Shown piece after piece: positions 1 to 64,000 of a stretch of 64,000 nucleotides of DNA. The DNA lies in the NCBI RefSeq assembly GCF_020179605.1, contig NZ_JAINZO010000001.1, forward strand, positions 2,144,799-2,208,798, in the 5' to 3' direction. The notes under the pieces are model-generated. The model saw nothing but the letters and a program-made list of their open reading frames with translations, searched no databases and was not told the origin of the DNA. The position numbers and the translations under genes are program-made. How positions within the stretch are numbered: position 1 is the stretch's first letter; every line of letters begins with the position of its first letter. This DNA comes from Geomonas agri. GTDB taxonomy: Bacteria > Desulfobacterota > Desulfuromonadia > Geobacterales > Geobacteraceae.

Positions 1-1044
1 ATCCCCACCGAGGAGCGCGAGTCAGACGGCACCTATCGCTGGGAGGACACGGTGCTGGTGGCGACCCACCTGTATGCCGCGGGAGAAAAGGGTTTCGGCT
101 ACAGCTACGCCTCCCCCGCCGCGGCGACCCTGATCAAGGACAAGCTGGGCGACCTGCTGCGCGGGCGCAACGCGCTGGACATCGCCGGGTGCTGGGTGGT
201 GCTCACCGGTGCGTTGCGCAACCTGGGCGACGCCGGCATCGGCATGATGGCGGTCTCGGCGCTGGATGCCGCCCTGTGGGACCTGAAGGCCCGGCTGCTC
301 GGGGTGCCGCTGGTCTCGTTGCTGGGCGAGGCGCGCGAGCGGGTTCCCGTCTATGGCAGCGGCGGCTTCTCCTCCTACACGGTGGACAAGTTGCAGCGGC
401 AGCTCTCGGGCTGGGTGGGCCAGGGGATCGGTCGGGTCAAGATGAAGGTCGGGCGCGACGCCAAGACCGACCCGGAACGGGTCAGGGCGGCCCGGCAGGC
501 TATCGGGGCGGAAACGGAGTTGATGGTGGATGCCAACGGCGGGTACGCCCGCAAGCAGGCCCTCGCCCTGGCGACGGAATTCGCCGCCCAACGGGTGACG
601 TGGTTCGAGGAACCGGTGCCGCACCAGGACCGGGAAGGGCTGCGCCTGGTGCGCGACCTGGCACCGAAAGGGATGGAAATCTCCTCCGGCGAGTACGGCT
701 TCAACCTCGGCTATTTCCTCGACCTGTTGCGGGGTGGCTGCGTCGACGTGCTCCAGGCCGACGCCACCCGCTGCGGTGTTACCGGGTTCCTGGAGGCCGC
801 CTCCCTGTGCGGGGCCTGGGGCATCCCCATGTCGTCCCACTGCGCCCCGGCGCTGCACCTGCACCTTTGCTGCGCCGCGACACCCATCCGCCACTTGGAA
901 TACTTCCACGACCACGTGCGCATCGAGCGCATGCTGTTCGACGGCGTCATCGAGCCGTGGCACGGTACGCTGGCGCCTGACCTGGAGCGCACCGGCCACG
1001 GCCTGGCACTCCGGGTCACCGAGGCGGAGCGGTTCCAGATCTGA
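1..1044 (+). CDS. Mandelate racemase/muconate-lactonizing-type enolase superfamily protein (5' partial)
   Basis: The reading frame is open from the first base, so the N-terminus lies outside the window. The visible part is the C-terminal barrel of an enolase-superfamily enzyme, which abstracts a proton alpha to a carboxylate and binds Mg2+. The KMK motif near nt 440 is the usual catalytic K-x-K. VDANGG (near 527), FEEP (near 605) and SGE (near 688) are the three metal-ligand positions. A later QAD and SSHCAP supply the Asp and His typical of the mandelate racemase subgroup. The substrate cannot be read from sequence; a sugar-acid or 2-hydroxyacid dehydratase or racemase is likely. The gene ends 13 bp before a 2-hydroxyacid dehydrogenase-like gene on the same strand, so the two are probably co-transcribed in one catabolic route. 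Confidence 0.85.
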   Translation: MPTEERESDGTYRWEDTVLVATHLYAAGEKGFGYSYASPAAATLIKDKLGDLLRGRNALDIAGCWVVLTGALRNLGDAGIGMMAVSALDAALWDLKARLLGVPLVSLLGEARERVPVYGSGGFSSYTVDKLQRQLSGWVGQGIGRVKMKVGRDAKTDPERVRAARQAIGAETELMVDANGGYARKQALALATEFAAQRVTWFEEPVPHQDREGLRLVRDLAPKGMEISSGEYGFNLGYFLDLLRGGCVDVLQADATRCGVTGFLEAASLCGAWGIPMSSHCAPALHLHLCCAATPIRHLEYFHDHVRIERMLFDGVIEPWHGTLAPDLERTGHGLALRVTEAERFQI

Positions 1045-1057
1045 CCAAGGAGGAGCG

Positions 1058-3955
1058 ATGAGCGAAGCAGATAAAAAGGGAATCGAAACGCTGAACGCCC
1101 AGGCGCTCGAGGCCGAGCTGCGTGCCGCGGTAGACGGCGAGGTCCGTTTCGACAGCACGAGCCGCGCCCTCTACGCAACCGATGCCTCCAACTACCGCCA
1201 GATACCGATCGGCGTGGTGCTCCCGAAGACCACCGACGCCGTCATCAAGACCCTGGAGATCTGCCACAGGCATGGCGCCCCGGTGGTCTCGCGCGGCGGC
1301 GGCACCGCCCTGTGTGGCCAGACCTGCAACGTCGCCGTGGTCATCGACCACTCCAAGTACCTGCGCGGCATCCTGGACATCGACCCGCACAAGAAGACCG
1401 CGCGGGTCCAGCCCGGGGTGGTCCTCGACCAGTTGCGCGACGAGACCGAGAAATTCCACCTGACCTACGGCCCCGACCCGGCCACCCACGACCACAATAC
1501 CTTCGGCGGCATGATCGGCAACAACTCCTGCGGTATCCACTCGGTCATGGCCGGGCGCACCGCCGACAACGTGCTGGAGCTGGACGTGATCACCTACGAC
1601 GGGGTACGCATGACAGTCGGTCCCACCAGCGAGGAGGAGCTGGAGCGGATCATCGCCGCCGGCGGCAGGCGGGGCGAGATCTACGCCGGTCTGCGCGATA
1701 TCCGCGACCGCTACGACAGGCAGATCAGGCGCCGCTATCCCAAGATCCCGCGCCGGGTATCCGGGTTCAACCTGGACGACCTCCTCCCGGAGAACGGCTT
1801 CAACGTGGCGCGGGCCCTGGTGGGGACCGAGGGAACCTGCGTCACCGTGCTGGAAGCGACGGTGCGCCTGGTGCACAGCCCGCCGGCGCGGACGCTCCTA
1901 GTACTGGGCTACCCCGACGTCTACAGCGCCGCCGACGACATCGGCGCCTTGATGGAGTTCGAACCGGTCGGTCTCGAGGGGCTGGACGAACTGCTCATCA
2001 AGTTCATGAAGAAGAAGAAACTGCACCCCGAGGACATCGAGCTCCTTCCCGAGGGGAAAGGGTGGCTCCTGGCCGAATTCGGCGGGGACACCAAGGAGGA
2101 ATCCGACCACAAGGCGCGCGAAGCCATGAAGAAGATCGGCAAGCGGCACAACCCGCCCTCCATGAAGCTCTTTTCCGACAGCAAGGAGGAGAAGATGGTC
2201 TGGGATGTGCGGGAATCTGGACTGGGGGCCACCGCCAACGTCCCGGGCGTGCCGCTGGGGTGGCCGGGATGGGAGGACGCCGCCGTCCCCCCGGAAAAGG
2301 TGGGGCCCTACCTGCGCGATTTCCACGCCCTGCTCAAGGAGCACGGCCTGATCGCGTCGCTCTATGGCCACTTCGGCGACGGCTGCATCCACTGCCGTAT
2401 CTCCTTCGACCTCTTCACCCACCAGGGGGTCCAGAACTACCTGAGTTTCCTGGACAAGGCCACCGACCTCGTGGTCCACTACGGCGGCTCCTTCTCGGCC
2501 GAACACGGCGACGGACAGTCCAAGGCGATGTACCTGGAAAAGATGTACGGCCCCGAACTCCTGGAGGCCTTCCGGCGCTTTAAGGAACTGTGGGATCCGG
2601 AATGGAAGATGAATCCCGGCAAGGTGGTGGAGCCCTTCCGCCCCGACCAGAACCTGCGCCTTGGGCCCGACTACAACCCCTGGCAGCCTGAGACCCGGTT
2701 CCGCTTCCCCAATGACGACGGCAGTTTCCCGCGCGCCATCCTGCGCTGCGTCGGCGTGGGCAAATGCCGCCGCACCCACGACGCCTTTATGTGCCCCAGT
2801 TTCCTGGCCACCCTGGAGGAGAAGCACACCACCCGTGGGCGGGCGCACCTGCTCTTCGAGATGTTCCGAGGCGACTTCGTGGCCGACGGCTGGCACAGCA
2901 AGGAAGTGCTGGAATCCCTGGAATACTGTCTTTCCTGCAAGGGATGCAAGACCGACTGCCCGGTCAACGTCGACATGGCGACCTATAAGGCCGAGTTTCT
3001 GCACCACCACTACCGGCACCGGCTCCGTCCGCTCCCTGCCTACTCCATGGGCCTCTTCGGGATCTGGGGCTCCTTGGGGGCCAAGGTCCCGTGGCTCGCC
3101 AACTTCATGGGCCGGACCCCGGTACTCTCCGGAATCACCAAGGCCTTGGGCGGCATAGCCCACGAGCGGAGCATGCCCCGTTTCGCACCGGAAACCTTCA
3201 CCTCCTGGTACAAAAGCGGCACACATGGCGGCCGTAGCGAGGAGCGCCGCGTCGTTCTCTACCCTGACATCTTCAACGACTGTTTCTTCCCCGAAACCCT
3301 GAAGGCCGCCTTCGAACTGCTCACCCGCTACGGATACCAGGTCATCGTCCCGGAAAAGCGTCCCCCTGCGGTGCGTCCCCCCATCGACTACGGCATGATC
3401 GACTATGCCAGGAAGAAGATCCTCAAGACGGTGGAGATCTTGAGTCCCTACGTGCGCCAGGGTATCCCCGTGCTGATCCTGGAACCGAGCACCGCCGCCG
3501 TCTTCAGAGATGAACTCCCCGAGTTCTACCCGCAGCACGAGGATGGCAAGCGGGTCACCAGTCTCACCGTGACCCTATCGGAGTTCATGAAGAAAGAAGG
3601 TCTCACGGCGCCCAAGCTTTCCGGGACCATCGTGTACCAGGCCCACTGTCACCAGAAAGCGTTGTTGAATCCGGAAGCCGGACACGAACTGTTCAAGCAG
3701 ATGGGGCTTACCATAGTAGAGCCCCAGCAGGGATGTTGCGGTATGGCCGGCTCCTTCGGTTTCGAGAAAGGGAAATACGAGATATCGATGCGAATTGGGG
3801 AGATGGGGCTACTCCCCGTAGTCCGGCAGGCCACGTCCGGCGACTATATCGTCGCCGACGGTTTCAGTTGTCGCACCCAGATTCTGCAAGCCACCGACCG
3901 CAAGCCGCTGCACCTCGCCGAGCTGCTCCTGCTCGCGATGAACCACGCCAAGTAA
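1058..3955 (+). CDS. FAD-binding oxidase fused to 4Fe-4S/CCG iron-sulfur domain (D-lactate/glycolate dehydrogenase type)
   Basis: A 965-residue fusion of a GlcD/Dld-type flavoprotein and a GlcF-type iron-sulfur subunit, the architecture of large D-2-hydroxyacid dehydrogenases. The N-terminal half has the FAD_binding_4 pattern (SRGGGTALCGQ, then GNNSCG) and the C-terminal FAD-oxidase pattern (YGHFGDGCIH, EHGDGQ, NPGKVV). Near residue 570 a CVGVGKC segment and then CLSCKGCKTDCP supply ferredoxin cysteines. The last third carries the CCG cysteine-rich domain (QAHCHQK, QGCCGMAGSFG). The start at 1058 follows a strong AAGGAGGAG site 2-10 bases upstream; the open frame extends further 5' but only over the preceding gene. 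It probably oxidises a 2-hydroxyacid and passes electrons to the quinone pool. The exact substrate is not known. Confidence 0.9.
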   Translation: MSEADKKGIETLNAQALEAELRAAVDGEVRFDSTSRALYATDASNYRQIPIGVVLPKTTDAVIKTLEICHRHGAPVVSRGGGTALCGQTCNVAVVIDHSKYLRGILDIDPHKKTARVQPGVVLDQLRDETEKFHLTYGPDPATHDHNTFGGMIGNNSCGIHSVMAGRTADNVLELDVITYDGVRMTVGPTSEEELERIIAAGGRRGEIYAGLRDIRDRYDRQIRRRYPKIPRRVSGFNLDDLLPENGFNVARALVGTEGTCVTVLEATVRLVHSPPARTLLVLGYPDVYSAADDIGALMEFEPVGLEGLDELLIKFMKKKKLHPEDIELLPEGKGWLLAEFGGDTKEESDHKAREAMKKIGKRHNPPSMKLFSDSKEEKMVWDVRESGLGATANVPGVPLGWPGWEDAAVPPEKVGPYLRDFHALLKEHGLIASLYGHFGDGCIHCRISFDLFTHQGVQNYLSFLDKATDLVVHYGGSFSAEHGDGQSKAMYLEKMYGPELLEAFRRFKELWDPEWKMNPGKVVEPFRPDQNLRLGPDYNPWQPETRFRFPNDDGSFPRAILRCVGVGKCRRTHDAFMCPSFLATLEEKHTTRGRAHLLFEMFRGDFVADGWHSKEVLESLEYCLSCKGCKTDCPVNVDMATYKAEFLHHHYRHRLRPLPAYSMGLFGIWGSLGAKVPWLANFMGRTPVLSGITKALGGIAHERSMPRFAPETFTSWYKSGTHGGRSEERRVVLYPDIFNDCFFPETLKAAFELLTRYGYQVIVPEKRPPAVRPPIDYGMIDYARKKILKTVEILSPYVRQGIPVLILEPSTAAVFRDELPEFYPQHEDGKRVTSLTVTLSEFMKKEGLTAPKLSGTIVYQAHCHQKALLNPEAGHELFKQMGLTIVEPQQGCCGMAGSFGFEKGKYEISMRIGEMGLLPVVRQATSGDYIVADGFSCRTQILQATDRKPLHLAELLLLAMNHAK

Positions 3956-3957
3956 CC

Positions 3958-4029
3958 GGGACAGGTAACGGGACAGGTAACGGGACAGGTAACAGGACAG
4001 GTAACAGGACAGGTAACAGGACAGGTAAC
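3958..4029 (+). repeat. Six tandem 12-bp units (GGGACAGGTAAC)
   Basis: Six head-to-tail copies of GGGACAGGTAAC begin 3 bp after the stop codon of the upstream dehydrogenase. The first three start with G and the last three with A (AGGACAGGTAAC); otherwise they are identical. The array is a multiple of 3, so it would keep an open frame, but no gene reads through it. Near-perfect copies point to recent slippage expansion. Confidence 0.95.
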
Positions 4030-4033
4030 GGCG

Positions 4034-4084
4034 GCAGGTAGCTGCAGCAGGTAGCTGCAGCAGGTAGCTGTAGCAGGTGCTGTA
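4034..4084 (+). repeat. Four tandem 12-13-bp units (GCAGGTAGCTGCA)
   Basis: Immediately after the 12-bp array comes a second, related array: two exact GCAGGTAGCTGCA units, one with a C-to-T change (GCAGGTAGCTGTA), and a 12-base unit GCAGGTGCTGTA. The shared CAGGTA core suggests both arrays derive from one seed. AGCTGCAGC segments can form short hairpins. Confidence 0.9.
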
Positions 4085-4327
4085 GCAGATAGCCTCAGCA
4101 AGTAAACCTCAGCACTTTCACCGCCAACAGGTTGCGGGCCTCCCGGCCCGCAACTGTGCTCTTACCTCTTCCGTATCTCCCCCCTCTGTCACACAGAGGC
4201 TCACCAAGCCTCACACAGTCCCTCCTGACCTCCCATCATCCCCATGTCTCCCATCATTCTCATAACTCCCATTTTTCCCTTCACTCTCACCTTCCCATCA
4301 CAGCCATTATAGTGTAAACTTTTTTAC

Positions 4328-4341
4328 CGAACGATCGTTCG
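4328..4341. promoter_or_regulatory. 14-bp perfect palindrome, TetR-family-like operator
   Basis: CGAACGATCGTTCG is a perfect inverted repeat about 90 bp upstream of the MoaD-like start. The GAACG-N-CGTTC-like form resembles many TetR/AcrR operators. No TetR gene is in the window, so the regulator would act in trans. The operator role is inferred from form only. Confidence 0.45.
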
Positions 4342-4431
4342 ATTAACGGCCCGATGCCTCACTCCCAGCACGTTGCAGCATGAAACGGTGAAGCACCGCC
4401 CGCAATGTCACAACAAAGAGAGGAGTCAGAC

Positions 4432-4725
4432 ATGTCATCGAGAGCAAACACGACGGTACGGATGTTCGGCCTGCTGCACACCTTCAGGAAAGACCATGGT
4501 CTTCCTTCCCAGGCCGAGGTAGCAGTCCCCGAAGAAGGCTGTCCCGCATCAGCCATCGCCCAAGACCTCGGTCTTCCCATGGAGAAGATCGAAGCGGTGT
4601 TCGTCAACCACAAGGCGTATGCCCTGGACCACGAAGTGCATCCGGGCGACCAGGTTGCCTTCGTCCCCACCGGCGTTCCCGGCCCCGGCCGCATGATGCT
4701 CGGCATCCGTCACGCCCACAAGTAG
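4432..4725 (+). CDS. MoaD/ThiS-like ubiquitin-fold protein
   Basis: A 97-residue beta-grasp protein. TVRMFGLLHTF at the N-terminus, the central hydrophobic pattern, and AFVPTGVPG near the C-terminus match the MoaD/ThiS sulfur-carrier fold (FVNHKAY, then HPGDQVAF). The usual C-terminal Gly-Gly is absent: the protein runs on past GVPGPG to end in HAHK. Either it is not a sulfur carrier or the tail is processed. The start at 4432 follows GAGAGGAG; an earlier in-frame ATG at 4405 has no good site. It stands alone with a possible operator upstream. Confidence 0.7.
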   Translation: MSSRANTTVRMFGLLHTFRKDHGLPSQAEVAVPEEGCPASAIAQDLGLPMEKIEAVFVNHKAYALDHEVHPGDQVAFVPTGVPGPGRMMLGIRHAHK

Positions 4726-4741
4726 ACGTACACAGTGAAAA

Positions 4742-4767
4742 CCGGCCGCCCATACAGCGGCGGCCGG
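4742..4767. terminator. GC-rich hairpin after the MoaD-like gene
   Basis: CCGGCCGCC pairs perfectly with GGCGGCCGG around an 8-nt loop, 16 bp after the stop codon. No clear T-run follows, so it may be a weak terminator or an mRNA-end stabiliser. Confidence 0.5.
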
Positions 4768-4994
4768 CACCACTCCCCTCCCCTACAGCAAGTACTTTTT
4801 GCCTTTTCTCACTCCCGGTTTGCTTCCTTTCCTCTGATGTTCTCGAGCCTTGGCGCTGACGCGCTATGGCCGCAGGCCCTGTGACAGGTTTACCTTTCGT
4901 CTTTTGGGGTTGTTCTCAGATTTCCTCAGATTTTCTCCGTGACTAATGGTTTGCGTCTTTGATCCCCTGTCGTGATGTGATACCGTTGCTGCCC

Positions 4995-5927
4995 ATGAAA
5001 GAGTTCCTGCTCCCCCATCTGATCTGTCCCACCTGCCTCCCCAAGGAGCACCGGCTTGAGCTGTCGGTCCGACGGCAGACCGGGGATGACATCATCGACG
5101 GCAGCCTCCGCTGTCCGGGGTGTGGGCGCCGCTTTGCCATTGAGGACGGCGTCGCCATTCTGCTTCCCGGCGCCGAGAACGAGGGGCACTGGCGTTACGA
5201 GGAGAGCGAGACCCTGAACCGCTATCTCTGGAGCCACTACGCCGACCTGCATGGCGCCGACGGCAACGCCGCGGCGATCGCAGCCTGGGCAGGCGCGCTG
5301 GGCCGTACCGGGGACATATCCCTCGACGCAGGATGCTCTGTAGGAAGGATTGTCTTCCAACTGGCGGCAGCGGGCGGCCCGGCCGTCGGCTGCGACCTCT
5401 CACTCAGCTTCGTAAAGGCCGCCCGCCGCCTGGCGCGCGACCGCCGGCTCAAGTATTCGCTCCCCCTGGAAGGGAACCTGCGTGAGACCTTCGAGATAGT
5501 CCTGCCCGAAACCCTCCCTTCCGACCACGTCGAATTCGTCGTCGCCGACGCCCTGCGGCTTCCCTTTGCCAAGGGGAGCTTCGGGCAGGTTTCCTCGTTG
5601 AACGTGCTGGACCGGGTCAGCTATCCACTTGCCCACCTCTACGAGATGAACCGCGTCAGCCGCGAGCGCGACGCCCGTTTCCTGTTGGCCTCCCCTTTTT
5701 CCTGGACCAGCAGCGACATCCCCGAGGAAAGGTGGCTGGGCGGCACCGCGACTGGCCCCTACGCGGGAAGGGCGGTCGACAACCTCCGCGCGCTCCTGGA
5801 AGGTAAGGGGAAAGTCCTCGCACCCCCCTGGCGCATCGCCGAGGCCATATCTGTGCAGTGGCACATGCGTTCCCACCGCAACCACTGCGAGACCTTCACC
5901 AGCGATACCCTCCTCGCCGTCCGCTGA
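4995..5927 (+). CDS. Class I SAM-dependent methyltransferase with N-terminal zinc-ribbon (Trm112-like)
   Basis: 310 residues. Residues 9-50 hold CPTC and CPGC pairs followed by FAIEDGVAILLP, the Trm112-like zinc-ribbon often fused to methyltransferases. The Rossmann domain follows: LDAGCSVGR (motif I, about residue 112), VGCDLS (motif II) and VVADALRLPF (motif IV), then SLNVLDRVS. The substrate cannot be deduced. The start at 4995 puts the first zinc-binding pair at the N-terminus as in relatives; an in-frame ATG at 4959 would add 12 residues. The gene is flanked by two near-identical intergenic copies of TTCTCAGATTTCCTCAGATT (about 4912 and 6033). Confidence 0.8.
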   Translation: MKEFLLPHLICPTCLPKEHRLELSVRRQTGDDIIDGSLRCPGCGRRFAIEDGVAILLPGAENEGHWRYEESETLNRYLWSHYADLHGADGNAAAIAAWAGALGRTGDISLDAGCSVGRIVFQLAAAGGPAVGCDLSLSFVKAARRLARDRRLKYSLPLEGNLRETFEIVLPETLPSDHVEFVVADALRLPFAKGSFGQVSSLNVLDRVSYPLAHLYEMNRVSRERDARFLLASPFSWTSSDIPEERWLGGTATGPYAGRAVDNLRALLEGKGKVLAPPWRIAEAISVQWHMRSHRNHCETFTSDTLLAVR

Positions 5928-6154
5928 CCACTGAAAAAGTTCCGTAAAGAAGTAAGCGTTCCCACCTCTACCCCTTTCCGCCCGATGGTTCTCAGCTTCC
6001 CCTTCTGAGGGATTGCAGTTAGCCTTTTGGTTTTCTCAGATTTCCTCAGATTTTCTCGGGCCTCCGCGCTGAACGCTACGGTCCGCGAGCCTTGCCATTC
6101 GTTTGTGCTAGACTTGAACCTCGTGTTTTCATTCCGGGTGTCAAGGGGCTGCCA

Positions 6155-7579
6155 ATGGCCAAATGGAGTGACATGGATGCCGTAGTGGTGGGTTCCGGGC
6201 CCAACGGCCTCGCCGCCGCCATAACCCTGGCCAGGGCCGGCATCTCGGTCACCGTCGTGGAAGGAGCCGCCACCTTCGGCGGGGGAACCCGCAGCGAAGA
6301 ACTCACCCTCCCCGGCTTCCTGCACGATGTCTGTTCAGCCATCCATCCCTTGGGCGTCGCCTCCCCCTTCTTCAAATCGCTGCCCCTGTCCGAGTACGGC
6401 CTCGAATGGATCTATCCCGAAGTGCAGCTGGCCCACCCGCTCCCTGACGGAGAGGCCGCCCTGCTGTTCCGCGACCTCGATGAAACCTGTTCCATCTTGG
6501 GCAACGACGGTCCCTCCTATCGCCGTCTATTCCAGCCGCTGGTAACGAGCTGGGATGACCTCGCTCCCGACCTGCTGGCGCCGCTGCACTTTCCCCGGCA
6601 CCCGATCGCCGCCGCGCTCTTCGGCGTCAAGGCGCTCTTCCCCGCGCACCTCCTGGCCCGGTTCTCCTTCCAGGAAGCCCCCGCTCGCGCCCTCTTCTGC
6701 GGCATGTCGGCCCACGCCTTTCTCCCCCTGCAGCATCCGCTGACCGCCGCCTTCGGCCTCATCCTCGGCACGCTCGGTCACGCCGCCGGCTGGCCGGTCG
6801 CCAGGGGTGGCTCGCGCAACCTCGCCGCCGCCCTGGCGAGCTACCTGCGCACGCTCGGGGGCGAGATAGTGACCGGATGCCAGGTCAAAAGCCTCGCTGA
6901 CCTCCCCGCAGCCCGCATCGTCATCCTCGACGTAACCGAACGGCAATTCGAGTCCATCGCGGGGCCACGCCTGCCGTCAGGGTACCTGCGCCGGCTACAG
7001 CGCTACCGCTACGGCCCGGGTGTGTTCAAGATCGATTGGGCCTTGGACGGCCCCATCCCCTGGACCATGGCCGACTGCCGGCGCTCCGCCACCGTCCACG
7101 TCGGCGGCACCGCGGAAGAGGTTACCGCCGGTGAGGCCGAGGTATGGCGCGGTATTCACCCGGAGCGTCCGTTCGTGCTGGTGGCGCAGCCCACCCTTAT
7201 CGATCCGTCCCGGGCACCGCGGGGCAAGCATACCGCCTGGGCCTACTGCCACGTTCCCAATGGCTCAACCGTGGACATGACAGCCCGGATCGAGGCGCAG
7301 CTCGAGCGCTTCGCGCCGGGATTTCGCGACCTCGTCCTCGCACGCCACACCCGCAATTGCCTGCAGTACGAAAGATACAATGCCAACATAATAGGAGGGG
7401 ACATCAACGGCGGCGTTCAGGACCTGCGTCAGTTCCTGGCCCGCCCCAAACTGCTGGCACCGTACCGAACCCCGCTTCCCGGCGTGTACCTCTGCTCCTC
7501 GGGGACCCCTCCCGGCGGAGGCGTGCACGGCATGTGCGGCTACCATGCCGCGTCGCTGGCACTCAAAGACTTGGGGTGA
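6155..7579 (+). CDS. Phytoene desaturase-like NAD(P)/FAD-dependent oxidoreductase
   Basis: 474 residues. The N-terminus has the dinucleotide-binding motif VVGSGPNGLAAA (residues 8-19) followed by VVEGAATFGGGTRS, the hallmark of the phytoene dehydrogenase/COG1233 family. The C-terminus keeps the second FAD contact (LCSSGTPPGGGVHGMCGYHAA). Members desaturate or isomerise carotenoids or other polyprenoids; the substrate is open here because no carotenoid genes are nearby. ATG 6155 follows AAGGGG; the open frame extends 21 codons upstream without a better site. Confidence 0.85.
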   Translation: MAKWSDMDAVVVGSGPNGLAAAITLARAGISVTVVEGAATFGGGTRSEELTLPGFLHDVCSAIHPLGVASPFFKSLPLSEYGLEWIYPEVQLAHPLPDGEAALLFRDLDETCSILGNDGPSYRRLFQPLVTSWDDLAPDLLAPLHFPRHPIAAALFGVKALFPAHLLARFSFQEAPARALFCGMSAHAFLPLQHPLTAAFGLILGTLGHAAGWPVARGGSRNLAAALASYLRTLGGEIVTGCQVKSLADLPAARIVILDVTERQFESIAGPRLPSGYLRRLQRYRYGPGVFKIDWALDGPIPWTMADCRRSATVHVGGTAEEVTAGEAEVWRGIHPERPFVLVAQPTLIDPSRAPRGKHTAWAYCHVPNGSTVDMTARIEAQLERFAPGFRDLVLARHTRNCLQYERYNANIIGGDINGGVQDLRQFLARPKLLAPYRTPLPGVYLCSSGTPPGGGVHGMCGYHAASLALKDLG

Positions 7580-7737
7580 CTCAAACGCGTTTATGCGAAG
7601 AACGCAAGTCCCCGAAGGGCACGAAAAAAGGCAACACGGATTCGGTGCAATAGGTTTTGCGGTTCCAATCAAAGTGTTTTCTCGTGCTTCGCAAATACTC
7701 AGCGTACTTGGCGCCGTTCAGCCCACAGCATTGCACG

Positions 7738-7775
7738 GAGGCCGGATCCCCAGTGGAACCGGCCTCTCTTATTAG
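7738..7775 (+). terminator. Rho-independent terminator
   Basis: GAGGCCGG pairs with CCGGCCTC around a 13-nt loop and is followed by TCTTATT. It ends the oxidoreductase transcript before the PEP-CTERM gene. Confidence 0.7.
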
Positions 7776-7808
7776 CGGCGGGCACCCCGTCGCTTAATGC
7801 CTTAGCCG

Positions 7809-7837
7809 TTGCTTCAATTTTATTAGAAAAATATAAT
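7809..7837 (+). promoter_or_regulatory. Sigma70-type promoter for the PEP-CTERM gene
   Basis: TTGCTT and a consensus TATAAT are separated by exactly 17 bp in an A/T-rich stretch, 43 bp before the start codon. Confidence 0.6.
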
Positions 7838-7880
7838 CACAGTATCGGTGCACGACTGACAGCAGCAAAGGAGGTCACAC

Positions 7881-8462
7881 ATGAGAACCAAGCTTCTCGC
7901 CGCTGCGCTTCTGGTGCTGTTACTGTGGCCTGTATCGTCGTACGCCCACCTCTACGATTACGAATATGTCGGGCTCCCCTTCGACTGGTTCAACGGTTCC
8001 ACCTACACACCCGCCGACCACGTCACCATATCGCTGCTCACCAACCATCCCTTGAGCTTCGGCGAACGCGGTTTCGCCGAAAACCAGAGTTCGGAGATGG
8101 TCTCGTTCATCATGTCGGACGGCTATCAGACCATGAACGTCGCCAACACCGGATTTTGCCAACTGCAGATCTTCGACGGTCTCAAGGCCGACGGAACCCC
8201 CTACGGCTGGTGGATCTGGCTCTCCGACACCTCAGACGGTACCGGAAACACTGTCTATTCTGAGAACTCGGTGGACGGATCCTATGATATCGGCATGTAT
8301 GGAACCGATTTCGGCCGCAATTTCAACGATGGGACCTGGACTGTGTCCGTGAAATGCGACCCGAGCCCGGTTCCCGAGCCCACGACTGCGCTGCTGTTAG
8401 CCACTGGTTTCGCCGGCATGTGCGGCGCGACGTGGTGGCGCAGGAAAAGCGCGCGCAGATAA
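7881..8462 (+). CDS. PEP-CTERM sorting domain-containing exported protein
   Basis: 193 residues with an N-terminal signal peptide (about residues 1-23, ending SYAHL). The C-terminus is a canonical PEP-CTERM tail: VPEPTTALLLATGFAG, a short hydrophobic helix, then WWRRKSARR. Such tails are cut and anchored by an exosortase (EpsH-type), linked to exopolysaccharide and biofilm matrix. No exosortase is in the window. The mature domain (about 24-165) is aromatic and glycine-rich and not recognised. AAGGAGG lies 6 bases before the ATG. It is monocistronic, between a good promoter and a T-tailed terminator. Confidence 0.85.
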   Translation: MRTKLLAAALLVLLLWPVSSYAHLYDYEYVGLPFDWFNGSTYTPADHVTISLLTNHPLSFGERGFAENQSSEMVSFIMSDGYQTMNVANTGFCQLQIFDGLKADGTPYGWWIWLSDTSDGTGNTVYSENSVDGSYDIGMYGTDFGRNFNDGTWTVSVKCDPSPVPEPTTALLLATGFAGMCGATWWRRKSARR

Positions 8463-8489
8463 CAGCCCCGAACACCGGGGCCGTTACCG

Positions 8490-8519
8490 CCAGTTTCCTC
8501 AAAGGAAGCTGGTTTTTTT
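8490..8519 (+). terminator. Rho-independent terminator after the PEP-CTERM gene
   Basis: CCAGTTTCC pairs with GGAAGCTGG (one mismatch) around a 5-nt loop and is followed by seven T residues. Confidence 0.85.
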
Positions 8520-8592
8520 GTGTTTTCTGGTACACTCGCGAGGTGGCGCCGCCACGGCGCACGGTCTGGGCATTCAATAGGAGGGATGAACA

Positions 8593-9099
8593 ATGAGACG
8601 ATCGATCTTGGGAAGCATGGCAACGTCGGCACTCGCCGCCATTGGCAGTATCGGTTCCCAGCTGCCGCGAGTGGGGGAAAAAGCGCCGGAATTCGAAGCG
8701 CAATCGACCCTCGGAACCGTCAGCCTCGCCGACTATGCCGGCAGGAAATACGTGCTGCTCGCCTTTTACTACGCGGACTTCACGCCGGTCTGAACCAGCG
8801 AAATGCAGGCTTTTCAAAAAGAGCTGTCCCTTTTTGAGGAGCAGGACGCCCAGGTCCTGGGCGTGAGCAGCGACACAGTGGCGACGCACGCGGAATTTGC
8901 CAGGGAGCACGGCCTCGCATTCCCGCTTCTGGCTGATGAAAACGGCACGATACAGAAACTTTACGGCGCGGGCCGCGCCACCTTCGTCATCGACAAGGCT
9001 GGCATCATCCGCCACATCCAGCGCGGCTTCCCCGACACCGCCAAACTCCTGGCCAACCTTGCTAAACTGCGGCAAGAAGAGGAAGTCACGCAATTGTAA
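8593..9099 (+). CDS. Selenocysteine-containing peroxiredoxin (TGA at 8791-8793 read as Sec67)
   Basis: An AhpC/TSA (BCP-like) peroxiredoxin of 168 residues interrupted by one in-frame TGA at codon 67. Both sides are in the same frame and together make a full thioredoxin-fold protein: VGEKAPEFEA near the N-terminus, FTPV-U-TSE where the family has FTPVCTxE, then VLGVSSD, FPLLAD and FVIDKAGIIRH. The TGA falls exactly at the peroxidatic cysteine, and the protein has no other cysteine, so Sec would be the sole redox residue (1-Cys type needing an external reductant). A 7-bp stem with a CAAA loop (8808-8825) sits 14 nt after the TGA, a possible SECIS element, although the loop lacks the usual G. 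The start follows AGGAGGG. It is not a nonsense pseudogene: the downstream half is fully conserved. selA/B/C are not in the window. Confidence 0.85.
8808..8825 (+). promoter_or_regulatory. Candidate bacterial SECIS stem-loop
   Basis: GGCTTTT pairs with AAGAGCT (two G-T wobbles) around CAAA. The loop begins 22 nt after the TGA, within the spacing known for bacterial SECIS elements. The missing loop G makes this tentative. Confidence 0.4.
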
Positions 9100-9179
9100 A
9101 ACTTCACTAAACAGCCTGTAACGTTCCTCTGTTACCTTCGCTGCAAACACGCGAACATGAACAGAGGAGAGTCGAATTT

Positions 9180-9617
9180 ATGTGGAGAGACAACAGTGTC
9201 GATTTGAGGTTGAACCGGTTTTACGAGATGTCGGCGCGCGCCGTGCTGTGCCTCTTGATCATCGCCATCCTGCTTGCCATCGTAGCCGGCGTTGGCTGCA
9301 CGCTCTACGACCTGCGCCTGGTTTTCCAGCAGGATTTCCACAGCGCGTCGAAACAGATCATGGTGGACCTGCTGACCGTGCTGGCCATCATCGAGGTACT
9401 CCGTACGGCCCTCGCCTATTCCACAGAAGGGCGGGTAAAGGTGACCTACATCATCGACACCGTGATCGTTACGGTGCTGACCGAAGTGATGGCGTTCTGG
9501 TACAAAGACATCGACTGGCAGGAAGTCGCCATGACCATTTCCCTGGTGCTTTCCCTGGCGCTGATCAGGATCGTGGCGGTGCGATTTTCGCCGGCGGGGT
9601 CACGGAGGGAGTTGTAA
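9180..9617 (+). CDS. PsiE family (phosphate-starvation-inducible) membrane protein
   Basis: 145 residues with four hydrophobic segments (about 22-45, 60-80, 90-110, 115-135). The pattern LLTVLAIIEVLRTALAYS followed by VTYIIDTVIVTVLTEVM is typical of the PsiE family (PF06146-type), integral membrane proteins of unknown biochemical role named from the E. coli phosphate-starvation gene. AGAGGAGA lies about 10 bases before the start. The next gene starts 3 bp after its stop, so the two form an operon. Confidence 0.75.
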   Translation: MWRDNSVDLRLNRFYEMSARAVLCLLIIAILLAIVAGVGCTLYDLRLVFQQDFHSASKQIMVDLLTVLAIIEVLRTALAYSTEGRVKVTYIIDTVIVTVLTEVMAFWYKDIDWQEVAMTISLVLSLALIRIVAVRFSPAGSRREL

Positions 9618-9619
9618 CA

Positions 9620-9877
9620 ATGACAGATCACGCGGGAGACAAGCGATCGGGAGGGGATCCGATAACCGTAGCAAGCTATGCCGGCTATAAGGCCGACGAG
9701 CGTCCCACCAGCTTCACTTGGCGGGAGCGCAGCTTCGAGGTAATCGACATCATAGACCGTTGGTACTACCAGGACGGTAACTACTTCAAGGTGAGAGTGG
9801 CAGACGGAGGGCAGCACCTGCTCCGGCACGATCTGAACCAAGACCGCTGGGAACTGGTGCCGCCCCGCGAGGAATGA
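9620..9877 (+). CDS. Small conserved cytoplasmic protein (DUF6504-like)
   Basis: 85 residues, soluble. The core TSFTWRERSFEVIDIIDRWYYQDGNYF followed by LRHDLNQDRWELV is a small beta-rich domain similar to proteins grouped as DUF6504, of unknown function. It starts 3 bp after the PsiE-family stop codon, inside whose end its ribosome site (GGAGG) lies, so it is translationally coupled. The family name is from memory of the pattern. Confidence 0.6.
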   Translation: MTDHAGDKRSGGDPITVASYAGYKADERPTSFTWRERSFEVIDIIDRWYYQDGNYFKVRVADGGQHLLRHDLNQDRWELVPPREE

Positions 9878-9897
9878 TCAACAACAATCAGCCCCTT

Positions 9898-10743
9898 TCA
9901 TCGTCCCGGCTTGCTGATTAATTTCAATGTCAACTCCCTGAGCCTCCTGCGCGCCTCTTCGTCGTACGCCTGTTCCGCCGCCCGTTTCGGAGTCCCCTGG
10001 TCGAAGTAGAGTCCCGTCTTCCCCTGCAACTTGTCGTCCACCGCCAACCGCTCCAGGTAACGCGCCCCTTCCTCCACCGTGGTCCGTGCCGCCCCGAACC
10101 ACTCCCGCACCATTTTAGTATCCATCAGCGATGCCGGATGCATGGCGTTGACCGCGATGCCTGTTCCCGCCACTTCATGGGCCAAGTCGAAGCTGAACAT
10201 GATCAGCGCCAGCTTGCTTTGGGCATAGGCACGCATGCCGTCGTATCCCCTTTCCAGCATCACGTTGTCGAACTCCACTTCCTGCTGGGCGACCGAGGCG
10301 ACGTTCACGATGCGCGCGGCGCCCACCTCTTCGGCACGAAGGCGCAGCAGCGGCAGTAGCCGGTAGCTGAGCAGAAACGGCGCCAGGTAGTTAACCGCAA
10401 AGCGCAACTCGAAGCCGTCCCGGCTGAACTCGCGCCGCTTGGGATCAGGCCCCGCGCCGACGCCGGCATTGTTGATAAGGACATCCAGGCCGCGCCAGTC
10501 GGCGGCGATGGAGTCGGCCAACGCCTCCACCTCGGCCAGCAAGGAGAGATCGGCATTGTAATAGTGCAGCCGGTCACTACCGGTGCTCGCTTTGATTGAC
10601 TCGGTTACCCGCCGCCCTTTCTCCGGATCCCTGCCATGCAATAACAGCGTCGCCCCGAGGGCGGCGAAATCGGTGGCGACCTTTTCACCCAGGCCGTCGG
10701 TCGCACCGGTGATCAAGATGACGTATCCTTCAAGATCCTTCAT
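9898..10743 (-). CDS. Short-chain dehydrogenase/reductase (SDR)
   Basis: 281 residues. TGATDGLG at residues 13-20 is the classical NAD(P)-binding TGxxxGxG motif, HGRDPEK after beta2 favours NADP(H), and INNAG, a catalytic Ser (VNVASVA) and YAQSK complete the SDR triad. The overall arrangement resembles retinol dehydrogenase/WWOX-like SDRs. The substrate is unknown. GAGGTCCGCC precedes the ATG. Confidence 0.85.
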   Translation of the reverse strand: MKDLEGYVILITGATDGLGEKVATDFAALGATLLLHGRDPEKGRRVTESIKASTGSDRLHYYNADLSLLAEVEALADSIAADWRGLDVLINNAGVGAGPDPKRREFSRDGFELRFAVNYLAPFLLSYRLLPLLRLRAEEVGAARIVNVASVAQQEVEFDNVMLERGYDGMRAYAQSKLALIMFSFDLAHEVAGTGIAVNAMHPASLMDTKMVREWFGAARTTVEEGARYLERLAVDDKLQGKTGLYFDQGTPKRAAEQAYDEEARRRLRELTLKLISKPGR

Positions 10744-10773
10744 GGCGGACCTCCTCGTTGAGGCCTACTGCTC

Positions 10774-11076
10774 CTAATTTATGTCGTTGCCGGAGTGCCA
10801 GACTGCCAGCCATTGCTGTTGCGGGGTCAGGCTGTTGCCGTACTGGACCATGACGCCGTCCCCCCGTTGATAGCTGCAAGACCAACCCGGCTTGTCGGCG
10901 CCGGGAAAGCTCGGGTAATCCCCCGGGTGCTCCTTGGCATCGTAGGGCGCCGAGTAGGTGCCGTCATCCTTGGGAGGCCGGCAGTGTTCGTCCCCCGTGT
11001 ACCAGGTGGTTTCGGCCCCGGCACCCTGCGCTGCCATGAGCAGAGTGAATGCAACTACGTGCAACATGCTCTTCAT
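10774..11076 (-). CDS. Small secreted hypothetical protein
   Basis: 100 residues with a clear signal peptide (hydrophobic 7-18, cleavage likely after GAGA). The mature part is Trp/Tyr/Pro-rich (TTWYTGDEHCRPPKDDG, then WSCSYQRGDG) with two cysteines, possibly one disulfide. I do not recognise the family. ATG at 11076 is preceded by AGGAAAGG; a TTG three codons upstream is less likely. Confidence 0.6.
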   Translation of the reverse strand: MKSMLHVVAFTLLMAAQGAGAETTWYTGDEHCRPPKDDGTYSAPYDAKEHPGDYPSFPGADKPGWSCSYQRGDGVMVQYGNSLTPQQQWLAVWHSGNDIN

Positions 11077-11164
11077 GATAGACAACCTTTCCTGCCGCTG
11101 CCGGCACCCGCGCTGGCACCGCCGATGGCGAAGCCCTGCGGAGCGCCGGCAGCGGCATCACGAG

Positions 11165-11647
11165 TTACGATTTGATTTCCTTGGGTACTTGCGCGAAGGC
11201 CGCTTTAGCGCCTTCCCTGATCTCTTCCGGGGTCAGATCCCTGGTGTGAGTCGCCAACATCCAGTTGTAGCCGAACGGATCCTGAAGCGAACCCGCCCGG
11301 TCTCCCCAGAACATCTCCTGGACCTCCATTTTCTCGGTTGCTCCCGCTTCCAGGGCGCGCCTGAAGGCGGAGTCCACATTCTCCACGTAAAGGTAGAAAC
11401 TGATCGGCGAACTGCCGAGAGTTTCCGCACTCTTGCAGTTTTCGCCGGGGAACTCGTCCCCCATCATGAGGATGGAGTCGCCTACCATGAGTTCCGCGTG
11501 CATGATCCCTTCTCCATCCGGCCACGGCATGGCGTATCTCTCCACGGCCCCGAAAGCGTTCTTGTAAAACTCGATCGCCTTGCGGCAGTCCTTGAACATG
11601 AACATAGGTGTGACACTGTGGAATCCTTCTGCAATAGGCTTAGTCAT
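11165..11647 (-). CDS. VOC family protein (PhnB-like glyoxalase fold)
   Basis: 160 residues. VTPMFMFKDCRKAIEFYKNAFGA at the N-terminus, HAELMVGDSILMMGDE in the middle and LQDPFGYNWMLATH near the end are the betaalphabetabetabeta modules of the PhnB/YdcE branch of the vicinal-oxygen-chelate superfamily. The E and H positions could bind a divalent metal. The reaction is unknown. The start at 11647 follows TAGGAGG; the frame extends further but without a site. Confidence 0.8.
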   Translation of the reverse strand: MTKPIAEGFHSVTPMFMFKDCRKAIEFYKNAFGAVERYAMPWPDGEGIMHAELMVGDSILMMGDEFPGENCKSAETLGSSPISFYLYVENVDSAFRRALEAGATEKMEVQEMFWGDRAGSLQDPFGYNWMLATHTRDLTPEEIREGAKAAFAQVPKEIKS

Positions 11648-11936
11648 GACAAACCTCCTATCTGTCGGGCATTTCCCACGTCCCAACCTACTCAGGATAG
11701 GATTCGGTCAACACTATGTCAATAGTTGCGCCAGGGGATGCCGCCCCCCTGCCGCCGCTCCCCGGGCGCAGTTACGCCCCCGCCCGTTTCCGCACTGCTT
11801 CTTGTTGCGGTACCGACTCGACCAGTGCATGACGCCAGCTCAAAATCACGTGTAAAGGTTATTGCCGCATCTGCCGAAAAGGGATGCACTGTTACCCGGC
11901 CCCGTGACGCGTCTTCACCCAATGAAGGAATGCCAC

Positions 11937-14546
11937 ATGACTTGTATCCGATTGGCTGTAACAGCTGTCTTCCTGCTCGTGACTGTCCTGTCGACGCTCC
12001 TTTGCGACGCCGGCATTGCACAGACGAAGGTCCAGCTCAGCCTCGAGGAGCAGCAATGGCTCCAGCGACATCCGGTCATCAGGCTCGCCCCCGACCCCGA
12101 TTTCAAGCCCATCGAGTTCTTCGACGAACAAGGCCGGTACCAAGGCGCCTCCGCCGACATGGTCCGGCTTTTGGAACAAAAACTCGGCATCACCATCACC
12201 GTGGTCCACCTGAAAAACTGGGACGAGGTGCTGGAAAAATTCAAGGCACACGAGGTCGACCTCCTCGGGGCCATGGTACGGACCCCCAACCGGGAGAAGT
12301 TCGCGCTGTTCACCGACACCCTGGTGACCGTCCCCGGCGGCATCTTTAGCCGCAGCGGTTCGCGGACCGACCTCACCCTGGCCGGCCTCAAGGGCAAAAA
12401 GGTGGCGGTGGTTTCCAACTACGCGTCCCACGACATCCTGAGGACCAGGTTCCCGGAGATCAAGCTCGAAGTGGTTCCCGATGTCGCCACAGCCCTGGCG
12501 AAGACCTCTCTGGGCATGGTGGATTACTACGTGGAAAACATGGCCAACGCCACCTTCTACGCGCAGCAGGCCGGCATCACCAACCTCCAACTCGCCGGCA
12601 AGACCGACTTCGATTACCGCTGGGGGATGGGGATACGCAAGGATTGGCCCGAGTTGCAGGGGATTCTTAACAAGGGGCTCGCTGCCATAGGCAAGGAGGA
12701 GCGCAGCCTCGCCCTGCAGAAGTGGCTCTTTGTCGACGCCCAGGGCTGGCGTCCCACCAGGACCTTCGTCATCGGCACCGTCGCCACCCTGCTCGCCCTG
12801 CTCCTGGCCGGAGCCGCCTACACCAACTACGCCCTGAAAAAAGTGGTGCGCAGCCGTACGGCGTCGCTGCAGGCCGAACTTGGCGAACGGAAAAAGGCGG
12901 AACAGGCACTGAAAGCCTTGTCGGTTGAGCTCGAGGACCGGGTCCGATCGCGCACCGCCGCACTGGAACGGGAGATCGCGGAGCGGACCAAATCGGAGCA
13001 GGAGGTCGCCGCCAGCGAACAGCGCTTCCGGCAGTTGTTCCAAAACGTTGCCGATCCGGTCTACATCGCCGACGCGGCCGGTAGGATACTCGCCGCCAAC
13101 GACCAGGCCTGCAGCGAACTTGGTTTCACCAGGGAAGAATTGACCGCCAAAAAAATCGGCGACCTGGACGCCATCAACAACGACGACAAGAAGGTGGTCC
13201 AGCAGATCGAGAGTTTCCCAACCTCTTCCTCGGTCACCTTCGAAACGATGCACCGCCGCAAGGACGGCACCACGTTCCCGGCGGAAGTGAAGGTAAGACG
13301 CATCGATTTCGAGGACCGCCCCGCCATTATCGGCGTGGCCCGCAACATCTCGGAGCGCAAGAAGGCCGAAGAGGAGCGCATCCGGCTCGAACAGCAGTTG
13401 CTGCACGCCCAGAAGCTGGAGAGCCTCGGCGTCCTTGCCGGCGGCATCGCCCACGACTTCAACAACATCCTCACCTCTATCATCGGCAACGCCGAACTCG
13501 CCCAGCTCCGGCTCGCGCCGCTATCGCCCGCCGCGGAAAACCTGCAGCGGATCGAGGCCTCCGCCGTACGCGCCGCGGACCTGGCCCGGCAAATGCTGGC
13601 CTACTCCGGGAAAGGGAAGTTCATCATCGAGTCCATCGACCTGAACCGGCTGCTCCAGGAGATGGGGCACATGCTGCAGGTCGCCATCTCCAAAAAGGTG
13701 GTGCTGCGCTACAACCTGGCCGGGGAATTGCCGGCTATAGAGGTCGACGCCACCCAGATCAGGCAGATCGTAATGAACCTGGTCATCAACGCCTCCGAGG
13801 CCATCGGCGACCACGACGGCGTCATCGCCATCTCGACCGGCTGCGTCGAATGCAAAGAGGAGTACCTGAAGGAACCCTGGCTGATCGACCCCATCGCCGA
13901 AGGCTCCTACGTCGCCCTCGAGGTCACCGATACCGGTTGCGGCATGGACAAGGAAACCCTGGCCAGGATCTTCGATCCCTTCTTCACCACCAAGTTCACC
14001 GGCCGGGGCCTGGGCATGGCGGCGGTGCTCGGTATCATCCGCAGTCACCAGGGCGCCATCAAGGTTTACAGCGAGCCCGGCCGGGGGACGAGCTTCAAGG
14101 TATTGCTCCCGGTCGCGCAAGGCGCTGTTGCGGACGGGATCCCTGAGCCGAAAGCCGATAACTGGCTCGGCGAGGGGGTCGTGCTCTTGGTTGATGACGA
14201 GGAAACCATCCGGAGCACCGGCGGCGAGATGTTGCGCGAACTGGGCTTTGAGGTGATCACCGCCACCGACGGCTGCGAAGCCATCGAACTGTACCGGGAT
14301 CACCCCGAAATCGTGCTGGTGCTCCTGGACCTCACCATGCCTCGCATGGACGGTGAGCAGTGCTTCCGTGAGTTGCGCCAGATGGACCGGTCGCTCCGGG
14401 TCATCATGTCCAGCGGGTTCAGCGAACACGAGGTGTCGCAGAAATTTGCCGGCGAGGGAATCGCCGGGCTAATCCAGAAACCGTACAAACTCTCTTCGCT
14501 GCGCGATACCATCCGGGCCACCGGCCTGGGCGCGTGCCCTGCGTGA
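11937..14546 (+). CDS. Hybrid sensor histidine kinase with periplasmic SBP_bac_3 sensor, PAS and receiver domains
   Basis: 869 residues. A signal/anchor segment (about 1-28) precedes a solute-binding-protein-like sensor (about 38-262: VIRLAPDPDFKPIEFFD, LLGAMVRTPNREKFALFTD, DYYVENMANATFYA). A transmembrane helix follows (about 278-298), then a coiled coil, a PAS domain (about 362-475), HisKA with the phospho-acceptor at His506 (GGIAHDFNN), HATPase_c (NASEAIG, DTGCGMD, GRGLGMA) and a C-terminal receiver with Asp798 (VLLDLTMP). It probably senses an extracellular amino acid-like ligand and works by intramolecular phosphorelay; no response regulator is adjacent. AAGGA precedes the ATG. It resembles the next gene closely from HisKA onward. 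Confidence 0.9.
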   Translation: MTCIRLAVTAVFLLVTVLSTLLCDAGIAQTKVQLSLEEQQWLQRHPVIRLAPDPDFKPIEFFDEQGRYQGASADMVRLLEQKLGITITVVHLKNWDEVLEKFKAHEVDLLGAMVRTPNREKFALFTDTLVTVPGGIFSRSGSRTDLTLAGLKGKKVAVVSNYASHDILRTRFPEIKLEVVPDVATALAKTSLGMVDYYVENMANATFYAQQAGITNLQLAGKTDFDYRWGMGIRKDWPELQGILNKGLAAIGKEERSLALQKWLFVDAQGWRPTRTFVIGTVATLLALLLAGAAYTNYALKKVVRSRTASLQAELGERKKAEQALKALSVELEDRVRSRTAALEREIAERTKSEQEVAASEQRFRQLFQNVADPVYIADAAGRILAANDQACSELGFTREELTAKKIGDLDAINNDDKKVVQQIESFPTSSSVTFETMHRRKDGTTFPAEVKVRRIDFEDRPAIIGVARNISERKKAEEERIRLEQQLLHAQKLESLGVLAGGIAHDFNNILTSIIGNAELAQLRLAPLSPAAENLQRIEASAVRAADLARQMLAYSGKGKFIIESIDLNRLLQEMGHMLQVAISKKVVLRYNLAGELPAIEVDATQIRQIVMNLVINASEAIGDHDGVIAISTGCVECKEEYLKEPWLIDPIAEGSYVALEVTDTGCGMDKETLARIFDPFFTTKFTGRGLGMAAVLGIIRSHQGAIKVYSEPGRGTSFKVLLPVAQGAVADGIPEPKADNWLGEGVVLLVDDEETIRSTGGEMLRELGFEVITATDGCEAIELYRDHPEIVLVLLDLTMPRMDGEQCFRELRQMDRSLRVIMSSGFSEHEVSQKFAGEGIAGLIQKPYKLSSLRDTIRATGLGACPA

Positions 14547-14674
14547 GCACGCGTTTCCCCACCGTCCTCATCCGCCCCCCTGAGCGCATTGATTTTGGGA
14601 AAAACTCCAGTAAAGTTAAACATCCTGGCCTGTAAGGCCGGGACACCCACACGTGAGCAAGCCGGGGTTTATCG

Positions 14675-17296
14675 ATGCCGACAGACAGTGTCCAAACAAG
14701 GGCAGGTGCCGCTTCGCCGCTTCGCGGCGTTTCCACCTGGGGAAGAGCGGTAAACCTGCTCCCCTACCTGGTGCTGACCCTGTCGCTGCTCATGACCCTT
14801 TTCTTTTGGCGTCAGTACGAACGCAGCCTTACCTCCCGCTTCCAGATCGCCTTCCATGACAAGAGCGTTGAGATCGTGGACCGGTTCATGAACCGGATGA
14901 TCGATGACGAGCAGGTTCTGCGCGGAGCAGTGGGACTGTTCGACGCCAGCGACAGCGTCACCCGCGACGAGTGGCACCGCTATGCGCAGGCGCTCTCCCT
15001 GGATCGCAACTATCCCGGCCTGCAGGGACTCGGCTTCTCCGAGGTGGTGCATCCCCGGGACATGGGACGCCACGTCCTGCGCATGCGGGCGGAAGGGTTC
15101 CCGAGCTACCGGATCTGGCCCGACGGCGAGCGCCCCATCTACTCCGCCATCGTCTACCTGGAGCCGTTCGACTGGCGCAACCAGCGCGCCTTCGGCTACG
15201 ACATGTTCTCGGAGCCCAACCGGCACAACGCCATGGCCCAGGCGCGTGATACCGGGGAAGCCGCCCTCACCAATCCCGTGTTCCTGGTGCAGGAAACCGA
15301 AAGGGACCGTCAAAAAGGTGTGCTGATGTACCTCCCGGTCTATGACCGGATGCTGCCGGCCGCAACGGCGGAGCAGCGCAAGGACGCACTGCTGGGTTGG
15401 GCCTACAGCCCGATCCGCATCAGGGATTTCATGTGGGCCACCTTCCCGAGACCGCTGCAAGGCATCGCCTTTCGCATCTACACCGAAAACAAGGTCAGCG
15501 ATGCCACCCTGCTTTTTGACAGCAACGCCGACTGGAAGGTCAATATCCCACGGGACTACCGCCCCGCTTTCGAGAGCAGCCGCACCGTGAAGAAGTTCGG
15601 CCGCGAGTGGCTGTTCACCTTCCAGTCGCTGCCGAGCTTCGCGCTCGAGCAGGGCAAAAGCCAGTCGCGCAGCTACCTCGCCGGTGGGCTGGTCGTCAGC
15701 GCCCTTTTGACCGTAATCGCCTTCATGCTGCGCCATGCCCATACCAGCGCCATCAAGGCAGCGCAGGCCCTGAGGGAAAGCCAGGAGCGCTACCGCAAAA
15801 TCTCCGAGGACAGCCCCGCCTACATCTGCACCTATCTTCCCGACGCCACCCTCACCTACGTCAACCCCGCCCTGGCCAAGGGCGCCTACATGGCCCAAGC
15901 CGAGATGACGGGCCGGAACTTTCTCGAGTTCCTGCTCCCCGAATACCGCTCGCCGGTACGTGGCTTCCTGGCCGAACTGAGCCCGGAGCACCCGACCGAC
16001 ACGCGGGAACTTGCCTTCTTTGGTCCCCGGAACAGCGTACTGTGGCATCAATGGACCAACAGGGGGATCTTTGACGAGCAGGGGAGACTGATCGAGGTGC
16101 AGGCGGTCGGGCAGGACATCACCGAGCGTAAAAAGGCTGAAGAAGAGCGGGTCCGCTACGAGCAGCAGTTGCTGCACGCCCAGAAGATGGAGAGCCTGGG
16201 CGTACTGGCCGGCGGGATCGCCCACGACTTCAACAACATCCTCATGGCCATCATCGGCAACGTCGACCTGTCGCTGATGAAGCTTCCGGAGGATTCCCCC
16301 ATCGCGGCCAACCTGAAGAACATAGAAACGGCGGCTAACCGGGCAGCCTATCTCGCCAAACAGATGCTGGCCTACTCCGGCAAGGGCAGGTTCCTGATCG
16401 AGAAGGCAGACCTGAACCAGCTCGTCGAAGACCTGCGCCATGTGCTGGAAACCGCCGCCGGCAACACCGACCTCAAGCTCGACCTGGCCCGCCCGCTTCC
16501 GGTGGTGGAGGCTGACCTCAACCAGATGCGCCAGATACTGATGAACCTGGTGCAAAACGCCGCCGAAAGCATGGGCGAACCACAAGGAGAAATCACCATC
16601 CGCACCGGATCGGCAACGCTGGACCAGGAGAGTATCAAGGACCTGATCCTGGGCGAGAACATGGCGCAAGGGCTCTACGTGTTTTTGGAGGTGGTGGACA
16701 ACGGCAGCGGCATGGAACAGGAGGTGGTGCAGAAGATCTTCGATCCCTTCTTCACCACGAAGTTCACCGGCCGAGGCCTCGGTCTGGCAGCGGTACACGG
16801 CATCGTGCGCGGACACCGGGGTGGCATCAGGATCTACAGCGAGCCGGGACGGGGCACCACCTTCAAAGTACTGCTGCCGGCAAGCGAGTCAGTCACCGAA
16901 CCGGATCAGGCGGAGCCGGTGCAGGACAATTGGCGGGGCGAAGGGAAGGTACTGCTGGTCGACGACGAGGAAACGGTGCGCAACATCGGCACGAGGATGC
17001 TCAGGGAACTGGGCTTCACCCCCTTGACGGCCGCAAACGGCGAAACGGCCCTGGCACTTTACCGGGAGAACCCCGACGTGAAGGCCGTCCTCCTCGACCT
17101 CACCATGCCCGGGATGGACGGCGAGGAGGTTTTCCGGCAGTTGCAACAGCTCGACCCGAAAGTGCAGGTGATCATGTCCAGCGGCTTTAGTGAACAGGAC
17201 GTAGTACAGAAGTTCGATGGCAAGGGCCTGGCCGGCTTCATTCAGAAACCGTACACGCTGAACGTACTAAGGGAAGTGACGCGAAAAGCGTCCTAG
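14675..17296 (+). CDS. Hybrid sensor histidine kinase with CHASE sensor, PAS and receiver domains
   Basis: 873 residues. Transmembrane segments at about 28-46 and 338-358 enclose a periplasmic CHASE domain (about 78-300; LQGLGFSEVVHPRD and NPVFLVQETERDRQKGVLMYLPVY are CHASE signatures). A PAS domain (about 372-480), HisKA with His517 (GGIAHDFNN), HATPase_c (NAAESMG, DNGSGME, GRGLGLA) and a receiver with Asp808 follow. The HisKA-to-receiver half is closely similar to the preceding kinase, including the MSSGFSE and IQKPY segments, so the pair probably arose by duplication with exchange of sensor. The 128-bp gap between them has a small GGCC hairpin but no clear terminator. Confidence 0.9.
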   Translation: MPTDSVQTRAGAASPLRGVSTWGRAVNLLPYLVLTLSLLMTLFFWRQYERSLTSRFQIAFHDKSVEIVDRFMNRMIDDEQVLRGAVGLFDASDSVTRDEWHRYAQALSLDRNYPGLQGLGFSEVVHPRDMGRHVLRMRAEGFPSYRIWPDGERPIYSAIVYLEPFDWRNQRAFGYDMFSEPNRHNAMAQARDTGEAALTNPVFLVQETERDRQKGVLMYLPVYDRMLPAATAEQRKDALLGWAYSPIRIRDFMWATFPRPLQGIAFRIYTENKVSDATLLFDSNADWKVNIPRDYRPAFESSRTVKKFGREWLFTFQSLPSFALEQGKSQSRSYLAGGLVVSALLTVIAFMLRHAHTSAIKAAQALRESQERYRKISEDSPAYICTYLPDATLTYVNPALAKGAYMAQAEMTGRNFLEFLLPEYRSPVRGFLAELSPEHPTDTRELAFFGPRNSVLWHQWTNRGIFDEQGRLIEVQAVGQDITERKKAEEERVRYEQQLLHAQKMESLGVLAGGIAHDFNNILMAIIGNVDLSLMKLPEDSPIAANLKNIETAANRAAYLAKQMLAYSGKGRFLIEKADLNQLVEDLRHVLETAAGNTDLKLDLARPLPVVEADLNQMRQILMNLVQNAAESMGEPQGEITIRTGSATLDQESIKDLILGENMAQGLYVFLEVVDNGSGMEQEVVQKIFDPFFTTKFTGRGLGLAAVHGIVRGHRGGIRIYSEPGRGTTFKVLLPASESVTEPDQAEPVQDNWRGEGKVLLVDDEETVRNIGTRMLRELGFTPLTAANGETALALYRENPDVKAVLLDLTMPGMDGEEVFRQLQQLDPKVQVIMSSGFSEQDVVQKFDGKGLAGFIQKPYTLNVLREVTRKAS

Positions 17297-17352
17297 TGCC
17301 GGATTGAAGGCGAGCTGTGCCCCCCTGTGCACCGCCGGCGTCCCGGTGAACA

Positions 17353-17703
17353 TTATCCCCTGGGATGCTTGATCCTGTTAGCCTCATTCTTATGGTAGAT
17401 ATCGAAGAAGATCACGCTGTTGTCGCCAACCTCACGGCAAAAGACGCACCGATCCTCCAGCTTCTTTCCCTCCTTCCGGCACTGTTCACACCAGTGGTAG
17501 ATGAGCCGGTAGTCACGGCGCCCGACGTATTTCTTCAGCTTCCCCTGGTACTCGCCGTGCATCCAGCCATCGGCATCAGCCGGGTTGTCCAGGAGCCGGT
17601 CGATGACGTGAAGGATCCGGTCGTGACCGGGCGGGTCATGTTTCTGAATCTTGTCCATCTTGGCAGCGAAGCCGGGAGTGGGGAAAAAGGAAAAGCTAGG
17701 CAT
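17353..17703 (-). CDS. RelE/ParE-superfamily toxin-like protein with CxxC inserts, no visible antitoxin
   Basis: 116 residues. The segment GEYQGKLKKYVGRRDYRLIYHW followed by VIFFDIYHKNEA is the core of the RelE/ParE ribonuclease fold. Between the two lies an insert, CEQC plus CVFCREV, that looks like a zinc-binding loop. The start at 17703 follows GAGGAGA. No antitoxin-sized gene is found on either side; the nearest upstream sequence is a dispersed GC-rich repeat. It may be an orphan toxin, a toxin whose partner was lost, or a domesticated member. Confidence 0.65.
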   Translation of the reverse strand: MPSFSFFPTPGFAAKMDKIQKHDPPGHDRILHVIDRLLDNPADADGWMHGEYQGKLKKYVGRRDYRLIYHWCEQCRKEGKKLEDRCVFCREVGDNSVIFFDIYHKNEANRIKHPRG

Positions 17704-17836
17704 AGTCTCCTCACCTGCAAGAGTTTGGGTCGCTTTGGTGTGATTAAGCGGTTGCACCTGGAGTATGTTTCCCACAACGGATTTGCTGTGCCAGAGAAAG
17801 CGGAATCTGCCACGAAGCACCGAAGCTGCCCCGGCG

Positions 17837-17870
17837 CCCCCCCTTGCGAAGGGGGGACAGGGGGGATTTG
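17837..17870. repeat. Dispersed GC-rich palindromic repeat, copy 1
   Basis: CCCCCCCTTGCGAAGGGGGG then ACAGGGGGGATTTG. One of at least eight copies in intergenic positions; the C-run and G-run form a hairpin around TTGCGAA. Confidence 0.85.
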
Positions 17871-17957
17871 AATTTCCCGAGAAAGCAAAGTTATGTGCCA
17901 CGAAGCACTGCAGGTGCCCTCGAGTCCCCAAGGGGGATTTTGCCGTAAAGCTCCCGC

Positions 17958-18680
17958 CTAAGAAACAGTCACCAGCAGCGGGTGGTCAAACCCAGCCTCG
18001 GCGATAACGCGCTCAGCCTCCCCGCGTCCCTGCAAAGCGGCCCCAGCCAGATCATGGGCCCGACACAGCTGCACCAGCACCCCGAGGTTGCCGTAGAGCG
18101 AAAAGTCCAGCAGTGACCCCATCTGCTGTGCCCCCGCCTCTTCCAACTCCTTGCCGCTGTCCTGGAGCACCGCCACATAGTGGCTCGGGAACGAGACCAC
18201 CTTGCGATCAAGTCCCGCCAGAAAAGCTTCCCGCTCCTGCGGCGCGACCTTGGAGAAATCGGCGCCGCACCAGGCACTGTCACGGGTAGATATGAGCGAA
18301 CGGCAGGTGAGCGGGCGCACCGGGTAAACGCTGCAGGCTCCTTCGCCATTCAACAGCGGGCATCCCCCCATCTCGTCCCGGTGCAGGCGCAGGTACTGCG
18401 GCAGTTCAGCTACCCCCCGCACCAGGTCACGCAACTTCGCCGCGTAGGTCTCGACCGCCCGTCCCCGTTCCTCGTCCAGCACTCTCGCCACCGCCAGCGC
18501 CTCGGCGAAGCCGGTATGCACCGCGAGTCTGCAGCAGTTGCTGCATCCCTTGCCGCAGAAGACGGTACCGCCGCCGGAGCGGTAGTCGTCTACCCAGGAT
18601 CGGACAAACATCTCCAGGAACATTTGCTGCTGCTTCGCTTGGTCGATCAGTTGCTGCAGGGTATCACCGCTTTTTGTCAT
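17958..18680 (-). CDS. YkgJ family cysteine-cluster protein
   Basis: 240 residues. The CGKGCSNCCRLAVH motif (about residues 42-55) with CPLL, CSVYPVRPLTCRS and a further Cys downstream is the CxxxCxxCC...C signature of the YkgJ/UPF0153 family (PF03692-type), thought to bind zinc or an iron-sulfur cluster. The biochemical role is unknown. The C-terminal third is helical and lacks cysteines apart from one. A single gene with no partner on the same strand nearby. Confidence 0.8.
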   Translation of the reverse strand: MTKSGDTLQQLIDQAKQQQMFLEMFVRSWVDDYRSGGGTVFCGKGCSNCCRLAVHTGFAEALAVARVLDEERGRAVETYAAKLRDLVRGVAELPQYLRLHRDEMGGCPLLNGEGACSVYPVRPLTCRSLISTRDSAWCGADFSKVAPQEREAFLAGLDRKVVSFPSHYVAVLQDSGKELEEAGAQQMGSLLDFSLYGNLGVLVQLCRAHDLAGAALQGRGEAERVIAEAGFDHPLLVTVS

Positions 18681-18898
18681 ACCATCCCTTCATTCTCAGT
18701 CTATGGAGCAGACTCTTGAGCAGTTGTCATCGCTTAATGGGTGGACCGCACTGCATCTGTGCAAATAGCATATCGGGCAGGATACGGCAAGCAGGAGCTG
18801 AGGAGAAGGCCAATCAACAAAAAGGCGCCGGATGCCAGCGCCCTTGTCGTCAGTTTGTTAGCAATGTTGACCACGAACGGAACTCGTGGCATCGCGTC

Positions 18899-18934
18899 CC
18901 CCCCTTTGCGAAGGGGGGACAGGGAGGATTTGCC
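18899..18934. repeat. Dispersed GC-rich palindromic repeat, copy 2
   Basis: Same core as the other copies (C-run, TTTGCGAA, G-run, ACAGG-GGATTTGCC), with one G-to-A change. It lies just 3' of the flavodoxin-family gene. Confidence 0.85.
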
Positions 18935-18969
18935 TTATCCCCCCTCACCTCCCGACACTCATGCCGGCC

Positions 18970-19518
18970 TCAGGCGATCCCCCTGCCAAGTGCTTCTGCC
19001 CTGCTCAGCCCATCCGTCTTCAAAACGTCATCCTTGTCATGCAGCCCCGGCACGATCAGCGTGCCGCTGTCCTGCCAGCCCAGGAACTCGGCGATGAGCT
19101 GGTACGACTTGACGATCCCCTCAAACTTCCTCTCTTCCTTGTCCCCGCCGCTCACCAGCAGCACACACTCTTTGATTTTCAGCGGCCGTTTTCCAACGAA
19201 GAAGGAGTAGAGCTTGTCGATGGCCGGCTTCAATTGGGCCGGGAAGGAGTACCAGTACAGCGGGGTCGCCAGCACCAGGACGTCGGCCTGCTCCAGAAGC
19301 GGTGCCAGTTCCGCGAAATCGTCCGGGACGGAACAGGCGGTCCCCTTGCTGAAACAGGTCTTGCAGTCAATGCACCCCTTGATGTTTTTGTCCGCCGTCC
19401 TGAACTTGACTACGGAGTGCCCCGCCCGTTCCGCACCGGCGGTGAAGGCGTCGGCCAGTTTGTCCGTGTTGCCACCTTTGCGGGGGCTTCCGCTCAGTAC
19501 GAGAATGTTTTTCGACAT
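18970..19518 (-). CDS. Flavodoxin-family NAD(P)H-dependent FMN oxidoreductase with CxxC
   Basis: 182 residues. ILVLSGSPRKGGNT at the N-terminus binds the FMN phosphate, and TPLYWYSFPAQLKPAIDK is the flavin-ring loop of the NADPH-dependent FMN reductase/iron-sulfur flavoprotein family. GCIDCKTC (about 48-55) plus a nearby Cys is a compact cluster that in iron-sulfur flavoproteins binds 4Fe-4S, so an ISF-like role is possible. The start at 19518 follows AGGAGA. Confidence 0.8.
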   Translation of the reverse strand: MSKNILVLSGSPRKGGNTDKLADAFTAGAERAGHSVVKFRTADKNIKGCIDCKTCFSKGTACSVPDDFAELAPLLEQADVLVLATPLYWYSFPAQLKPAIDKLYSFFVGKRPLKIKECVLLVSGGDKEERKFEGIVKSYQLIAEFLGWQDSGTLIVPGLHDKDDVLKTDGLSRAEALGRGIA

Positions 19519-19660
19519 CTGAGATCTCCTGTAATCAATATACATGGTTTGGCTTGGTAACTTCTCCACGCTTACATTCGCAGGAAAAGCCGCAAAGGTC
19601 CACCTGAGAATATCGGAGTCTGTGCAGTGCCGACCACTAGCGGGTCAGATGGACTCGCGT

Positions 19661-19697
19661 CCCCCCCTTTGCGAGAGGGGGGACAGGGGGGATTTGC
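19661..19697. repeat. Dispersed GC-rich palindromic repeat, copy 3
   Basis: C-run, TTTGCGAG, G-run, ACAGGGGGGATTTGC, in the gap between the flavoprotein and the small exported protein. Confidence 0.85.
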
Positions 19698-19811
19698 ATT
19701 CGACAGCGGGGATTTGCTTTGTTTGATGGCGGCAGCCGCTTGCGCAGCCATGCCGGCCTGCTAACATTGGCCGTGGCTCATTTTTCACACGATACGCTAC
19801 GGGAGGTCGCC

Positions 19812-20186
19812 ATGAAAAAGCTGGCTCTGTCGTTATTGCTGCTGATGATCTGGTGCGGTCCGGCACGTGCCGACGACTGCCAGTGTCAGCCCATCGAGTA
19901 TGAACAGCTGCTGGCCATGCCGGTGGGGGAGATCAAGGCCAAGATGGAGCAGTATGAAAGGCTAAGCCAAGAGTATATCCATGGCTCCTCGACCAACTGC
20001 TATTACACCTGCGTCACTGCATACGAGCGCTTGCACGCCGCCAAGGCCGAAAAGGACAGGGAACAGATGAAGGCGCGTGCCGCCAGGCGTGCAGCCCCGC
20101 CGGTGAGCGTGCCGCCGCAACGCCCGTTCTCATCCGAACCGGCTGGGCCGCCGTCCCGCCTGATCACCGGTCCAGCATCTCCCTGA
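19812..20186 (+). CDS. Small exported hypothetical protein
   Basis: 124 residues with a signal peptide (hydrophobic 4-17, cleavage likely after ARA). The mature part starts DDCQCQ, has a second Cys pair region (NCYYTC) and a helical centre, then a Pro/Arg-rich tail. Four cysteines suggest disulfides or metal binding. Not recognised. Its 3' end overlaps the convergent kinase gene by 23 bp. GGGAGG precedes the ATG. Confidence 0.6.
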   Translation: MKKLALSLLLLMIWCGPARADDCQCQPIEYEQLLAMPVGEIKAKMEQYERLSQEYIHGSSTNCYYTCVTAYERLHAAKAEKDREQMKARAARRAAPPVSVPPQRPFSSEPAGPPSRLITGPASP

Positions 20187-23100
20187 CCTTGCGCAGCAGT
20201 TCCAACGGCTGCACCGGTTTCATGATCAGCTCGATGCCTTCTTCGGACACCCCCCGGTTCTGGATGAAGTCCGCGGTATATCCGCTCGAATAGAGCACCT
20301 TCACCCCAGGCTGCAGCAGCGAGATCTCCTCGTAGGCCTCCTTGCCGTTTTTTTTCGGCATGATCATGTCCATGAGGATCAGCGCCACCTTGTCCCTGTT
20401 GGCAGCGAACTGCTCGACGACATCCCGCCCGTCCACCGCCTGGATCACCTGGTAGCCGTACAGGCTGAGGATGGAGACCACGAGCTCGCGCACTTCGGCA
20501 TCGTCCTCGGCAAGCAGGATGGTTTCGCTCCCGCCGACCGGGGCCTGAACCTGCGCGTCCTGGACATCCGCCTCGCCCGCTTTGGGCTGCTGCAACGGCA
20601 GGTAGATCCTGAAGGTGGTGCCATGCCCGAGCTCGCTATAGACGTTGATGATGCCGCTATGCTGCTTGATGATGCCGTAGACGATCGCCATGCCGAGACC
20701 GGTCCCTTTGCCGACCTCCTTGGTGGTATAAAACGGTTCGAAGATCCTCTTGCGGGTAGCTTCGTCCATGCCACTGCCGCTGTCCGACACGGTCACCACG
20801 GCGTATCTTCCCGGCTCGGCCCGCCCCGACTCGTGATCAAAGGGCGACTCCACCGCCTGCAGCCCGGTCTCGATGGTCAGCATGCCCCCCTTGGGCATGG
20901 AATCGCGCGCGTTGGTGGCCAGGTTGATCAGCACCTGTTCGAGCTGTCCCACGTCGGCGTGCACGATAAGCTGGTCGCCGTAGGTCACCGTCTTTAAGTG
21001 GATGTCCTCCCCGATCACCCTCAGGATGAATTTCTTGAAGTTCTCGATGACCCCGTTCAGGTCCACTGATTCCAGGTGGATGACCTGCTTGCGGCTGAAC
21101 GCCAGCAGCCCCTGGGTAAGCTGCGCCGCCCGTTCGGAAGAGGACAGGATGTGATCGACCCACTCCTCCTCTTTGTCGCCGAGGCTGTCGTTCATCTTGA
21201 GCATGTTGCCGTAGCCCGTGATCACCTGCAGGATGTTGTTGAAGTCGTGGGCGACGCCGCCGGCCAACTGTCCCACCGCCTCCATCTTCTGCGACTGGCG
21301 CAGCTGCTCTTCCAGGTGGATGCGCTCGGCAAGGATGCGGGATAACTTGATCGAGCTGAAACTGAGCGTGGAAATAACCTTGGTGAGTTCGGCGTAGAAC
21401 TTCATGCCGGCCTCGGCCGCTTCCCTGCTGAACCGGGGCACACGCTCCAGCGCAGCCAGGTACTCCTTTTCGTCAAACCCGTAGCGCATCGCCTGTTCCC
21501 GGAAAACTTCCAGGTTGGGCGGATCGTCATCGTAGAAGAATTGCCCGATGAAAACGTTGCCGACATGCTTTCCCCCTACCTCGATCGGGGTCACCATGTC
21601 CCACATATTGTTCTTGCAGCGATAGAGTTTGTGGGTACCCACCGCAACCCCCCTCGTCAGCACGGTGTCGCTTTCCAGGCAGTTCTTGCAGGCCTCGGGA
21701 TGAACCCGGTGGAACTTGGTGCAGATGTCCTGCCACCCTACCGATACCAGCACCTTGCCCGAAACATCGAGGACGGCCCCCAGCATCCCGGTGATCCGGT
21801 AAAAATCCTCCATCATGGCCTGCAGCGTCTCGGTGTCGATGATGTCCGACAGTTCCAGGGCGCCGATGTCACCTTCCGGTTCCAGGATCGCCTGCAGCTT
21901 GTGCCGGACCGTCTCCTCGCTCTCTTTGAGCGCGACCTCGGCCCTGCGCCGCTCCTCGACCTCCTCCTCCAGCACCGCGGTCTGCTCTTCAAGCAGCGCC
22001 GTCTGCTCCTGTAGCGCCTCCTGCGTCAGTTCCCGCTCCGCCAGCTGTTCCTCGAGCTCGGCACCTTTTTTCTTCAGCTCGTCTTCGAGCTGCTTGAGTT
22101 CGGTGATGTCGGTGGAAATACCGCAAAGCCCATATATGACACCATCTTCATCCTTAAGCGGGAGTTTCACGGTCCAGTAGCTGCGCGGCTGTTCATTCTC
22201 GGCCGCCAGGTTGGTTTCTTCCCTTTTCACCGTCAGCCCTTCCTCCAGCACCGGGGCATCACTCACGACGATCTCACGGACCGACTCCGGCGAGAAGAAG
22301 GCGGCGTCGGTCTTGCCCACGATCTCATCCTCGGGCTGGCTGAACAGCTCGCACACCTTGCGGTTGGCGTAGGTATAACGATACTGGGTGTCCTTTATGA
22401 AGATATAGGCGCCGACGTTGTCAAGTATGGTGTCCAGGCGCAGCTTGCTTTCGCGCAGGGCAGCCTCGGCCGCTTTGCGTTCGCGGTTGCGTTTGTAGAA
22501 GAAATAGACGGCAAGGCACGCCACCAGCAGTGCGAAGGGAAGCAGGTACTGCAGCATGTCCCGAAAGCTCGGTTCCTTGGTCTCGTAGACCCCGAACCAC
22601 TTCTGGTACAGCTCGTCGTAATCCCCGTCAGCCTTGGTCAGCGCCAGTCCCTCATTCAGCGCGGCCAAAAGGTCCGACTCCCCCTTGTGAACGCCGAAGG
22701 TGAACTTCTGGGCGTAGCCGGCCTTGACATCGAGGGCCCGTACGTTGTCGATGTGCAGCTCCCGCAGCGTCTGCACCCCGACGAGCTTGCTGACCAGCAT
22801 GGCGTCATGCTTGCCCGAAGCAAGGAGCTGCAGACCTTCCCGGGCGTCGTTGACCAGCACCAGTTGCTTTTGCCACCCCCTGGACACCGCGTACTCGTTG
22901 GCCAGGTCCGCTTTGAAGACGATGATGGACTTTCCCGCCAGGTCCGCCTCCGACTTGATGCGGGAATCCCCCTTGCGCACGAAGATGGCCCCGTTCACGG
23001 TGACATGGGGAACGCTGAAATCGGTGTAGCGGTGGCGCTCCTCCGAGGTGGCGATGTTGACCAGCACATCGACCTTGCCGTCCTTGAACTCCTGGAGCAG

Positions 23101-23328
23101 CTCGCCCCACGGCCTGACCCTGATGGTATATTTGAGCCCCGCCTCCCGGGCTACCTCTTTCCAGAGTTCCACGGCGAAGCCGCCAGCCGTATCGTCGGTA
23201 CTGCCGGTGGAGAACGGTGGGAAATTCTCCTCGCTGCCGACCACCAGCGTTTTTTGGGAGTAATCGGCGGCCGGTGCCGTGGTGACGCAGGCGAGAAGGC
23301 ATACGATGAGGATCAAACGTTTGAACAT
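20164..23328 (-). CDS. Hybrid sensor histidine kinase: SBP_bac_3, PAS, PocR-type sensor, receiver
   Basis: 1054 residues. A signal peptide (1-21) precedes a periplasmic solute-binding sensor (about 28-255: [32 protein letters not shown]). A transmembrane helix (about 268-285) leads to PAS (about 305-415), a long Glu-rich coiled coil (about 420-475), a PocR-type ligand domain (about 495-665, with the CKNC and later Cys residues typical of the fold), HisKA with His694, HATPase_c, and a receiver with Asp987. Two different sensory inputs, periplasmic and cytosolic, feed one kinase. The start at 23328 follows AGGGTTGGGT; a TTG two codons earlier is possible. Confidence 0.88.
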
Positions 23329-23714
23329 ACCCAACCCTTTAGTCGATGCGACGTTGTAGCGACTAACGTACTGTCTCAGGGACTGATATAATCAGAGAGG
23401 TTTAAATCTTAATGAATTACCAACATAAGATAACAGGAAAAGCGAACTCGTAAAGCAAGTTCGCTTTTCCTGATTGAGAAAGAGGACGGGTTAATTATTT
23501 ACAGGGAAGAAGGGATACAGGGGATACGCCATGACCAAAAAGTTTCTGTGGTTGAGTTGTTTGCGTGACTGCTTTTCAAAAGAGGTAGCGTGAAGAACTC
23601 CGCGTACCAGCCGAGAACGTGGAGAAGCCTCTCGGATAACAAACAAAAACCTCTCAAGGCGACATCGCGCCATCTCCGCGTACTTTGCGGAACTGCGTTC
23701 AAGCCATGCCTGGT
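23329..23714. other. 386-bp intergenic region
   Basis: Contains the promoter region of the PocR kinase, a perfect 15-bp-stem hairpin (23434-23472), and repeat-derived sequence (GGATACAGGGGATA words near 23512) downstream of the GGDEF/EAL gene. No gene is seen. Confidence 0.75.
23434..23472 (-). terminator. Strong hairpin, likely terminator
   Basis: CAGGAAAAGCGAACT pairs perfectly over 15 bp with AGTTCGCTTTTCCTG around a 9-nt loop. It lies between the 3' end of the GGDEF/EAL gene and the 5' end of the kinase. T-tracts are internal rather than trailing, so the direction is uncertain. Confidence 0.6.
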
Positions 23715-26414
23715 TTACCCATAAGCCTTATTCCTTTCAACCCCTTCATCCCCTTCATCCCCGGTATGTGCGCCTTGTTCCTGGCTGTTGCCGAGTTGCG
23801 GGGAGGGACGGCCGAGGTGGAACCCCTGGGCGTAGTCGATGCCGACGCTTTGCACCGCCTGCAGGATTTCCTCCGACTCGATGTACTCGGCGATGGTGCT
23901 GATGTTGAATTCCTTGGCGAGAATGGCGAGCGTCTTCACGAAGGCCATGTCGCGGTAGTCGTTGAGCATGTTCCTGACGAAGACCCCCTCGATCTTCACG
24001 AAGTCGATGGGGAACTGCCGTATGTATTGGAACGAGGAGAAGCCCGATCCGAAATCGTCGATGGCGAACTTGAACCCCTGCGATTTCAGGTCGTAGACGA
24101 ACTTCTCCAGCAGGGTCAGGTTCTTCACCGTCTCACGCTCGGTCAGTTCAAAGACCACCCTGCTGCGGTCGATGCGGTACCGGTCCGCGAGGGCGATGAT
24201 GTTGGGCAGGAATTCGTTCAGGATCATCGACTTCGGAGAAAGGTTCACGAAGAGGTTGCCCTGGTATCCCTGCTCCTCGACCATGGCGAAGGCCTTCTCC
24301 AGGAGGATCGCGTCCAGCCTCCCCACGATGCCGAGGCTCTCTGCGGTTTCGATGAAGTCGCTGGCAGCGATCACCTCCCCGTTCATCTCGATGCGGCACA
24401 GCACCTCGCAGCACTCGGGCTGGCCCGGTCCGAGCGCGACGATGGGTTGGAAGTACGGCACCACCCTGCGCCCGTCGACCGCGTCCTGCACCATCCTGGC
24501 CTTTTCCCCAACCATCCTGAACACCTCGACGACGTCGTCGGCTGTGGGGATACTGACCCGGTTTTTCCCCTCCCCCTTCGCCTTGTAGGTCATGTTGTCC
24601 GCGAACAGGAACAGGTCCTTCTCAGTCACCGCGTGCAGCGGGAACATGGCCAGTCCAATGGAGGCGGTCGCCCTGGCCTTCGCCGCATCAGGAGTGGTGA
24701 CATAGAGGTCTTCGGTGATGTTCCTGATCCGCGACGCCACCAGGGCCGCCTGCGTCTCGTCCGCCTCGGGAAGCAGGATCACGAACTCGTCGCCGCCGTA
24801 GCGGGCGAAGATGTCCCCTTTGCGCAGGGCCTGCTGCACCGCGTCGGCGAAAGCGGCCAGGTAGCGGTCCCCGATGGAGTGCCCCCAGGTGTCGTTGATG
24901 TGCTTGAAGTTGTCCAGGTCGATGACGAGGAGCGCGAAACTGTAGCCATGCCGGTCGGCCCGGCCAACCTCGTACGAGATCAGTTCCCAGAACACCCGTT
25001 GATTGAAGAGGTTGGTGAGGGGATCGCGGGTGGCGTAATACTCGAGGTCCTTGGTGTACTTGTGGATCGCCTTGATGGAGCCGATCACGTTCAACAGCGT
25101 GGTCAGGATGCTGTCGATCACCAGGCTGCGGGTCGAGTTCCATGCCGACTCGGACTGGACCCCGATTCCCACCACCCCGCCGATCTGCGGGGAATCGAGG
25201 ATCAGCGACTTGGTCTGCAGCTCCAGGTCGCCATGTTCCAGGGTCAGCGGCGTGTGGTCGCAGGCCACGTTGTGGATCACCTGCAGCCCCGAGCTCTCCG
25301 CCAACCGTGCGTTCTCGCGCCGTATCTTGCGCAGCACCTCCTGCTCGACGTGCTTCTTGGTCGCCTCGCTGGGCTGGGAGCGCCAGAAGATCTCGATATC
25401 GTAGAGCTCCTCGTCAACCTGGAAGATGCAGAACAACATGTAGGCATCGACCACCTGGTTGATCTCGAGCAGGAGGCACGCAACGTGCTCCTTCCAGTCC
25501 CGGATCACCTCGGAGGTGATGATGAACTTCTCCAGCATCTGGATCTCGAGCTCCAGGATCTCCTTGTCCACCGACACCGCCCGTATCTTGTCCACCAGTT
25601 TGGACACCTCGCCGAAAATCCGGTCCAGTTCGGTGAAGCCTGGGGCCACGTCGGAAAACTCCAGGCGGGTCAGGTCGCGGATGCTGTTGACCTGGATCAC
25701 CTTGTCCCCGAGTTCGTTGATGGAAGGAACCACCCGGGCGTTGACCAGGCGCGCGATGAACAGCGCCATCAGCACCGGGATGGGGGAAAGCAGCAGGAAG
25801 AGGAAGAAGAGTTTGTGCCGGGCCTCCCGCAGCATGGGCCCGATATCCTGCCGCACCTTGAGCGCGCCCAGCAGGGTTCCGGTACGGGCGTTGCCGTGAC
25901 AGCCGAGACAGTTTTTCGTGGCGACCAGGGGGAAGATGGCCTCGACCACCCGCCCCTCCCCCCGTTCCAGCACGTTGCCGCTTTTGAACACCTGCTCCAC
26001 GCCCGGGTCCGCCGGAAGCTCGACCCGCCCGTAAAGCGCCTCCACGACCGGCGTGCGATACAGTTCCACGGAATGATTCCCCAGCGCATCCGACCCGCCT
26101 GGTGCGTTGTAGAGGCTTAAGAGCTCCTGCCGGGTGGCCCCCTTCCCCATCAGCAGGGGAATGGAGTGATGGAACTGCTGCGCCTGGTCGTAGGCAAGCC
26201 TGATGGCGCCGCGTTTCACGGAGTCGAGATATACCAGTGAGGAGATGCCGAGGACGGTAGCGAAGCTGATGAAGGAAACAGCGAGAGACGATGCCAGTAT
26301 GAAGGTGCGCAGTGACAGCCGGAAACCGCGCCTCTGCGCGGAGGACGACGGGCTACCAACATGCTCTGCAACTTCAAAGTTTTCTTCCAAGGTAATACAG
26401 GATGCGTTTTCCAA
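23715..26414 (-). CDS. Diguanylate cyclase/phosphodiesterase (GGDEF-EAL) with heme-c DUF3365-type sensor
   Basis: 899 residues. An N-terminal transmembrane helix (about 36-60) and a second (about 185-205) bracket a periplasmic DUF3365/Tll0287-like domain with a CLGCH heme-c motif (Cys169, Cys172, His173). A cytoplasmic linker and GAF-like region lead to GGDEF (intact GGDEF, 540-544) and EAL (EVL at 670-672, then NLSPKS, ELTERE, DDFGSG and QGFHLG, so most metal and catalytic positions are kept). It could make and break cyclic di-GMP in response to redox state. The start is a TTG with a weak AAAGG site 12 bases away. The last about 15 residues (GDEGDEGVERNKAYG) are encoded by a GGGGATGAA-type intergenic repeat. 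Confidence 0.88.
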   Translation of the reverse strand: MENASCITLEENFEVAEHVGSPSSSAQRRGFRLSLRTFILASSLAVSFISFATVLGISSLVYLDSVKRGAIRLAYDQAQQFHHSIPLLMGKGATRQELLSLYNAPGGSDALGNHSVELYRTPVVEALYGRVELPADPGVEQVFKSGNVLERGEGRVVEAIFPLVATKNCLGCHGNARTGTLLGALKVRQDIGPMLREARHKLFFLFLLLSPIPVLMALFIARLVNARVVPSINELGDKVIQVNSIRDLTRLEFSDVAPGFTELDRIFGEVSKLVDKIRAVSVDKEILELEIQMLEKFIITSEVIRDWKEHVACLLLEINQVVDAYMLFCIFQVDEELYDIEIFWRSQPSEATKKHVEQEVLRKIRRENARLAESSGLQVIHNVACDHTPLTLEHGDLELQTKSLILDSPQIGGVVGIGVQSESAWNSTRSLVIDSILTTLLNVIGSIKAIHKYTKDLEYYATRDPLTNLFNQRVFWELISYEVGRADRHGYSFALLVIDLDNFKHINDTWGHSIGDRYLAAFADAVQQALRKGDIFARYGGDEFVILLPEADETQAALVASRIRNITEDLYVTTPDAAKARATASIGLAMFPLHAVTEKDLFLFADNMTYKAKGEGKNRVSIPTADDVVEVFRMVGEKARMVQDAVDGRRVVPYFQPIVALGPGQPECCEVLCRIEMNGEVIAASDFIETAESLGIVGRLDAILLEKAFAMVEEQGYQGNLFVNLSPKSMILNEFLPNIIALADRYRIDRSRVVFELTERETVKNLTLLEKFVYDLKSQGFKFAIDDFGSGFSSFQYIRQFPIDFVKIEGVFVRNMLNDYRDMAFVKTLAILAKEFNISTIAEYIESEEILQAVQSVGIDYAQGFHLGRPSPQLGNSQEQGAHTGDEGDEGVERNKAYG

Positions 26415-26584
26415 TTTAAACAGGACCTTTTTTGTCTTATTTGAAACTGGAAAGGTTTATATCACGCGACCAACCTCATAGCAAGGAATTCCTATATTCA
26501 GCAATCATACTAAGCGGATATCTGGCAAAGTCTTGTTTTTTTTAGGGAGGCCTAAGCAGTGTTATTGCCCATCAACCGCGCGCT

Positions 26585-26632
26585 GCCCCCCCTGTCCCCC
26601 CCTTTTGCACAGGGGAGACAGGGGGGATTTGC
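26585..26632. repeat. Dispersed GC-rich palindromic repeat, copy 4
   Basis: CCCCCCCTGTCCCCCCCTTTTGC then a G-run and ACAGGGGGGATTTGCC. This copy has an extra inverted CTGTCCCCCC arm, so it is nearly symmetrical. Confidence 0.8.
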
Positions 26633-26652
26633 CTTTAAGTAAACCCCGAGAT

Positions 26653-27147
26653 TTACGGTGCCTTGACTATCTTCGTGAACAGGTAATCGTTGCCCGCCAC
26701 GGGCGTATGGCAGCCGAAGCACTCCGCCACGAAGCTTTTATCTTTGCCGTACGGCTGCAACTTGTCGCCGACGAAACGGGCGAAGCCCCACCCTCCCGTC
26801 TCCTTGTACTTCTTAGCGTCCTTCACCATGAACTCGACCTGCGCGAACGCGCCCGGCTCAGTCGCCACCGGGAAGTTGGGGTGCTTCTCCGCCTTCCAGG
26901 CCACCTTGGCCAGCACGCTGCCGTCGGGAAGCGGCTTGATTCCCGCCTTCAGTGCCGCCACCGCGGTATCGTTTCCCGTTATCACCCTGATCTGCCCCTT
27001 GTCCTCCCGGTAGGAGGGAGCGACCACTTTCCAGGAGAGGTAGTCGGGATACAGCGCGATGCCGTTGGGAGCAACCGGGCGATCGGCGGCGAATACCGAA
27101 CCAGCTACCGACAGGATTACGGCACAGACAATCAAGTTTTTCCTCAT
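26653..27147 (-). CDS. Cytochrome P460 family protein (c-type heme)
   Basis: 164 residues with a signal peptide (1-20, cleavage after VFA). The C-terminal CFGCH (about residue 147) is the single c-heme motif, and the domain APNGIALYPDYLSWKVVAPSYRED then KAGIKPLPDGSVLAKVAWKAE and FARF is the cytochrome P460 fold. In ammonia oxidisers P460 oxidises hydroxylamine with a lysine cross-linked heme; whether that cross-link exists here cannot be seen. Divergent from the rhodanese-YceI gene. AAGGAGG precedes the start. Confidence 0.85.
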   Translation of the reverse strand: MRKNLIVCAVILSVAGSVFAADRPVAPNGIALYPDYLSWKVVAPSYREDKGQIRVITGNDTAVAALKAGIKPLPDGSVLAKVAWKAEKHPNFPVATEPGAFAQVEFMVKDAKKYKETGGWGFARFVGDKLQPYGKDKSFVAECFGCHTPVAGNDYLFTKIVKAP

Positions 27148-27508
27148 AGCGTCCTCCTTCATGCAAGATGGTGAGCGTGCACCTGACATAGGAGAGCAGT
27201 CGGATCGGGGTCGCCAGACACAGCCAACTTGGAAACAATAGCAAAAACTTCCCATGCGTAAAGAAGTCACTACTAAATCACCATGTACCTGGACTGCCCG
27301 CTTGATCATTACTTGAGCCACAACTCTCCTTTTGCATGTTGCAGTGCTTGGCGCCTCTGCGATCCGCCTCCCTGCGTTGAGGGTGAAGTTGAGGAGCCGT
27401 CTGCCCCTGCTGCAGTCTGTGTGGAAGTTGTGAACGGCAAAGTGCTAAAATACCGTCATAGATCCACACCTGAAGTCATTGCATTCGAGGAACAAGAGGG
27501 ATGAAAAC
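27148..27508. other. 361-bp divergent intergenic region
   Basis: Promoter region between the cytochrome P460 gene and the rhodanese-YceI gene. No convincing ORF, strong palindrome or repeat was found. Confidence 0.6.
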
Positions 27509-28408
27509 ATGAAGACGACCACGTGTGCACAACTGAAGGAACTGTTGACCTCCGGCGCGCTTGTCATCGACGTCATGACGCCCGAGGATTACGCCGCCTG
27601 CCACCTCACAGGCGCCCATAACGCCTGCATTTACGAGATGGTGTTCCTGGACCGCATCGCGGAACTGGTACCGGACTGGAACACCGAGTTGATCCTCTAC
27701 GACGCTACCGGGAGCAGTCTCACCGCCGAGGTGGCGCGTGAGCGCCTGGTCCAGGCGGGATATCACCATGTTTCCGTGCTGGAAGGAGGACTCGCCGCCA
27801 TCAAAGATGCCGGTTTCCCCGTCGCGGCCGGTACGGAAGTTTGTGGCGACGCAGCGGTAGCGGACGGCAGTTATGTCATAGATGTACAGAAGAGCACCCT
27901 GGAATGGATCGGGCGCAACCTCAACAACCGCCACCACGGCACCATCGCCATGCAAAGCGGCGAACTGGTCATGCGCGGCGGCAGGCTGACCGCCGGTTCC
28001 ATCGTACTGGACATGACCAGCATCGAAAACCGCGACCAGCAGGATCCGTACTGGCGCGATCTCCTGGTCAGGCACCTGAAGTCGGAAGACTTCTTCGCCG
28101 TCGAGCGCTTTCCCACCGCCACCTTCCGGCTCACACGCTGGGAGACCGAAAACGCCGATTTTTCCGAAGCCCCCGAAGGTACCGTGATCGGTGAACTCAC
28201 CATCAGGGGCGTCACCCGTCCGGTCGGCTTTCCCGCCGTAGTGGCGCCCCAGCCGGACGGCAGTGTCAAGGCCCATGCCCACTTCGACATCGATCGAACC
28301 CTTTGGGACGCCGGCTATGGTTCCGCCAAGCTCTACGAACGTCTCGGCATGCACCTCGTGCACGACCTGGTCACCCTGGAGCTGTTCATCCTGGCGCTAA
28401 GAAAGTGA
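27509..28408 (+). CDS. Rhodanese-like domain fused to YceI-like domain
   Basis: 299 residues with two domains. Residues 1-105 are a rhodanese fold (ALVIDVMTPEDYAACHLTGAHN, HHVSVLEGGLAAIKDAGFPV), but the active-site loop reads LYDATGSS, with Asp where sulfurtransferases have Cys, so it is probably non-catalytic. Residues 120-299 are YceI-like (YVIDVQKSTLEWIGR, SIVLDMTSIENRD, HLKSEDFFAVERFPTATFRL, LTIRGVTRPV), a lipocalin-type barrel that binds polyisoprenoids or similar lipids. No signal peptide, so this YceI is cytosolic, unlike the usual exported type. ATG 27509 follows AGAGGGATG. Confidence 0.82.
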   Translation: MKTTTCAQLKELLTSGALVIDVMTPEDYAACHLTGAHNACIYEMVFLDRIAELVPDWNTELILYDATGSSLTAEVARERLVQAGYHHVSVLEGGLAAIKDAGFPVAAGTEVCGDAAVADGSYVIDVQKSTLEWIGRNLNNRHHGTIAMQSGELVMRGGRLTAGSIVLDMTSIENRDQQDPYWRDLLVRHLKSEDFFAVERFPTATFRLTRWETENADFSEAPEGTVIGELTIRGVTRPVGFPAVVAPQPDGSVKAHAHFDIDRTLWDAGYGSAKLYERLGMHLVHDLVTLELFILALRK

Positions 28409-28529
28409 TTATCGTGAGGAAGGAGTAGCGGAGAAAGAGTTGAGAACAGGTGAGGTTGATGTAGAGCGGTTTACAAATACCGCGAGCCACCGCTATTGCA
28501 GCCGAAGAACGCCGCACGTGAATCAGCGT

Positions 28530-28568
28530 CCCCCCCTTTACGAAAGGCGGGAGGGGGGGATGTGCATT
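28530..28568. repeat. Dispersed GC-rich palindromic repeat, copy 5
   Basis: A diverged copy: C-run, TTTACGAAAGGCGGG, AGGGGGGATGTGC. Confidence 0.75.
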
Positions 28569-28601
28569 TGCCTCTAGCCACAACAAACTAACTTCAACTT
28601 C

Positions 28602-29195
28602 CTACTGCGCGTCACTAGGATCGCTGACCGAAGCCTCATTCACGCCGCACCGGACCCCGTTGCAACTGCACCCCTTGCATCCCCCCTCATCGGAGCAGGG
28701 TCGACGCACCACGTTGTACAGTACGAACAGGATGGTCCCCATGAGTACCGCCGCGAGCAGGTTGGTCACCCCGAGGAGGCCTTCAGCCTGGAACATGTGT
28801 CCCCCCACCGACACCCCGCGTACGTCCGAGGCAGCGGCGGCGAGTTTTCCCAGCCCGAAGTAAGAGATAGCACCGATGGCTGCGATGGTGCAGGCGTTCA
28901 TCAACTTGGTCATCATGTAGTGGCAGGAGAAGATGGAACGGCTGTCGGCAAGGCTGATGAGAGCACCGGTGGTGATGCAGAAGGCGGCGCTGGGAAGTAA
29001 AAGGTACTGGACCAGTTCGATGGTGGACTGGTTGAGGACGGCCGTCTCTATCCGCTGTGACGACGTCGTGTAGATGTGGAGCAGGTAAAGGAGACAGGCG
29101 CCGCTTCCGGCGAGGATGGCCGAGGAAAGCATGTGGGCCTGCTTGAGGGCCGCCTGGAGGGCGGCATACAGTGGCGATGGCAGAGAACGCATCAT
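28602..29195 (-). CDS. Four-helix integral membrane protein with Cys-rich tail
   Basis: 197 residues. Four hydrophobic helices (about 20-42, 60-82, 93-118, 137-160) precede a short cytosolic tail with six cysteines (CSDEGGCKGCSCNGVRC), a likely metal-binding or redox site. I do not recognise the family. It lies directly downstream (minus strand) of the CcdA/thioredoxin/permease cluster, 219 bp away, so a redox or metal role is plausible but inferred. The start is at 29195; an upstream extension in the frame lacks a site. Confidence 0.6.
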   Translation of the reverse strand: MMRSLPSPLYAALQAALKQAHMLSSAILAGSGACLLYLLHIYTTSSQRIETAVLNQSTIELVQYLLLPSAAFCITTGALISLADSRSIFSCHYMMTKLMNACTIAAIGAISYFGLGKLAAAASDVRGVSVGGHMFQAEGLLGVTNLLAAVLMGTILFVLYNVVRRPCSDEGGCKGCSCNGVRCGVNEASVSDPSDAQ

Positions 29196-29414
29196 GGCAT
29201 CCCTCAACGCCGTCGACCTCAATCCGCGTGCGACGGCTGCAGAACCGCAGGCCCATCCTGGGCCCAATTGACTTCGATTCTTCGCGTACGGGAATTGCGC
29301 GGATGCATCGGCTGGTGCAGGTTCCCTCTCGCCTTGCCGATAGCGTATACACTATCAGCTTTAATAAGTAAACAACAAACTGACTTCTCCAACCAAGGCC
29401 CCCTCCCCCACCGG

Positions 29415-30101
29415 CTAGAACCCGTTGTAGACGAGGTAGATGCCGACCAGCGCGACAATGGCGCCGCCGACCCGCTTGGACCAGGCCGAGAACCTCAAAA
29501 CTCCTCTCGCCTTGGCAAACGACTCCACGAAGCCGGTAAAGGTGCCCGCCGCCAGCATTAACATGCAATGCCCCACCGCGTAGGTAAACAGCAGCGCGAC
29601 GCCGTAAAGGACCTCTCCTTTCGTGGCGACTACCGTGAGCAGAACAACGAGGACCGGAGTGGCGCAGGGCGAAGAAACGACGCCAAAGAAAAGGCCCAGC
29701 AGGAAGGCGCCGATTGCTCCCCCCTGCCTGGGCCGGTAGTCGAACCGCAGCGGAAGCCGTAACTGGTAGAGCCCCATGAGTTGACCGCCCATGACCAGCG
29801 CCACGATGCCGGCAACGACGTACCACCGCCCCCCGACTGTGCCGAACATGGTACCGAACCAACCAGCGGCAGCTCCGAACGCGGTGAAAGTCAGCGACAG
29901 CCCCAGCACGAACGCGAGCGACAGCATGAAGGCACGCCGCCGCTCCCCGTCGGCATAACCGCCGACAAAACCGACCACGAGCGGAATGGTCGCCAGCACG
30001 CACGGCGACGCCGAAGACAGCACTCCTGCCAGGAACACCGCGCCGAAGGCGACCAGCGGATAGGCGGAGATGATCAGCCCGACGTCGTCGAGGATGGTCA
30101 C
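29415..30101 (-). CDS. CcdA/DsbD-like membrane thiol-electron transporter
   Basis: 228 residues with six transmembrane helices. The pair LSSASPCVLATIPLV (first helix) and VSSPCATPVLVVLL (fourth helix) carries the two conserved Cys-Pro-like positions of the CcdA/DsbD transmembrane domain, which moves reducing equivalents across the membrane. Its start overlaps the stop of the thioredoxin gene by 4 bp (ATGA), so the two are coupled and the thioredoxin is the likely partner. Last gene of the ArsR-permease operon. Confidence 0.85.
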   Translation of the reverse strand: MTILDDVGLIISAYPLVAFGAVFLAGVLSSASPCVLATIPLVVGFVGGYADGERRRAFMLSLAFVLGLSLTFTAFGAAAGWFGTMFGTVGGRWYVVAGIVALVMGGQLMGLYQLRLPLRFDYRPRQGGAIGAFLLGLFFGVVSSPCATPVLVVLLTVVATKGEVLYGVALLFTYAVGHCMLMLAAGTFTGFVESFAKARGVLRFSAWSKRVGGAIVALVGIYLVYNGF

Positions 30102-30475
30102 CGCAGTCCCGCCGCCTTCAACTCTTTGACGATCTCCGCCTTCTCCAGCGCACCGACGTGCCGTTTCACCTCGCGCCCCTTGGCGTCGAAGAAGATCTGG
30201 GTGGGAATCATCTGGATCCTGAACCTTTCGGCAGCGGCCTGGTCAGCGTGGACGTCGATGAAGAGCACCGACGCCTTGCCCCGGTATTCGGTGGAGAGCT
30301 GCTCCAGCACCGGGGCCATCTTGCGGCATGGGATGCAGGTGCGCGCCCCAAGGTCGATGACGGTCGGTTTCCCCGATGCCAGCGCTTTGCGGATGACCTC
30401 GTCGGAAGCGGAAGGAAGTTCGGCATGGGCGGTTGCGGTGACCAGGAGCACTGCCGCGACGAGAAGCTGCCTCAT
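30098..30475 (-). CDS. Exported thioredoxin-family protein (CIPC)
   Basis: 125 residues. A signal peptide (1-19) is followed by a thioredoxin fold with RTCIPCRKM (active site CxxC), FIDVHADQAAAERF and the cis-Pro region IPTQIFFDAKG. It overlaps the CcdA-like gene downstream and the small disulfide protein upstream by 4 bp each, which argues for a tightly coupled electron path: CcdA-like membrane protein to periplasmic thioredoxin. Confidence 0.85.
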   Translation of the reverse strand: MRQLLVAAVLLVTATAHAELPSASDEVIRKALASGKPTVIDLGARTCIPCRKMAPVLEQLSTEYRGKASVLFIDVHADQAAAERFRIQMIPTQIFFDAKGREVKRHVGALEKAEIVKELKAAGLR

Positions 30476-30702
30476 GACAGCATCCCGACGATTTCGGCGA
30501 CGGATGCAACCTTCCCCGAAAACTTGACCTGGCCGTCGACGACCAGCGCCGGCGTGCTCATCACGCCGTACTTCATGATGGTGGGAATATCCTGAACCTT
30601 GACCACCTCGGCGCTCTTGCCGCTCTCCTGCAACGCCTGCTTGGTGTTCTCGTACAGCGTCGTACACTTGGCGCAACCGGTCCCCAGCACTTCGATTTTC
30701 AT
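30472..30702 (-). CDS. Small thioredoxin-like redox-active disulfide protein
   Basis: 76 residues. MKIEVLGTGCAKCTTLYEN with a CAKC active site, IMKYGVMSTPALVVDGQVKFSG with the cis-Pro, match the MTH895/redox-active disulfide protein 2 family. It overlaps the thioredoxin gene by 4 bp and lies 12 bp after the permease, whose function it may assist. These small proteins are usually found with ArsP-like or DUF318 permeases, as here. Confidence 0.88.
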   Translation of the reverse strand: MKIEVLGTGCAKCTTLYENTKQALQESGKSAEVVKVQDIPTIMKYGVMSTPALVVDGQVKFSGKVASVAEIVGMLS

Positions 30703-30714
30703 CTTATTCTCCTT

Positions 30715-31662
30715 TTACAAAATGGCGTTGAACAGATAACCGACCACGATGATGGCCACCGCGACGGTACCGAAAAAGGTGGCCAGCAGCCGCGTTTTCA
30801 GGACGTTCTTCAGGATGACCGCCTCAGGGAAAGACAAGGCAGTGACCGCCATCATGAAGGCCAGCACCGTCCCGATGGGGAGCCCCTTTTCCATGAGGGC
30901 CTGAACGATGGGAATGATGCCGGCCGCGTTGCTATACAGCGGCACCCCGATGACGACGGCGACCGGCACCGCTAACGGGTTGCCCTTGCCCGCGTAACGA
31001 AGGAGGAGTTCCTCCGGTGCGTAACCGTGGATGAAGGCCCCAAGGCCGATGCCCACGACGACGTACGGCCATATCTTCTTGAGAAGTCCGATGGTGTAGT
31101 CGCCGGCATCGGCGAACTTCTCTTTCAAGCTCCGCTCCTGTATCTCGGAGGCGCCCACCTTGATCTCCCAGACGTAGTCCTGGACATAGCGTTCCATCTT
31201 GAGCCTGCCGATCACGATGCCGGCTAGGATGGCAACCACCACCCCTGAACCGATGTAGAGCGTCGCGATCTTCCAACCGAACAATCCCCACAGCATGATG
31301 AGCGCCACCTCGTTCACCATCGGCGACGAGATGAGGAACGAAAAGGTCACCCCCAGGGGGATGCCGGACTCAACGAAACCGATGAACAGGGGGACAGCAG
31401 AACAGGAGCAAAACGGTGTGACTATGCCCAGGAGAGCGGCAAGAATGTTGCCGACGTACTCGCGATTGTGGGACAGGATGCGCCGGGTGCGCTCGGGAGA
31501 AAAGTAGGAGCGAATCACCGCGACGGCATACACGATGGTGGTGAGCAGCAGGAATATCTTCACCGTGTCGTAGATGAAAAAGTCGAGCGCCTCCCCCAGG
31601 GAACTCCCGGGGTCCATCCCCAACGCGGTGAAAACCAGGTAGTCTGCTAGATCTTTGAGCAT
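30715..31662 (-). CDS. ArsP/DUF318-family permease
   Basis: 315 residues, eight or more transmembrane helices. TPFCSCSAVPLFIGFVESGIPLG is the cysteine motif of the ArsP/YraQ (DUF318, SO_0444) permease family, and GVPLYSNAAGIIPIVQAL is the second conserved loop. Some members export trivalent organoarsenicals; others are linked to thiol redox control. The neighbours (ArsR regulator, CAKC disulfide protein, thioredoxin and CcdA-like protein) fit a redox- or metalloid-responsive module. Lysine-rich cytosolic loop at about 155-180. Confidence 0.85.
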   Translation of the reverse strand: MLKDLADYLVFTALGMDPGSSLGEALDFFIYDTVKIFLLLTTIVYAVAVIRSYFSPERTRRILSHNREYVGNILAALLGIVTPFCSCSAVPLFIGFVESGIPLGVTFSFLISSPMVNEVALIMLWGLFGWKIATLYIGSGVVVAILAGIVIGRLKMERYVQDYVWEIKVGASEIQERSLKEKFADAGDYTIGLLKKIWPYVVVGIGLGAFIHGYAPEELLLRYAGKGNPLAVPVAVVIGVPLYSNAAGIIPIVQALMEKGLPIGTVLAFMMAVTALSFPEAVILKNVLKTRLLATFFGTVAVAIIVVGYLFNAIL

Positions 31663-31704
31663 CTACAATCCTTGCCGTTCCATGGGATCGGAATTTCGTA
31701 AAAT

Positions 31705-31722
31705 TCTATCCATCCGAATGGA
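31705..31722. promoter_or_regulatory. Inverted repeat between arsR-like gene and permease
   Basis: CATCCGAATGGACGGATG has 6-bp arms (CATCCG / CGGATG) around a 6-nt centre in the 83-bp gap after the regulator gene. It may be a second operator or a processing hairpin. Confidence 0.4.
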
Positions 31723-31745
31723 CGGATGTGTTGCGACAAAAAAAA

Positions 31746-32084
31746 TCAGGCGCAGCTGGCGCCTTCGGAAAACGAGGCGAGTCTCTTGATGTCGTCCGCG
31801 ATAGCCGGAATTTCCGGAAGCCGTGCGCGGAGCACCTCGGCGATGTCGTACTGCAGACTGTTGTCGGTGCAGATGGAGTAATAGATCCAGACCCCTACCC
31901 GCCTGTCGTTGACCCACCCCGCGCCTTTCAGGTAGGCGAGATGCCGTGACACCGTGGACTGGGGCAACTGCAGTGTCGCCGTGAGGTCGCAGACGCAGAG
32001 TTCACCGGCGCTGAGCAGGAGCGCCAGGAGCCGGAGTCGCGTTTCGTCGGCAAGGGCCTTGAACTGTTGCATCTGTTTTTTCAT
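31746..32084 (-). CDS. ArsR/SmtB-family transcriptional regulator
   Basis: 112 residues. FKALADETRLRLLALLLSAGELCVCDLTATLQLPQSTVSRHLAYLKGAGWV is the winged helix, and ELCVCDL carries the two cysteines that bind arsenite or antimonite in the ArsR subfamily. A C-terminal Cys (SCA end) could supply a third ligand. The start at 32084 was chosen over a longer frame because the homologous domain begins there. A 20-bp palindrome (32095-32114) lies 11 bp upstream and is the likely operator, giving autoregulation. Confidence 0.88.
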   Translation of the reverse strand: MKKQMQQFKALADETRLRLLALLLSAGELCVCDLTATLQLPQSTVSRHLAYLKGAGWVNDRRVGVWIYYSICTDNSLQYDIAEVLRARLPEIPAIADDIKRLASFSEGASCA

Positions 32085-32094
32085 GATCGCTATT

Positions 32095-32114
32095 ATATCC
32101 GGATATCCGGATAT
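32095..32114. promoter_or_regulatory. 20-bp palindromic operator of the ArsR-family regulator
   Basis: ATATCCGGATAT occurs twice with a 4-bp overlap, making a 20-bp perfect palindrome 11 bp before the regulator's start codon. The position and symmetry fit an ArsR dimer site. Binding is inferred. Confidence 0.65.
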
Positions 32115-32207
32115 GTCAACAATACATCTTGGTTCACCAGCAGCCTGGAAACTCACGGGCAAATTCTGCCTCGGGAAAATATGAATCCGCCAGGAGGAAT
32201 TGTAGAC

Positions 32208-32235
32208 TAAAGTACCCACAATAAAGTGACGATAG
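32208..32235 (+). promoter_or_regulatory. Possible sigma28 (FliA)-type promoter
   Basis: TAAA and GACGATAG are 16 bp apart, close to the FliA consensus TAAA-N15-GCCGATAA, 57 bp before the chemoreceptor start. Chemoreceptor genes are usual FliA targets. One extra base in the spacer lowers confidence. Confidence 0.35.
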
Positions 32236-32292
32236 GTATGGGTGGATCACTATGACTGAAAATTTCATGTTCGTTGCTACCAGGGAGGATTT

Positions 32293-33912
32293 ATGACAAA
32301 CCTCACAATCGCAAAACGGTTACTGCTTGGCTTTGGAACCGTGTCGTTGCTTCTGTTCATCGTTGTGGGGGCGGGAATGAAAGGGCTCTACAGCAGCGCC
32401 GACCAGTTGAGCAACGTCAACCGCATCAGCGGGCTCACGGCAAGTGCCGGCCAAGTGCTGCTCAACCTGCAAGGGATAGACGAAGAAATCAAGGGACTCA
32501 TGCTGGCCGAGACACAAGCGGATCGGGATAAGATTGTTAAACACATTGAGGATCACCGCAAAGCCTACCAACAGGCACTGGACGCGCTGAAAAAGAACAC
32601 GAAGACGCCCGACGGCAAGAAGCTGGTAGCGGAGTTGGACAGCGCACTTAAAGCCGGCACAAAGGTGAATGAAACACTTATGACCATTGCGGCCTCGGGA
32701 GACACCGCCAAGTTCAAGGCCGCCATTGCCAGCGAGGGAGAGCCGGCCCGGCAAAAATACGTAGCAGCGGCCGAAGCGCTGATGGACTACTACGCCAAGC
32801 GGACCGACTTGAGGGTCAAGTCTGCACAAGAAGCGGGTACTGCTGCCATTACCACCATGCTGATCACCGGGTGTATCGCCTTTTTACTCAGCGTCGGCAT
32901 TTGTGCCTTCCTCACCTCGGGGATAAATTCGGCGCTGAAGCAGATAAGCAGCGCCATTGCCGTCATAACCGGTGGTGATCTCACCCGGCGCATCACCTAC
33001 CACTCCAAGGATGAACTGGGCCGGTTAAGCGATCACATCAACGATTTCGTCGGCAGGATCCAGTCCATCATGCAGGATTTGTCCGGCGATGCCCACAGGG
33101 TGGCCACGGCGTCGACACAGTTGCAGGCAACGGCGCAGCAGATGGTTCAGGGAACCGAAGAGATCGTCGCCCAAGCCAATACCGTTGCCACCGCAGGAGA
33201 AGAGATGGCGGCGACCTCCAACGACATAGCGCAGAACTGTCACCTCGCCGCCCAGGGCGCCCAAGGCGCCAACCAGGCAGCGGTCGACGGCGCAGGGGTT
33301 GTCGAGGCCACCGTGGCCGTTATGGGAGTAATAGCCGACCGGGTGCAGGGGGCGGCGAGGACCGTGGAATCGCTCGGCGAGCGCTCCGACCAGATCGGGG
33401 CCATCGTCGGAACCATTGAAGACATCGCCGACCAGACCAACCTGCTCGCGCTCAACGCGGCCATCGAGGCGGCCAGGGCGGGTGAGCAGGGACGCGGATT
33501 TGCCGTCGTCGCGGATGAGGTGAGGGCCCTGGCCGAGCGCACCACGCGCGCCACCAGGGAGATCTCAGAGATGATACGCACCATCCAGGGGGAAACCCAG
33601 AGTGCGGTCCAGGCCATGGAGGATGGCAGCAAGGAAGTCGAGCGCGGGACGCAGCAGGCTTCCCGTTCCGGGCAGGCGCTGGAAGCCATCCTCGAGCAGA
33701 TACACGCCGTCATGATGCAGGCGAACCAGATTGCCACAGCCGCCGAAGAGCAGACCGCGACGACGAGCGAAATCAGTTCCAACATGACCCAGATCACGAA
33801 TATCGTGCAGGCAACCGCCCAAGGTGCCGACGAAACCGCCACCGCCGCTACGGCACTAGCCTCCATGTCGGTCAGGCTCCAGGACATGGTCCGCCAGTTC
33901 AAGGTGGCCTAG
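32293..33912 (+). CDS. Methyl-accepting chemotaxis protein (four-helix-bundle sensor, HAMP, MCPsignal)
   Basis: 539 residues. Transmembrane helix (about 8-30), a helical periplasmic sensor (about 31-185, four-helix-bundle type), a second helix (about 186-209), HAMP (about 210-262: [14 protein letters not shown]), then the MCP signalling domain with the conserved hairpin tip [40 protein letters not shown]. No C-terminal CheR-docking pentapeptide is seen. GGGAGG precedes the ATG and a T-tailed terminator follows. The ligand is unknown. Confidence 0.92.
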
Positions 33913-33993
33913 CCTTTATGGTCGGTATCGGCGACTTTTAGTCCAAGCTGATCTTAGCCGGGATTTGCGGACGAACCCTGAGCAGAAGTATGA

Positions 33994-34026
33994 AAGTGGC
34001 GAATGAACATCCTTCGCCACTTTTTT
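33994..34026 (+). terminator. Rho-independent terminator of the chemoreceptor gene
   Basis: AAGTGGCGAA pairs with TTCGCCACTT around a 9-nt loop, followed by TTTTTT. Confidence 0.88.
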
Positions 34027-34061
34027 GTGCCTGCTTTTTGCCAGTTTGTATTTTTTTCTGA

Positions 34062-34545
34062 AGTCAGGGTGGGTTAAAACACGGTCCGTGAAATTTTCGC
34101 ACTTTCATGTGCGCGTGAAATGCACTTACATATCGAAAAAACATCTTTGCGAGGTGAAATTTCAACTAAGTGTGTTTCAAACACCAGTCCGATAATTTTC
34201 CGCATTTTCACATGTGCGAGAATTTCACTCACCTGCGTTTAAAAAACATTTACATGACGTAAATTCAACTCAGTTTGTTTTTAGTTCCGGTCACTTTCGT
34301 TTTCGAATTTTACTCGTCGGGAAATTTCACCTGAGGTGAGCTTGAAAACAACTTAGTTGAAATTAAATGCAACTAAGTGTGGTTCAAATTCATGTCTGGG
34401 TGATTTCTGAATTATTAGGTGACCGGAAATTGAACTGACCTATGGTTAAGAAACTTTCTTCCGCCATTGATCACCAATGAGTGGGTTTCAAAAGGAGGTC
34501 TGAGAGGTTTTTCAATTATTTCTGCGGGAAAATTCGCTTTCAGTT
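34062..34545. repeat. Degenerate ~104-bp tandem repeat array (about four units plus partial ends)
   Basis: Five copies of an end motif of the form AACTnAGTGTGTTTCAAA-N5-GTC-N7-TTTTC finish at 34098, 34200, 34304, 34408 and 34513, giving spacings of 102, 104, 104 and 105 bp. The middle of each unit repeats GAAATTTCAC-like and AAAAAACAT-like words in the same order. Units differ at many positions but stay in register. No coding frame runs through it. Some units hold inverted repeats (CTTAGTTG / CAACTAAG at 34352-34377). The function is unknown; structured RNA or a protein-binding platform are both possible. Confidence 0.75.
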
Positions 34546-34630
34546 GCTCGAAAGGCTTTAACCGGTTCTCCTAGTAATTCGTGGGGGCATAAAAGATGAA
34601 GCCCACGCAGCAGAACCGGTGGCACCACGT

Positions 34631-34667
34631 CCCCCCCTTTGCGAAGGGGGGTCAGGGGGGATTTGCT
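34631..34667. repeat. Dispersed GC-rich palindromic repeat, copy 6
   Basis: C-run, TTTGCGAA, G-run, TCAGGGGGGATTTGC, just downstream of the repeat array. Confidence 0.85.
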
Positions 34668-34764
34668 TTTTAAATTTAGATGCTTTTGGTGTGGAGAGCG
34701 GGGAGACGAGGCAGCTTCGGCCCGCCGTTGTGGCGGCAGGCCGAAGCAAGGGAGAAGGTAAAGC

Positions 34765-35436
34765 TTACAACACGATGATGGATACCGGCTGGGACCAAGG
34801 CCCCAGTCCCTCGGGACGATCGCTCCTCATCCTGACGTAATACTTGTTCGCGGGTTCCAAGTTCTTCTGGACGATCTTGCTGCAAGTATTGTAATGCCCC
34901 CCCGGGTTGTACCAGCTCTCTTCCGAGGTTGGTTCCCCTTTACAGAGGTTGATGAGGTACGGCCCGCCATTCCTGACGTGGGTTCCGATAATGGTGATGG
35001 CTCCAGACTCGTTTCTGACACGCCTCAACTCCAGACGGATCTCGACTTGAAGCGGAGACAGCGACCTCTTCCCACTCTTTTGGTGAGTTTCCCTCTGGGG
35101 CAGGTTCAGTTTACGGAGGATGGAGGGGTCCTTCTTGTGGATCGCAATGGTCTTCATGTAGCTGACGGAGGAGTGCATTTCCAGCTCTGAGAGATCCCGA
35201 ATTGCCTGGCGCTGTTGCTGGAGCAGGCTGTCCCCGCGATCAGCGCCGATGCTCAGTTCTTTCATGGTTACCACATGATCCCGGAACCTCTGCCCGGCGT
35301 AGATGTGCCCCGGCCGGTTCTCGTTGTACTCTTTGCTGGCATCAAGCCCGTCCGCAAAATCATGTAGGGTCACGAAGTACTGGGCGTAGCTCTGCCTTCG
35401 AAAATTCAAGTCGAGGAAGTCGTACTGTTCTGGCAT
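34765..35436 (-). CDS. Hypothetical protein with C-terminal fibronectin III-like segment
   Basis: 223 residues, soluble, no signal peptide. The first 110 residues are helical and charged (YDFLDLNFRRQSYAQYFVTL, LLQQQRQAIRDLSELEM). The last 90 end in LEPANKYYVRMRSDRPEGLGPWSQPVSIIVL, which has the Tyr and Trp spacing of a fibronectin type III strand pair. I do not recognise the family. The start at 35436 follows GGGAGG. Confidence 0.55.
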   Translation of the reverse strand: MPEQYDFLDLNFRRQSYAQYFVTLHDFADGLDASKEYNENRPGHIYAGQRFRDHVVTMKELSIGADRGDSLLQQQRQAIRDLSELEMHSSVSYMKTIAIHKKDPSILRKLNLPQRETHQKSGKRSLSPLQVEIRLELRRVRNESGAITIIGTHVRNGGPYLINLCKGEPTSEESWYNPGGHYNTCSKIVQKNLEPANKYYVRMRSDRPEGLGPWSQPVSIIVL

Positions 35437-35567
35437 AGACACCTCCCAAGCAGGATTTATTAGCAAGTGCCAATATATCGAATCCCGCTGGGGTGTCAAG
35501 GAACTGAGTAGCACCTCCTCCGCCTTACCCCAACCTGCGATGCACCGGCAGCCCCCCCCCTAGGCTG

Positions 35568-36002
35568 TCAGGGCACACTCCACTCGAAACTCTGCATCCA
35601 ATCTACGCCGCCGTCACCGCCGTCGGAACCGTTGTACTTGTAGGTGAACTTCAGCAGCATGCCAGGCTCCAGCGGTACCGGGAGTTTAACGCTGAAGGGA
35701 AAGGTCCCATCTTGCCTCACCTGGCGAGGTATGACGAAGCAGACCTTGCGCGCTCTGGTCGTGCCCGCGGCATCGACTGCCGCAATCCAGATCTCGATCC
35801 CTTCCATGAAGGCGTAGCGGAGATTTTTGCCGACTCCCTCCACCACCGTCTCCATTCCCGCCAGTTTGATCTCCCACGCCAACGCCATGTCGAACTGAGA
35901 ATATCTATACGGCAGGGATTTCAAACGCTCGCTGTCCACATCGCTGGACGTGGTGCAACTGCTGCCAAAGATCGTTAACAGAATCAGCCAAAGCTTTCGC
36001 AT
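35568..36002 (-). CDS. Small lipoprotein, unknown function
   Basis: 144 residues. The signal peptide ends in a lipobox (IFGSSC, Cys16), so the mature protein is a lipoprotein. The rest is beta-rich (FDMALAWEIKLAGMETVVEGVGKNLRYAFMEGIEIWIAAVD, then LPVPLEPGMLLKFTYKYNG) and ends in a Trp-rich segment. Not recognised. It sits 40 bp downstream of the ClC gene on the same strand. Confidence 0.6.
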   Translation of the reverse strand: MRKLWLILLTIFGSSCTTSSDVDSERLKSLPYRYSQFDMALAWEIKLAGMETVVEGVGKNLRYAFMEGIEIWIAAVDAAGTTRARKVCFVIPRQVRQDGTFPFSVKLPVPLEPGMLLKFTYKYNGSDGGDGGVDWMQSFEWSVP

Positions 36003-36041
36003 GTACCTGTACCTCCTAGGCCAAGGCGACGGTAGCCAGCC

Positions 36042-37376
36042 TTACCCCTTCTGATTCTTGCTGGCCAGGAACCGGTACAGCGGAACCGGCATGAAGACCT
36101 TGCCGATTCTCCGGGCAAGATAGGCGGCCAGCAGGAAGGGAATGATGAGGACGTGCTCGTCGGTCATCTCCATGATGATGATCACCGCGGTGAGGGGTGC
36201 CTGGATGGCCCCGGAAAAGAACCCGACCATGCCGAGGAGCCCGCACACCTTGAAATTCTGCAGGTGGAACAGCTTAGCGACGGTGAATCCGAAGCCCGCC
36301 CCGATGGAAAGACAGGGAGAAAAGATGCCGCCAGCCATTCCGGAGAGGTAGGACAGGACAGTGGTGGCAAACTTGGCAATCCCTAGCCCGATGGGCCAGT
36401 CATCGATGGTGGAACTCTCGAGGAAGCTGCGGGTGACTTCGTATCCCGAACCGGCAGAGGCTCCATCGGTGAAGAAGCCGATTGCGGCGCAGACAATGCC
36501 GCAATAGAGGGCCCTCTTCCAGGGCTGAGCGGGGAGACCGAAGATCTGCGGGAAGGCAAGCAGCCGGGCAAATGCCCCTCCCATGATCCCTCCGACAACG
36601 CCGAAGACCAGGGTTTCCGGAACGAGCAGGTTGGGGGTAAGCGTGACGGCAGGATGTCCAAAGTAGAGGTAGTTCCCGGAGAGAGACAACGCCGCGATAC
36701 CGGAGAGGATAACGGCGAGCATCACCATTTCCCGGAAACGCCCGAACGCCCCCTCGGTCACTTCCTCCAGGGCAAAGGCGATACCGGCCAAGGGCGCATT
36801 GAACGCTGCCGCGACTCCCGCCGCGGCACCTGCAGTCAGGAAGGTCTGGAAATCGACCTTGGGCAGAACCCTCCGTGTAACGCGCCCGAAAAAGGCGAAG
36901 ACAGAGGCTGAAATCTGGACAGTTGGGCCCTCGCGCCCGATGGAAGCCCCGGCAATGATGCCGACGCAGCTCGATATCACCTTCACCACGGCGGTGCGCA
37001 GCGAAACCAGCGGGCTGTGCCATGGCGGCTCGACCTTGTCGCCGTGCGCACGGTCGATCGCTTCCAGCACCTGGGGGATGCCGCTGCCGCGTGATTCGGG
37101 CCCGAACTTTTGCACGATGAGCGTCGCAGCGACGAACAACAGCGGTGTGGCTGCGGTCATGAGATAGGTGTGGCTGTGAAACAAGGTGAAAAAGTAGGCC
37201 TGCGAAACGGAGATGAGACGTGCAAAGAGAACGGCAGCACACCCGACCAGCACGGCTGCCGTCCAGATGGTGAACTGCATGTAGCTTTTCTCGCGCAGCT
37301 TCCTCAGGTAGCGCAGGTAGTCCCTGGCTTGTTGGGGCTCTTTCCCCCCTACCCTCTCATGCTCTTCATTGTTCAT
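36042..37376 (-). CDS. ClC-family chloride channel/transporter
   Basis: 444 residues, about ten helices. GSGIPQVLEA, GREGPTVQI and the helix-N loop (LLGMVGFFSGAIQAPLTAVIIIMEMT) are the Cl--binding motifs of the ClC family. The external gating glutamate (GREGP) is present, which favours H+/Cl- exchange, but other selectivity positions are not judged. No CBS domains at the C-terminus, as in many bacterial ClC proteins. A charged N-terminal cytosolic extension (about 1-35) precedes helix B. Confidence 0.88.
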   Translation of the reverse strand: MNNEEHERVGGKEPQQARDYLRYLRKLREKSYMQFTIWTAAVLVGCAAVLFARLISVSQAYFFTLFHSHTYLMTAATPLLFVAATLIVQKFGPESRGSGIPQVLEAIDRAHGDKVEPPWHSPLVSLRTAVVKVISSCVGIIAGASIGREGPTVQISASVFAFFGRVTRRVLPKVDFQTFLTAGAAAGVAAAFNAPLAGIAFALEEVTEGAFGRFREMVMLAVILSGIAALSLSGNYLYFGHPAVTLTPNLLVPETLVFGVVGGIMGGAFARLLAFPQIFGLPAQPWKRALYCGIVCAAIGFFTDGASAGSGYEVTRSFLESSTIDDWPIGLGIAKFATTVLSYLSGMAGGIFSPCLSIGAGFGFTVAKLFHLQNFKVCGLLGMVGFFSGAIQAPLTAVIIIMEMTDEHVLIIPFLLAAYLARRIGKVFMPVPLYRFLASKNQKG

Positions 37377-37416
37377 AGTTCGACCTTCTGATTCCAGAAT
37401 GAAAGTGGCAACGAGT

Positions 37417-38334
37417 TCACGCCACCTTGGCGCTGCTCCTCAACTGTATGACCAGGTTGCAGAGTTCGGAGCAGAGGATGCCGGCAAGCATCAGGACACA
37501 CCCCAACAACCCGCGGGCTCCCAACACCTCGCCGAGGAAAAACCAACCCCAGATGGCAGCGAAGACGCCTTCGGCGCTCAGGATCACTGCGGTGTGCGCG
37601 GGATGGGCATCGCGTTGCGCCACCACCTGCATGGTGTAGGCAAAGCCCACGGAGATCAGGCCGCCGTAGAGGATGGGACGCCAGGCGGCAAAGACTGCAG
37701 CAAGGGTCATCGACTCGAAAATGAATGCGGTGATCAGGCTAAGAACCGAGCAGACCGCGAACTGCAGTGCGGAAAGTTTGAAAGGGTCCAGGCGTGGCGA
37801 GAGCCAGCCGATGAGGAGCACGTGCCCCGCCCAGAAAACGGCGCCGATCAGTTCCAGCAGATCACCAATGCCGATGGTGAAGTGGTCGGTGACGCTGAGG
37901 AAGAACAAGCCAATGGCAGCTAGGACGGCCCCGAGCCAGGTGCCGACGCCGGGCCGCTGTCCCCAGAACATCCCCAATAAGGGAACGAGGACGACGTAGA
38001 GACCAGTGATGAAACCTGCGTTACCCGCCGTGGTGTAGGCGATGCCGACCTGTTGCAGCGAAGCGCCCATGAACAGTGCGCCTCCCGCCATCAGGCCGCC
38101 GTGAAGCAGCGCGCGGTTACCCGCTTGCGGTAGGCTGCCGTGGTAAGGCCCTTGCCGGCGGCGATTCAGGTAGACCAGGGGGAGCAAAGAGAGGCTACCG
38201 AGCGCGAAGCGGACGCCGTTGTAGGAAAAGGGGCCCAGGAAATCGAGCCCCTTGCGCTGCGCGACGAAACCGCCGCCCCAAATGGCGGCGATGAGAAGGA
38301 GTAGGAGATCGGACTTGATGGTTTTGGACTGCAT
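37417..38334 (-). CDS. EamA/DMT-family transporter
   Basis: 305 residues with ten hydrophobic helices in two EamA repeats (about 8-150 and 160-295). IWGGGFVAQRKGLDFLGPFSYNGVRFALG at the start and LSAEGVFAAIWGWFFLGEVLGARGLLGCVLMLAGI in the second repeat are family hallmarks. Likely an exporter of amino acids or other metabolites; the substrate is unknown. Confidence 0.88.
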   Translation of the reverse strand: MQSKTIKSDLLLLLIAAIWGGGFVAQRKGLDFLGPFSYNGVRFALGSLSLLPLVYLNRRRQGPYHGSLPQAGNRALLHGGLMAGGALFMGASLQQVGIAYTTAGNAGFITGLYVVLVPLLGMFWGQRPGVGTWLGAVLAAIGLFFLSVTDHFTIGIGDLLELIGAVFWAGHVLLIGWLSPRLDPFKLSALQFAVCSVLSLITAFIFESMTLAAVFAAWRPILYGGLISVGFAYTMQVVAQRDAHPAHTAVILSAEGVFAAIWGWFFLGEVLGARGLLGCVLMLAGILCSELCNLVIQLRSSAKVA

Positions 38335-38431
38335 GCTGTTCCTTAGGCGGTAAAAGTGTCGCGGCGCGGTCGGCTAGTGTCCCCGCTTTTGCCTGTAAAG
38401 TCAAGGGGGACCGGGAGGGATGTCCCGGGGA

Positions 38432-38671
38432 TCAGAAGTGTTTTTTTCTGAAGGCTTGGCCAAAGCCGGTTTTCAGGTAGTTCTCGAACGCGGCGGCTTT
38501 GGCGTCGTCGGTGAAACCGAGATAGGTGATGAGCTTCCAGGGGAGGTATTTGGAGGTGTGGGGGGATTAGCCAGCGTTGTGAGAGGCGAGGCGTGATTTC
38601 AGGTTTTTCGTGAGGCCGACGTAGTGCTCGTTGGGGTGGAAGAGGCTTTGGAGGAGGTAGACGTATTTCAT
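38432..38671 (-). pseudogene. GIY-YIG nuclease-like gene broken by a TAA codon
   Basis: The full frame encodes a YhbQ/GIY-YIG-type domain of 79 residues (KYVYLLQSLFHPNEHYVGLTKNL, LASHNAG, SPHTSKYLPWKLITYLGF), but codon 35 is TAA (38569-38567) between HNAG and SPHTSKY. No frame change; both halves stay recognisable and similar in codon use. TAA excludes selenocysteine or pyrrolysine. A recent nonsense mutation, or a sequencing error, is likely. Confidence 0.8.
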
Positions 38672-39440
38672 GGGGGTGAGCCTCCGGGGTTGGGGGACGA
38701 CGGAAGTTTACCCGATATAGCTTGAACGTCTAGGTGCTGTTGGGTTAGGCGGCTGCCTTTGCTTCGCTCGGCTTGCGGGGGAACTGAAAGGAACGACTGT
38801 GGGGGGTGCGGCATCACTTCGTGGCAAGGGTCCGCCTTCGCTAAACGCCGGCCTTCGTTTCACTGCGGAAGGCAGCTACGGTGGACAACCTTCGCCAAAA
38901 ACAAAAGGCTTCGGATGACACTGGCGTGCCAACCGAAGCCTTGGCGAAGGTTGGTGGTGGCGTCTATAAAACAAATCACACAAATATCGGTTTTATAATG
39001 GTTAATTTGTTGGCGGCAAGGCAGCATACCCCCATTTATACCCCTAATATTTGGAGGCTAAAGCTCTGCAGGCGAGGGTAATAGCTGCTGCTGTGTCCAT
39101 AATGGTGAATTTCTGTCATAGAAACTTCGCATTCCCTGATGATGGCTCCTAGGTACAACCCCACCCTATAGAGCGCACTACCCGGTGCCTCCCCGGTATG
39201 GCGTATATCGCTTGGCCTCATCCAATCCCCCCCGGTAGGACTTTCAAAAACTTGCTCTTTCAGCGCACTTATCTAAAAAAATTGAAATTTTGGGTCTCCA
39301 AATTTGAGTGTGGAATAGGGCTATAGCTAGCCGTCCTTGATGAAGGCTAACAAGGTGGAAATGTCCACTCCGTAGTTGATGACTAGCTCCTTGCTACTTT
39401 GGACCGTCCAACGGTTGAAGGATGACCAGATAGGTTCTGG
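38672..39440. other. 769-bp region at the island's left edge
   Basis: No convincing gene. It contains an inverted repeat (38887-38952: AACCTTCGCC and GGCGAAGGTT outer arms, GGCTTCGG and CCGAAGCC inner arms), a TTGGTGGTGGCG segment resembling the ssrA 3' end (38951-38962), and two ATACCCC(C) boxes (39026-39044). The sequence turns A/T-rich after about 38965. Confidence 0.7.
38951..38962. other. Candidate distal attachment-site remnant
   Basis: TTGGTGGTGGCG matches the ssrA 3'-end strand TTGGTGGAGGTGGCG (44783 onward) apart from a 3-bp deletion. If real, this is the copy of the ssrA end left at the far side of the island. The match is short. Confidence 0.35.
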
Positions 39441-39992
39441 TCAATCCGTATGTTGGGTACGCCGTTTAGACATTGAATGCATAGACATAATTATTGAAAT
39501 AAAACCTATGGCTGTTAAAAATGCGCCAACAGATATGCTTAATCTGTCTCTATATGCCAGAACTACTAATATGCCAAGAAGGAAAAGAGTAGTTCCACTA
39601 ATCACTAAGAACCAGTTAGTGAAGACACTAAATGTCATTATTTTACTAAAATTACTTTTGCCTTCATCAAATATTTCTTTGTAGGTAATGCGTACATCTG
39701 AAATTGGTAAATTTTTTATTATTAGATATGTGGAGATATATTGGGCTAAACTCAAAAAAAACATAACTATAATTAATAATTTCCATGAATGCTGTTTCAT
39801 AAGGCCTGTTAGAAGCGGCACACTTCCTAGAGATAAAAATATCCACCTGCTGATATGAGAGACAACTTTTTGGTAAATTTGCTCCGAAACGACAATGCGC
39901 CCTTTGCCAAAACATCCGAAAGGATAATAGATACGAGTTCCTTCGGGGCTAGTTCTAAAAGCAGATTTTATTCTCATATCAACTAGATTCAT
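39441..39992 (-). CDS. Island cargo: four-helix membrane protein
   Basis: 183 residues. A soluble N-terminus (about 1-45, with FRTSPEGTRIYYPFGCFGKG) precedes hydrophobic helices at about 48-65, 72-90, 120-143 and 150-172. The middle loop (ISDVRITYKEIFDEGKSN) is cytosolic. I do not recognise it. A/T-rich codon use unlike the host genes. ATG 39992 follows GGAG; a TTG four codons earlier is less likely. Confidence 0.6.
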   Translation of the reverse strand: MNLVDMRIKSAFRTSPEGTRIYYPFGCFGKGRIVVSEQIYQKVVSHISRWIFLSLGSVPLLTGLMKQHSWKLLIIVMFFLSLAQYISTYLIIKNLPISDVRITYKEIFDEGKSNFSKIMTFSVFTNWFLVISGTTLFLLGILVVLAYRDRLSISVGAFLTAIGFISIIMSMHSMSKRRTQHTD

Positions 39993-40118
39993 ATTTTTCT
40001 CCAAACTACTTATTGAGCGGCGTCTTTTCTGAATTTGGAGAAGCCTTTACGTGCGCAAGGGAGTCCAAGTTTTCTCATAGATACGCGCGCGGAGGCTACA
40101 AACCATAGTTAGAGATAC

Positions 40119-40541
40119 TCACTTTTTTTTGGGTTTGGACCGCTTTGCATAGGAACAAACTACATTTAAGTTATATTCAGCAACCGTCTCTGGGAGAGCA
40201 GGCTCAAAATTAGGGTTTGGATTTGTATTTGAAACCGCTGTATTGTCATTACTATAGTCATGCACTGATAAATATCGGTACTCTCCAATGTCACAATTAT
40301 ATTCAATTTGGGACATTGTGTGGCTATAATTTTCATATGGTATACTTACATTGTCTGCGGAATGTCTTTCACGGCTCAAAATCGTCTTAGTATAAATTAT
40401 GATAGTTCCACGTCCAGTCTTTGTCACTCTCGATGCATCAAAATACCCATTATACAATTTTTTCCAATCAGCAGCGGAGGATTCGGTAGCAATGAATAAT
40501 AAACTTAACAGCAGCAAAAGAAATTTGTAGTTTAAGCTCAT
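40119..40541 (-). CDS. Island cargo: exported protein, surface-adhesin E-like
   Basis: 140 residues with a signal peptide (1-23, ending SSAA). The mature domain begins DWKKLYNGYFDASRVTKTGRGTIIIYTKT and ends before an Asn/Pro linker, with paired cysteines (EYNCDIGEYR and VVCSYAK). This is the pattern of the small surface-adhesin protein E-like domain (PF16747-type). It is followed by a Lys-rich C-terminus. A/T-rich. Confidence 0.6.
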   Translation of the reverse strand: MSLNYKFLLLLLSLLFIATESSAADWKKLYNGYFDASRVTKTGRGTIIIYTKTILSRERHSADNVSIPYENYSHTMSQIEYNCDIGEYRYLSVHDYSNDNTAVSNTNPNPNFEPALPETVAEYNLNVVCSYAKRSKPKKK

Positions 40542-40558
40542 TTACTCCCCCTAAAGTA

Positions 40559-40765
40559 TTACGGACGACAGATTTTACAAGGGACATATCCATTTTTGAT
40601 AGCTTGATCGCGAGAGTCGAAACGTACTTTGTTGGCAGGGTTTATCCGTTTTGCTGAAGGGCAGTCATCATTATGGAATTTGTGCGTTTTTTTATTACCA
40701 ACAAAAGCAAATGCTGAAGTTACAAAAAACAGCATGATGACAGTTGCTATGATAATTTTATGCAT
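40559..40765 (-). CDS. Island cargo: small exported Ada-like zinc-ribbon protein
   Basis: 68 residues. A signal peptide (1-20) is followed by FVGNKKTHKFHNDDCPSAKRINPANKVRFDS and GYVPCKICRP. The four-Cys/His arrangement is like the Ada metal-binding domain, in the form often found in secreted competence- or nuclease-associated proteins. AGGAGG precedes the ATG. It starts 18 bp before the surface-adhesin-like gene and is probably co-transcribed. Confidence 0.65.
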   Translation of the reverse strand: MHKIIIATVIMLFFVTSAFAFVGNKKTHKFHNDDCPSAKRINPANKVRFDSRDQAIKNGYVPCKICRP

Positions 40766-40807
40766 GCCACCTCCTATTTGAGTTTCTCGCTGCACACTTA
40801 TGTGAAA

Positions 40808-41287
40808 TTAGTTAGAGTAGTCCCATCTGGCAACTACATAGGATACTTTTTCCATTGCCCCACGCGAAATGCCAGATATCTTGCCAGATACTGTTGCTAT
40901 TGTAGAACTATTAAGTAACTTAGCTGTACCAGTGGCTGTACCAAGAACCACGCCACTCTTTGACTTTGCTTCAAATATCATGTCACAGTAGTAAGGTGCA
41001 TAGACCTCTCTATTAAATTTATAATTTACCATTGAAGTAACAGCAATATCATACGTTTGTTCACTATGTTTTGTGTCAATAACATTAGTAGTTGGAATGC
41101 ATTCGATTGATACTGATTCAATTTGAGCAGTCGCTGTTTCGCCACTAACTCCAAATACTATTCCAGACTCTATTTTTGATGGGAACGCTTGTATTTTTGT
41201 GACATCTATGTTGCTTGTTAACCTTTCGATGTAATCGCATCCGAAAAAGAGCAGCAAGCAAGCGAATGTGGCAAATAGTCTCATCAT
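40808..41287 (-). CDS. Island cargo: lipoprotein of unknown function
   Basis: 159 residues. Signal peptide with lipobox LFFGC (Cys17). The mature part is beta-rich with two cysteines (SIECIPTT, YYCDMIFEAKS). First gene of the four-gene cargo run on the minus strand; spacings of 42, 17 and 126 bp to the next genes. Not recognised. Distinctly A/T-rich. Confidence 0.6.
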   Translation of the reverse strand: MMRLFATFACLLLFFGCDYIERLTSNIDVTKIQAFPSKIESGIVFGVSGETATAQIESVSIECIPTTNVIDTKHSEQTYDIAVTSMVNYKFNREVYAPYYCDMIFEAKSKSGVVLGTATGTAKLLNSSTIATVSGKISGISRGAMEKVSYVVARWDYSN

Positions 41288-41361
41288 AATTGCCTCCTTC
41301 TCCTATAGTACAGGGCATGGGCATTGGTAGCTTTATATCCTTGCCCATTCTCATTAACAAT

Positions 41362-41398
41362 AAAAAACCGACTTACCTGTGAGAGGTAGCCGGTTTTT
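41362..41398 (-). terminator. A/T-flanked hairpin, likely bidirectional terminator
   Basis: AAAACCG pairs with CGGTTTTT and ACCT with AGGT inside. A-run on one side and T-run on the other fit termination on both strands. Confidence 0.65.
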
Positions 41399-41482
41399 AG
41401 TGGTGTTTTGATGGTTAGCGTCCCATCCACACTTGTCAGGGTATTGGACCTAGATAAATATTTTCCTACTCAAGAGCGTTAT

Positions 41483-41598
41483 GCTCACTCGCTCAAGATG
41501 CATTGAGTACGAATATTGTCATTTACCCTTGCGTGCTGCTCACTCGCTCAAGAGGGCTTGAGTGCTTTAGGCGCTCTCCCACTCAAGGCAGCTTGAGT
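41483..41598. repeat. Array of three CTCAAG-N4-CTTGAG palindromes
   Basis: Sites at 41492-41507 (imperfect, CTCAA...TTGAG), 41547-41562 and 41581-41598 (both CTCAAG-N4-CTTGAG). The first two also share the direct repeat GCTCACTCGCTCAAGA (41483 and 41538). A fourth partial site is at 41467. Form suggests binding sites for an island protein, such as a regulator or replication/excision factor. Confidence 0.75.
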
Positions 41599-41676
41599 CT
41601 TTATATTTCTATGCCATACCCTCCCATTTATAGGCGGGTACTCAGGCAGGGAATAGATAGGTTAGCCATGATGATT

Positions 41677-42123
41677 TCAGGTGGTATGCGCGGTTGCTCC
41701 GATTCTGGCTTTCTTGGCAGCTCTTGCCTTTTCAATGTTGGCGGTGTTCTTCAGTGGCGGCGTCCAAGTCTTCCAGCCGTCTTGCAGTTGGTAAAGGTTA
41801 GGTATTCCGTCCCCATTTGCAGTCCCTCCAGGTCGTACAACACAAATGAATCCCATTGTTTTTAAACCGTCTATGGCATTCTGAAATGACTGCGGGTTCA
41901 TACCAAGTGTACGTTTAGCTTCACTGAAAGGAAACGGGAACACTGGACGCCCCGGAAGTCTGTCTTTCTCTGCGGCAGCAGCGTCAGATTTGGCAAGGGC
42001 TACAGTCAGCACATCGGTTTGCGATTTGGAAAGGTGCCTATATGCTGGGAACGTTACCATGTCAAAAATAAACACCCTTGCATACCAATTCAGCTTATGA
42101 GGTGGAGTTTTCTTTTTGCCCAT
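41677..42123 (-). CDS. Island protein with winged-helix-like region, unknown function
   Basis: 148 residues. LSKSQTDVLTVALAKSDAAAAEKD followed by FSEAKRTLGMNPQSFQNAIDGLKTMGFICVVRPGG reads like a winged helix (helix-turn-helix then beta-wing), the form of replication or regulatory proteins in small mobile elements. The C-terminus is Lys/Ala-rich. The start at 42123 follows GAGGGGG. The call is from pattern only. Confidence 0.5.
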   Translation of the reverse strand: MGKKKTPPHKLNWYARVFIFDMVTFPAYRHLSKSQTDVLTVALAKSDAAAAEKDRLPGRPVFPFPFSEAKRTLGMNPQSFQNAIDGLKTMGFICVVRPGGTANGDGIPNLYQLQDGWKTWTPPLKNTANIEKARAAKKARIGATAHTT

Positions 42124-42166
42124 TGTCACCCCCTCACGACTAAAAGCTGCTGTTTTAGGGTTTTGG

Positions 42167-42418
42167 TCATTGCCGTCCCCCCTTCGCCTGCCGATACAGC
42201 CAAGCCCGACAAGCTGAAAAGCGTTTAACAGGTTGTACAAGTTCGCCTGTGGCATAGGTGAAGACAATCGCCCTAGTAGCATCGTCATCACTGAATTCAA
42301 ATGTCACAAGTGCTTTACCCGGTTGGCGTAATATCGCGGGCATCTTACCAGTTGCCGTCATAATGGTGGCGCTAAGGTCAATATCTGTGGTTTGGAATTC
42401 TGCCGGTCTGTTGGTCAT
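42167..42418 (-). CDS. DUF5659-like island protein
   Basis: 83 residues. EFQTTDIDLSATIMTATGKMPAIL, then VTFEFSDDDATRAIVFTYATGELVQPVKRFSACRAWLYRQ, matches the small DUF5659 family, found in integrative elements and phages and of unknown function. AGGAGG precedes the ATG, and it lies 5 bp after the AlpA-like gene, so they form an operon. Confidence 0.6.
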   Translation of the reverse strand: MTNRPAEFQTTDIDLSATIMTATGKMPAILRQPGKALVTFEFSDDDATRAIVFTYATGELVQPVKRFSACRAWLYRQAKGGRQ

Positions 42419-42423
42419 GGCGT

Positions 42424-42630
42424 CTATACCTCCTCAACTGTTTCAATCAGTTTGAGAATGTCGGCGTAACGCCAAGCAGTTGTGCGTGGCCCTAGCTTAA
42501 CTGATGCAGGGTATTTGCCGGATTTCACCCCTGCCCACCATGAGCTTTTGCATACGGGAATGAGCGTCAGGACTTCTTTGAGCCGGAGTAACCGGCAAGT
42601 GGCGGGATAGTTCAGTTCTGCGGTGTGCAT
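42424..42630 (-). CDS. AlpA-family helix-turn-helix regulator
   Basis: 68 residues. RLLRLKEVLTLIPVCKSSWWAGVKSGKYPASVKLGPRTTAWRYADI is the AlpA/excisionase-type MerR-like HTH, which in P4-like elements activates the integrase/excision genes. It lies close to the integrase on the same strand, as is usual. GGAGG precedes ATG 42630. Confidence 0.85.
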   Translation of the reverse strand: MHTAELNYPATCRLLRLKEVLTLIPVCKSSWWAGVKSGKYPASVKLGPRTTAWRYADILKLIETVEEV

Positions 42631-42730
42631 GTTGTTGACCTCCAAAAGGCTTTTTGTGTCGCTTGGAAGTCAGGGTAATTCAGTAGTGTCCAAATAGATA
42701 AAGGGGGGGATTCCGTGGAAATTGAGGGGA

Positions 42731-43363
42731 TTATTCCCCCTTGACATGGTGCCGTTTCTCCACCATTGCAACTCCATCGCGTAAAGCGTCACGCAGGTCG
42801 CTCACCAATATCTTTGACTGTTGGAAACAAATCTGCGCAACTCTCCAATAAATTGAAGCCTTCTCGGCTCCTGCCTGATTGTACGACGGGCGGCTAGCGT
42901 GAGTTGGGACGTGGATATTTTGAAGAGCTTGTGCAATGTCTGCTGCTAAAGTCGCTGGTATGTCAGAACGGTCTGCACCTCTTCCCGAGAGTTCTTCATT
43001 CGCCATATCAGAAGCTATCCGCACTATTCCAGCCAAGATCCGCGCCTGTTTCTCCGATTCAGCTTTAGAAATCCCTTGGCGCAGAAAGTAAACAGCACCT
43101 GCTGCGATGGGGATTTCTTCTAATCTTTTGGCAAATTCTTCTGCACTTTTAGCCGCTCTTGCAAATGATTTTTTTAGACCTTCTCGGCTAAGTTTGTCTT
43201 CCATTTCTTTAGTTGCCTTTGCCCTGCCTACAGCCATGTTAAGTGCTGCTAGCAGTTCAGACGCTTCTTCGCGTTGTAAGCCAACCGTAGCTAAAATTTC
43301 ATCCTCTACCTCGGCAGATAAGGGGTTCTTTTCGAGTTCTTCAGTCCCGTAAGGCAGTCCCAC
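42731..43363 (-). CDS. Island hypothetical protein, helical
   Basis: 210 residues, soluble and mainly helical, with a Glu/Lys-rich coiled-coil-like part (about 40-85). No recognised domain. It starts 19 bp after the integrase stop on the same strand, so it is likely co-transcribed. The N-terminal GLPYGTEELEKNPLSAEVEDEI part might be a dimerisation segment. Confidence 0.5.
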   Translation of the reverse strand: MGLPYGTEELEKNPLSAEVEDEILATVGLQREEASELLAALNMAVGRAKATKEMEDKLSREGLKKSFARAAKSAEEFAKRLEEIPIAAGAVYFLRQGISKAESEKQARILAGIVRIASDMANEELSGRGADRSDIPATLAADIAQALQNIHVPTHASRPSYNQAGAEKASIYWRVAQICFQQSKILVSDLRDALRDGVAMVEKRHHVKGE

Positions 43364-43382
43364 AGATCACTCTCCTCCTGTT

Positions 43383-44603
43383 TTAGGCTTCAACTCGCTT
43401 CAGCGGCAACACCTTTGCCTCTGTTTTCAGACCTTGAAGGTAATCCGCCCAAACCTGCATCATCTTTTGGCGTTCGGTAAGGTGGGCCGTTCTGTTATAA
43501 GCTCTGCCGTTAGGATCTCGTACAGCATGAGCAAGTTGATGCTCAATGAAATCAGGACGGAACTGCAACACTTCATCGAGAATGGTACGTGCCATTGCAC
43601 GGAAACCGTGACCTGTCATTTCGTCTTTGTCAAACCCCATCCTTCTTAAGGCAGCGTTTATAGCGTTGTTCGACATAGGACGCGCAAACGACCTCCCTGA
43701 AGGGAATAGGTAAAGACTTCTGCCTGTAACGACTTGCAGTTCTGTGAGTATGGCTATTGCTTGCGTGGAAAGAGGCACAATATGGGGCTGCTTCATCTTC
43801 ATCCGAGAGGCGGGGATGTTCCATAATTTGCTGTCAAAGTCGATTTCAGACCACTCAGCTTGCCGCAACTCTCCGGGTCTAACAAAAAATAGTGCTGCAA
43901 GTTGCAAGGCGCATTTTACAGGGAACGTACCTTTATAATCATCTATGGCACGCAATAACGGTGCAACGGCTTTAGGGTTCGTGATTGCCGAAAGGTGGCT
44001 TTTCTTGTATGGGGGTAATGCTCCTTTGAGGTCTGCCGCACAATTTCTGTCTGCGCGTCCAGTGGCAACCGCATAACGGAAGATCTGGCCACAAATTGTC
44101 CTAATACGGTGAGCAGTTTCAAGCGCTCCCCTTGATTCTATGCGCCTTAGCATTGCAAGAACTTCAGGGGCTTTGATTTCAGAGATTGGCCGCGCCCCGA
44201 TAACAGGGATAACATCTGCATTCAAGCGACGTAGTGTTGTAACAGAATGAGTTTCAGACCAGTCTGCAGAAAACTTATGGTGCCACTCTCGTGCAATCAC
44301 TTCAAAGCTGTTTTCAGACGTGGCAACCATAGCTGCTTTTTTAGCCTTTTTAGCTTCAGAAGGATCAATACCATTCGCCAGCATCTTCCTTGCCTGTAAA
44401 CGTTTTTCACGGGCCTCAGAAAGCGATATTTCAGGATAGGTGCCTATAGCGAGAACCTTCTCTTTACCGAGAAACCGATATTTGAGCCGCCAACACTTCC
44501 CGCCACTCGGAGTCACCAAAAGGTACATTCCGCCACCATCCGAAAGCTTAACCTGCTTCTCTGCGGGCTTTGCGGTTCTTACCTTCACTTCTGTCAACGG
44601 CAT
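43383..44603 (-). CDS. P4-type site-specific tyrosine integrase
   Basis: 406 residues. An N-terminal DUF4102 arm-binding domain (GGGMYLLVTPSGGKCWRLKYRF) and a C-terminal phage-integrase catalytic domain. Catalytic residues are in place: Arg242 (VRPGELR), His332-x-x-Arg335 (GHGFRAM), His359 (HQLAHAVRD) and nucleophile Tyr369 (RAYNRT). It directs insertion at the ssrA 3' end 180 bp away. The upstream 44621-44678 double inverted repeat may bind the integrase or AlpA-type protein. Confidence 0.92.
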   Translation of the reverse strand: MPLTEVKVRTAKPAEKQVKLSDGGGMYLLVTPSGGKCWRLKYRFLGKEKVLAIGTYPEISLSEAREKRLQARKMLANGIDPSEAKKAKKAAMVATSENSFEVIAREWHHKFSADWSETHSVTTLRRLNADVIPVIGARPISEIKAPEVLAMLRRIESRGALETAHRIRTICGQIFRYAVATGRADRNCAADLKGALPPYKKSHLSAITNPKAVAPLLRAIDDYKGTFPVKCALQLAALFFVRPGELRQAEWSEIDFDSKLWNIPASRMKMKQPHIVPLSTQAIAILTELQVVTGRSLYLFPSGRSFARPMSNNAINAALRRMGFDKDEMTGHGFRAMARTILDEVLQFRPDFIEHQLAHAVRDPNGRAYNRTAHLTERQKMMQVWADYLQGLKTEAKVLPLKRVEA

Positions 44604-44620
44604 TGTCTTGCCCTCCTTTT

Positions 44621-44678
44621 GGGGGTATCCGTGGCGGGGTGGGGGTATTTAGTCGCAATTAATACCCCCGATACCCCC
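44621..44678. promoter_or_regulatory. Nested inverted repeat upstream of the integrase
   Basis: Inner arms GGGGGTATT (44641-44649) and AATACCCCC (44661-44669); outer arms GGGGGTATC (44621-44629) and GATACCCCC (44670-44678). Both arm pairs are perfect. It overlaps the likely promoter and arm-type binding zone of the integrase. ATACCCC boxes recur at the other island end (39026-39044). Confidence 0.7.
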
Positions 44679-44723
44679 GGATGTCAATGCGTAATAAGAT
44701 GTTTTGTTGGACGTAAAAAAGAA

Positions 44724-44754
44724 AAAAGCCCTCAATTTCTCAAGGGCTTTTCTT
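44724..44754 (-). terminator. Terminator of ssrA
   Basis: AAAGCCCT and AGGGCTTT arms with A/T runs on both sides, just beyond the 3' end of ssrA, so it terminates the minus-strand transcript and can act on both strands. Confidence 0.8.
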
Positions 44755-44782
44755 CTTCTCTGGTCCTTGGTGGACCTTCAAT

Positions 44783-45133
44783 TGGTGGAGGTGGCGGGAA
44801 TCGAACCCGCGTCCGAGAATCGTACACATAAGGCGTCTACATGCTTATACCTGTTTTTACTTTAGCCGCTCGGGACTCCACAGGCCGGGATTCCCGATTG
44901 CCGATTCCGCTAAATTTCGCCGCAGGGCCACGGACGCTCCCTGAAACTATCCCACTGAATGACGTTCTATCCCCACTCGTGGGAGAAGCGGAGTAGAACG
45001 TTAGCAGGTTATTAAGCTGCTAAAGCGTAATCGTAATTGTCGGCGCTTAATGCGTCCCGGATTGTTTAACGAGCCACCCGGACCTCGGCATGCAACCTTA
45101 GCTTCTTACCCCCGTCGAAACCTTTACACCCCC
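44783..45133 (-). ncRNA. ssrA: Transfer-messenger RNA (tmRNA)
   Basis: A 351-nt tmRNA that rescues stalled ribosomes with SmpB. The 5' end (GGGGGTGTAAAGGTTTCGAC) and the 3' end (GGGTTCGATTCCCGCCACC then TCCACCA, with encoded CCA) form the tRNA-Ala-like domain. The tag frame after the resume site reads ADNYDYALAA followed by TAA, an ordinary proteolysis tag. smpB lies 22 bp upstream on the same strand. The 3' end is the target of the neighbouring integrase. Confidence 0.96.
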
Positions 45134-45154
45134 GTAAAACCTGAATTCTTTTAT

Positions 45155-45628
45155 TTAGTCCCTATCCCTGGATCCGCGGTTTCTTTCTTTCAGCGCGACC
45201 ACGACGTCGCGCCGCATGTCCTTCTCTTTCATGACTTCGCGCTTGTCGTAGTTCTTCTTGCCCTTGGCGAGCCCCAGCTCGGTCTTGACCTTGCCGTCCT
45301 TGAAGTACACCCGAAGCGGGATCAGGGTGTAGCCTTGCTCCCTTATTTTGGAGAAGAGCTTGACGATCTCCTTCTTGTGCAACAACAGCTTCCTCATCCG
45401 GTCGGGATCGTGGTTTTCACGGTTCCCGAAATCGTACGGGTTGATGTGGAAGTTGTGCAGGAAGGCTTCGCCGTTCTTCACCATCGCAAAGGAGTCGTTC
45501 AGGTTGGCCTTGCCGTTGCGCAGAGACTTTACCTCGGTCCCCTGCAGCACCATGCCCGCCTCGTAACGCTCCTCGATGAAGTAATCATGAAACGCCTTCT
45601 TGTTGTTGCAGATCAGCTTCTCACCCAT
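45155..45628 (-). CDS. smpB: SsrA-binding protein SmpB
   Basis: 157 residues. [42 protein letters not shown] and [31 protein letters not shown] are invariant parts of SmpB, the OB-fold partner of tmRNA; the basic C-terminal tail ([11 protein letters not shown]) enters the empty mRNA channel. It directly precedes ssrA in the same direction. ATG 45628 gives the family's usual N-terminus; a ten-codon upstream extension is not needed. Confidence 0.95.
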
Positions 45629-45997
45629 AGCGATCCATAGTACCAGAATCGCCTGCAAAAGGACAGGGGGAAATATATAAGGGGTCTTTGGTCCTGCCTG
45701 CGAAAAACAAACCTCAAAAGTGAAATCTCAAGAACGTCTCCCTTTTACTTTTATGGCAACCAGAAACGACTTAAGTAAAAAGGCTTAGATACACCTAAAG
45801 AAGTGTGGATCGTAGACCGAAAAGGCAGCAAGCGGCTGGCCACGTACTTCGCTTGGATCCTCATCACCTACCCCACCCCACGCATTGAATAATCACGCAC
45901 ATAATCATATTTTAATTTACAAGCTACTACCCTTATCATATAACTCACTGACATCTTTGCTTAACTGTAATGCGCCGCTATTTCCGGAGGAACTGAC
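45629..45997. other. 369-bp divergent intergenic region
   Basis: Lies between smpB and the lipoprotein. A possible sigma70 promoter (TTGAAT, 17 bp, TATTTT at 45885-45913) faces the lipoprotein. Nothing else is recognised. Confidence 0.55.
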
Positions 45998-47830
45998 GTG
46001 AGACGTCCTGCAAAACACGTACTTCTCTTCATACTTACCTTTCTTATCCTTGTCATGGCAGGCTGCGGAGGTGGCAGCGCTCCCACAGGGTCTACTGCTC
46101 CCCACACAATCTCTGGCGTGGCGGCCACCGGTGCACCGATCACCGGCACTGTGTATCTTAAAGACGCCGCCACGCGAGAGGTTTCACAAACCATCGCACC
46201 GGATGGCAGTTATTCCTTCGATGTCACCAATCTCACCGCACCGTTCATGCTCAAGGCAACCGGCACCGCCAACGGACAAAGCGTTACCTTGTACTCCGAG
46301 GCGAGCGGCCCGGGGATAACCAACATAAACCCGTTTTCACACCTGGTTCTGGCCCAGTTCGACCCGGCTGGTGCCTACGACTCAGCAACCGTCTCAAGCA
46401 TGCAGAATTGGGGCGCGGCGTTCAACGGCGCGCTTCCTGCGCTTAAGACCGCCCTACAGCCAGTGCTATCTTCCTATGGCGTTGCCTCCGTTGACTTCGT
46501 ACACGCTCCTTTCACTGCCAACCACCAGGGGCTGGATCTGCTCTTCGATACCGTTGCCATCACGTACGGCAACAACAGCCTCACCATGACCGACAAGTCG
46601 ACCGGCGCCGTCATCCTGAGCACCCCGCTTTCGACCAGCGTAAGCAACTGGCAGTTCAACATGGCCAACGTACCGCGCATCGGGATGCAGCCCATGGGGA
46701 CGGTGTTCCTCTACCCCGTCAGTACGTCGGTCATAGCCGGCGGGTCGGTTCAGTTTAGAGGCATCATCAAGGGGATGACCACCCCCACCGTCACCTGGAG
46801 CGTGGTGGAGGCCGGCGGCGGTTACATCAACAGCAGCGGACTCTATACCGCACCGATTGTCGCCGGGACCTACCATGTCATTGCCACTAACCCGGCTGAC
46901 CCGGCCCAAAGTTCCACGGCTACCGTGCGGGTCATCGCCAAGAATTATGTCAACCTGCAAAGCGACGCCGGGGATTACATCGGCGGCGGCCAAAACTACA
47001 GTTACACCAGCAGCAACGCAATAATCACCGTCACCGGAAGCGGCGGCCTGCTCTCCGTCACGGTCACGGGACAGCAGTCGTGGCGTGGCAACTTCCAAGA
47101 ATCCAGCTCCTTCAGCCAACTGCACACCGGCACCTACAGCGACGTACATCGGTATCCGTTCTATACGCCCGGCCTCGATTGGTCTGGCGAAGGACGGGGC
47201 AGCAACGTCTTGACCGGCTCCTTCACCATAGATCGGGCAGTCTATGTCAACGGCGCGCTCACCGAGGTCGACGCCAATTTCGAACAGCACAGCGAAGGGG
47301 CTCAACCGGCCTTGCGCGGACAGATTCACTGGACCAACCTGGACACCTCCACTGCCCCCGGCCCCATTACCCCCGTTCCTGCAGAACTTTGGCAGGCCGC
47401 GTCCGGCGCAACCCCGGCAACCGGCAACTACATCTACCTGGAGAGCGAGCCGGGCGACTATATCGGTGCCGGCAAGGCCTACACCTATACCGACACGCAG
47501 GTAGCCGTGAGCGCAGCAGGCGGTCATTTGAGCGTCAACACCGTGAATAGTCCCGATTCGTGGTGGGGGGATTTCCAGACGATGAACAGCATCACCCAGC
47601 TTCAGCCGGGATACTACGACAACCTGCAGCGCTATCCGTTTAACAACCCGGTGGAAGGTGGGCTCAGCTGGAGCGGGAACGGCAGGGGCTGCAACACCCT
47701 GACGGGATGGTTCGTCGCTGACAACGTAACATACAGTGCCGGAGTGCTGACGTCCATCGACCTGCGTTTCGAGCAGCACTGTGAAGGAGGCACCCCCGCC
47801 CTGCACGGCCAGATCCACTGGGCTAAGTGA
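45998..47830 (+). CDS. Lipoprotein with Ig-like domain and a duplicated C-terminal domain
   Basis: 610 residues from a GTG start with GGAGG 7 bases upstream. Signal peptide with lipobox VMAGC (Cys23), then a carboxypeptidase-like/beta region (about 38-130), an Ig-like domain (about 230-315: YPVSTSVIAGGSVQFRGII, TVTWSVVEAGGGYINSSGLYTAP) and two copies of one about 120-residue domain (about 322-450 and 476-610). Each copy runs GDYIG-GG-YTYT, a SW-G-FQ segment, YPF, LxWSGxGRG and FEQH-EG-PAL-GQIHW. The second copy has extra Cys residues (GCNTLTG, QHCEGG). Likely a cell-surface binding protein; the duplicated domain is not one I can name. Confidence 0.75.
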   Translation: MRRPAKHVLLFILTFLILVMAGCGGGSAPTGSTAPHTISGVAATGAPITGTVYLKDAATREVSQTIAPDGSYSFDVTNLTAPFMLKATGTANGQSVTLYSEASGPGITNINPFSHLVLAQFDPAGAYDSATVSSMQNWGAAFNGALPALKTALQPVLSSYGVASVDFVHAPFTANHQGLDLLFDTVAITYGNNSLTMTDKSTGAVILSTPLSTSVSNWQFNMANVPRIGMQPMGTVFLYPVSTSVIAGGSVQFRGIIKGMTTPTVTWSVVEAGGGYINSSGLYTAPIVAGTYHVIATNPADPAQSSTATVRVIAKNYVNLQSDAGDYIGGGQNYSYTSSNAIITVTGSGGLLSVTVTGQQSWRGNFQESSSFSQLHTGTYSDVHRYPFYTPGLDWSGEGRGSNVLTGSFTIDRAVYVNGALTEVDANFEQHSEGAQPALRGQIHWTNLDTSTAPGPITPVPAELWQAASGATPATGNYIYLESEPGDYIGAGKAYTYTDTQVAVSAAGGHLSVNTVNSPDSWWGDFQTMNSITQLQPGYYDNLQRYPFNNPVEGGLSWSGNGRGCNTLTGWFVADNVTYSAGVLTSIDLRFEQHCEGGTPALHGQIHWAK

Positions 47831-47865
47831 TGCAGCACAGGACTTGAGAGAGTTGCACAAAAAAG

Positions 47866-47899
47866 CCTCTGATCCCACGCCAGGACCAGAGGTTTTTTT
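47866..47899 (+). terminator. Rho-independent terminator of the lipoprotein gene
   Basis: CCTCTGATCC pairs with GGACCAGAGG around a 7-nt loop, followed by seven T residues. Confidence 0.88.
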
Positions 47900-48030
47900 A
47901 CAGAAGTACAAGTGGCAGTACCCGTGGCAAAGAATCCTATTACGAATCACAATGACAACGACAGGAAGTACTGTATACTCTGACGCTAATCCGTCTTGTG
48001 AATTAGTTCAATAGCAGAGGCACCCCCTGG

Positions 48031-49296
48031 ATGCTCAACTCACTACCAGCGCAGACTCCCACCCGCGATAAAGACAGTTTCTTCTCCAGCCTGGTGGTGG
48101 GAGTGGTGTTGGTGAATCTCTTTGCCTACCTCATGGTCGGCAACTCCCTCTTCAATAGCCGCAAGCACTATGACAGGCTGGCGGAAGTCTCCACCCAAAA
48201 CCTCGCCAAATCCCTCGAAGCCAACTTCTCCGACATCCTGGACAAGATGAACATCGTTCTTTACTCAGTCAGGGAAGAGGCGGAAGAACAACTCGCGACG
48301 CGCGGCATCGATAAGAGCGTATTGAGCGGTTACGCCAAGCGGCAGATCCAGGTGCTGCCGGAGATCGATACCATCTCCATCACTGACAGCGCCGGCAACG
48401 TCCTCTGCGGCAGCGACGGCAGGACCACCTCGGTAAATATCAGCGACCGCGACTACTTCCGAAAACTCAGTAATGGCCCCGATCAGCAACTGGTGGTTTC
48501 CAACCTGCTCAAGGGGAAGGTGACGGGGAGTTGGAGGATCATCGCCGCCAGACGCTACAACAAACCGGACGGTTCCTTCGCAGGGGCGGTAATTGGGACC
48601 GTCGACGTCGCCTACCTCGACAACCTCCTCGCCCACCTCGATATCGGCAGGTACGGTGCGGTCGGTGTTCGGGATGCGGATTTCAAGCTGGTCGCCCTGC
48701 ACCCTAAGGGGAAAGAGGCGGCAAGCCAGATCGGCTCCAACGTGATCTCGCAAAAGACCCGCGACATGATCCTGGCCAACCCGGTTACCGCCACCTATAA
48801 GACGGTCTTCGCGCGGGACAACAAGGAGCGCATGGTCACCTTCCGCAAGGTTGCCAAGTACCCCTATTACATCTTCGCCACCATTTCGCCGGTCGACTAC
48901 ATGACATCCTGGCGCAAGGAAGCCACGGTGGGACTGGTGCTGTTGTTGCTGTTCACCGCGATGACGGCGCTTTCGGCGCGTTACCTGTACAAGAGCAAGA
49001 TGAACGCTCAGCTCCACGCCGAGGCGAAACGCTACGGCGACGAGATGAGGCAGCAAAACGAGGAACTCAATGCGGCGCTGATAAGGATCAAGCGCCTGGA
49101 GGGAATCATCTCGATCTGCTCCTACTGCAAGAAGATCCGCACCCAGGAAGACTCATGGGAGCAGCTCGAAACGTACTTCAGCGAGCATTCCGACGCCATG
49201 TTCAGTCACGGCATATGCCCGGACTGTGCTGGCGAGCAGCAGCGCGTCTTTCAGGAGGCAATTGCGTCACAGAAAGATGACACTAATTCCCCCTAA
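48031..49296 (+). CDS. Membrane Cache-type sensor protein with C-terminal CxxC zinc-ribbon-like domain
   Basis: 421 residues. Transmembrane helix (about 20-40), a periplasmic PDC/dCache domain (about 45-290: IDTISITDSAGNVLCGSDGRT, NISDRDYFRKL, RYGAVGVRDADFKLVA), a second helix (about 305-323), a coiled coil, then LEGIISICSYCKKIRTQEDSWEQLE and HGICPDC, a small module often at the end of sensors in this group, here without any kinase or cyclase domain. It may deliver its signal to the hybrid kinase encoded 86 bp downstream. Confidence 0.7.
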   Translation: MLNSLPAQTPTRDKDSFFSSLVVGVVLVNLFAYLMVGNSLFNSRKHYDRLAEVSTQNLAKSLEANFSDILDKMNIVLYSVREEAEEQLATRGIDKSVLSGYAKRQIQVLPEIDTISITDSAGNVLCGSDGRTTSVNISDRDYFRKLSNGPDQQLVVSNLLKGKVTGSWRIIAARRYNKPDGSFAGAVIGTVDVAYLDNLLAHLDIGRYGAVGVRDADFKLVALHPKGKEAASQIGSNVISQKTRDMILANPVTATYKTVFARDNKERMVTFRKVAKYPYYIFATISPVDYMTSWRKEATVGLVLLLLFTAMTALSARYLYKSKMNAQLHAEAKRYGDEMRQQNEELNAALIRIKRLEGIISICSYCKKIRTQEDSWEQLETYFSEHSDAMFSHGICPDCAGEQQRVFQEAIASQKDDTNSP

Positions 49297-49382
49297 ACCT
49301 GCACCAGTTGTCTGCCGATAACATTTCAGACAGTGATGACGTTTCGAAGACTCAGTCCGATTCAGCCCAGGCGGTGACACAG

Positions 49383-51773
49383 ATGTTCTCCCGACTCTTC
49401 ACGACCAGGCGATACGCCCTCTCTTTATGCTTTATCTGGGTGCTCCTCATCGCCGTATCGCTGGCATGGTTCTACGTACAGCATAAAAACAACCTCGACG
49501 AGGTCGCCAAGGCGCAGGCTCGCATCGCCTTCGAAAAGGACCTGCTGTACCGAAAGTGGGCGTCCCAGCACGGCGGGGTCTACGTCCCCGTCACCCCCCA
49601 AACCCAACCCAACCCCTACTTGGCCCATATCCCGGACCGGGACATCACGACACCCTCGGGGAAAAACCTTACCCTCATCAACCCTGCCTACATGACGCGC
49701 CAGGTTTTCGAACTGGCAGAAACAGAAAAACAGATGGCCCGGGGACACATAACCAGCCTCAATCCGATCAGGGGTGAAAACGCCCCGGATCCGTGGGAGC
49801 GTAAGGCGCTCGAGTCGTTTGAAAAAGGGGCCAAGGAGGCGAGCGAGGTGGTCACGGTCGGGGACCACCAGTTCATGCGGCTCATGCGCCCCTTCAAGGT
49901 GGAAAATTCCTGCCTGAAGTGCCACGCCGCCCAGGGGTACAAGAAGGGAGACATCCGCGGCGGCATCAGCGTGACGGTACCGCTTGCGGTTTTCTCGGTG
50001 GGCTCCGACCGCGTGCTCGCCAGCACTACGGCCACGCTGCTGGTGATCGGTATGGCTGGAGTATGCCTGATCCTGGTGGGGGCGAGAAAGCTTTCGGAGA
50101 GCTCGACGCGCCTGGAGGAGAAGAACGCAGAACTGTTGAATGAGGTAACTGAACGAGAGATCGCCCAGGAGCAGCTTCGGGAACAGGCCGTCCTTTTGGA
50201 GGAGGAAGTTGCCGAACGCCAGGCGGCCCAGGAAGAGGCTGTGGCCAACCAGAGACGGCTGCAACTGATCATGGATTCCACCCATGCCGCCATCTACGGC
50301 ATAGACACCTCCGGCAGATGCACCTTCGCCAACCGGACCTGCCTTGAACTCACCGGTTACGACAACCTGGACGAGTTGCTCGGCAAGAACATGCACGACA
50401 TCATCCACCACACCCTCCCCAGCGGGCTCCCCGCACCGGTGGCGCACTGCAGCATCTTCCGGGCCTTCACTGAAGGAGGGGGATGCACGGTGCGCGACGA
50501 GGTGTTCTGGCACAAGGACGGCACCTCTTTCCCGGTGGAGTACTCCTCGTATCCCATCGTGAACGACGGGGTCATCGAGGGGGCCGTGGTCAGCTTCGTC
50601 GACCTCACCGAGCGCATCGCCCTGGAGGCGCAACTGCGCCAGGCTCAGAAAATGGAGGCTGTGGGACAACTGGCGGGCGGCGTTGCTCACGACTTCAACA
50701 ACGTGCTGCAGGTGATCAGCGGCTATGGAAGCATCCTGAAGCTCGATGAGCGGCTCGACGAGCGGCAGAAACAGGAAGTAGACCAGATCCTTTCGGCAGC
50801 GGAGCGGGCGGCGCAACTGACCAGGGGACTGCTGGCGTTCAGCCGCAAGCAGGTGATCACCCTGGCGCCGGTCAATCTCAACGACGTCGTGGAAAGCGTG
50901 CGCAAGTTCCTGGTGCGCATCATCGGCGAGGACATCCAGCTGAAGACGACGCCCAGCACCGGAACCCTCTACATCATGGCCGACCTGGGACAACTGGAGC
51001 AGGTCCTCATCAACCTGGCCACCAATGCCCGGGATGCCATGCCCAAGGGGGGCGTGCTCGCCATAGAAACGGGAAGCCAGGAGGTGGAATCCCCACTGGA
51101 CCAGGAATCGGGGGAGCACAAGCCGGGGCATTACGCTGTGCTGACCGTCGCCGACACCGGTTGCGGCATGGATACCGAGACCTGCAAGAAAATCTTCGAA
51201 CCGTTCTATACCACCAAGGAGGTCAGCAAGGGAACCGGGCTGGGGATGGCCATTGTGTACGGCATCGTGAAGCAGCATAACGGCTTCATCAACGTCTACA
51301 GCGAGCCCGGCCAAGGCACCACCTTCAGAATCTACCTCCCCATCTACCACTCCGACGGGGTCCGTGACCACCGTGACGGCAAGCCGGCCGCGCCGCCGCA
51401 GGGAGGGAGCGAGACGATACTGGTCGCCGAGGACGACGAAGGGGTGCGCGACCTGGTGCTGTCGGTATTGACGCGCTTCGGCTACCGCGTCATCCAGGCG
51501 GTGGACGGCCAGGACGCGGTGGAGAAGTACCTCGCACACCGGGACGATATCGACATGATCCTGATGGACCTGATCATGCCGCGCAAAAACGGCAAGGAAG
51601 CCTACGACGAGATCGCAGCGCAGGCCCCCGAGGCGAAGGTGTTGTTCGCCAGCGGCTACACGGCGGATTTCATCCAGAAGCGCGGGGTACCCGAGGAGGG
51701 AATCGACCTGATCATGAAACCGATCCAGCCGATAGAGCTGTTGCGGAGTGTACGGGAGATCCTGGACGCCTGA
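49383..51773 (+). CDS. Hybrid sensor histidine kinase with heme-c DUF3365-type sensor, PAS and receiver
   Basis: 796 residues from ATG 49383 (preceded by AGGCGG); an in-frame TTG at 49308 would add 25 polar residues but has no ribosome site. Transmembrane helix (about 13-33), a periplasmic DUF3365/Tll0287-like domain (about 40-205) with c-heme motif CLKCH (Cys177, Cys180, His181), a second helix (about 215-235), coiled coil, PAS (about 290-410), HisKA with His436 (GGVAHDFNN), HATPase_c and a receiver with Asp729. A periplasmic redox sensor is likely. The kinase core closely resembles the PocR-type kinase at 20164-23328. Confidence 0.9.
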   Translation: MFSRLFTTRRYALSLCFIWVLLIAVSLAWFYVQHKNNLDEVAKAQARIAFEKDLLYRKWASQHGGVYVPVTPQTQPNPYLAHIPDRDITTPSGKNLTLINPAYMTRQVFELAETEKQMARGHITSLNPIRGENAPDPWERKALESFEKGAKEASEVVTVGDHQFMRLMRPFKVENSCLKCHAAQGYKKGDIRGGISVTVPLAVFSVGSDRVLASTTATLLVIGMAGVCLILVGARKLSESSTRLEEKNAELLNEVTEREIAQEQLREQAVLLEEEVAERQAAQEEAVANQRRLQLIMDSTHAAIYGIDTSGRCTFANRTCLELTGYDNLDELLGKNMHDIIHHTLPSGLPAPVAHCSIFRAFTEGGGCTVRDEVFWHKDGTSFPVEYSSYPIVNDGVIEGAVVSFVDLTERIALEAQLRQAQKMEAVGQLAGGVAHDFNNVLQVISGYGSILKLDERLDERQKQEVDQILSAAERAAQLTRGLLAFSRKQVITLAPVNLNDVVESVRKFLVRIIGEDIQLKTTPSTGTLYIMADLGQLEQVLINLATNARDAMPKGGVLAIETGSQEVESPLDQESGEHKPGHYAVLTVADTGCGMDTETCKKIFEPFYTTKEVSKGTGLGMAIVYGIVKQHNGFINVYSEPGQGTTFRIYLPIYHSDGVRDHRDGKPAAPPQGGSETILVAEDDEGVRDLVLSVLTRFGYRVIQAVDGQDAVEKYLAHRDDIDMILMDLIMPRKNGKEAYDEIAAQAPEAKVLFASGYTADFIQKRGVPEEGIDLIMKPIQPIELLRSVREILDA

Positions 51774-51788
51774 CCGCAGGGCCCGGAT

Positions 51789-53030
51789 TTACTGCAGGGG
51801 TACTCCGGCGAGATAAACCTGTTCCAGGCGTCCCCTGGCCAGAACGGTTGCCTCGATACCGGCGCCGGCATCGACGTTGCAGCCACCGAGGACCTGGAAG
51901 TCGGCGCGCTTGCCGGTTTGCAGCGATCCGGTTTCGGCATCGATACGCAGCGCCCGGGCGCCGCCCATGGTGGCCATGGCGAGAAGTTCCTGGCTGCTGA
52001 AGACGCCGGGGGCTACCTGCTGGAGGAAACGGAGTTCATCCCACAGGGAGAGCGAATCGTTGCTGGCCAGCGAATCGGTGCCAACCGCAAGTGGCAGCCC
52101 GGCTTCCTTCAAGAGTTTGTGGGGAGCACAGCCGACGAAGAGGCGGTCGTTGCTGCGCGGGCAGAGCACGACGCTCACGCCGCGCTCCTTGAGGATGGAG
52201 ACATCGTTGGGGGTAACGTGGACCGCGTGCACAGCCAGGGTGGCAGCATCCAGCACGCCGAGTTCGTCGAGATAGCGGGTCGAGGTGGTGCGCATCGGGT
52301 GCGGCAGGTACTGTTCCCAATGGGCCATCGGGTAGAGCAGTTCGGCGATGTCGCCGGTGCTGTCATGCATGAAGGCTGCTTCTGCCGCCGTCTCGGAGAG
52401 ATGAACCGCCTTGGGTGCGCCGAGCTTACCGGAAAGATCCTGCAGGCAGCGGAACAGCTTCGCCGAAACGGTGTGGGGCGTGTGCGGGGAAAGACCAGGC
52501 AGCAGCCCTCCCTGCAGGTTCGCAAGCGTTGCTTCCATGCGCGCCACCACCGTATCACATAACAAAGGATCGTGCCCGATCGCCTCCAGGAACAGCCTCC
52601 CGGTGAGTGCCGTGTCGCGGTACAGTGGCACTAGGGAAAGATCCGAGAGAATGTCCCCCACCGCGGTGGTGCCCGATTCCACACACATCCGCATCCCTTC
52701 ACGCGCCGAGTGTTCCAGTTCTCCCGGCTCCAATGCCCGCTTTATTTTCACCACCTGCTGAATCCATTCCACGTAGCGCTTGGGGAGGTAGTCGAGCTCC
52801 TTGCGGACTTTCCAGGCGGGAAAGTGGGTCAACTCGAGATGGGTATGCGCGTTCACCATGCCCGGCATGATTACCGACTCGTGCAGGTCGGTGACCGGGG
52901 CGGAAAACTGTGCCCGCAACTCGTGCACCTTGCCCACCGCGACGATGCGCCCGTCTTTAACGGCCAGGGCGCCTCCCTCTATGGGCGGAGATGAAATGGG
53001 GAGCAGGTAGGAAGCAGCGTAGATTCTCAT
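51789..53030 (-). CDS. Amidohydrolase family protein (aminodeoxyfutalosine deaminase-like)
   Basis: 413 residues. MPGMVNAHTHLEL gives the metal His pair, VHLSETAAEA and AVHAVHVTPND the further His ligands, and VGTDSLASNDSLSLWDELR the catalytic Asp, as in the chlorohydrolase/guanine deaminase branch of the amidohydrolases. Geobacteraceae make menaquinone by the futalosine route, and deaminases of this type act there, so aminodeoxyfutalosine deaminase is a plausible role; not proven by sequence. ATG 53030 is used over an earlier start. Confidence 0.75.
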   Translation of the reverse strand: MRIYAASYLLPISSPPIEGGALAVKDGRIVAVGKVHELRAQFSAPVTDLHESVIMPGMVNAHTHLELTHFPAWKVRKELDYLPKRYVEWIQQVVKIKRALEPGELEHSAREGMRMCVESGTTAVGDILSDLSLVPLYRDTALTGRLFLEAIGHDPLLCDTVVARMEATLANLQGGLLPGLSPHTPHTVSAKLFRCLQDLSGKLGAPKAVHLSETAAEAAFMHDSTGDIAELLYPMAHWEQYLPHPMRTTSTRYLDELGVLDAATLAVHAVHVTPNDVSILKERGVSVVLCPRSNDRLFVGCAPHKLLKEAGLPLAVGTDSLASNDSLSLWDELRFLQQVAPGVFSSQELLAMATMGGARALRIDAETGSLQTGKRADFQVLGGCNVDAGAGIEATVLARGRLEQVYLAGVPLQ

Positions 53031-53183
53031 TTTGAAACCCCACAAAGCAAATAAGCTTTACCACAGAGGACGCGGAGGAGCACGGAGGGCACAAAGAACA
53101 GCCCACGAACAGATGCAGTTTAACAGGTACTGGGGATTTAGGTAAGACGAAGTTCAGGGGGGAGAGCAAATCCACCCAGAAAG

Positions 53184-53230
53184 GCAAATCCCCACTGCCC
53201 CCCCTTCCGTAACGGGGGGGAGCGCCGGGG
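53184..53230. repeat. Dispersed GC-rich palindromic repeat, copy 7 (inverted)
   Basis: GGCAAATCCCC, then C-run, TTCCGTAA, G-run. Opposite orientation to copies 1-6, since the GCAAATCC part now precedes the hairpin. Confidence 0.75.
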
Positions 53231-53293
53231 GCATCGGCTGCGGGTTATGGAAAGTTAGTGGCGCTTGCAGACATCGCTGCGAGATGCAATGAA

Positions 53294-53329
53294 AAGGACG
53301 CTGAGGAATTTCCTTCCATCAGCGTCCTT
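53294..53329 (-). terminator. Terminator of the pan operon
   Basis: AAGGACGCTGA and TCAGCGTCCTT form an 11-bp perfect stem around a 14-nt loop that can pair further, 25 bp after panD. T-residues follow on the minus strand (TTTTC). Confidence 0.75.
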
Positions 53330-53354
53330 CTTTTTCTACCTGGCGGTCGCGCGG

Positions 53355-53759
53355 CTAGTTCTTCCAGTGCACGCTTTTCAAGGTCGCCTGGCCGGCGGCT
53401 TCTTTGCGGGTGGGGAGCATCTTGTTCTTGTCGTCGACAAAAACCAGCTTGGGCTCGTGGGCAATGGCCTCGGCGTTCTCCATGTTGACGAAGCTGGCGA
53501 TGATCACCAGGTCCTGCGGAGCAACCAGACGCGCCGCAGCGCCGTTGATGCAGATAACGCCGGAACCGCGCTCACCCTCGATGGCGTAGGTCTCGAAACG
53601 GCTGCCGTTGGTGACATCCCAGATGCACACAGCCTCGTACGGGATGATGTCGGCCGCTTCCATGAGGTCGAGATCGATGGTGATGCTCCCCTCGTAGTGC
53701 AGGTCGGCACCGGTGACGGTCGCGCGGTGAATCTTGCTCTTCAGCATCTTTCTATCCAT
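53355..53759 (-). CDS. panD: Aspartate 1-decarboxylase
   Basis: 134 residues. [25 protein letters not shown] carries the Gly-Ser self-cleavage site (YEGS) that makes the pyruvoyl cofactor, and [13 protein letters not shown] and GAAARLV are further PanD hallmarks. Converts L-aspartate to beta-alanine for pantothenate. Last gene of panB-panC-panD, 4 bp after panC. The C-terminus (about 115-134) is a little longer than the core family. Confidence 0.95.
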
Positions 53760-53763
53760 ATTC

Positions 53764-54603
53764 TTATTCCTCCCCTAGTACAGTGTTGTCGATTAATCGT
53801 ACCGAGCCAACCCGCACGGCCAGTGCGAGCAGCGTTCTCTCATCTGCTGTCTGCAACGGAAGCAGGGTGTCCTGATCCCTGAACTCCAGGTAATCGATCT
53901 GCGCAGCGCTCTCGCGCTCGATCGGCGCCAGTGCCTTCTCCCTCAACACGGCGACGCTCTTCTCGCCGGCCCGGAAGGCGTCACGGGCGGCGGCGATGGC
54001 GCGGGACAGGCACAAGGCAGGCTCGCGCTCTTCCGGGCTGAGCCGGGCGTTGCGGGAGCTGAGTGCCAGGCCGTCGGCCTCGCGCACGATGGGCATCCCC
54101 ACGATCTCGACATCGAAGTTGAAGTCCCGCACCATGCGCCGGATTACGGCGAGCTGCTGGAAATCCTTCTTGCCGAAGATGGCGACGGCCGGCATCACGA
54201 TGTTGAAGAGCTTGGCGACCACGGTGGTGACGCCGCGGAAATGCCCGGGGCGGCTCGCGCCGCACAGCTCCGTGGTGAGCTCTTCCACGTTCAGGTAGCT
54301 CTGGTAGCCCGCCGGGTACATGTCGGCGGCCTTGGGAGCGAAGATGACGTCGACACCGGCGGCCTCGGCGACCTTCCGGTCGCGCTCGAAGTCGCGGGGA
54401 TAGCTGTCCAGGTCCTCGTTGACGCCGAACTGGGTCGGGTTGACGAAGATGCTGACCACGACGGTCCTGGCGCGCTTACGCGCCTCCACCATGAGGGACG
54501 CGTGCCCCTCGTGCAGGTAGCCCATGGTGGGCACCAGGGCGATTTCGCCCCGCCTTTGCCGCGCGAACTGCTGCATCTCGGCAACGCTTTCGATGACTAT
54601 CAT
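53764..54603 (-). CDS. panC: Pantothenate synthetase (pantoate-beta-alanine ligase)
   Basis: 279 residues. [16 protein letters not shown] is the HIGH-like ATP motif, IFVNPTQFG and [16 protein letters not shown] (KKDFQQ) the pantoate/ATP pocket, and SSRNARL the KMSKS-like loop. Joins pantoate and beta-alanine. The start codon overlaps the panB stop by 4 bp (ATGA), so the two are translationally coupled. Confidence 0.95.
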
Positions 54604-55403
54604 TTGAAACAATGCCTCTCTTCGGGAAATGTGCCGCCCTTGACGTCAGCGATGTAATTGGCGACCGCCTCGCCGATGATCGGCGCAAGCTCGGCATAGC
54701 GCTTGACGAACTTGGGGGAGTACTTGCTGCACAGCCCCAGGATGTCGTGGATCACCAGCACCTGACCGTCGCAATGCGGACCGGCGCCGATGCCAATGGT
54801 GGGTATGGTGAGTTCCCCGGTGATGCGCTGGGCAAGCCCCATGGGGATTCCTTCCAGCACGATGGCGAAAGCGCCGGCCGCCTCGACGGCACGGGCGTCT
54901 TCAATCAGTTTCTCCGCCTGGGCGTCGCCCTTGCCCTGGACCTTGTAGCCACCCATGCGGTGCAGCGACTGCGGTGTGAGGCCGATGTGCCCCATGACGG
55001 GAATATCCATGGCGGTGATGGCGGCGATGGTTTCGGCGACGTTGACGCCCCCCTCGATCTTGACCGCGGCGGCGCCGCCGTCCTTCACCAGGAGCCCCGC
55101 GTTGAGACGGGCACTCTTCAGGTCGGTCTGGTAGGAGAGAAAGGGCATGTCGGCCACCACGAAGGCCTTGGGGCGCGCCCGCATCACGGCCCTGGTGTGG
55201 TAAATCATGTCTTCCATGGTGACCGGCAACGTGTTGTCGAAACCGGCGACCACGACGCCCACAGAGTCCCCCACTAGGATCATGTCGATCCCGGCAGCGT
55301 CGATGAGGCCGGTCATTGGGAAGTCGTAGCTGGTCAGGACCGTTATCTTTTCCCCTTCCGCTTTCATCCTGTGAAAGTCGAGAACGGTTTTGGCTTTGTG
55401 CAT
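54600..55403 (-). CDS. panB: 3-methyl-2-oxobutanoate hydroxymethyltransferase
   Basis: 267 residues. [32 protein letters not shown] (Mg2+ and substrate binding), [10 protein letters not shown], and the C-terminal [21 protein letters not shown] are PanB signatures. Catalyses the first committed step of pantothenate synthesis from ketoisovalerate. First gene of the operon, with a terminator upstream (55526-55557) separating it from the chemoreceptor. Confidence 0.95.
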
Positions 55404-55747
55404 CTGCTATCCTGCTCCTCTGGTGGCGGTCGAATTTTTCGTATACAAGTAAACAGAACGAGGTACTAGCAACCGTAAACATCCCGCCCGGTTCGGCACC
55501 GGAGCACGCCCAGCCGCCCTTTGGGCAAAAAAAAGCGCCTTCGGTGAGGAAGACGCTGTAAAAAGGAGAGCGCGCACATAATTATGGCGCGGTTCTGCTC
55601 TGCTTATCGCTTCCCGTACCGGTTCCTTGCGAAATCCAGGCGGTATGTACGTACTGTCGGCGCTCTTGGCGGCTCCACTTATCTATAGCGGGCCAAACGC
55701 CGTTAGAAATTACCACAAACGTTTCGAGAAAGTCCAGACTTTTCTGC
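55404..55747. other. 344-bp intergenic region
   Basis: Promoter region of panBCD, plus a terminator (55526-55557) for the upstream chemoreceptor. No gene or repeat array seen. Confidence 0.7.
55526..55557 (-). terminator. Rho-independent terminator upstream of panB
   Basis: On the minus strand AGCGTCTTC pairs with GAAGGCGCT around a 6-nt loop, followed by eight T residues. Confidence 0.85.
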
Positions 55748-57739
55748 CTACTCCGCGCTCGCCCTGATCTGCTCGAGCTCCTGGACCACCTGGCCACTCT
55801 CCTGCTGGCGCTGCTCGATACCGTCGAAGATCGCTTCGGCCATCCTGGTGACGTAGTCGATGCTCCCTTTGATCTCGCCGCTGTCCGCGCTCTGACGCCC
55901 GGCGGCAGTGACCATGTCGTGGGTCATCTCCTTGACGTCCTCCAGGGCGCGGGCCACGGCCTTGGTCGCCTGTCCCTGTTCCTTGGAGGACTTGAAGACC
56001 TGCATGGTCATCGAGCTCACGTCTTCGATGGAACGAGTGACCATCTGCACGCTGGTAGCCTGCTCCTCGGTGGCGAGCTTGATCTGCTCGGTCATGTCCA
56101 AGGCCTTCTGCGAACTGTCGAGGATGCTCCCCAGGGAAGCGCCGGTCTGCTGCCCCAGCTTGACCCCTTTCTTGACCAGTTCCTTGGTGGTGGTGACGTT
56201 GTCCGCCGCGGTGCGGGACTCGGACATGATCTCCTCGATGATGCCGGTGATCTCGCCGGTGGACAGGCCGGTCTGCAGCGACAGGTTCCTGATCTCGTCG
56301 GCGACCACGCCAAAGCTCTTGCCATACTCGCCGGCCTGCGCCGCGATGATGGAAGCGTTCAGTGCCAGGAGGTTGGTCCTCTTGGTGATGTCGTTGATGA
56401 CACTGACGAACCCTTCGATCCTGCCGCTGTTGGCGCTCAGGCGCTTAATCCCCTCGTAGGAGAGATCGACGGAGCGCTGGATCTCCGCCAAGGCCGATAC
56501 CGTCTCCTGCACGATGTGGCTCCCCTGTTCGGCGTGTTCCTTGACGCGGTTGGAGAGGCTGTGGGAGTGCCCGGTGTTCTTCTCCACCTGCCTGAGGGTT
56601 GAGGTGATCTGTTCCATGGCGGAGACCGACTTATATACCGAGTCGGAGAGCGCATCCATGTTCTGGGTGATCTGGTCGGTGGCAATCGAGATCTCGGCCG
56701 CGGCAGCGCTGGCGCTGTCGACCGACTCCATGACGCCGTGGCTGGCGGTGTCGATCTTGAGGGCGCCTCCGGAAAGGGATTCGGCCGCGTTCATCAGGCG
56801 GTACAGGTTGGAGGAGAAGTTATCGCGCTTTTGCGAGAGATCGGAGAAGGTCCTCCCCAACTCCAGGGTGAGCCGGTCGATCGACTGCAAAAGGCTAATG
56901 CGCATCAGGGCAGCGGCAGCCTGGTCGGCGAAGAGGCGGATGGTATCCACGTCGGTGTCGTTCAGAGCGCGGTGGCTCTTCTTGTTGTCGAGGCCGAACA
57001 TCCCGATGGTCTCGCCCTTGAGGATGATCGGGCAAAGGATGAAAGTGGAAGAACGCAGCGGCTCGATACCGTCGTAGGGAGACTGCAGCAGGTAGTCGGC
57101 GGGATACTTGGAGATGTCTTCCACGAAGAAGACCTGTTTCTCCGCGAAGCTCTTGTAGATTACTCCGGAACGGGCATCAAGCGGAACGGTGACCTCGGGG
57201 CCTACGGTGCTCTCGTTGCCGGCGCTGGCGGCGAAGTACAGGTTCTTGCGCTCGGGGTCGGCCATGAGGACGTTGACCCGCTCGTAGCCTAGCACCTCGT
57301 GCAGCCCCTCCACGCAGAGCGCCAGCACGTCGTCGCTGCGCACCGCCTTCTGGATCCGGCTGTTGATCTTGTGGAAGTTCTTGATGTTGTTGTCGAGGAC
57401 CTTGTAACGGTTCTCGAAGAGTTTTTTCTGTCCGTCCACTTCCTGGACCAGCTGGTCCAGTTTTTCCCCTTTTTGATGCAGTTCGTCGATGGCCTTGCCG
57501 ATGAAGTAGCCAACCACGGCGAGCACTACCGCGGTTCCGCCGCCCATATATACGTACAGCGCCATGCCTTGGGCGCTGTGGGTCATTTCGGAGAAGATCT
57601 GCGCGGAGAGGGGGAGGTTGGGATCGGAGAACATCAAAAGACGCAGGATTATCCAACCCAGGGGGGCCATGGCCCCGAGAAAAAAGCCGGCAAGCGCGTA
57701 GAGCTGGCTCCTGTTGGCTCCGGCGATCGGGTTCTTCAT
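55748..57739 (-). CDS. Methyl-accepting chemotaxis-like protein with GAF domain
   Basis: 663 residues. Two transmembrane helices (about 14-34, 63-83) with a short periplasmic loop, a coiled coil, a cytosolic GAF domain (about 130-285: [49 protein letters not shown]), then an MCP signalling domain (about 330-640). The hairpin tip reads [37 protein letters not shown], with IIAAQ in place of the usual IEAAR, a diverged core. It probably senses a cytosolic or membrane signal. Confidence 0.85.
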
Positions 57740-57838
57740 AGGTAAACCACCTCGTTGCGTTCTTTGCCGCTAGGTGCGGCCGGAGAAATTTTCCGCAGTC
57801 TAGTTCAGAGATTAGGCAAAGTCAACCATATCCTTAAT

Positions 57839-58924
57839 TTACCTGCCGAGCATGATCCCCAATGCCTCCGCGTGGCGCACCATCTCGCCGGAGGGATCGA
57901 TGAGGTTGAGGTTGCGCACGGCGTCCTCGATGTGAACCGAGGTGATGTGCCGCCCCTTGAGGCAGACCATTTGTCCGAAAGAACCGGCTTCGACCAGTTC
58001 CACCGCCTTCACCCCGAACCTGCTGCCGATGCAGCGGTCGAAGGTGGAGGGAGTGCCGCCGCGCTGCAGGTGGCCGAGGACGGTCACGCGGATGTCCATC
58101 TCCAGCACGCCCCCGAGCTCGCGCGACAGCGCTTCCCCTACCCCGCCCAGCCTCTCTACCACCGATTTGCCGCCGGCGCCCTCCTTGAGCACGCGGTTGC
58201 CTCCCCTGGGGTAGGCGCCCTCGGCAACAACGACCACGCTGAAGCGCCGGCCGCGTTTGCAGCGCGCGATGATCGCTTCTCTGATGCGGTCGATGTCGTA
58301 GGGGATCTCCGGGATGAGGATGACGTCGGCGCCGCCGGCAATGCCGGACTCGAGGGCGATCCAGCCGGCGTAGCGGCCCATCACCTCGAGCACCATGACC
58401 CGGTGATGGCTTTCCGCGGTGGAGTGGAGTTTGTCGAGGGCGTCGGTGGCGGTCTCGAGGGCGGTGTTGTAGCCGAAGGTGACGTCGGTTTCCAGGAGGT
58501 CGTTGTCGATGGTCTTGGGCACCCCCACGATGGGAACGCCGCGCCGCATCATCTCCTGGGCTATTTTCAGGGAGCCGTCGCCACCGACCACGATGAGCGC
58601 GGTGAGGTCGAGTTGGGCGATGCGAGAGCATACTTCGTCGGAGACATCGACCAGTTCCACCTTCCCCTCGCGCATGATGGGGAAGGCGAAGGGGTTGCCG
58701 CGGTTGGAGGTGCCGAGGATGGTGCCGCCGCGGGGCAGGATGCCGCGCACCTCCTCAAGCCCCAGGGGGCGGCACTTTTCCGGATGCAGGAAACCGTCGA
58801 AGCCGTCCTCGATGCCGACCACCTCCCAGCCGCGTCCAACCGCCGATTTCACCACGCCCCTGATCACCGCGTTCAAGCCGGGGCAGTCCCCGCCGCCGGT
58901 CAAAATGCCTATTTTCGTCGTCAT
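57839..58924 (-). CDS. pfkA: 6-phosphofructokinase
   Basis: 361 residues. IGILTGGGDCPGLNAVIRG, VVGGDGSLKIA, PKTIDNDL, MGRYAGWIALESGIAGGAD and LGHLQRGGTPS match the PfkA family. The GGDGS loop favours ATP over PPi, while PKTIDND carries Lys where E. coli PfkA has Gly, the mixed pattern of group III enzymes. So it is an ATP-type PFK by one residue and PPi-type by another; assay needed. It starts 100 bp after the chemoreceptor (minus strand). Confidence 0.9.
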   Translation of the reverse strand: MTTKIGILTGGGDCPGLNAVIRGVVKSAVGRGWEVVGIEDGFDGFLHPEKCRPLGLEEVRGILPRGGTILGTSNRGNPFAFPIMREGKVELVDVSDEVCSRIAQLDLTALIVVGGDGSLKIAQEMMRRGVPIVGVPKTIDNDLLETDVTFGYNTALETATDALDKLHSTAESHHRVMVLEVMGRYAGWIALESGIAGGADVILIPEIPYDIDRIREAIIARCKRGRRFSVVVVAEGAYPRGGNRVLKEGAGGKSVVERLGGVGEALSRELGGVLEMDIRVTVLGHLQRGGTPSTFDRCIGSRFGVKAVELVEAGSFGQMVCLKGRHITSVHIEDAVRNLNLIDPSGEMVRHAEALGIMLGR

Positions 58925-59020
58925 GTGCCCCCCTTAAAGATGCTCGCGCCAAGGCGCAAAGGCGCCAAGCGGAGCGAGAAAACGAGATCGGTTTAACTTT
59001 GCGTCTTTGCGTGAAGCGGT

Positions 59021-59659
59021 TTACCGCAGCGCGTCGAGGATGGCCTGGGGCTCCAGGCGGTTGCGGGGATCGCTGTCGGCGTAGCTGGTGATGATTCGGC
59101 CATCCCGCCCCACGACGAAGGTGCCGGGCATGGGAAGCTCCCATGACTCATCGGCGTTGAACTCCGGAAGGTTTACCCCAAGCTTCCTATAGAGATCCTG
59201 GACCCAGTCGGGAAGCCGGTACACCAACCCGTAACTGCGCGCCACCGTGTTGCCCAAATCACTGAGCACCTCGTACTGCAAAAAGTTCTTCAACAAGGTC
59301 GCCTGCGACTTGTCCGGGCTCTGCGGCGAAATCGCCATCAGCGACGCGCCCCGCTGCTGGATCTCCGGCAGTATCTTCTGGTATGCCCTCAACTGAAGGC
59401 TGCAGTAAGGTCACCAGATGCCCCGGTAGAAGGTGACCACGGCCGGACCGCGCGCGAGGGCATCGGCCAGCGCCACCGGGATCCCCACGGCGTTGGGGAG
59501 GACGAAGTCGGGGGCGACGTCGCCCTCCCTGGGGACCTCGGCGGTGATCACCTTTTGCGCGATCTCAGCGTAGGCGCGCTCCAGTTGCTCCTTCACCTCC
59601 GGGGACAACCCCTTGCCCTGTTCCAATCGTTCGATCTGAGATCTGAGGTCCTGTTCCAT
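59021..59659 (-). CDS. Selenocysteine-containing AhpC/TSA-family peroxiredoxin (TGA at 59413-59411 read as Sec83)
   Basis: 212 residues read through one in-frame TGA at codon 83. Upstream: an N-terminal helix, EGDVAPDFVLPNAVGIPV and VVTFYRGIW. Downstream, in the same frame: PYCSLQLRAYQKILPEIQQRG, ISPQSPDKSQ, VARSYGLVYRL and MPGTFVVGRDGRI. The family has FYRGxWCPYC here, so TGA replaces the first Cys and leaves a U-x-x-C redox pair. A 6-bp stem GCCTTC/GAGGGC (one G-T) with an AGTT loop starts 10 nt after the TGA, with G at loop position 2, as in bacterial SECIS elements. Split annotation would miss this gene. GGAGG precedes the start. Confidence 0.88.
59385..59400 (-). promoter_or_regulatory. 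Candidate bacterial SECIS stem-loop
   Basis: On the minus strand GCCTTC pairs with GAGGGC around AGTT. The loop starts 17 nt after the TGA and has G as second base, both as expected for bacterial SECIS elements. Confidence 0.55.
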
Positions 59660-59799
59660 GACACACCTCCGATTTTTTTCACCGCGGCCGGCACTTTCCG
59701 GCGACCGCGCCAGCGTTCCATTCTACGCGGATTCGAAAAAACGTCAATGTTTCTCCGTAATTCCACCTCCAAGGCACAGATTCAGACAATTGTATATTT

Positions 59800-59813
59800 T
59801 TGACCCAGGTCAT
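59800..59813 (+). promoter_or_regulatory. FNR/HcpR-like binding site
   Basis: TTGACCCAGGTCAT is close to the TTGAC-N4-GTCAA form recognised by the nitrosative-stress regulator HcpR and related FNR/CRP proteins, 58 bp before the first gene of the hemerythrin operon. Confidence 0.5.
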
Positions 59814-59870
59814 AAACAATTTGGAGCGGGAGGGGTATTGTCAGATCATCAAGAACACGGGAGGAAGCAG

Positions 59871-60107
59871 ATGGAATTCAAAAACGGCTTGGGCGATACG
59901 GCGATTCAAAACGTGATAGCGACTCACCCGGAGGTGGGGGAGATCCTGAACCGCTACGAGATCGGATGCGTCACCTGCAAGGTCGGCATCTGCCTCTTGA
60001 AGGATGTGGTTTCCATCCACGGTCTGTCGCAGGAGCAGGAGGCAGCGGTGGAAAAAGAAATAAATGACTATTTGGACGCAAAAGAGGAAAATCGCAGCGT
60101 CGCCTAA
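59871..60107 (+). CDS. Small ScdA/DUF1858-like protein
   Basis: 78 residues. TAIQNVIATHPEVGEILNRYEIGCVTCKVGICLLKDVVSIHGLSQEQEAAVEKEIN is close to the N-terminal domain of ScdA/RIC and to DUF1858 domains, small helical proteins with a conserved Cys pair (CVTC) that accompany iron-sulfur repair and hemerythrin genes. First gene of a three-gene operon. GGAGGA precedes the ATG. Its exact biochemical role is unclear. Confidence 0.7.
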   Translation: MEFKNGLGDTAIQNVIATHPEVGEILNRYEIGCVTCKVGICLLKDVVSIHGLSQEQEAAVEKEINDYLDAKEENRSVA

Positions 60108-60174
60108 AAAAATCGAAAAGGCACACGCCACAACCAATAACGAAGACAACCATATACAAAAGGGAGAAGTGAAC

Positions 60175-60633
60175 ATGGCACATGCAGGATGCGGCTGCCC
60201 CGGCAGCATGGCAAGGGTTATCGAGAGGAACGAGGCAACCGAGCAGGAGAACACCGTGAAGGCGGCTTCCGAGCTGAGGCAATGGCCGGTGCAGCTGCAC
60301 CTGGTCCCGCCGACCGCCCCCTGGTTCCAGGACAGCGAGGTTTTGATCGCCGCGGACTGCGTGGCCTTCGCCCTGGGGAGCTTCCACAGCGACCTCTTGA
60401 AAGGCAAAGCAGTGGCGATCGCCTGCCCGAAGCTCGATGACACGGCCCCGTACGTCGAGAAGCTGGCGCGGATCTTCAGCGAGAACAACGTGAAGAGCAT
60501 CACCGTCGCCATCATGGAAGTCCCCTGCTGCCGCGGTCTGGATATGATGGTGCGCCAGGCGCTGGCACAGTCCGGCAAGGAGATCCCGCTGGAAACCGCG
60601 ATCATCGGCATCAATGGCGAGAGGAGAAACTAG
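60175..60633 (+). CDS. Iron-sulfur protein-associated oxidoreductase-like protein (lacks ferredoxin domain)
   Basis: 152 residues. N-terminal HAGCGCPGS, then LRQWPVQLHLVPPTAPWFQDSEVLIAADCVAFALG and VAIACPKLDDTAPYVEKL, with VAIMEVPCCRGL near the C-terminus. This is the pattern of a group usually joined to a 4Fe-4S ferredoxin domain in anaerobes; here the ferredoxin part is missing but the Cys-rich CGCPG and PCC sites remain. Likely binds a cluster and acts with the hemerythrin protein that starts 3 bp after it. Confidence 0.75.
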   Translation: MAHAGCGCPGSMARVIERNEATEQENTVKAASELRQWPVQLHLVPPTAPWFQDSEVLIAADCVAFALGSFHSDLLKGKAVAIACPKLDDTAPYVEKLARIFSENNVKSITVAIMEVPCCRGLDMMVRQALAQSGKEIPLETAIIGINGERRN

Positions 60634-60636
60634 GCA

Positions 60637-61185
60637 ATGAAACAGGACATCACCCAGAGGCTGAAGGACGAGCACCAGCTGATCTTAAGGATGCTCACCC
60701 TTTTGGAAAGAAACGCACGGCTCACCGAGGAAGGAAGCTTCAAGGATTACCAGTTCTACCTGGACGGCGTGGACTTCATCAGGAACTACGCCGACCGTTT
60801 CCACCACGCCAAGGAGGAGGATGTCCTGTTCGAAGCGCTGGTGGCCAACGGCATGCCCCGGGAGAACAGCCCGGTGGCGGCCATGCTGATGGAACACGAC
60901 CTGGGGCGCGCCTACGTGAAGGCGATGGAAGAGGCGGCTACCAGGGCCTTGAACGGCGAGGCAGGCCAGGAAGAAGCCATCGTCGCCAACGCCAGAGGCT
61001 ACCTGGATCTCTTACGCGACCACATCGCCAAGGAGGACGACATACTCTACCCACTCGCCGAGCGAATCCTGCCCGAGGGGGTGCGCCACGGCATCACCGC
61101 CGGGTACCAGAAGGCGGAAGAGAAGTCGGAGGTGGGCTTCGAGGAGCATTACCGCACGGTCGTGGAGAAGTACGAGAAAGGGTAA
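60637..61185 (+). CDS. Hemerythrin domain-containing protein
   Basis: 182 residues. His13 (KDEHQLI), FHHAKEEDVLF, MEHDLGRAYV and HIAKEDDILYPLA supply the His/Asp/Glu ligands of a di-iron HHE site. Such proteins bind O2 or NO; with the ScdA-like and iron-sulfur partners and an HcpR-like site upstream, a role in nitrosative or oxygen stress is likely. It ends before a convergent repeat and terminator. Confidence 0.9.
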   Translation: MKQDITQRLKDEHQLILRMLTLLERNARLTEEGSFKDYQFYLDGVDFIRNYADRFHHAKEEDVLFEALVANGMPRENSPVAAMLMEHDLGRAYVKAMEEAATRALNGEAGQEEAIVANARGYLDLLRDHIAKEDDILYPLAERILPEGVRHGITAGYQKAEEKSEVGFEEHYRTVVEKYEKG

Positions 61186-61195
61186 AACCTAACAG

Positions 61196-61316
61196 CGGAA
61201 CACGGAGGGCACGGAGTAAGGCCACAGAGAACACAGCGTGAAAAAGGTTTTGGTCCCCCCCTAAACGCCTTTCCTCTGTGTTCTCTGTGCACCTCCGTGT
61301 CCTCTGTGTTCCGGGT
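61196..61316. repeat. Inverted repeat of CACGGAGG/ACACAGAG words
   Basis: Arms of about 40 bp: CGGAACACGGAGG...CCACAGAGAACACAG and CTCTGTGTTCTCTGTG...CCTCCGTGTCCTCTGTGTTCCG, around a roughly 40-bp centre. A related half copy occurs at about 53057-53100 (ACCACAGAGGACGCGGAGG). It lies between convergent genes. Confidence 0.75.
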
Positions 61317-61326
61317 ATAAAAACAA

Positions 61327-61355
61327 AAAGGGCGGAGTCATTGACTCCGCCCTTT
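61327..61355. terminator. Bidirectional terminator between the hemerythrin and homoserine dehydrogenase genes
   Basis: AAAGGGCGGAGTCA and TGACTCCGCCCTTT form a 14-bp stem with A- and T-runs on either side. Serves both convergent transcripts. Confidence 0.88.
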
Positions 61356-61379
61356 CTTTTTACCATTGCCGATTGCCAG

Positions 61380-62687
61380 CTATTCGAGGTTGTCCTCGAT
61401 CCTGATGTAGGTGCTCTTGGAACGGATCACCTCGAAGGTGTCGATCTCGGCCAGAGCCTTCCTCACATCCTCCTCGCGCGCATCGTGGGTGGTGATCACG
61501 ATGGGAACTTCGTCGGCGCTTCTTGCACTCTGCAGCATGGAAGCGATGCTGATGCCACGTGCGCCGAGGGCACCGGCGATGCGGGCCAGGACGCCGGGGC
61601 GATCCAGGGCCTGGAAACGGATGTAGTACTTGTTGACGATCTCGCCGATGGGTTTGATCGGCAGCGTGGTGACCTTGTCGTCCAAAAAGCCCAGCGGGGA
61701 GCAGCGGCGGGTGATGCCGGCGCACAGGTTGCGGGCGAGATCGACCACGTCACCGACCACGGCGCTCGCGGTGGCCTCCATACCGGCACCGCGGCCGTAG
61801 AACATGACCGGGCCGACGAAATCGCCGGTGAGCCTGATGGCGTTGAAGACGCCATGCACGTCGGCCAGCGGGTAGTCGATGGGGATCATGGTCGGGTGGA
61901 CGCGCGCCTCGATCTGGCCGCCGTCCATCTTGCCGATGGCGAGCAGCTTGATGCGGTAGCCGAAGGTGTGGGCGAAGTCGACGTCCTCGGAGGTGATCGA
62001 GGTGATCCCCTCGGAATAGACGTCCTTCAGGTCGATCTTGGTGCCGAAGCACAACGACAGGAGCAGGCAGAGCTTGTGCGCGGTGTCGACCCCTTCAATG
62101 TCGAAGGTCGGATCGGCCTCGGCGTAACCCAACTCCTGCGCGCTTTTGAGGACCTCGGCGAAGTCGGCGCCTTCCTGGGTCATCCTGGTGAGGATGTAGT
62201 TGCAGGTGCCGTTGACGATGCCGAGTACGGTGGAGAAACGGTTGCCCGCCATGTTCCCCTTGATCGCGGAGAGGACCGGGATGCCGCCGCCGACCGCCGC
62301 CTCGAAGAGGACCTCGACGTTGTTCTTCTTGGCCGCGGCGTAGATCTCCTCGCCATGCACGGCCAGAAGCGCCTTGTTGGCGGTGACCACGTGCTTGCCG
62401 TTGCCGATCGCCTTGAGGGCAAAGCTGCGCGCCGGCTCGTAGCCGCCGATCAGTTCGATGACCACCGAGATCTCCGGGTCGGCCAGCACGTCGTCGGCGT
62501 TACGGGAGAGCGTGATCCCTTCGGTGGAGACGCCGCGGTCGGTGGTGATGTCCAGGTCGACGATGGTTTTCAGAGAGATCCGAGCGCCGGTCTTCTCGGT
62601 GAGGAGGGCGGAGTTTTCCTTGAGCAGCTTCACGACGCCGGCACCGATGGTGCCGAAACCTAGCAGGCCTACCTTAATCTCTTCCAT
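61380..62687 (-). CDS. hom: Homoserine dehydrogenase
   Basis: 435 residues. VGLLGFGTIGAGVVKLL is the NAD(P)-binding Rossmann motif, VTANKALLAVHG and AVGGGIPVLSAIKGNMAGNRF the catalytic domain, GYAEADPTFDIEGVDTAHKL the substrate region with the catalytic Lys, and a C-terminal ACT domain (YIRFQALDRPGVLARIAGALGARGISI) gives feedback control, probably by threonine. Catalyses aspartate semialdehyde to homoserine. ATG 62687 is preceded by AGAGGG. Confidence 0.95.
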   Translation of the reverse strand: MEEIKVGLLGFGTIGAGVVKLLKENSALLTEKTGARISLKTIVDLDITTDRGVSTEGITLSRNADDVLADPEISVVIELIGGYEPARSFALKAIGNGKHVVTANKALLAVHGEEIYAAAKKNNVEVLFEAAVGGGIPVLSAIKGNMAGNRFSTVLGIVNGTCNYILTRMTQEGADFAEVLKSAQELGYAEADPTFDIEGVDTAHKLCLLLSLCFGTKIDLKDVYSEGITSITSEDVDFAHTFGYRIKLLAIGKMDGGQIEARVHPTMIPIDYPLADVHGVFNAIRLTGDFVGPVMFYGRGAGMEATASAVVGDVVDLARNLCAGITRRCSPLGFLDDKVTTLPIKPIGEIVNKYYIRFQALDRPGVLARIAGALGARGISIASMLQSARSADEVPIVITTHDAREEDVRKALAEIDTFEVIRSKSTYIRIEDNLE

Positions 62688-62801
62688 ATTCCCTCTTTGA
62701 TCGAATTTCAGATTTTTAAAGCTAAGGCATTGAACAGGGATAAAAGGGATCAAAGGGATAACAACTGAAGTGAATCGCGCTAAAGCAAATTTCTGAAGCA
62801 A

Positions 62802-62832
62802 CTCCCCCCTGTCCCCCCTTCGCAAAGGGGGG
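62802..62832. repeat. Dispersed GC-rich palindromic repeat, copy 8 (inverted)
   Basis: CCCCCCTGTCCCCCCTTCGCAAA then a G-run. Reverse orientation, between nusB and hom. Confidence 0.8.
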
Positions 62833-62874
62833 GACGTGAGACCCCTTTATTCCTGTTTGTTTTGGTTTATCCGG

Positions 62875-63312
62875 TTATTCCTTGTCGGTCACGGTGGAGG
62901 CGATTTCGTCGAGGATGCCGTTGACGAAGGATGCAGAATCGTCGGCGCCGAATTTCTTGGCGACCTCGATGGCCTCGTTCATGGTGACGTTCTTCGGGAT
63001 GTCCGGACGGTACAACAGCTCGAACACGGCCAGGCGCAGGATGTTCAGATCCACGCGCGCCATGCGGGCCATGCTCCAGTGCTTCGATTTCTCGGCGATA
63101 CGGCCGTCGATCTCCTGGAGGTGGCTGGCAACGCCGGCAACCAACTCGGCGGCAAAGGCATAGGCCTTGGAGTTGGTGGAAAGGGTCGGGTCCTCGCCTT
63201 CGCCGAAACTCTCGACGATGCGCTTGAGCGTGGTGCTCGGGTCCTGGGTCACCAGGTCCTTGGAGTAGAGCGCCTGCAGCGCCAGTTCTCTACCTTCTCT
63301 GCGTGTGGTCAA
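62875..63312 (-). CDS. nusB: Transcription antitermination protein NusB
   Basis: 145 residues. [17 protein letters not shown] at the start, then [41 protein letters not shown] and FVNGILDEI are NusB hallmarks (all-helical, binds NusE/S10 and boxA RNA in rRNA antitermination). The start is TTG immediately after the ribH stop (ATGAAATAATTG), with GGGAG 9 bases away. ribH-nusB is a common pair. Confidence 0.95.
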
Positions 63313-63780
<468 letters not shown>

Positions 63781-63798
63781 AATGACTCCAATAAAGAG

Positions 63799-64000
63799 TT
63801 AGATATTTTCCAGCAGGTGTCCCATCTTCTCCCGCTTGGTCTTCAGGTATTTCTCGTTGGCCTTGGACGGCTTGATCTCTATGGGTACCCGCTCGACGAT
63901 GTTGATGCCGTAGCCCTGCAGGCCGATCAGTTTCTTCGGGTTGTTGGTCATCAGGCGGATCTTCTTCACGCCGAGGTTGACCAGGATCTGTGCCCCGATG
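63799..64000 (-). CDS. ribBA: GTP cyclohydrolase II / RibBA, C-terminal part
   Basis: The 5' end lies outside the window. The visible 66 residues, [42 protein letters not shown] to KMGHLL, are the end of GTP cyclohydrolase II (the MTNNP-K and GYG-I-I-ERVP motifs), as in RibA or the fused RibBA. Whether the fused form is present cannot be seen. First enzyme of riboflavin synthesis; upstream of ribH and nusB. Confidence 0.9.

Follow-up and report, generated by a model that had tools for sequence, protein, structure and literature searches.

Small-protein genes paired with phased tandem arrays in Geomonas agri and other bacteria

The Array and Its Locus

In a window of 64,000 nucleotides from Geomonas agri (the whole stretch of DNA that was analyzed, on contig NZ_JAINZO010000001.1), an array of repeated units lies between the stop of a chemoreceptor gene and a convergent gene coding for a small protein with a fibronectin type III (FN3) domain (table 1). 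An original prediction, made from the sequence of the window alone, had placed a tandem array with a period of about 104 bp here, and the array is indeed present: its self-identity is 0.465 at lag 103 and 0.421 at lag 104, compared with 0.262 ± 0.023 at lag 104 in dinucleotide shuffles, none of 1000 of which matches the array either at lag 104 or at the best lag in the range 20-199. A motif shared by the units is found by a repeat finder in register at 34158, 34261, 34365 and 34469, that is at spacings of 103, 104 and 104, with an extra copy out of register at 34221; the spacings of 102, 104, 104 and 105 bp given previously were thus right within 1-2 bp. When the five units are aligned, as had been suggested, 20 of 104 columns are invariant, and unit 1 joins the others by such alignment only. 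Tandem Repeats Finder does not report the array at a minimum score of 30. The array was said to hold no coding frame, in agreement with the absence of any ORF overlapping 34062-34545 in a list that holds only ORFs of at least 80 residues.

Table 1. Coordinates of the array, the flanking genes and associated features in the window.
Feature	Position	Strand	Remarks
Chemoreceptor gene	32293..33912	+	
Hairpin + T run 3' of chemoreceptor gene	33993..34028	+	14-nt arms, 93% complementary
Array unit 1	34062..34165	.	104 bp
Array unit 2	34166..34268	.	103 bp
Array unit 3	34269..34371	.	103 bp
Array unit 4	34372..34475	.	104 bp
Array unit 5	34476..34545	.	decayed or partial; exact end uncertain (one alignment ran to 34560)
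Hairpin between gene stop and array	34714..34747	-	14-nt arms, 93% complementary; no T run after; absent from terminator scan
Array-linked gene, 223 aa	34768..35436	-	helical domain, residues ~17-110; FN3 domain, ~134-222; stop codon 34765-34767
Promoter-like site upstream of array-linked gene	35472..35499	-	TTGACA, 16 nt, TATATT; 11/12 consensus match

Within the array a shorter period of 20.7 bp is evident from raised lags at 21, 41, 62/63, 124, 165 and 186, while lags 11, 15 and 88, also raised, lie off this series. The comb score of the window array is 3.0 against 0.79 ± 0.28 in 1000 permutations of the unit columns, none of which scored as high; since such permutation preserves the 104-bp period, it tests the sub-period alone. 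The 104-bp unit therefore corresponds to about five sub-units.

The protein of the convergent gene was modeled by AlphaFold2 as a helical domain followed by an FN3 domain with mean pLDDT of 86.8, which reaches 93.4 for the helical domain modeled alone. That the FN3 domain of the family has the fibronectin type III fold is borne out by Foldseek, in which the 50 best of 178 hits (E <= 0.001) are all FN3-type structures, by the comparison of the family profile with PDB sequences (best FN3 E = 4.8e-10) and by Pfam fn3, matched by 23 of 46 members at E <= 0.1 with a best value of 1.4e-7; the window protein alone has an fn3 E value of 0.04, short of the Pfam cut-off. A search of PDB folds with the helical domain gave nothing below E = 0.94, and Pfam gave it no match above cut-off (46 aligned members surveyed at E <= 0.1 and eight others at E <= 1). 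Neither the window protein nor one homologue reached the cut-off for any entry of Pfam, NCBIfam or PADLOC. The gene is kept under purifying selection, as its dN/dS is about 0.28 in comparison with G011 (dN 0.076, dS 0.273) and about 0.10 in comparison with G005 (dN 0.097, dS 0.966), the two genomes having an array orthologous to that of the window. Promoter-like sites number two, against 1.3 ± 1.1 in shuffles. The hairpin on the chemoreceptor side, also found in G011, G005 and G002, is read by eye as the terminator of the chemoreceptor gene; it is absent from the terminator scan.

Two further elements were seen in the surroundings. A palindrome formed by a C run and a G run (CCCCCCTTTGCGAAGGGGGG and the bases following it) adjoins the array at 34632-34665 and recurs in G010, G015, G023 and G024 at 92-98% identity, as a multicopy REP-like element. 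At 39376-44603, a group of small ORFs accompanies what was recognized by eye as a tyrosine-recombinase-like integrase (43383-44603, minus strand), giving the region the appearance of an integrated element.

The Array Accompanies the Gene of the Helical Protein

In G002, G003, G007 and G014 there is an array of different sequence and period, in all four cases 3' of a homologue of the convergent gene. The distance from chemoreceptor gene to array is 2 kb in G003 and 12 kb in G007; in G002 an array follows the chemoreceptor gene at a contig end and again stands at the start of the contig bearing the gene, and no chemoreceptor gene was spotted on the array's contig in G014. A link of the array to the chemoreceptor gene was dropped because the arrays of other species track the FN3 gene, in two of them at the above distances from the chemoreceptor gene. 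Close homologues of the window gene (at least 41% identity) have an array in 13 of 13 genomes, as scanned with 400-bp windows, lags of 40-200 and z >= 7 (settings unlike those of the later scan), and the periods are ~41, 82, 101-104 or 122-123 bp, always multiples of the sub-unit; in G005 the gene and the array are on two contig ends. The window thus contains one instance of a chromosomal module with two parts, namely a phased array and, beside it, a gene for a small protein whose helical domain is usually followed by a C-terminal FN3 domain, and the original prediction had overlooked both this pairing and the multi-copy nature of the pair.

The FN3 domain is dispensable for the pairing, since all ten of the examined proteins that consist of the helical domain only have a 3' array (they come from four assemblies and about four homologue groups, judged by eye, and one has a stop inside the profile match). 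The helical domain looks like the core of the module. Its pI averages a slightly acidic 6.2 in FN3-bearing members, in which the FN3 part has a mean of 9.4, and the pI of FN3-less members is 8.1-9.5 in six of the seven computed.

Some individual loci have peculiar features. A probable insertion sequence of IS3 type, judged by eye, lies between family gene and array at one locus of G003 (L023, 3951-5150), with both left in place. An ORF of 555 codons spans the 102-bp-period array of G007 (L058, 7612-9279) and could be annotated as a gene; it is likely a by-product of the repeat, because 102 divides by three. About 4 kb away from a family gene, G011 contains a separate tandem array (L110, 10072-10663) made of 153-bp units with 93% matches, which is not of the 20.6-bp kind.

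Distribution of the Modules

The family profile has 9-19 matches per genome in 19 genomes of the genus (by all appearances Geomonas together with Citrifermentans), 24 in one genome of the sister genus and 2 and 4 in two others, and some of these Geobacteraceae matches may be FN3-only. The protein family is held by 22 of 48 genomes of the bacterial family and, in a wider sample of the phylum, by 2 of 297, namely the window's own genome and one with an FN3-only hit; assemblies G371-G373 apparently duplicate G006, G013 and G005.

Arrays were scored by band autocorrelation in 300-bp windows (z >= 6.5, lags 17-130, within 1 kb of the gene), the cut-off of 6.5 having been chosen after the scan output was known. 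Among the 67 of 299 Geobacteraceae family matches that were examined, 54 genes have an array within 1 kb, in 49 cases 3' and in five 5'. The array-less 13 comprise three cut by contig ends, one with the array beyond an insertion sequence and nine with none at the cut-off, some of which show weak 20-22 bp signals 5'. Fourteen further loci, eight of them FN3-less, were fetched later. Of the 13 matches in the window's own genome ten were examined, and eight of these have an array, compared with none of 400 control tiles of 1 kb, drawn from 20 stretches (400 kb) that have no family gene by profile. In the locus control, array signals are carried by 4 of 440 1-kb tiles situated more than 1.5 kb from the genes, and two of these four fall in one 102-bp repeat, apparently the coding sequence of TPR repeats.

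Outside Geobacteraceae, a query with two sequences returned relatives in records named Flavobacteriales, Bacteroidetes, Spartobacteria, Verrucomicrobia, Methylococcales, Methylococcaceae and uncultured bacterium, together with Geomonas and Citrifermentans. The 14 genomes reached via such loci, three of which are Geobacteraceae, contain 3-19 family matches each, and the 101 matches of the 11 distant genomes were fetched in part for the array scan. In genome samples taken around single records (centre genome counted), the family is present in 9 of 395 genomes from the phylum of a Flavobacteriales record, 6 of 288 from the phylum of a Spartobacteria record and 15 of 151 from the order of a Methylococcales record, figures in which some genomes match by one domain only and part of the candidates were scored. 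Matches lacking FN3 also occur among the distant genomes.

The distant genes, from Flavobacteriales, Verrucomicrobia/Spartobacteria and Methylococcales, have a 5' array in 60 of 90 cases, and in two others the signal is 3', with lags of 17 and 27; this set excludes five Geomonas loci (L187-L189, L194 and L195), as well as the Citrifermentans locus L205 that was scanned with it (91 genes, 89 loci) and removed for the count of 90. The lags of 56 of these 60 5' arrays fit multiples of 20.7, the exceptions being 44, 44, 45 and 130. The side of the array therefore differs, being mostly 3' in Geobacteraceae and 5' elsewhere. Across all 158 scanned genes, 116 have a signal, which for one consists of an odd lag alone (L264, lag 27), and 42 have none at the cut-off, some of them at contig ends. 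One locus from a MAG named Bacteroidetes (L193) resembles L191 and L192, from MAGs named Methylococcaceae and Methylococcales, in protein match and weak array signal, and its contig is probably misbinned.

Conserved Pitch and Fast Sequence Turnover

The best lags of the 54 Geobacteraceae arrays cluster at multiples of ~20.5-20.7 bp (R = 0.97) with a fitted pitch of 20.67 ± 0.31 bp, and the 62 other arrays, which include L205 and two measured on the odd 3' signal, give 21.15 ± 0.51 bp, the fits having been searched from 18.5 to 23.5. A period of 41 implies a pitch of 20.5, so that helix phase would fit better than a fixed integer unit. It had been claimed that the period holds while the sequence diverges, as this clustering confirms, and that 104 bp nears a whole number of helical turns, which finds its counterpart in the recurring pitch of about two turns. 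The A/T-richness noted in the window array (38% G+C) is real for that array, but strong A/T-richness is not general, because array G+C spans 0.20-0.75 (means of 0.48 and 0.51 vs. 0.56 and 0.57 for their loci). The pairing of gene and array, the many copies, the presence in four bacterial groups and the pitch of about two turns are all established by computation.

The sequence of the arrays changes more quickly than the protein, whereas their pitch and position are retained and so outlast the sequence. Arrays sharing at least 20 8-mers account for 60% of 30 pairs at protein identity >= 70%, 23% of 95 pairs at 50-70%, 5% of 203 at 35-50% and ~2% below 35%, the last value being equivalent to background, and in ten pairs with proteins 70-87% identical the arrays share fewer than 12 8-mers. 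The window array itself is conserved in close relatives, where a search for it had been recommended: it is 83.7% identical in G011, with 20 gap columns partly located in unit 5, and over units 1-4 it is 70.8% identical in G005, with 4 gap columns in 400 bp. Four-fold sites are 77-84% identical with G011 (three genes) and 56 and 71% identical with G005, values so close to those of the array that base change in the latter appears near neutral. Its spacing looks held over units 1-4, without the same in unit 5. The earlier idea that selection acts on spacing is not supported in the form in which it was given: it agrees with the recurrence of the pitch and with the few gaps vs. G005, but not with substitution at about the four-fold rate and the more numerous gaps vs. 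G011, and we infer such selection mainly from the recurring pitch.

A Putative DNA Platform

We tentatively interpret the array, with confidence falling just short of even, as a putative DNA platform for a cooperative nucleoprotein complex. The array would act as double-stranded DNA to which the protein encoded at the locus, or else a common host factor that this protein recruits, might attach, contacting one DNA face every second helical turn; cooperative assembly along the array could then produce a nucleoprotein body, with the FN3 domain as a possible interaction surface. Candidate roles for such a body would be chromosome marking or folding, silencing, self-retention of the module and action against foreign DNA. 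We lean toward an architectural or self-maintenance role because a recurrent partner gene, an enzyme domain and carriage by phages or plasmids were not found in a small number of searches. Among 547 neighbor ORFs there is no recurrent partner, the largest cluster being response regulators (16 loci), which are a common family, and the next having 4. For six proteins, PHROGs gave only weak matches, the best linking the FN3 part to tail proteins (1.6e-4); there was no match in phage records for two family proteins, in IMG/VR for one and in plasmids for two.

The nature of the array leans, though not strongly, to DNA rather than mRNA, on account of the hairpins after the stop, the split direction of neighboring genes, open frames that are even between strands (see below), the lack of G-T excess and the pitch of about two turns. 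At every one of the 49 loci with a 3' array, a 45-nt segment folding below -12 kcal/mol is present no more than 90 nt from the stop (mean -25.4 vs. -11.3 kcal/mol when shuffled), and TTTT is present in only 17 of the 49 hairpin regions, so that most of these hairpins need not be terminators. The gene beyond the 3' array is convergent at 23 of these loci, on the same strand at 25 and absent at one.

Fast sequence turnover, units mostly devoid of dyads and the non-basic helical domain of FN3-bearing members argue against a simple operator array, and the ten pairs of similar proteins with dissimilar arrays are awkward for strict sequence-specific binding. In favor of the platform, dyad symmetry is found at p <= 0.05 in 9 of 64 arrays with 20-22 bp units (combined p = 1e-5, related loci not being independent). 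Palindromes had been considered as a general rule and were rejected, since their frequency, 6 of 54 with mixed-length units and then the above 9 of 64, is that of a minority trait. The turnover, the scarcity of dyads and the charge of the domain could all be reconciled by a complex that reads phase or that is cooperative and of weak sequence specificity. Counting against a platform are the lack of a PDB match for the helical domain below E = 0.94, the switch between 3' and 5' side, the near-neutral base change of the window array with its 20 gap columns vs. G011, and the 42 of 158 genes without array.

Alternatively, the array could be transcribed into a repeat RNA bound by the helical protein, in the style of type III toxin-antitoxin systems or guide-RNA arrays. 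We consider this unlikely, even if the layout is similar (a tandem array next to a single small-protein gene, in many cases separated from it by a hairpin) and each genome has many divergent copies. As RNA, the window region folds better than shuffles (z = -4.5 for the plus and -3.2 for the minus strand), but inverted repeat copies can explain the fold of the whole region, and the folds of single units are not better than those of shuffles (z from -1.61 to 0.95 in 12 folds). The tandem RNA structures that the original prediction had offered as an option have no clear support: complementary double changes are 32 of 68 vs. about one-third expected in 24 arrays with dyads, a mild excess that could come from shared duplication, and G-T combinations, at 123, are not above the 150 of A-C. 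Moreover, the consensus fold of three species has an unfavorable covariation term of +6.79 with 8 of 120 pairs compensated, and the family proteins have no PADLOC, Nop or RNase match. An Rfam search returned nothing near a gathering score.

Even less probable, in our estimate, is that the array is a functionless marker, a by-product of ~21-bp tandem duplications made by the protein or by replication past its bound footprint. Such an origin would accommodate the fast turnover of sequence with constant pitch and place, substitution in the window array near the four-fold rate and higher-order repeats resembling satellite turnover. It is harder to square with arrays remaining beside the gene in four bacterial groups and with the retention of pitch in the strongly diverged window array, which has so few gaps vs. 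G005, even if more vs. G011.

An ordinary minisatellite or intergenic repeat without relation to the gene is very improbable given the enrichment of arrays beside family genes over control tiles (4/440 and 0/400), despite the record, in Geobacter bemidjiensis, of multicopy direct repeats that measure 6 to 42 nt and lie between genes (PMC2996986). Translation of the repeats can equally be given next to no credence: frames open beyond 300 bp in 29 of 54 arrays vs. 21.6 and in 38 of 62 vs. 31.4 under a repeat- and dinucleotide-matched null, together with the 555-codon ORF of G007, would speak for it, but the excess concerns both strands (plus 31 vs. 22.0 and minus 35 vs. 19.3 in Geobacteraceae; plus 51 vs. 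34.2 and minus 44 vs. 33.6 in the other groups), 49 of 116 arrays have no open frame over 300 bp, periods such as 41 and 20 bp shift the frame and the window array is without an ORF of 80 residues. The moderate excess on both strands is what the matched null leaves, two cruder nulls having overstated its significance.

Comparison with Known Systems

The DNA platform that we favor, and the modules in general, may be compared with several known arrangements. Type III toxin-antitoxin systems (ToxIN) similarly have a protein gene by a short tandem array with a hairpin between, but ToxIN-type repeats are ~34-48 nt long and encode an RNA inhibiting an endoribonuclease, whereas the present family has a pitch of 20-22 bp and no toxin domain was found: in the search for a toxin of the ToxN, TenpN or CptN type, the helical domain had no Pfam match above cut-off and sets of two and eight proteins had no PADLOC match, PADLOC possibly lacking some such toxins. 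Iterons and partition sites resemble our arrays more closely in spacing, as they consist of tandem sites ~20-22 bp, or two helical turns, apart beside the gene of the binding protein, and the same spacing is found here. Iteron proteins, however, are winged-helix Rep proteins on replicons; the modules seen here occur in many chromosomal copies per genome with a repeat sequence poorly kept among homologues, and no protein of Rep, ParB or ParR type was recognized by Pfam above cut-off or, for the helical domain, by PDB fold match below E = 0.94. CRISPR arrays consist of nearly identical 25-36 nt repeats that alternate with unique spacers, unlike the present arrays, in which the whole unit is repeated at a pitch of 20-22 bp.

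TIGR-Tas systems also have a small protein gene beside a tandem array, placed up- or downstream, with a repeat sequence that varies by locus (PMC12045711). Tas proteins contain a Nop domain, and in the majority of their arrays two repeats take turns, separated by variable spacers of 9 nt, and the arrays give rise to 36-nt RNAs (PMC12045711). The present family differs in having no Nop match in Pfam (46 aligned members at E <= 0.1 and eight others at E <= 1) and in having arrays of 20-22 bp units, none of which was seen with two repeats and 9-nt spacers in the column profiles of 64 arrays inspected by eye; some of these arrays (L097, L126 and L205) do show a firmer core with 5-8 looser columns.

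Intergenic multicopy direct repeats of 6-42 nt are described in the G. bemidjiensis genome (PMC2996986) and intergenic direct repeats are likewise recorded in G. metallireducens (PMC2700814). Since these repeats are intergenic and belong to close relatives, they may include some of the arrays considered here, but the passages on these repeats make no link to a protein family, a helical pitch or other phyla. Borg elements contain fast-evolving tandem repeats too, which differ by residing on archaeal extrachromosomal elements, and the excerpted text of that report mentions no associated protein family (PMC9879509).

The original prediction knew of no described family of this kind. Our searches concur, insofar as no curated family scores above cut-off except FN3 and no published description of such a module was found among the matches listed in open-access PubMed Central papers, a scope that stops short of subscription journals and within which we call the kind new. 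The modules probably form a new class of autonomous multi-copy elements, each composed of a small helical (mostly helical-FN3) protein with its own satellite-like array that is conserved by pitch and place rather than sequence, a bacterial analog of satellite DNA equipped with its own protein, which would be common to Geobacteraceae, Flavobacteriales, Verrucomicrobia and Methylococcales. If so, several bacterial groups would carry up to about two dozen protein-plus-array copies, which annotation likely misses because, FN3 apart, the proteins reach no cut-off of a curated family and because the degeneracy of some arrays, including that of the window, lets them evade a standard repeat finder. 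The modules could be chromosome organizers, a selfish element or an unrecognized defense system. With pitch conserved and sequence free, it would become possible to test cleanly if a protein recognizes DNA through its helical phase. Among the carriers of the modules are named Geomonas strains.

A different kind of repeat was seen in a Flavobacteriales MAG, where a CRISPR-like array with a period of ~71 bp (L211, 1-466) lies ~1.3 kb from a phased array.
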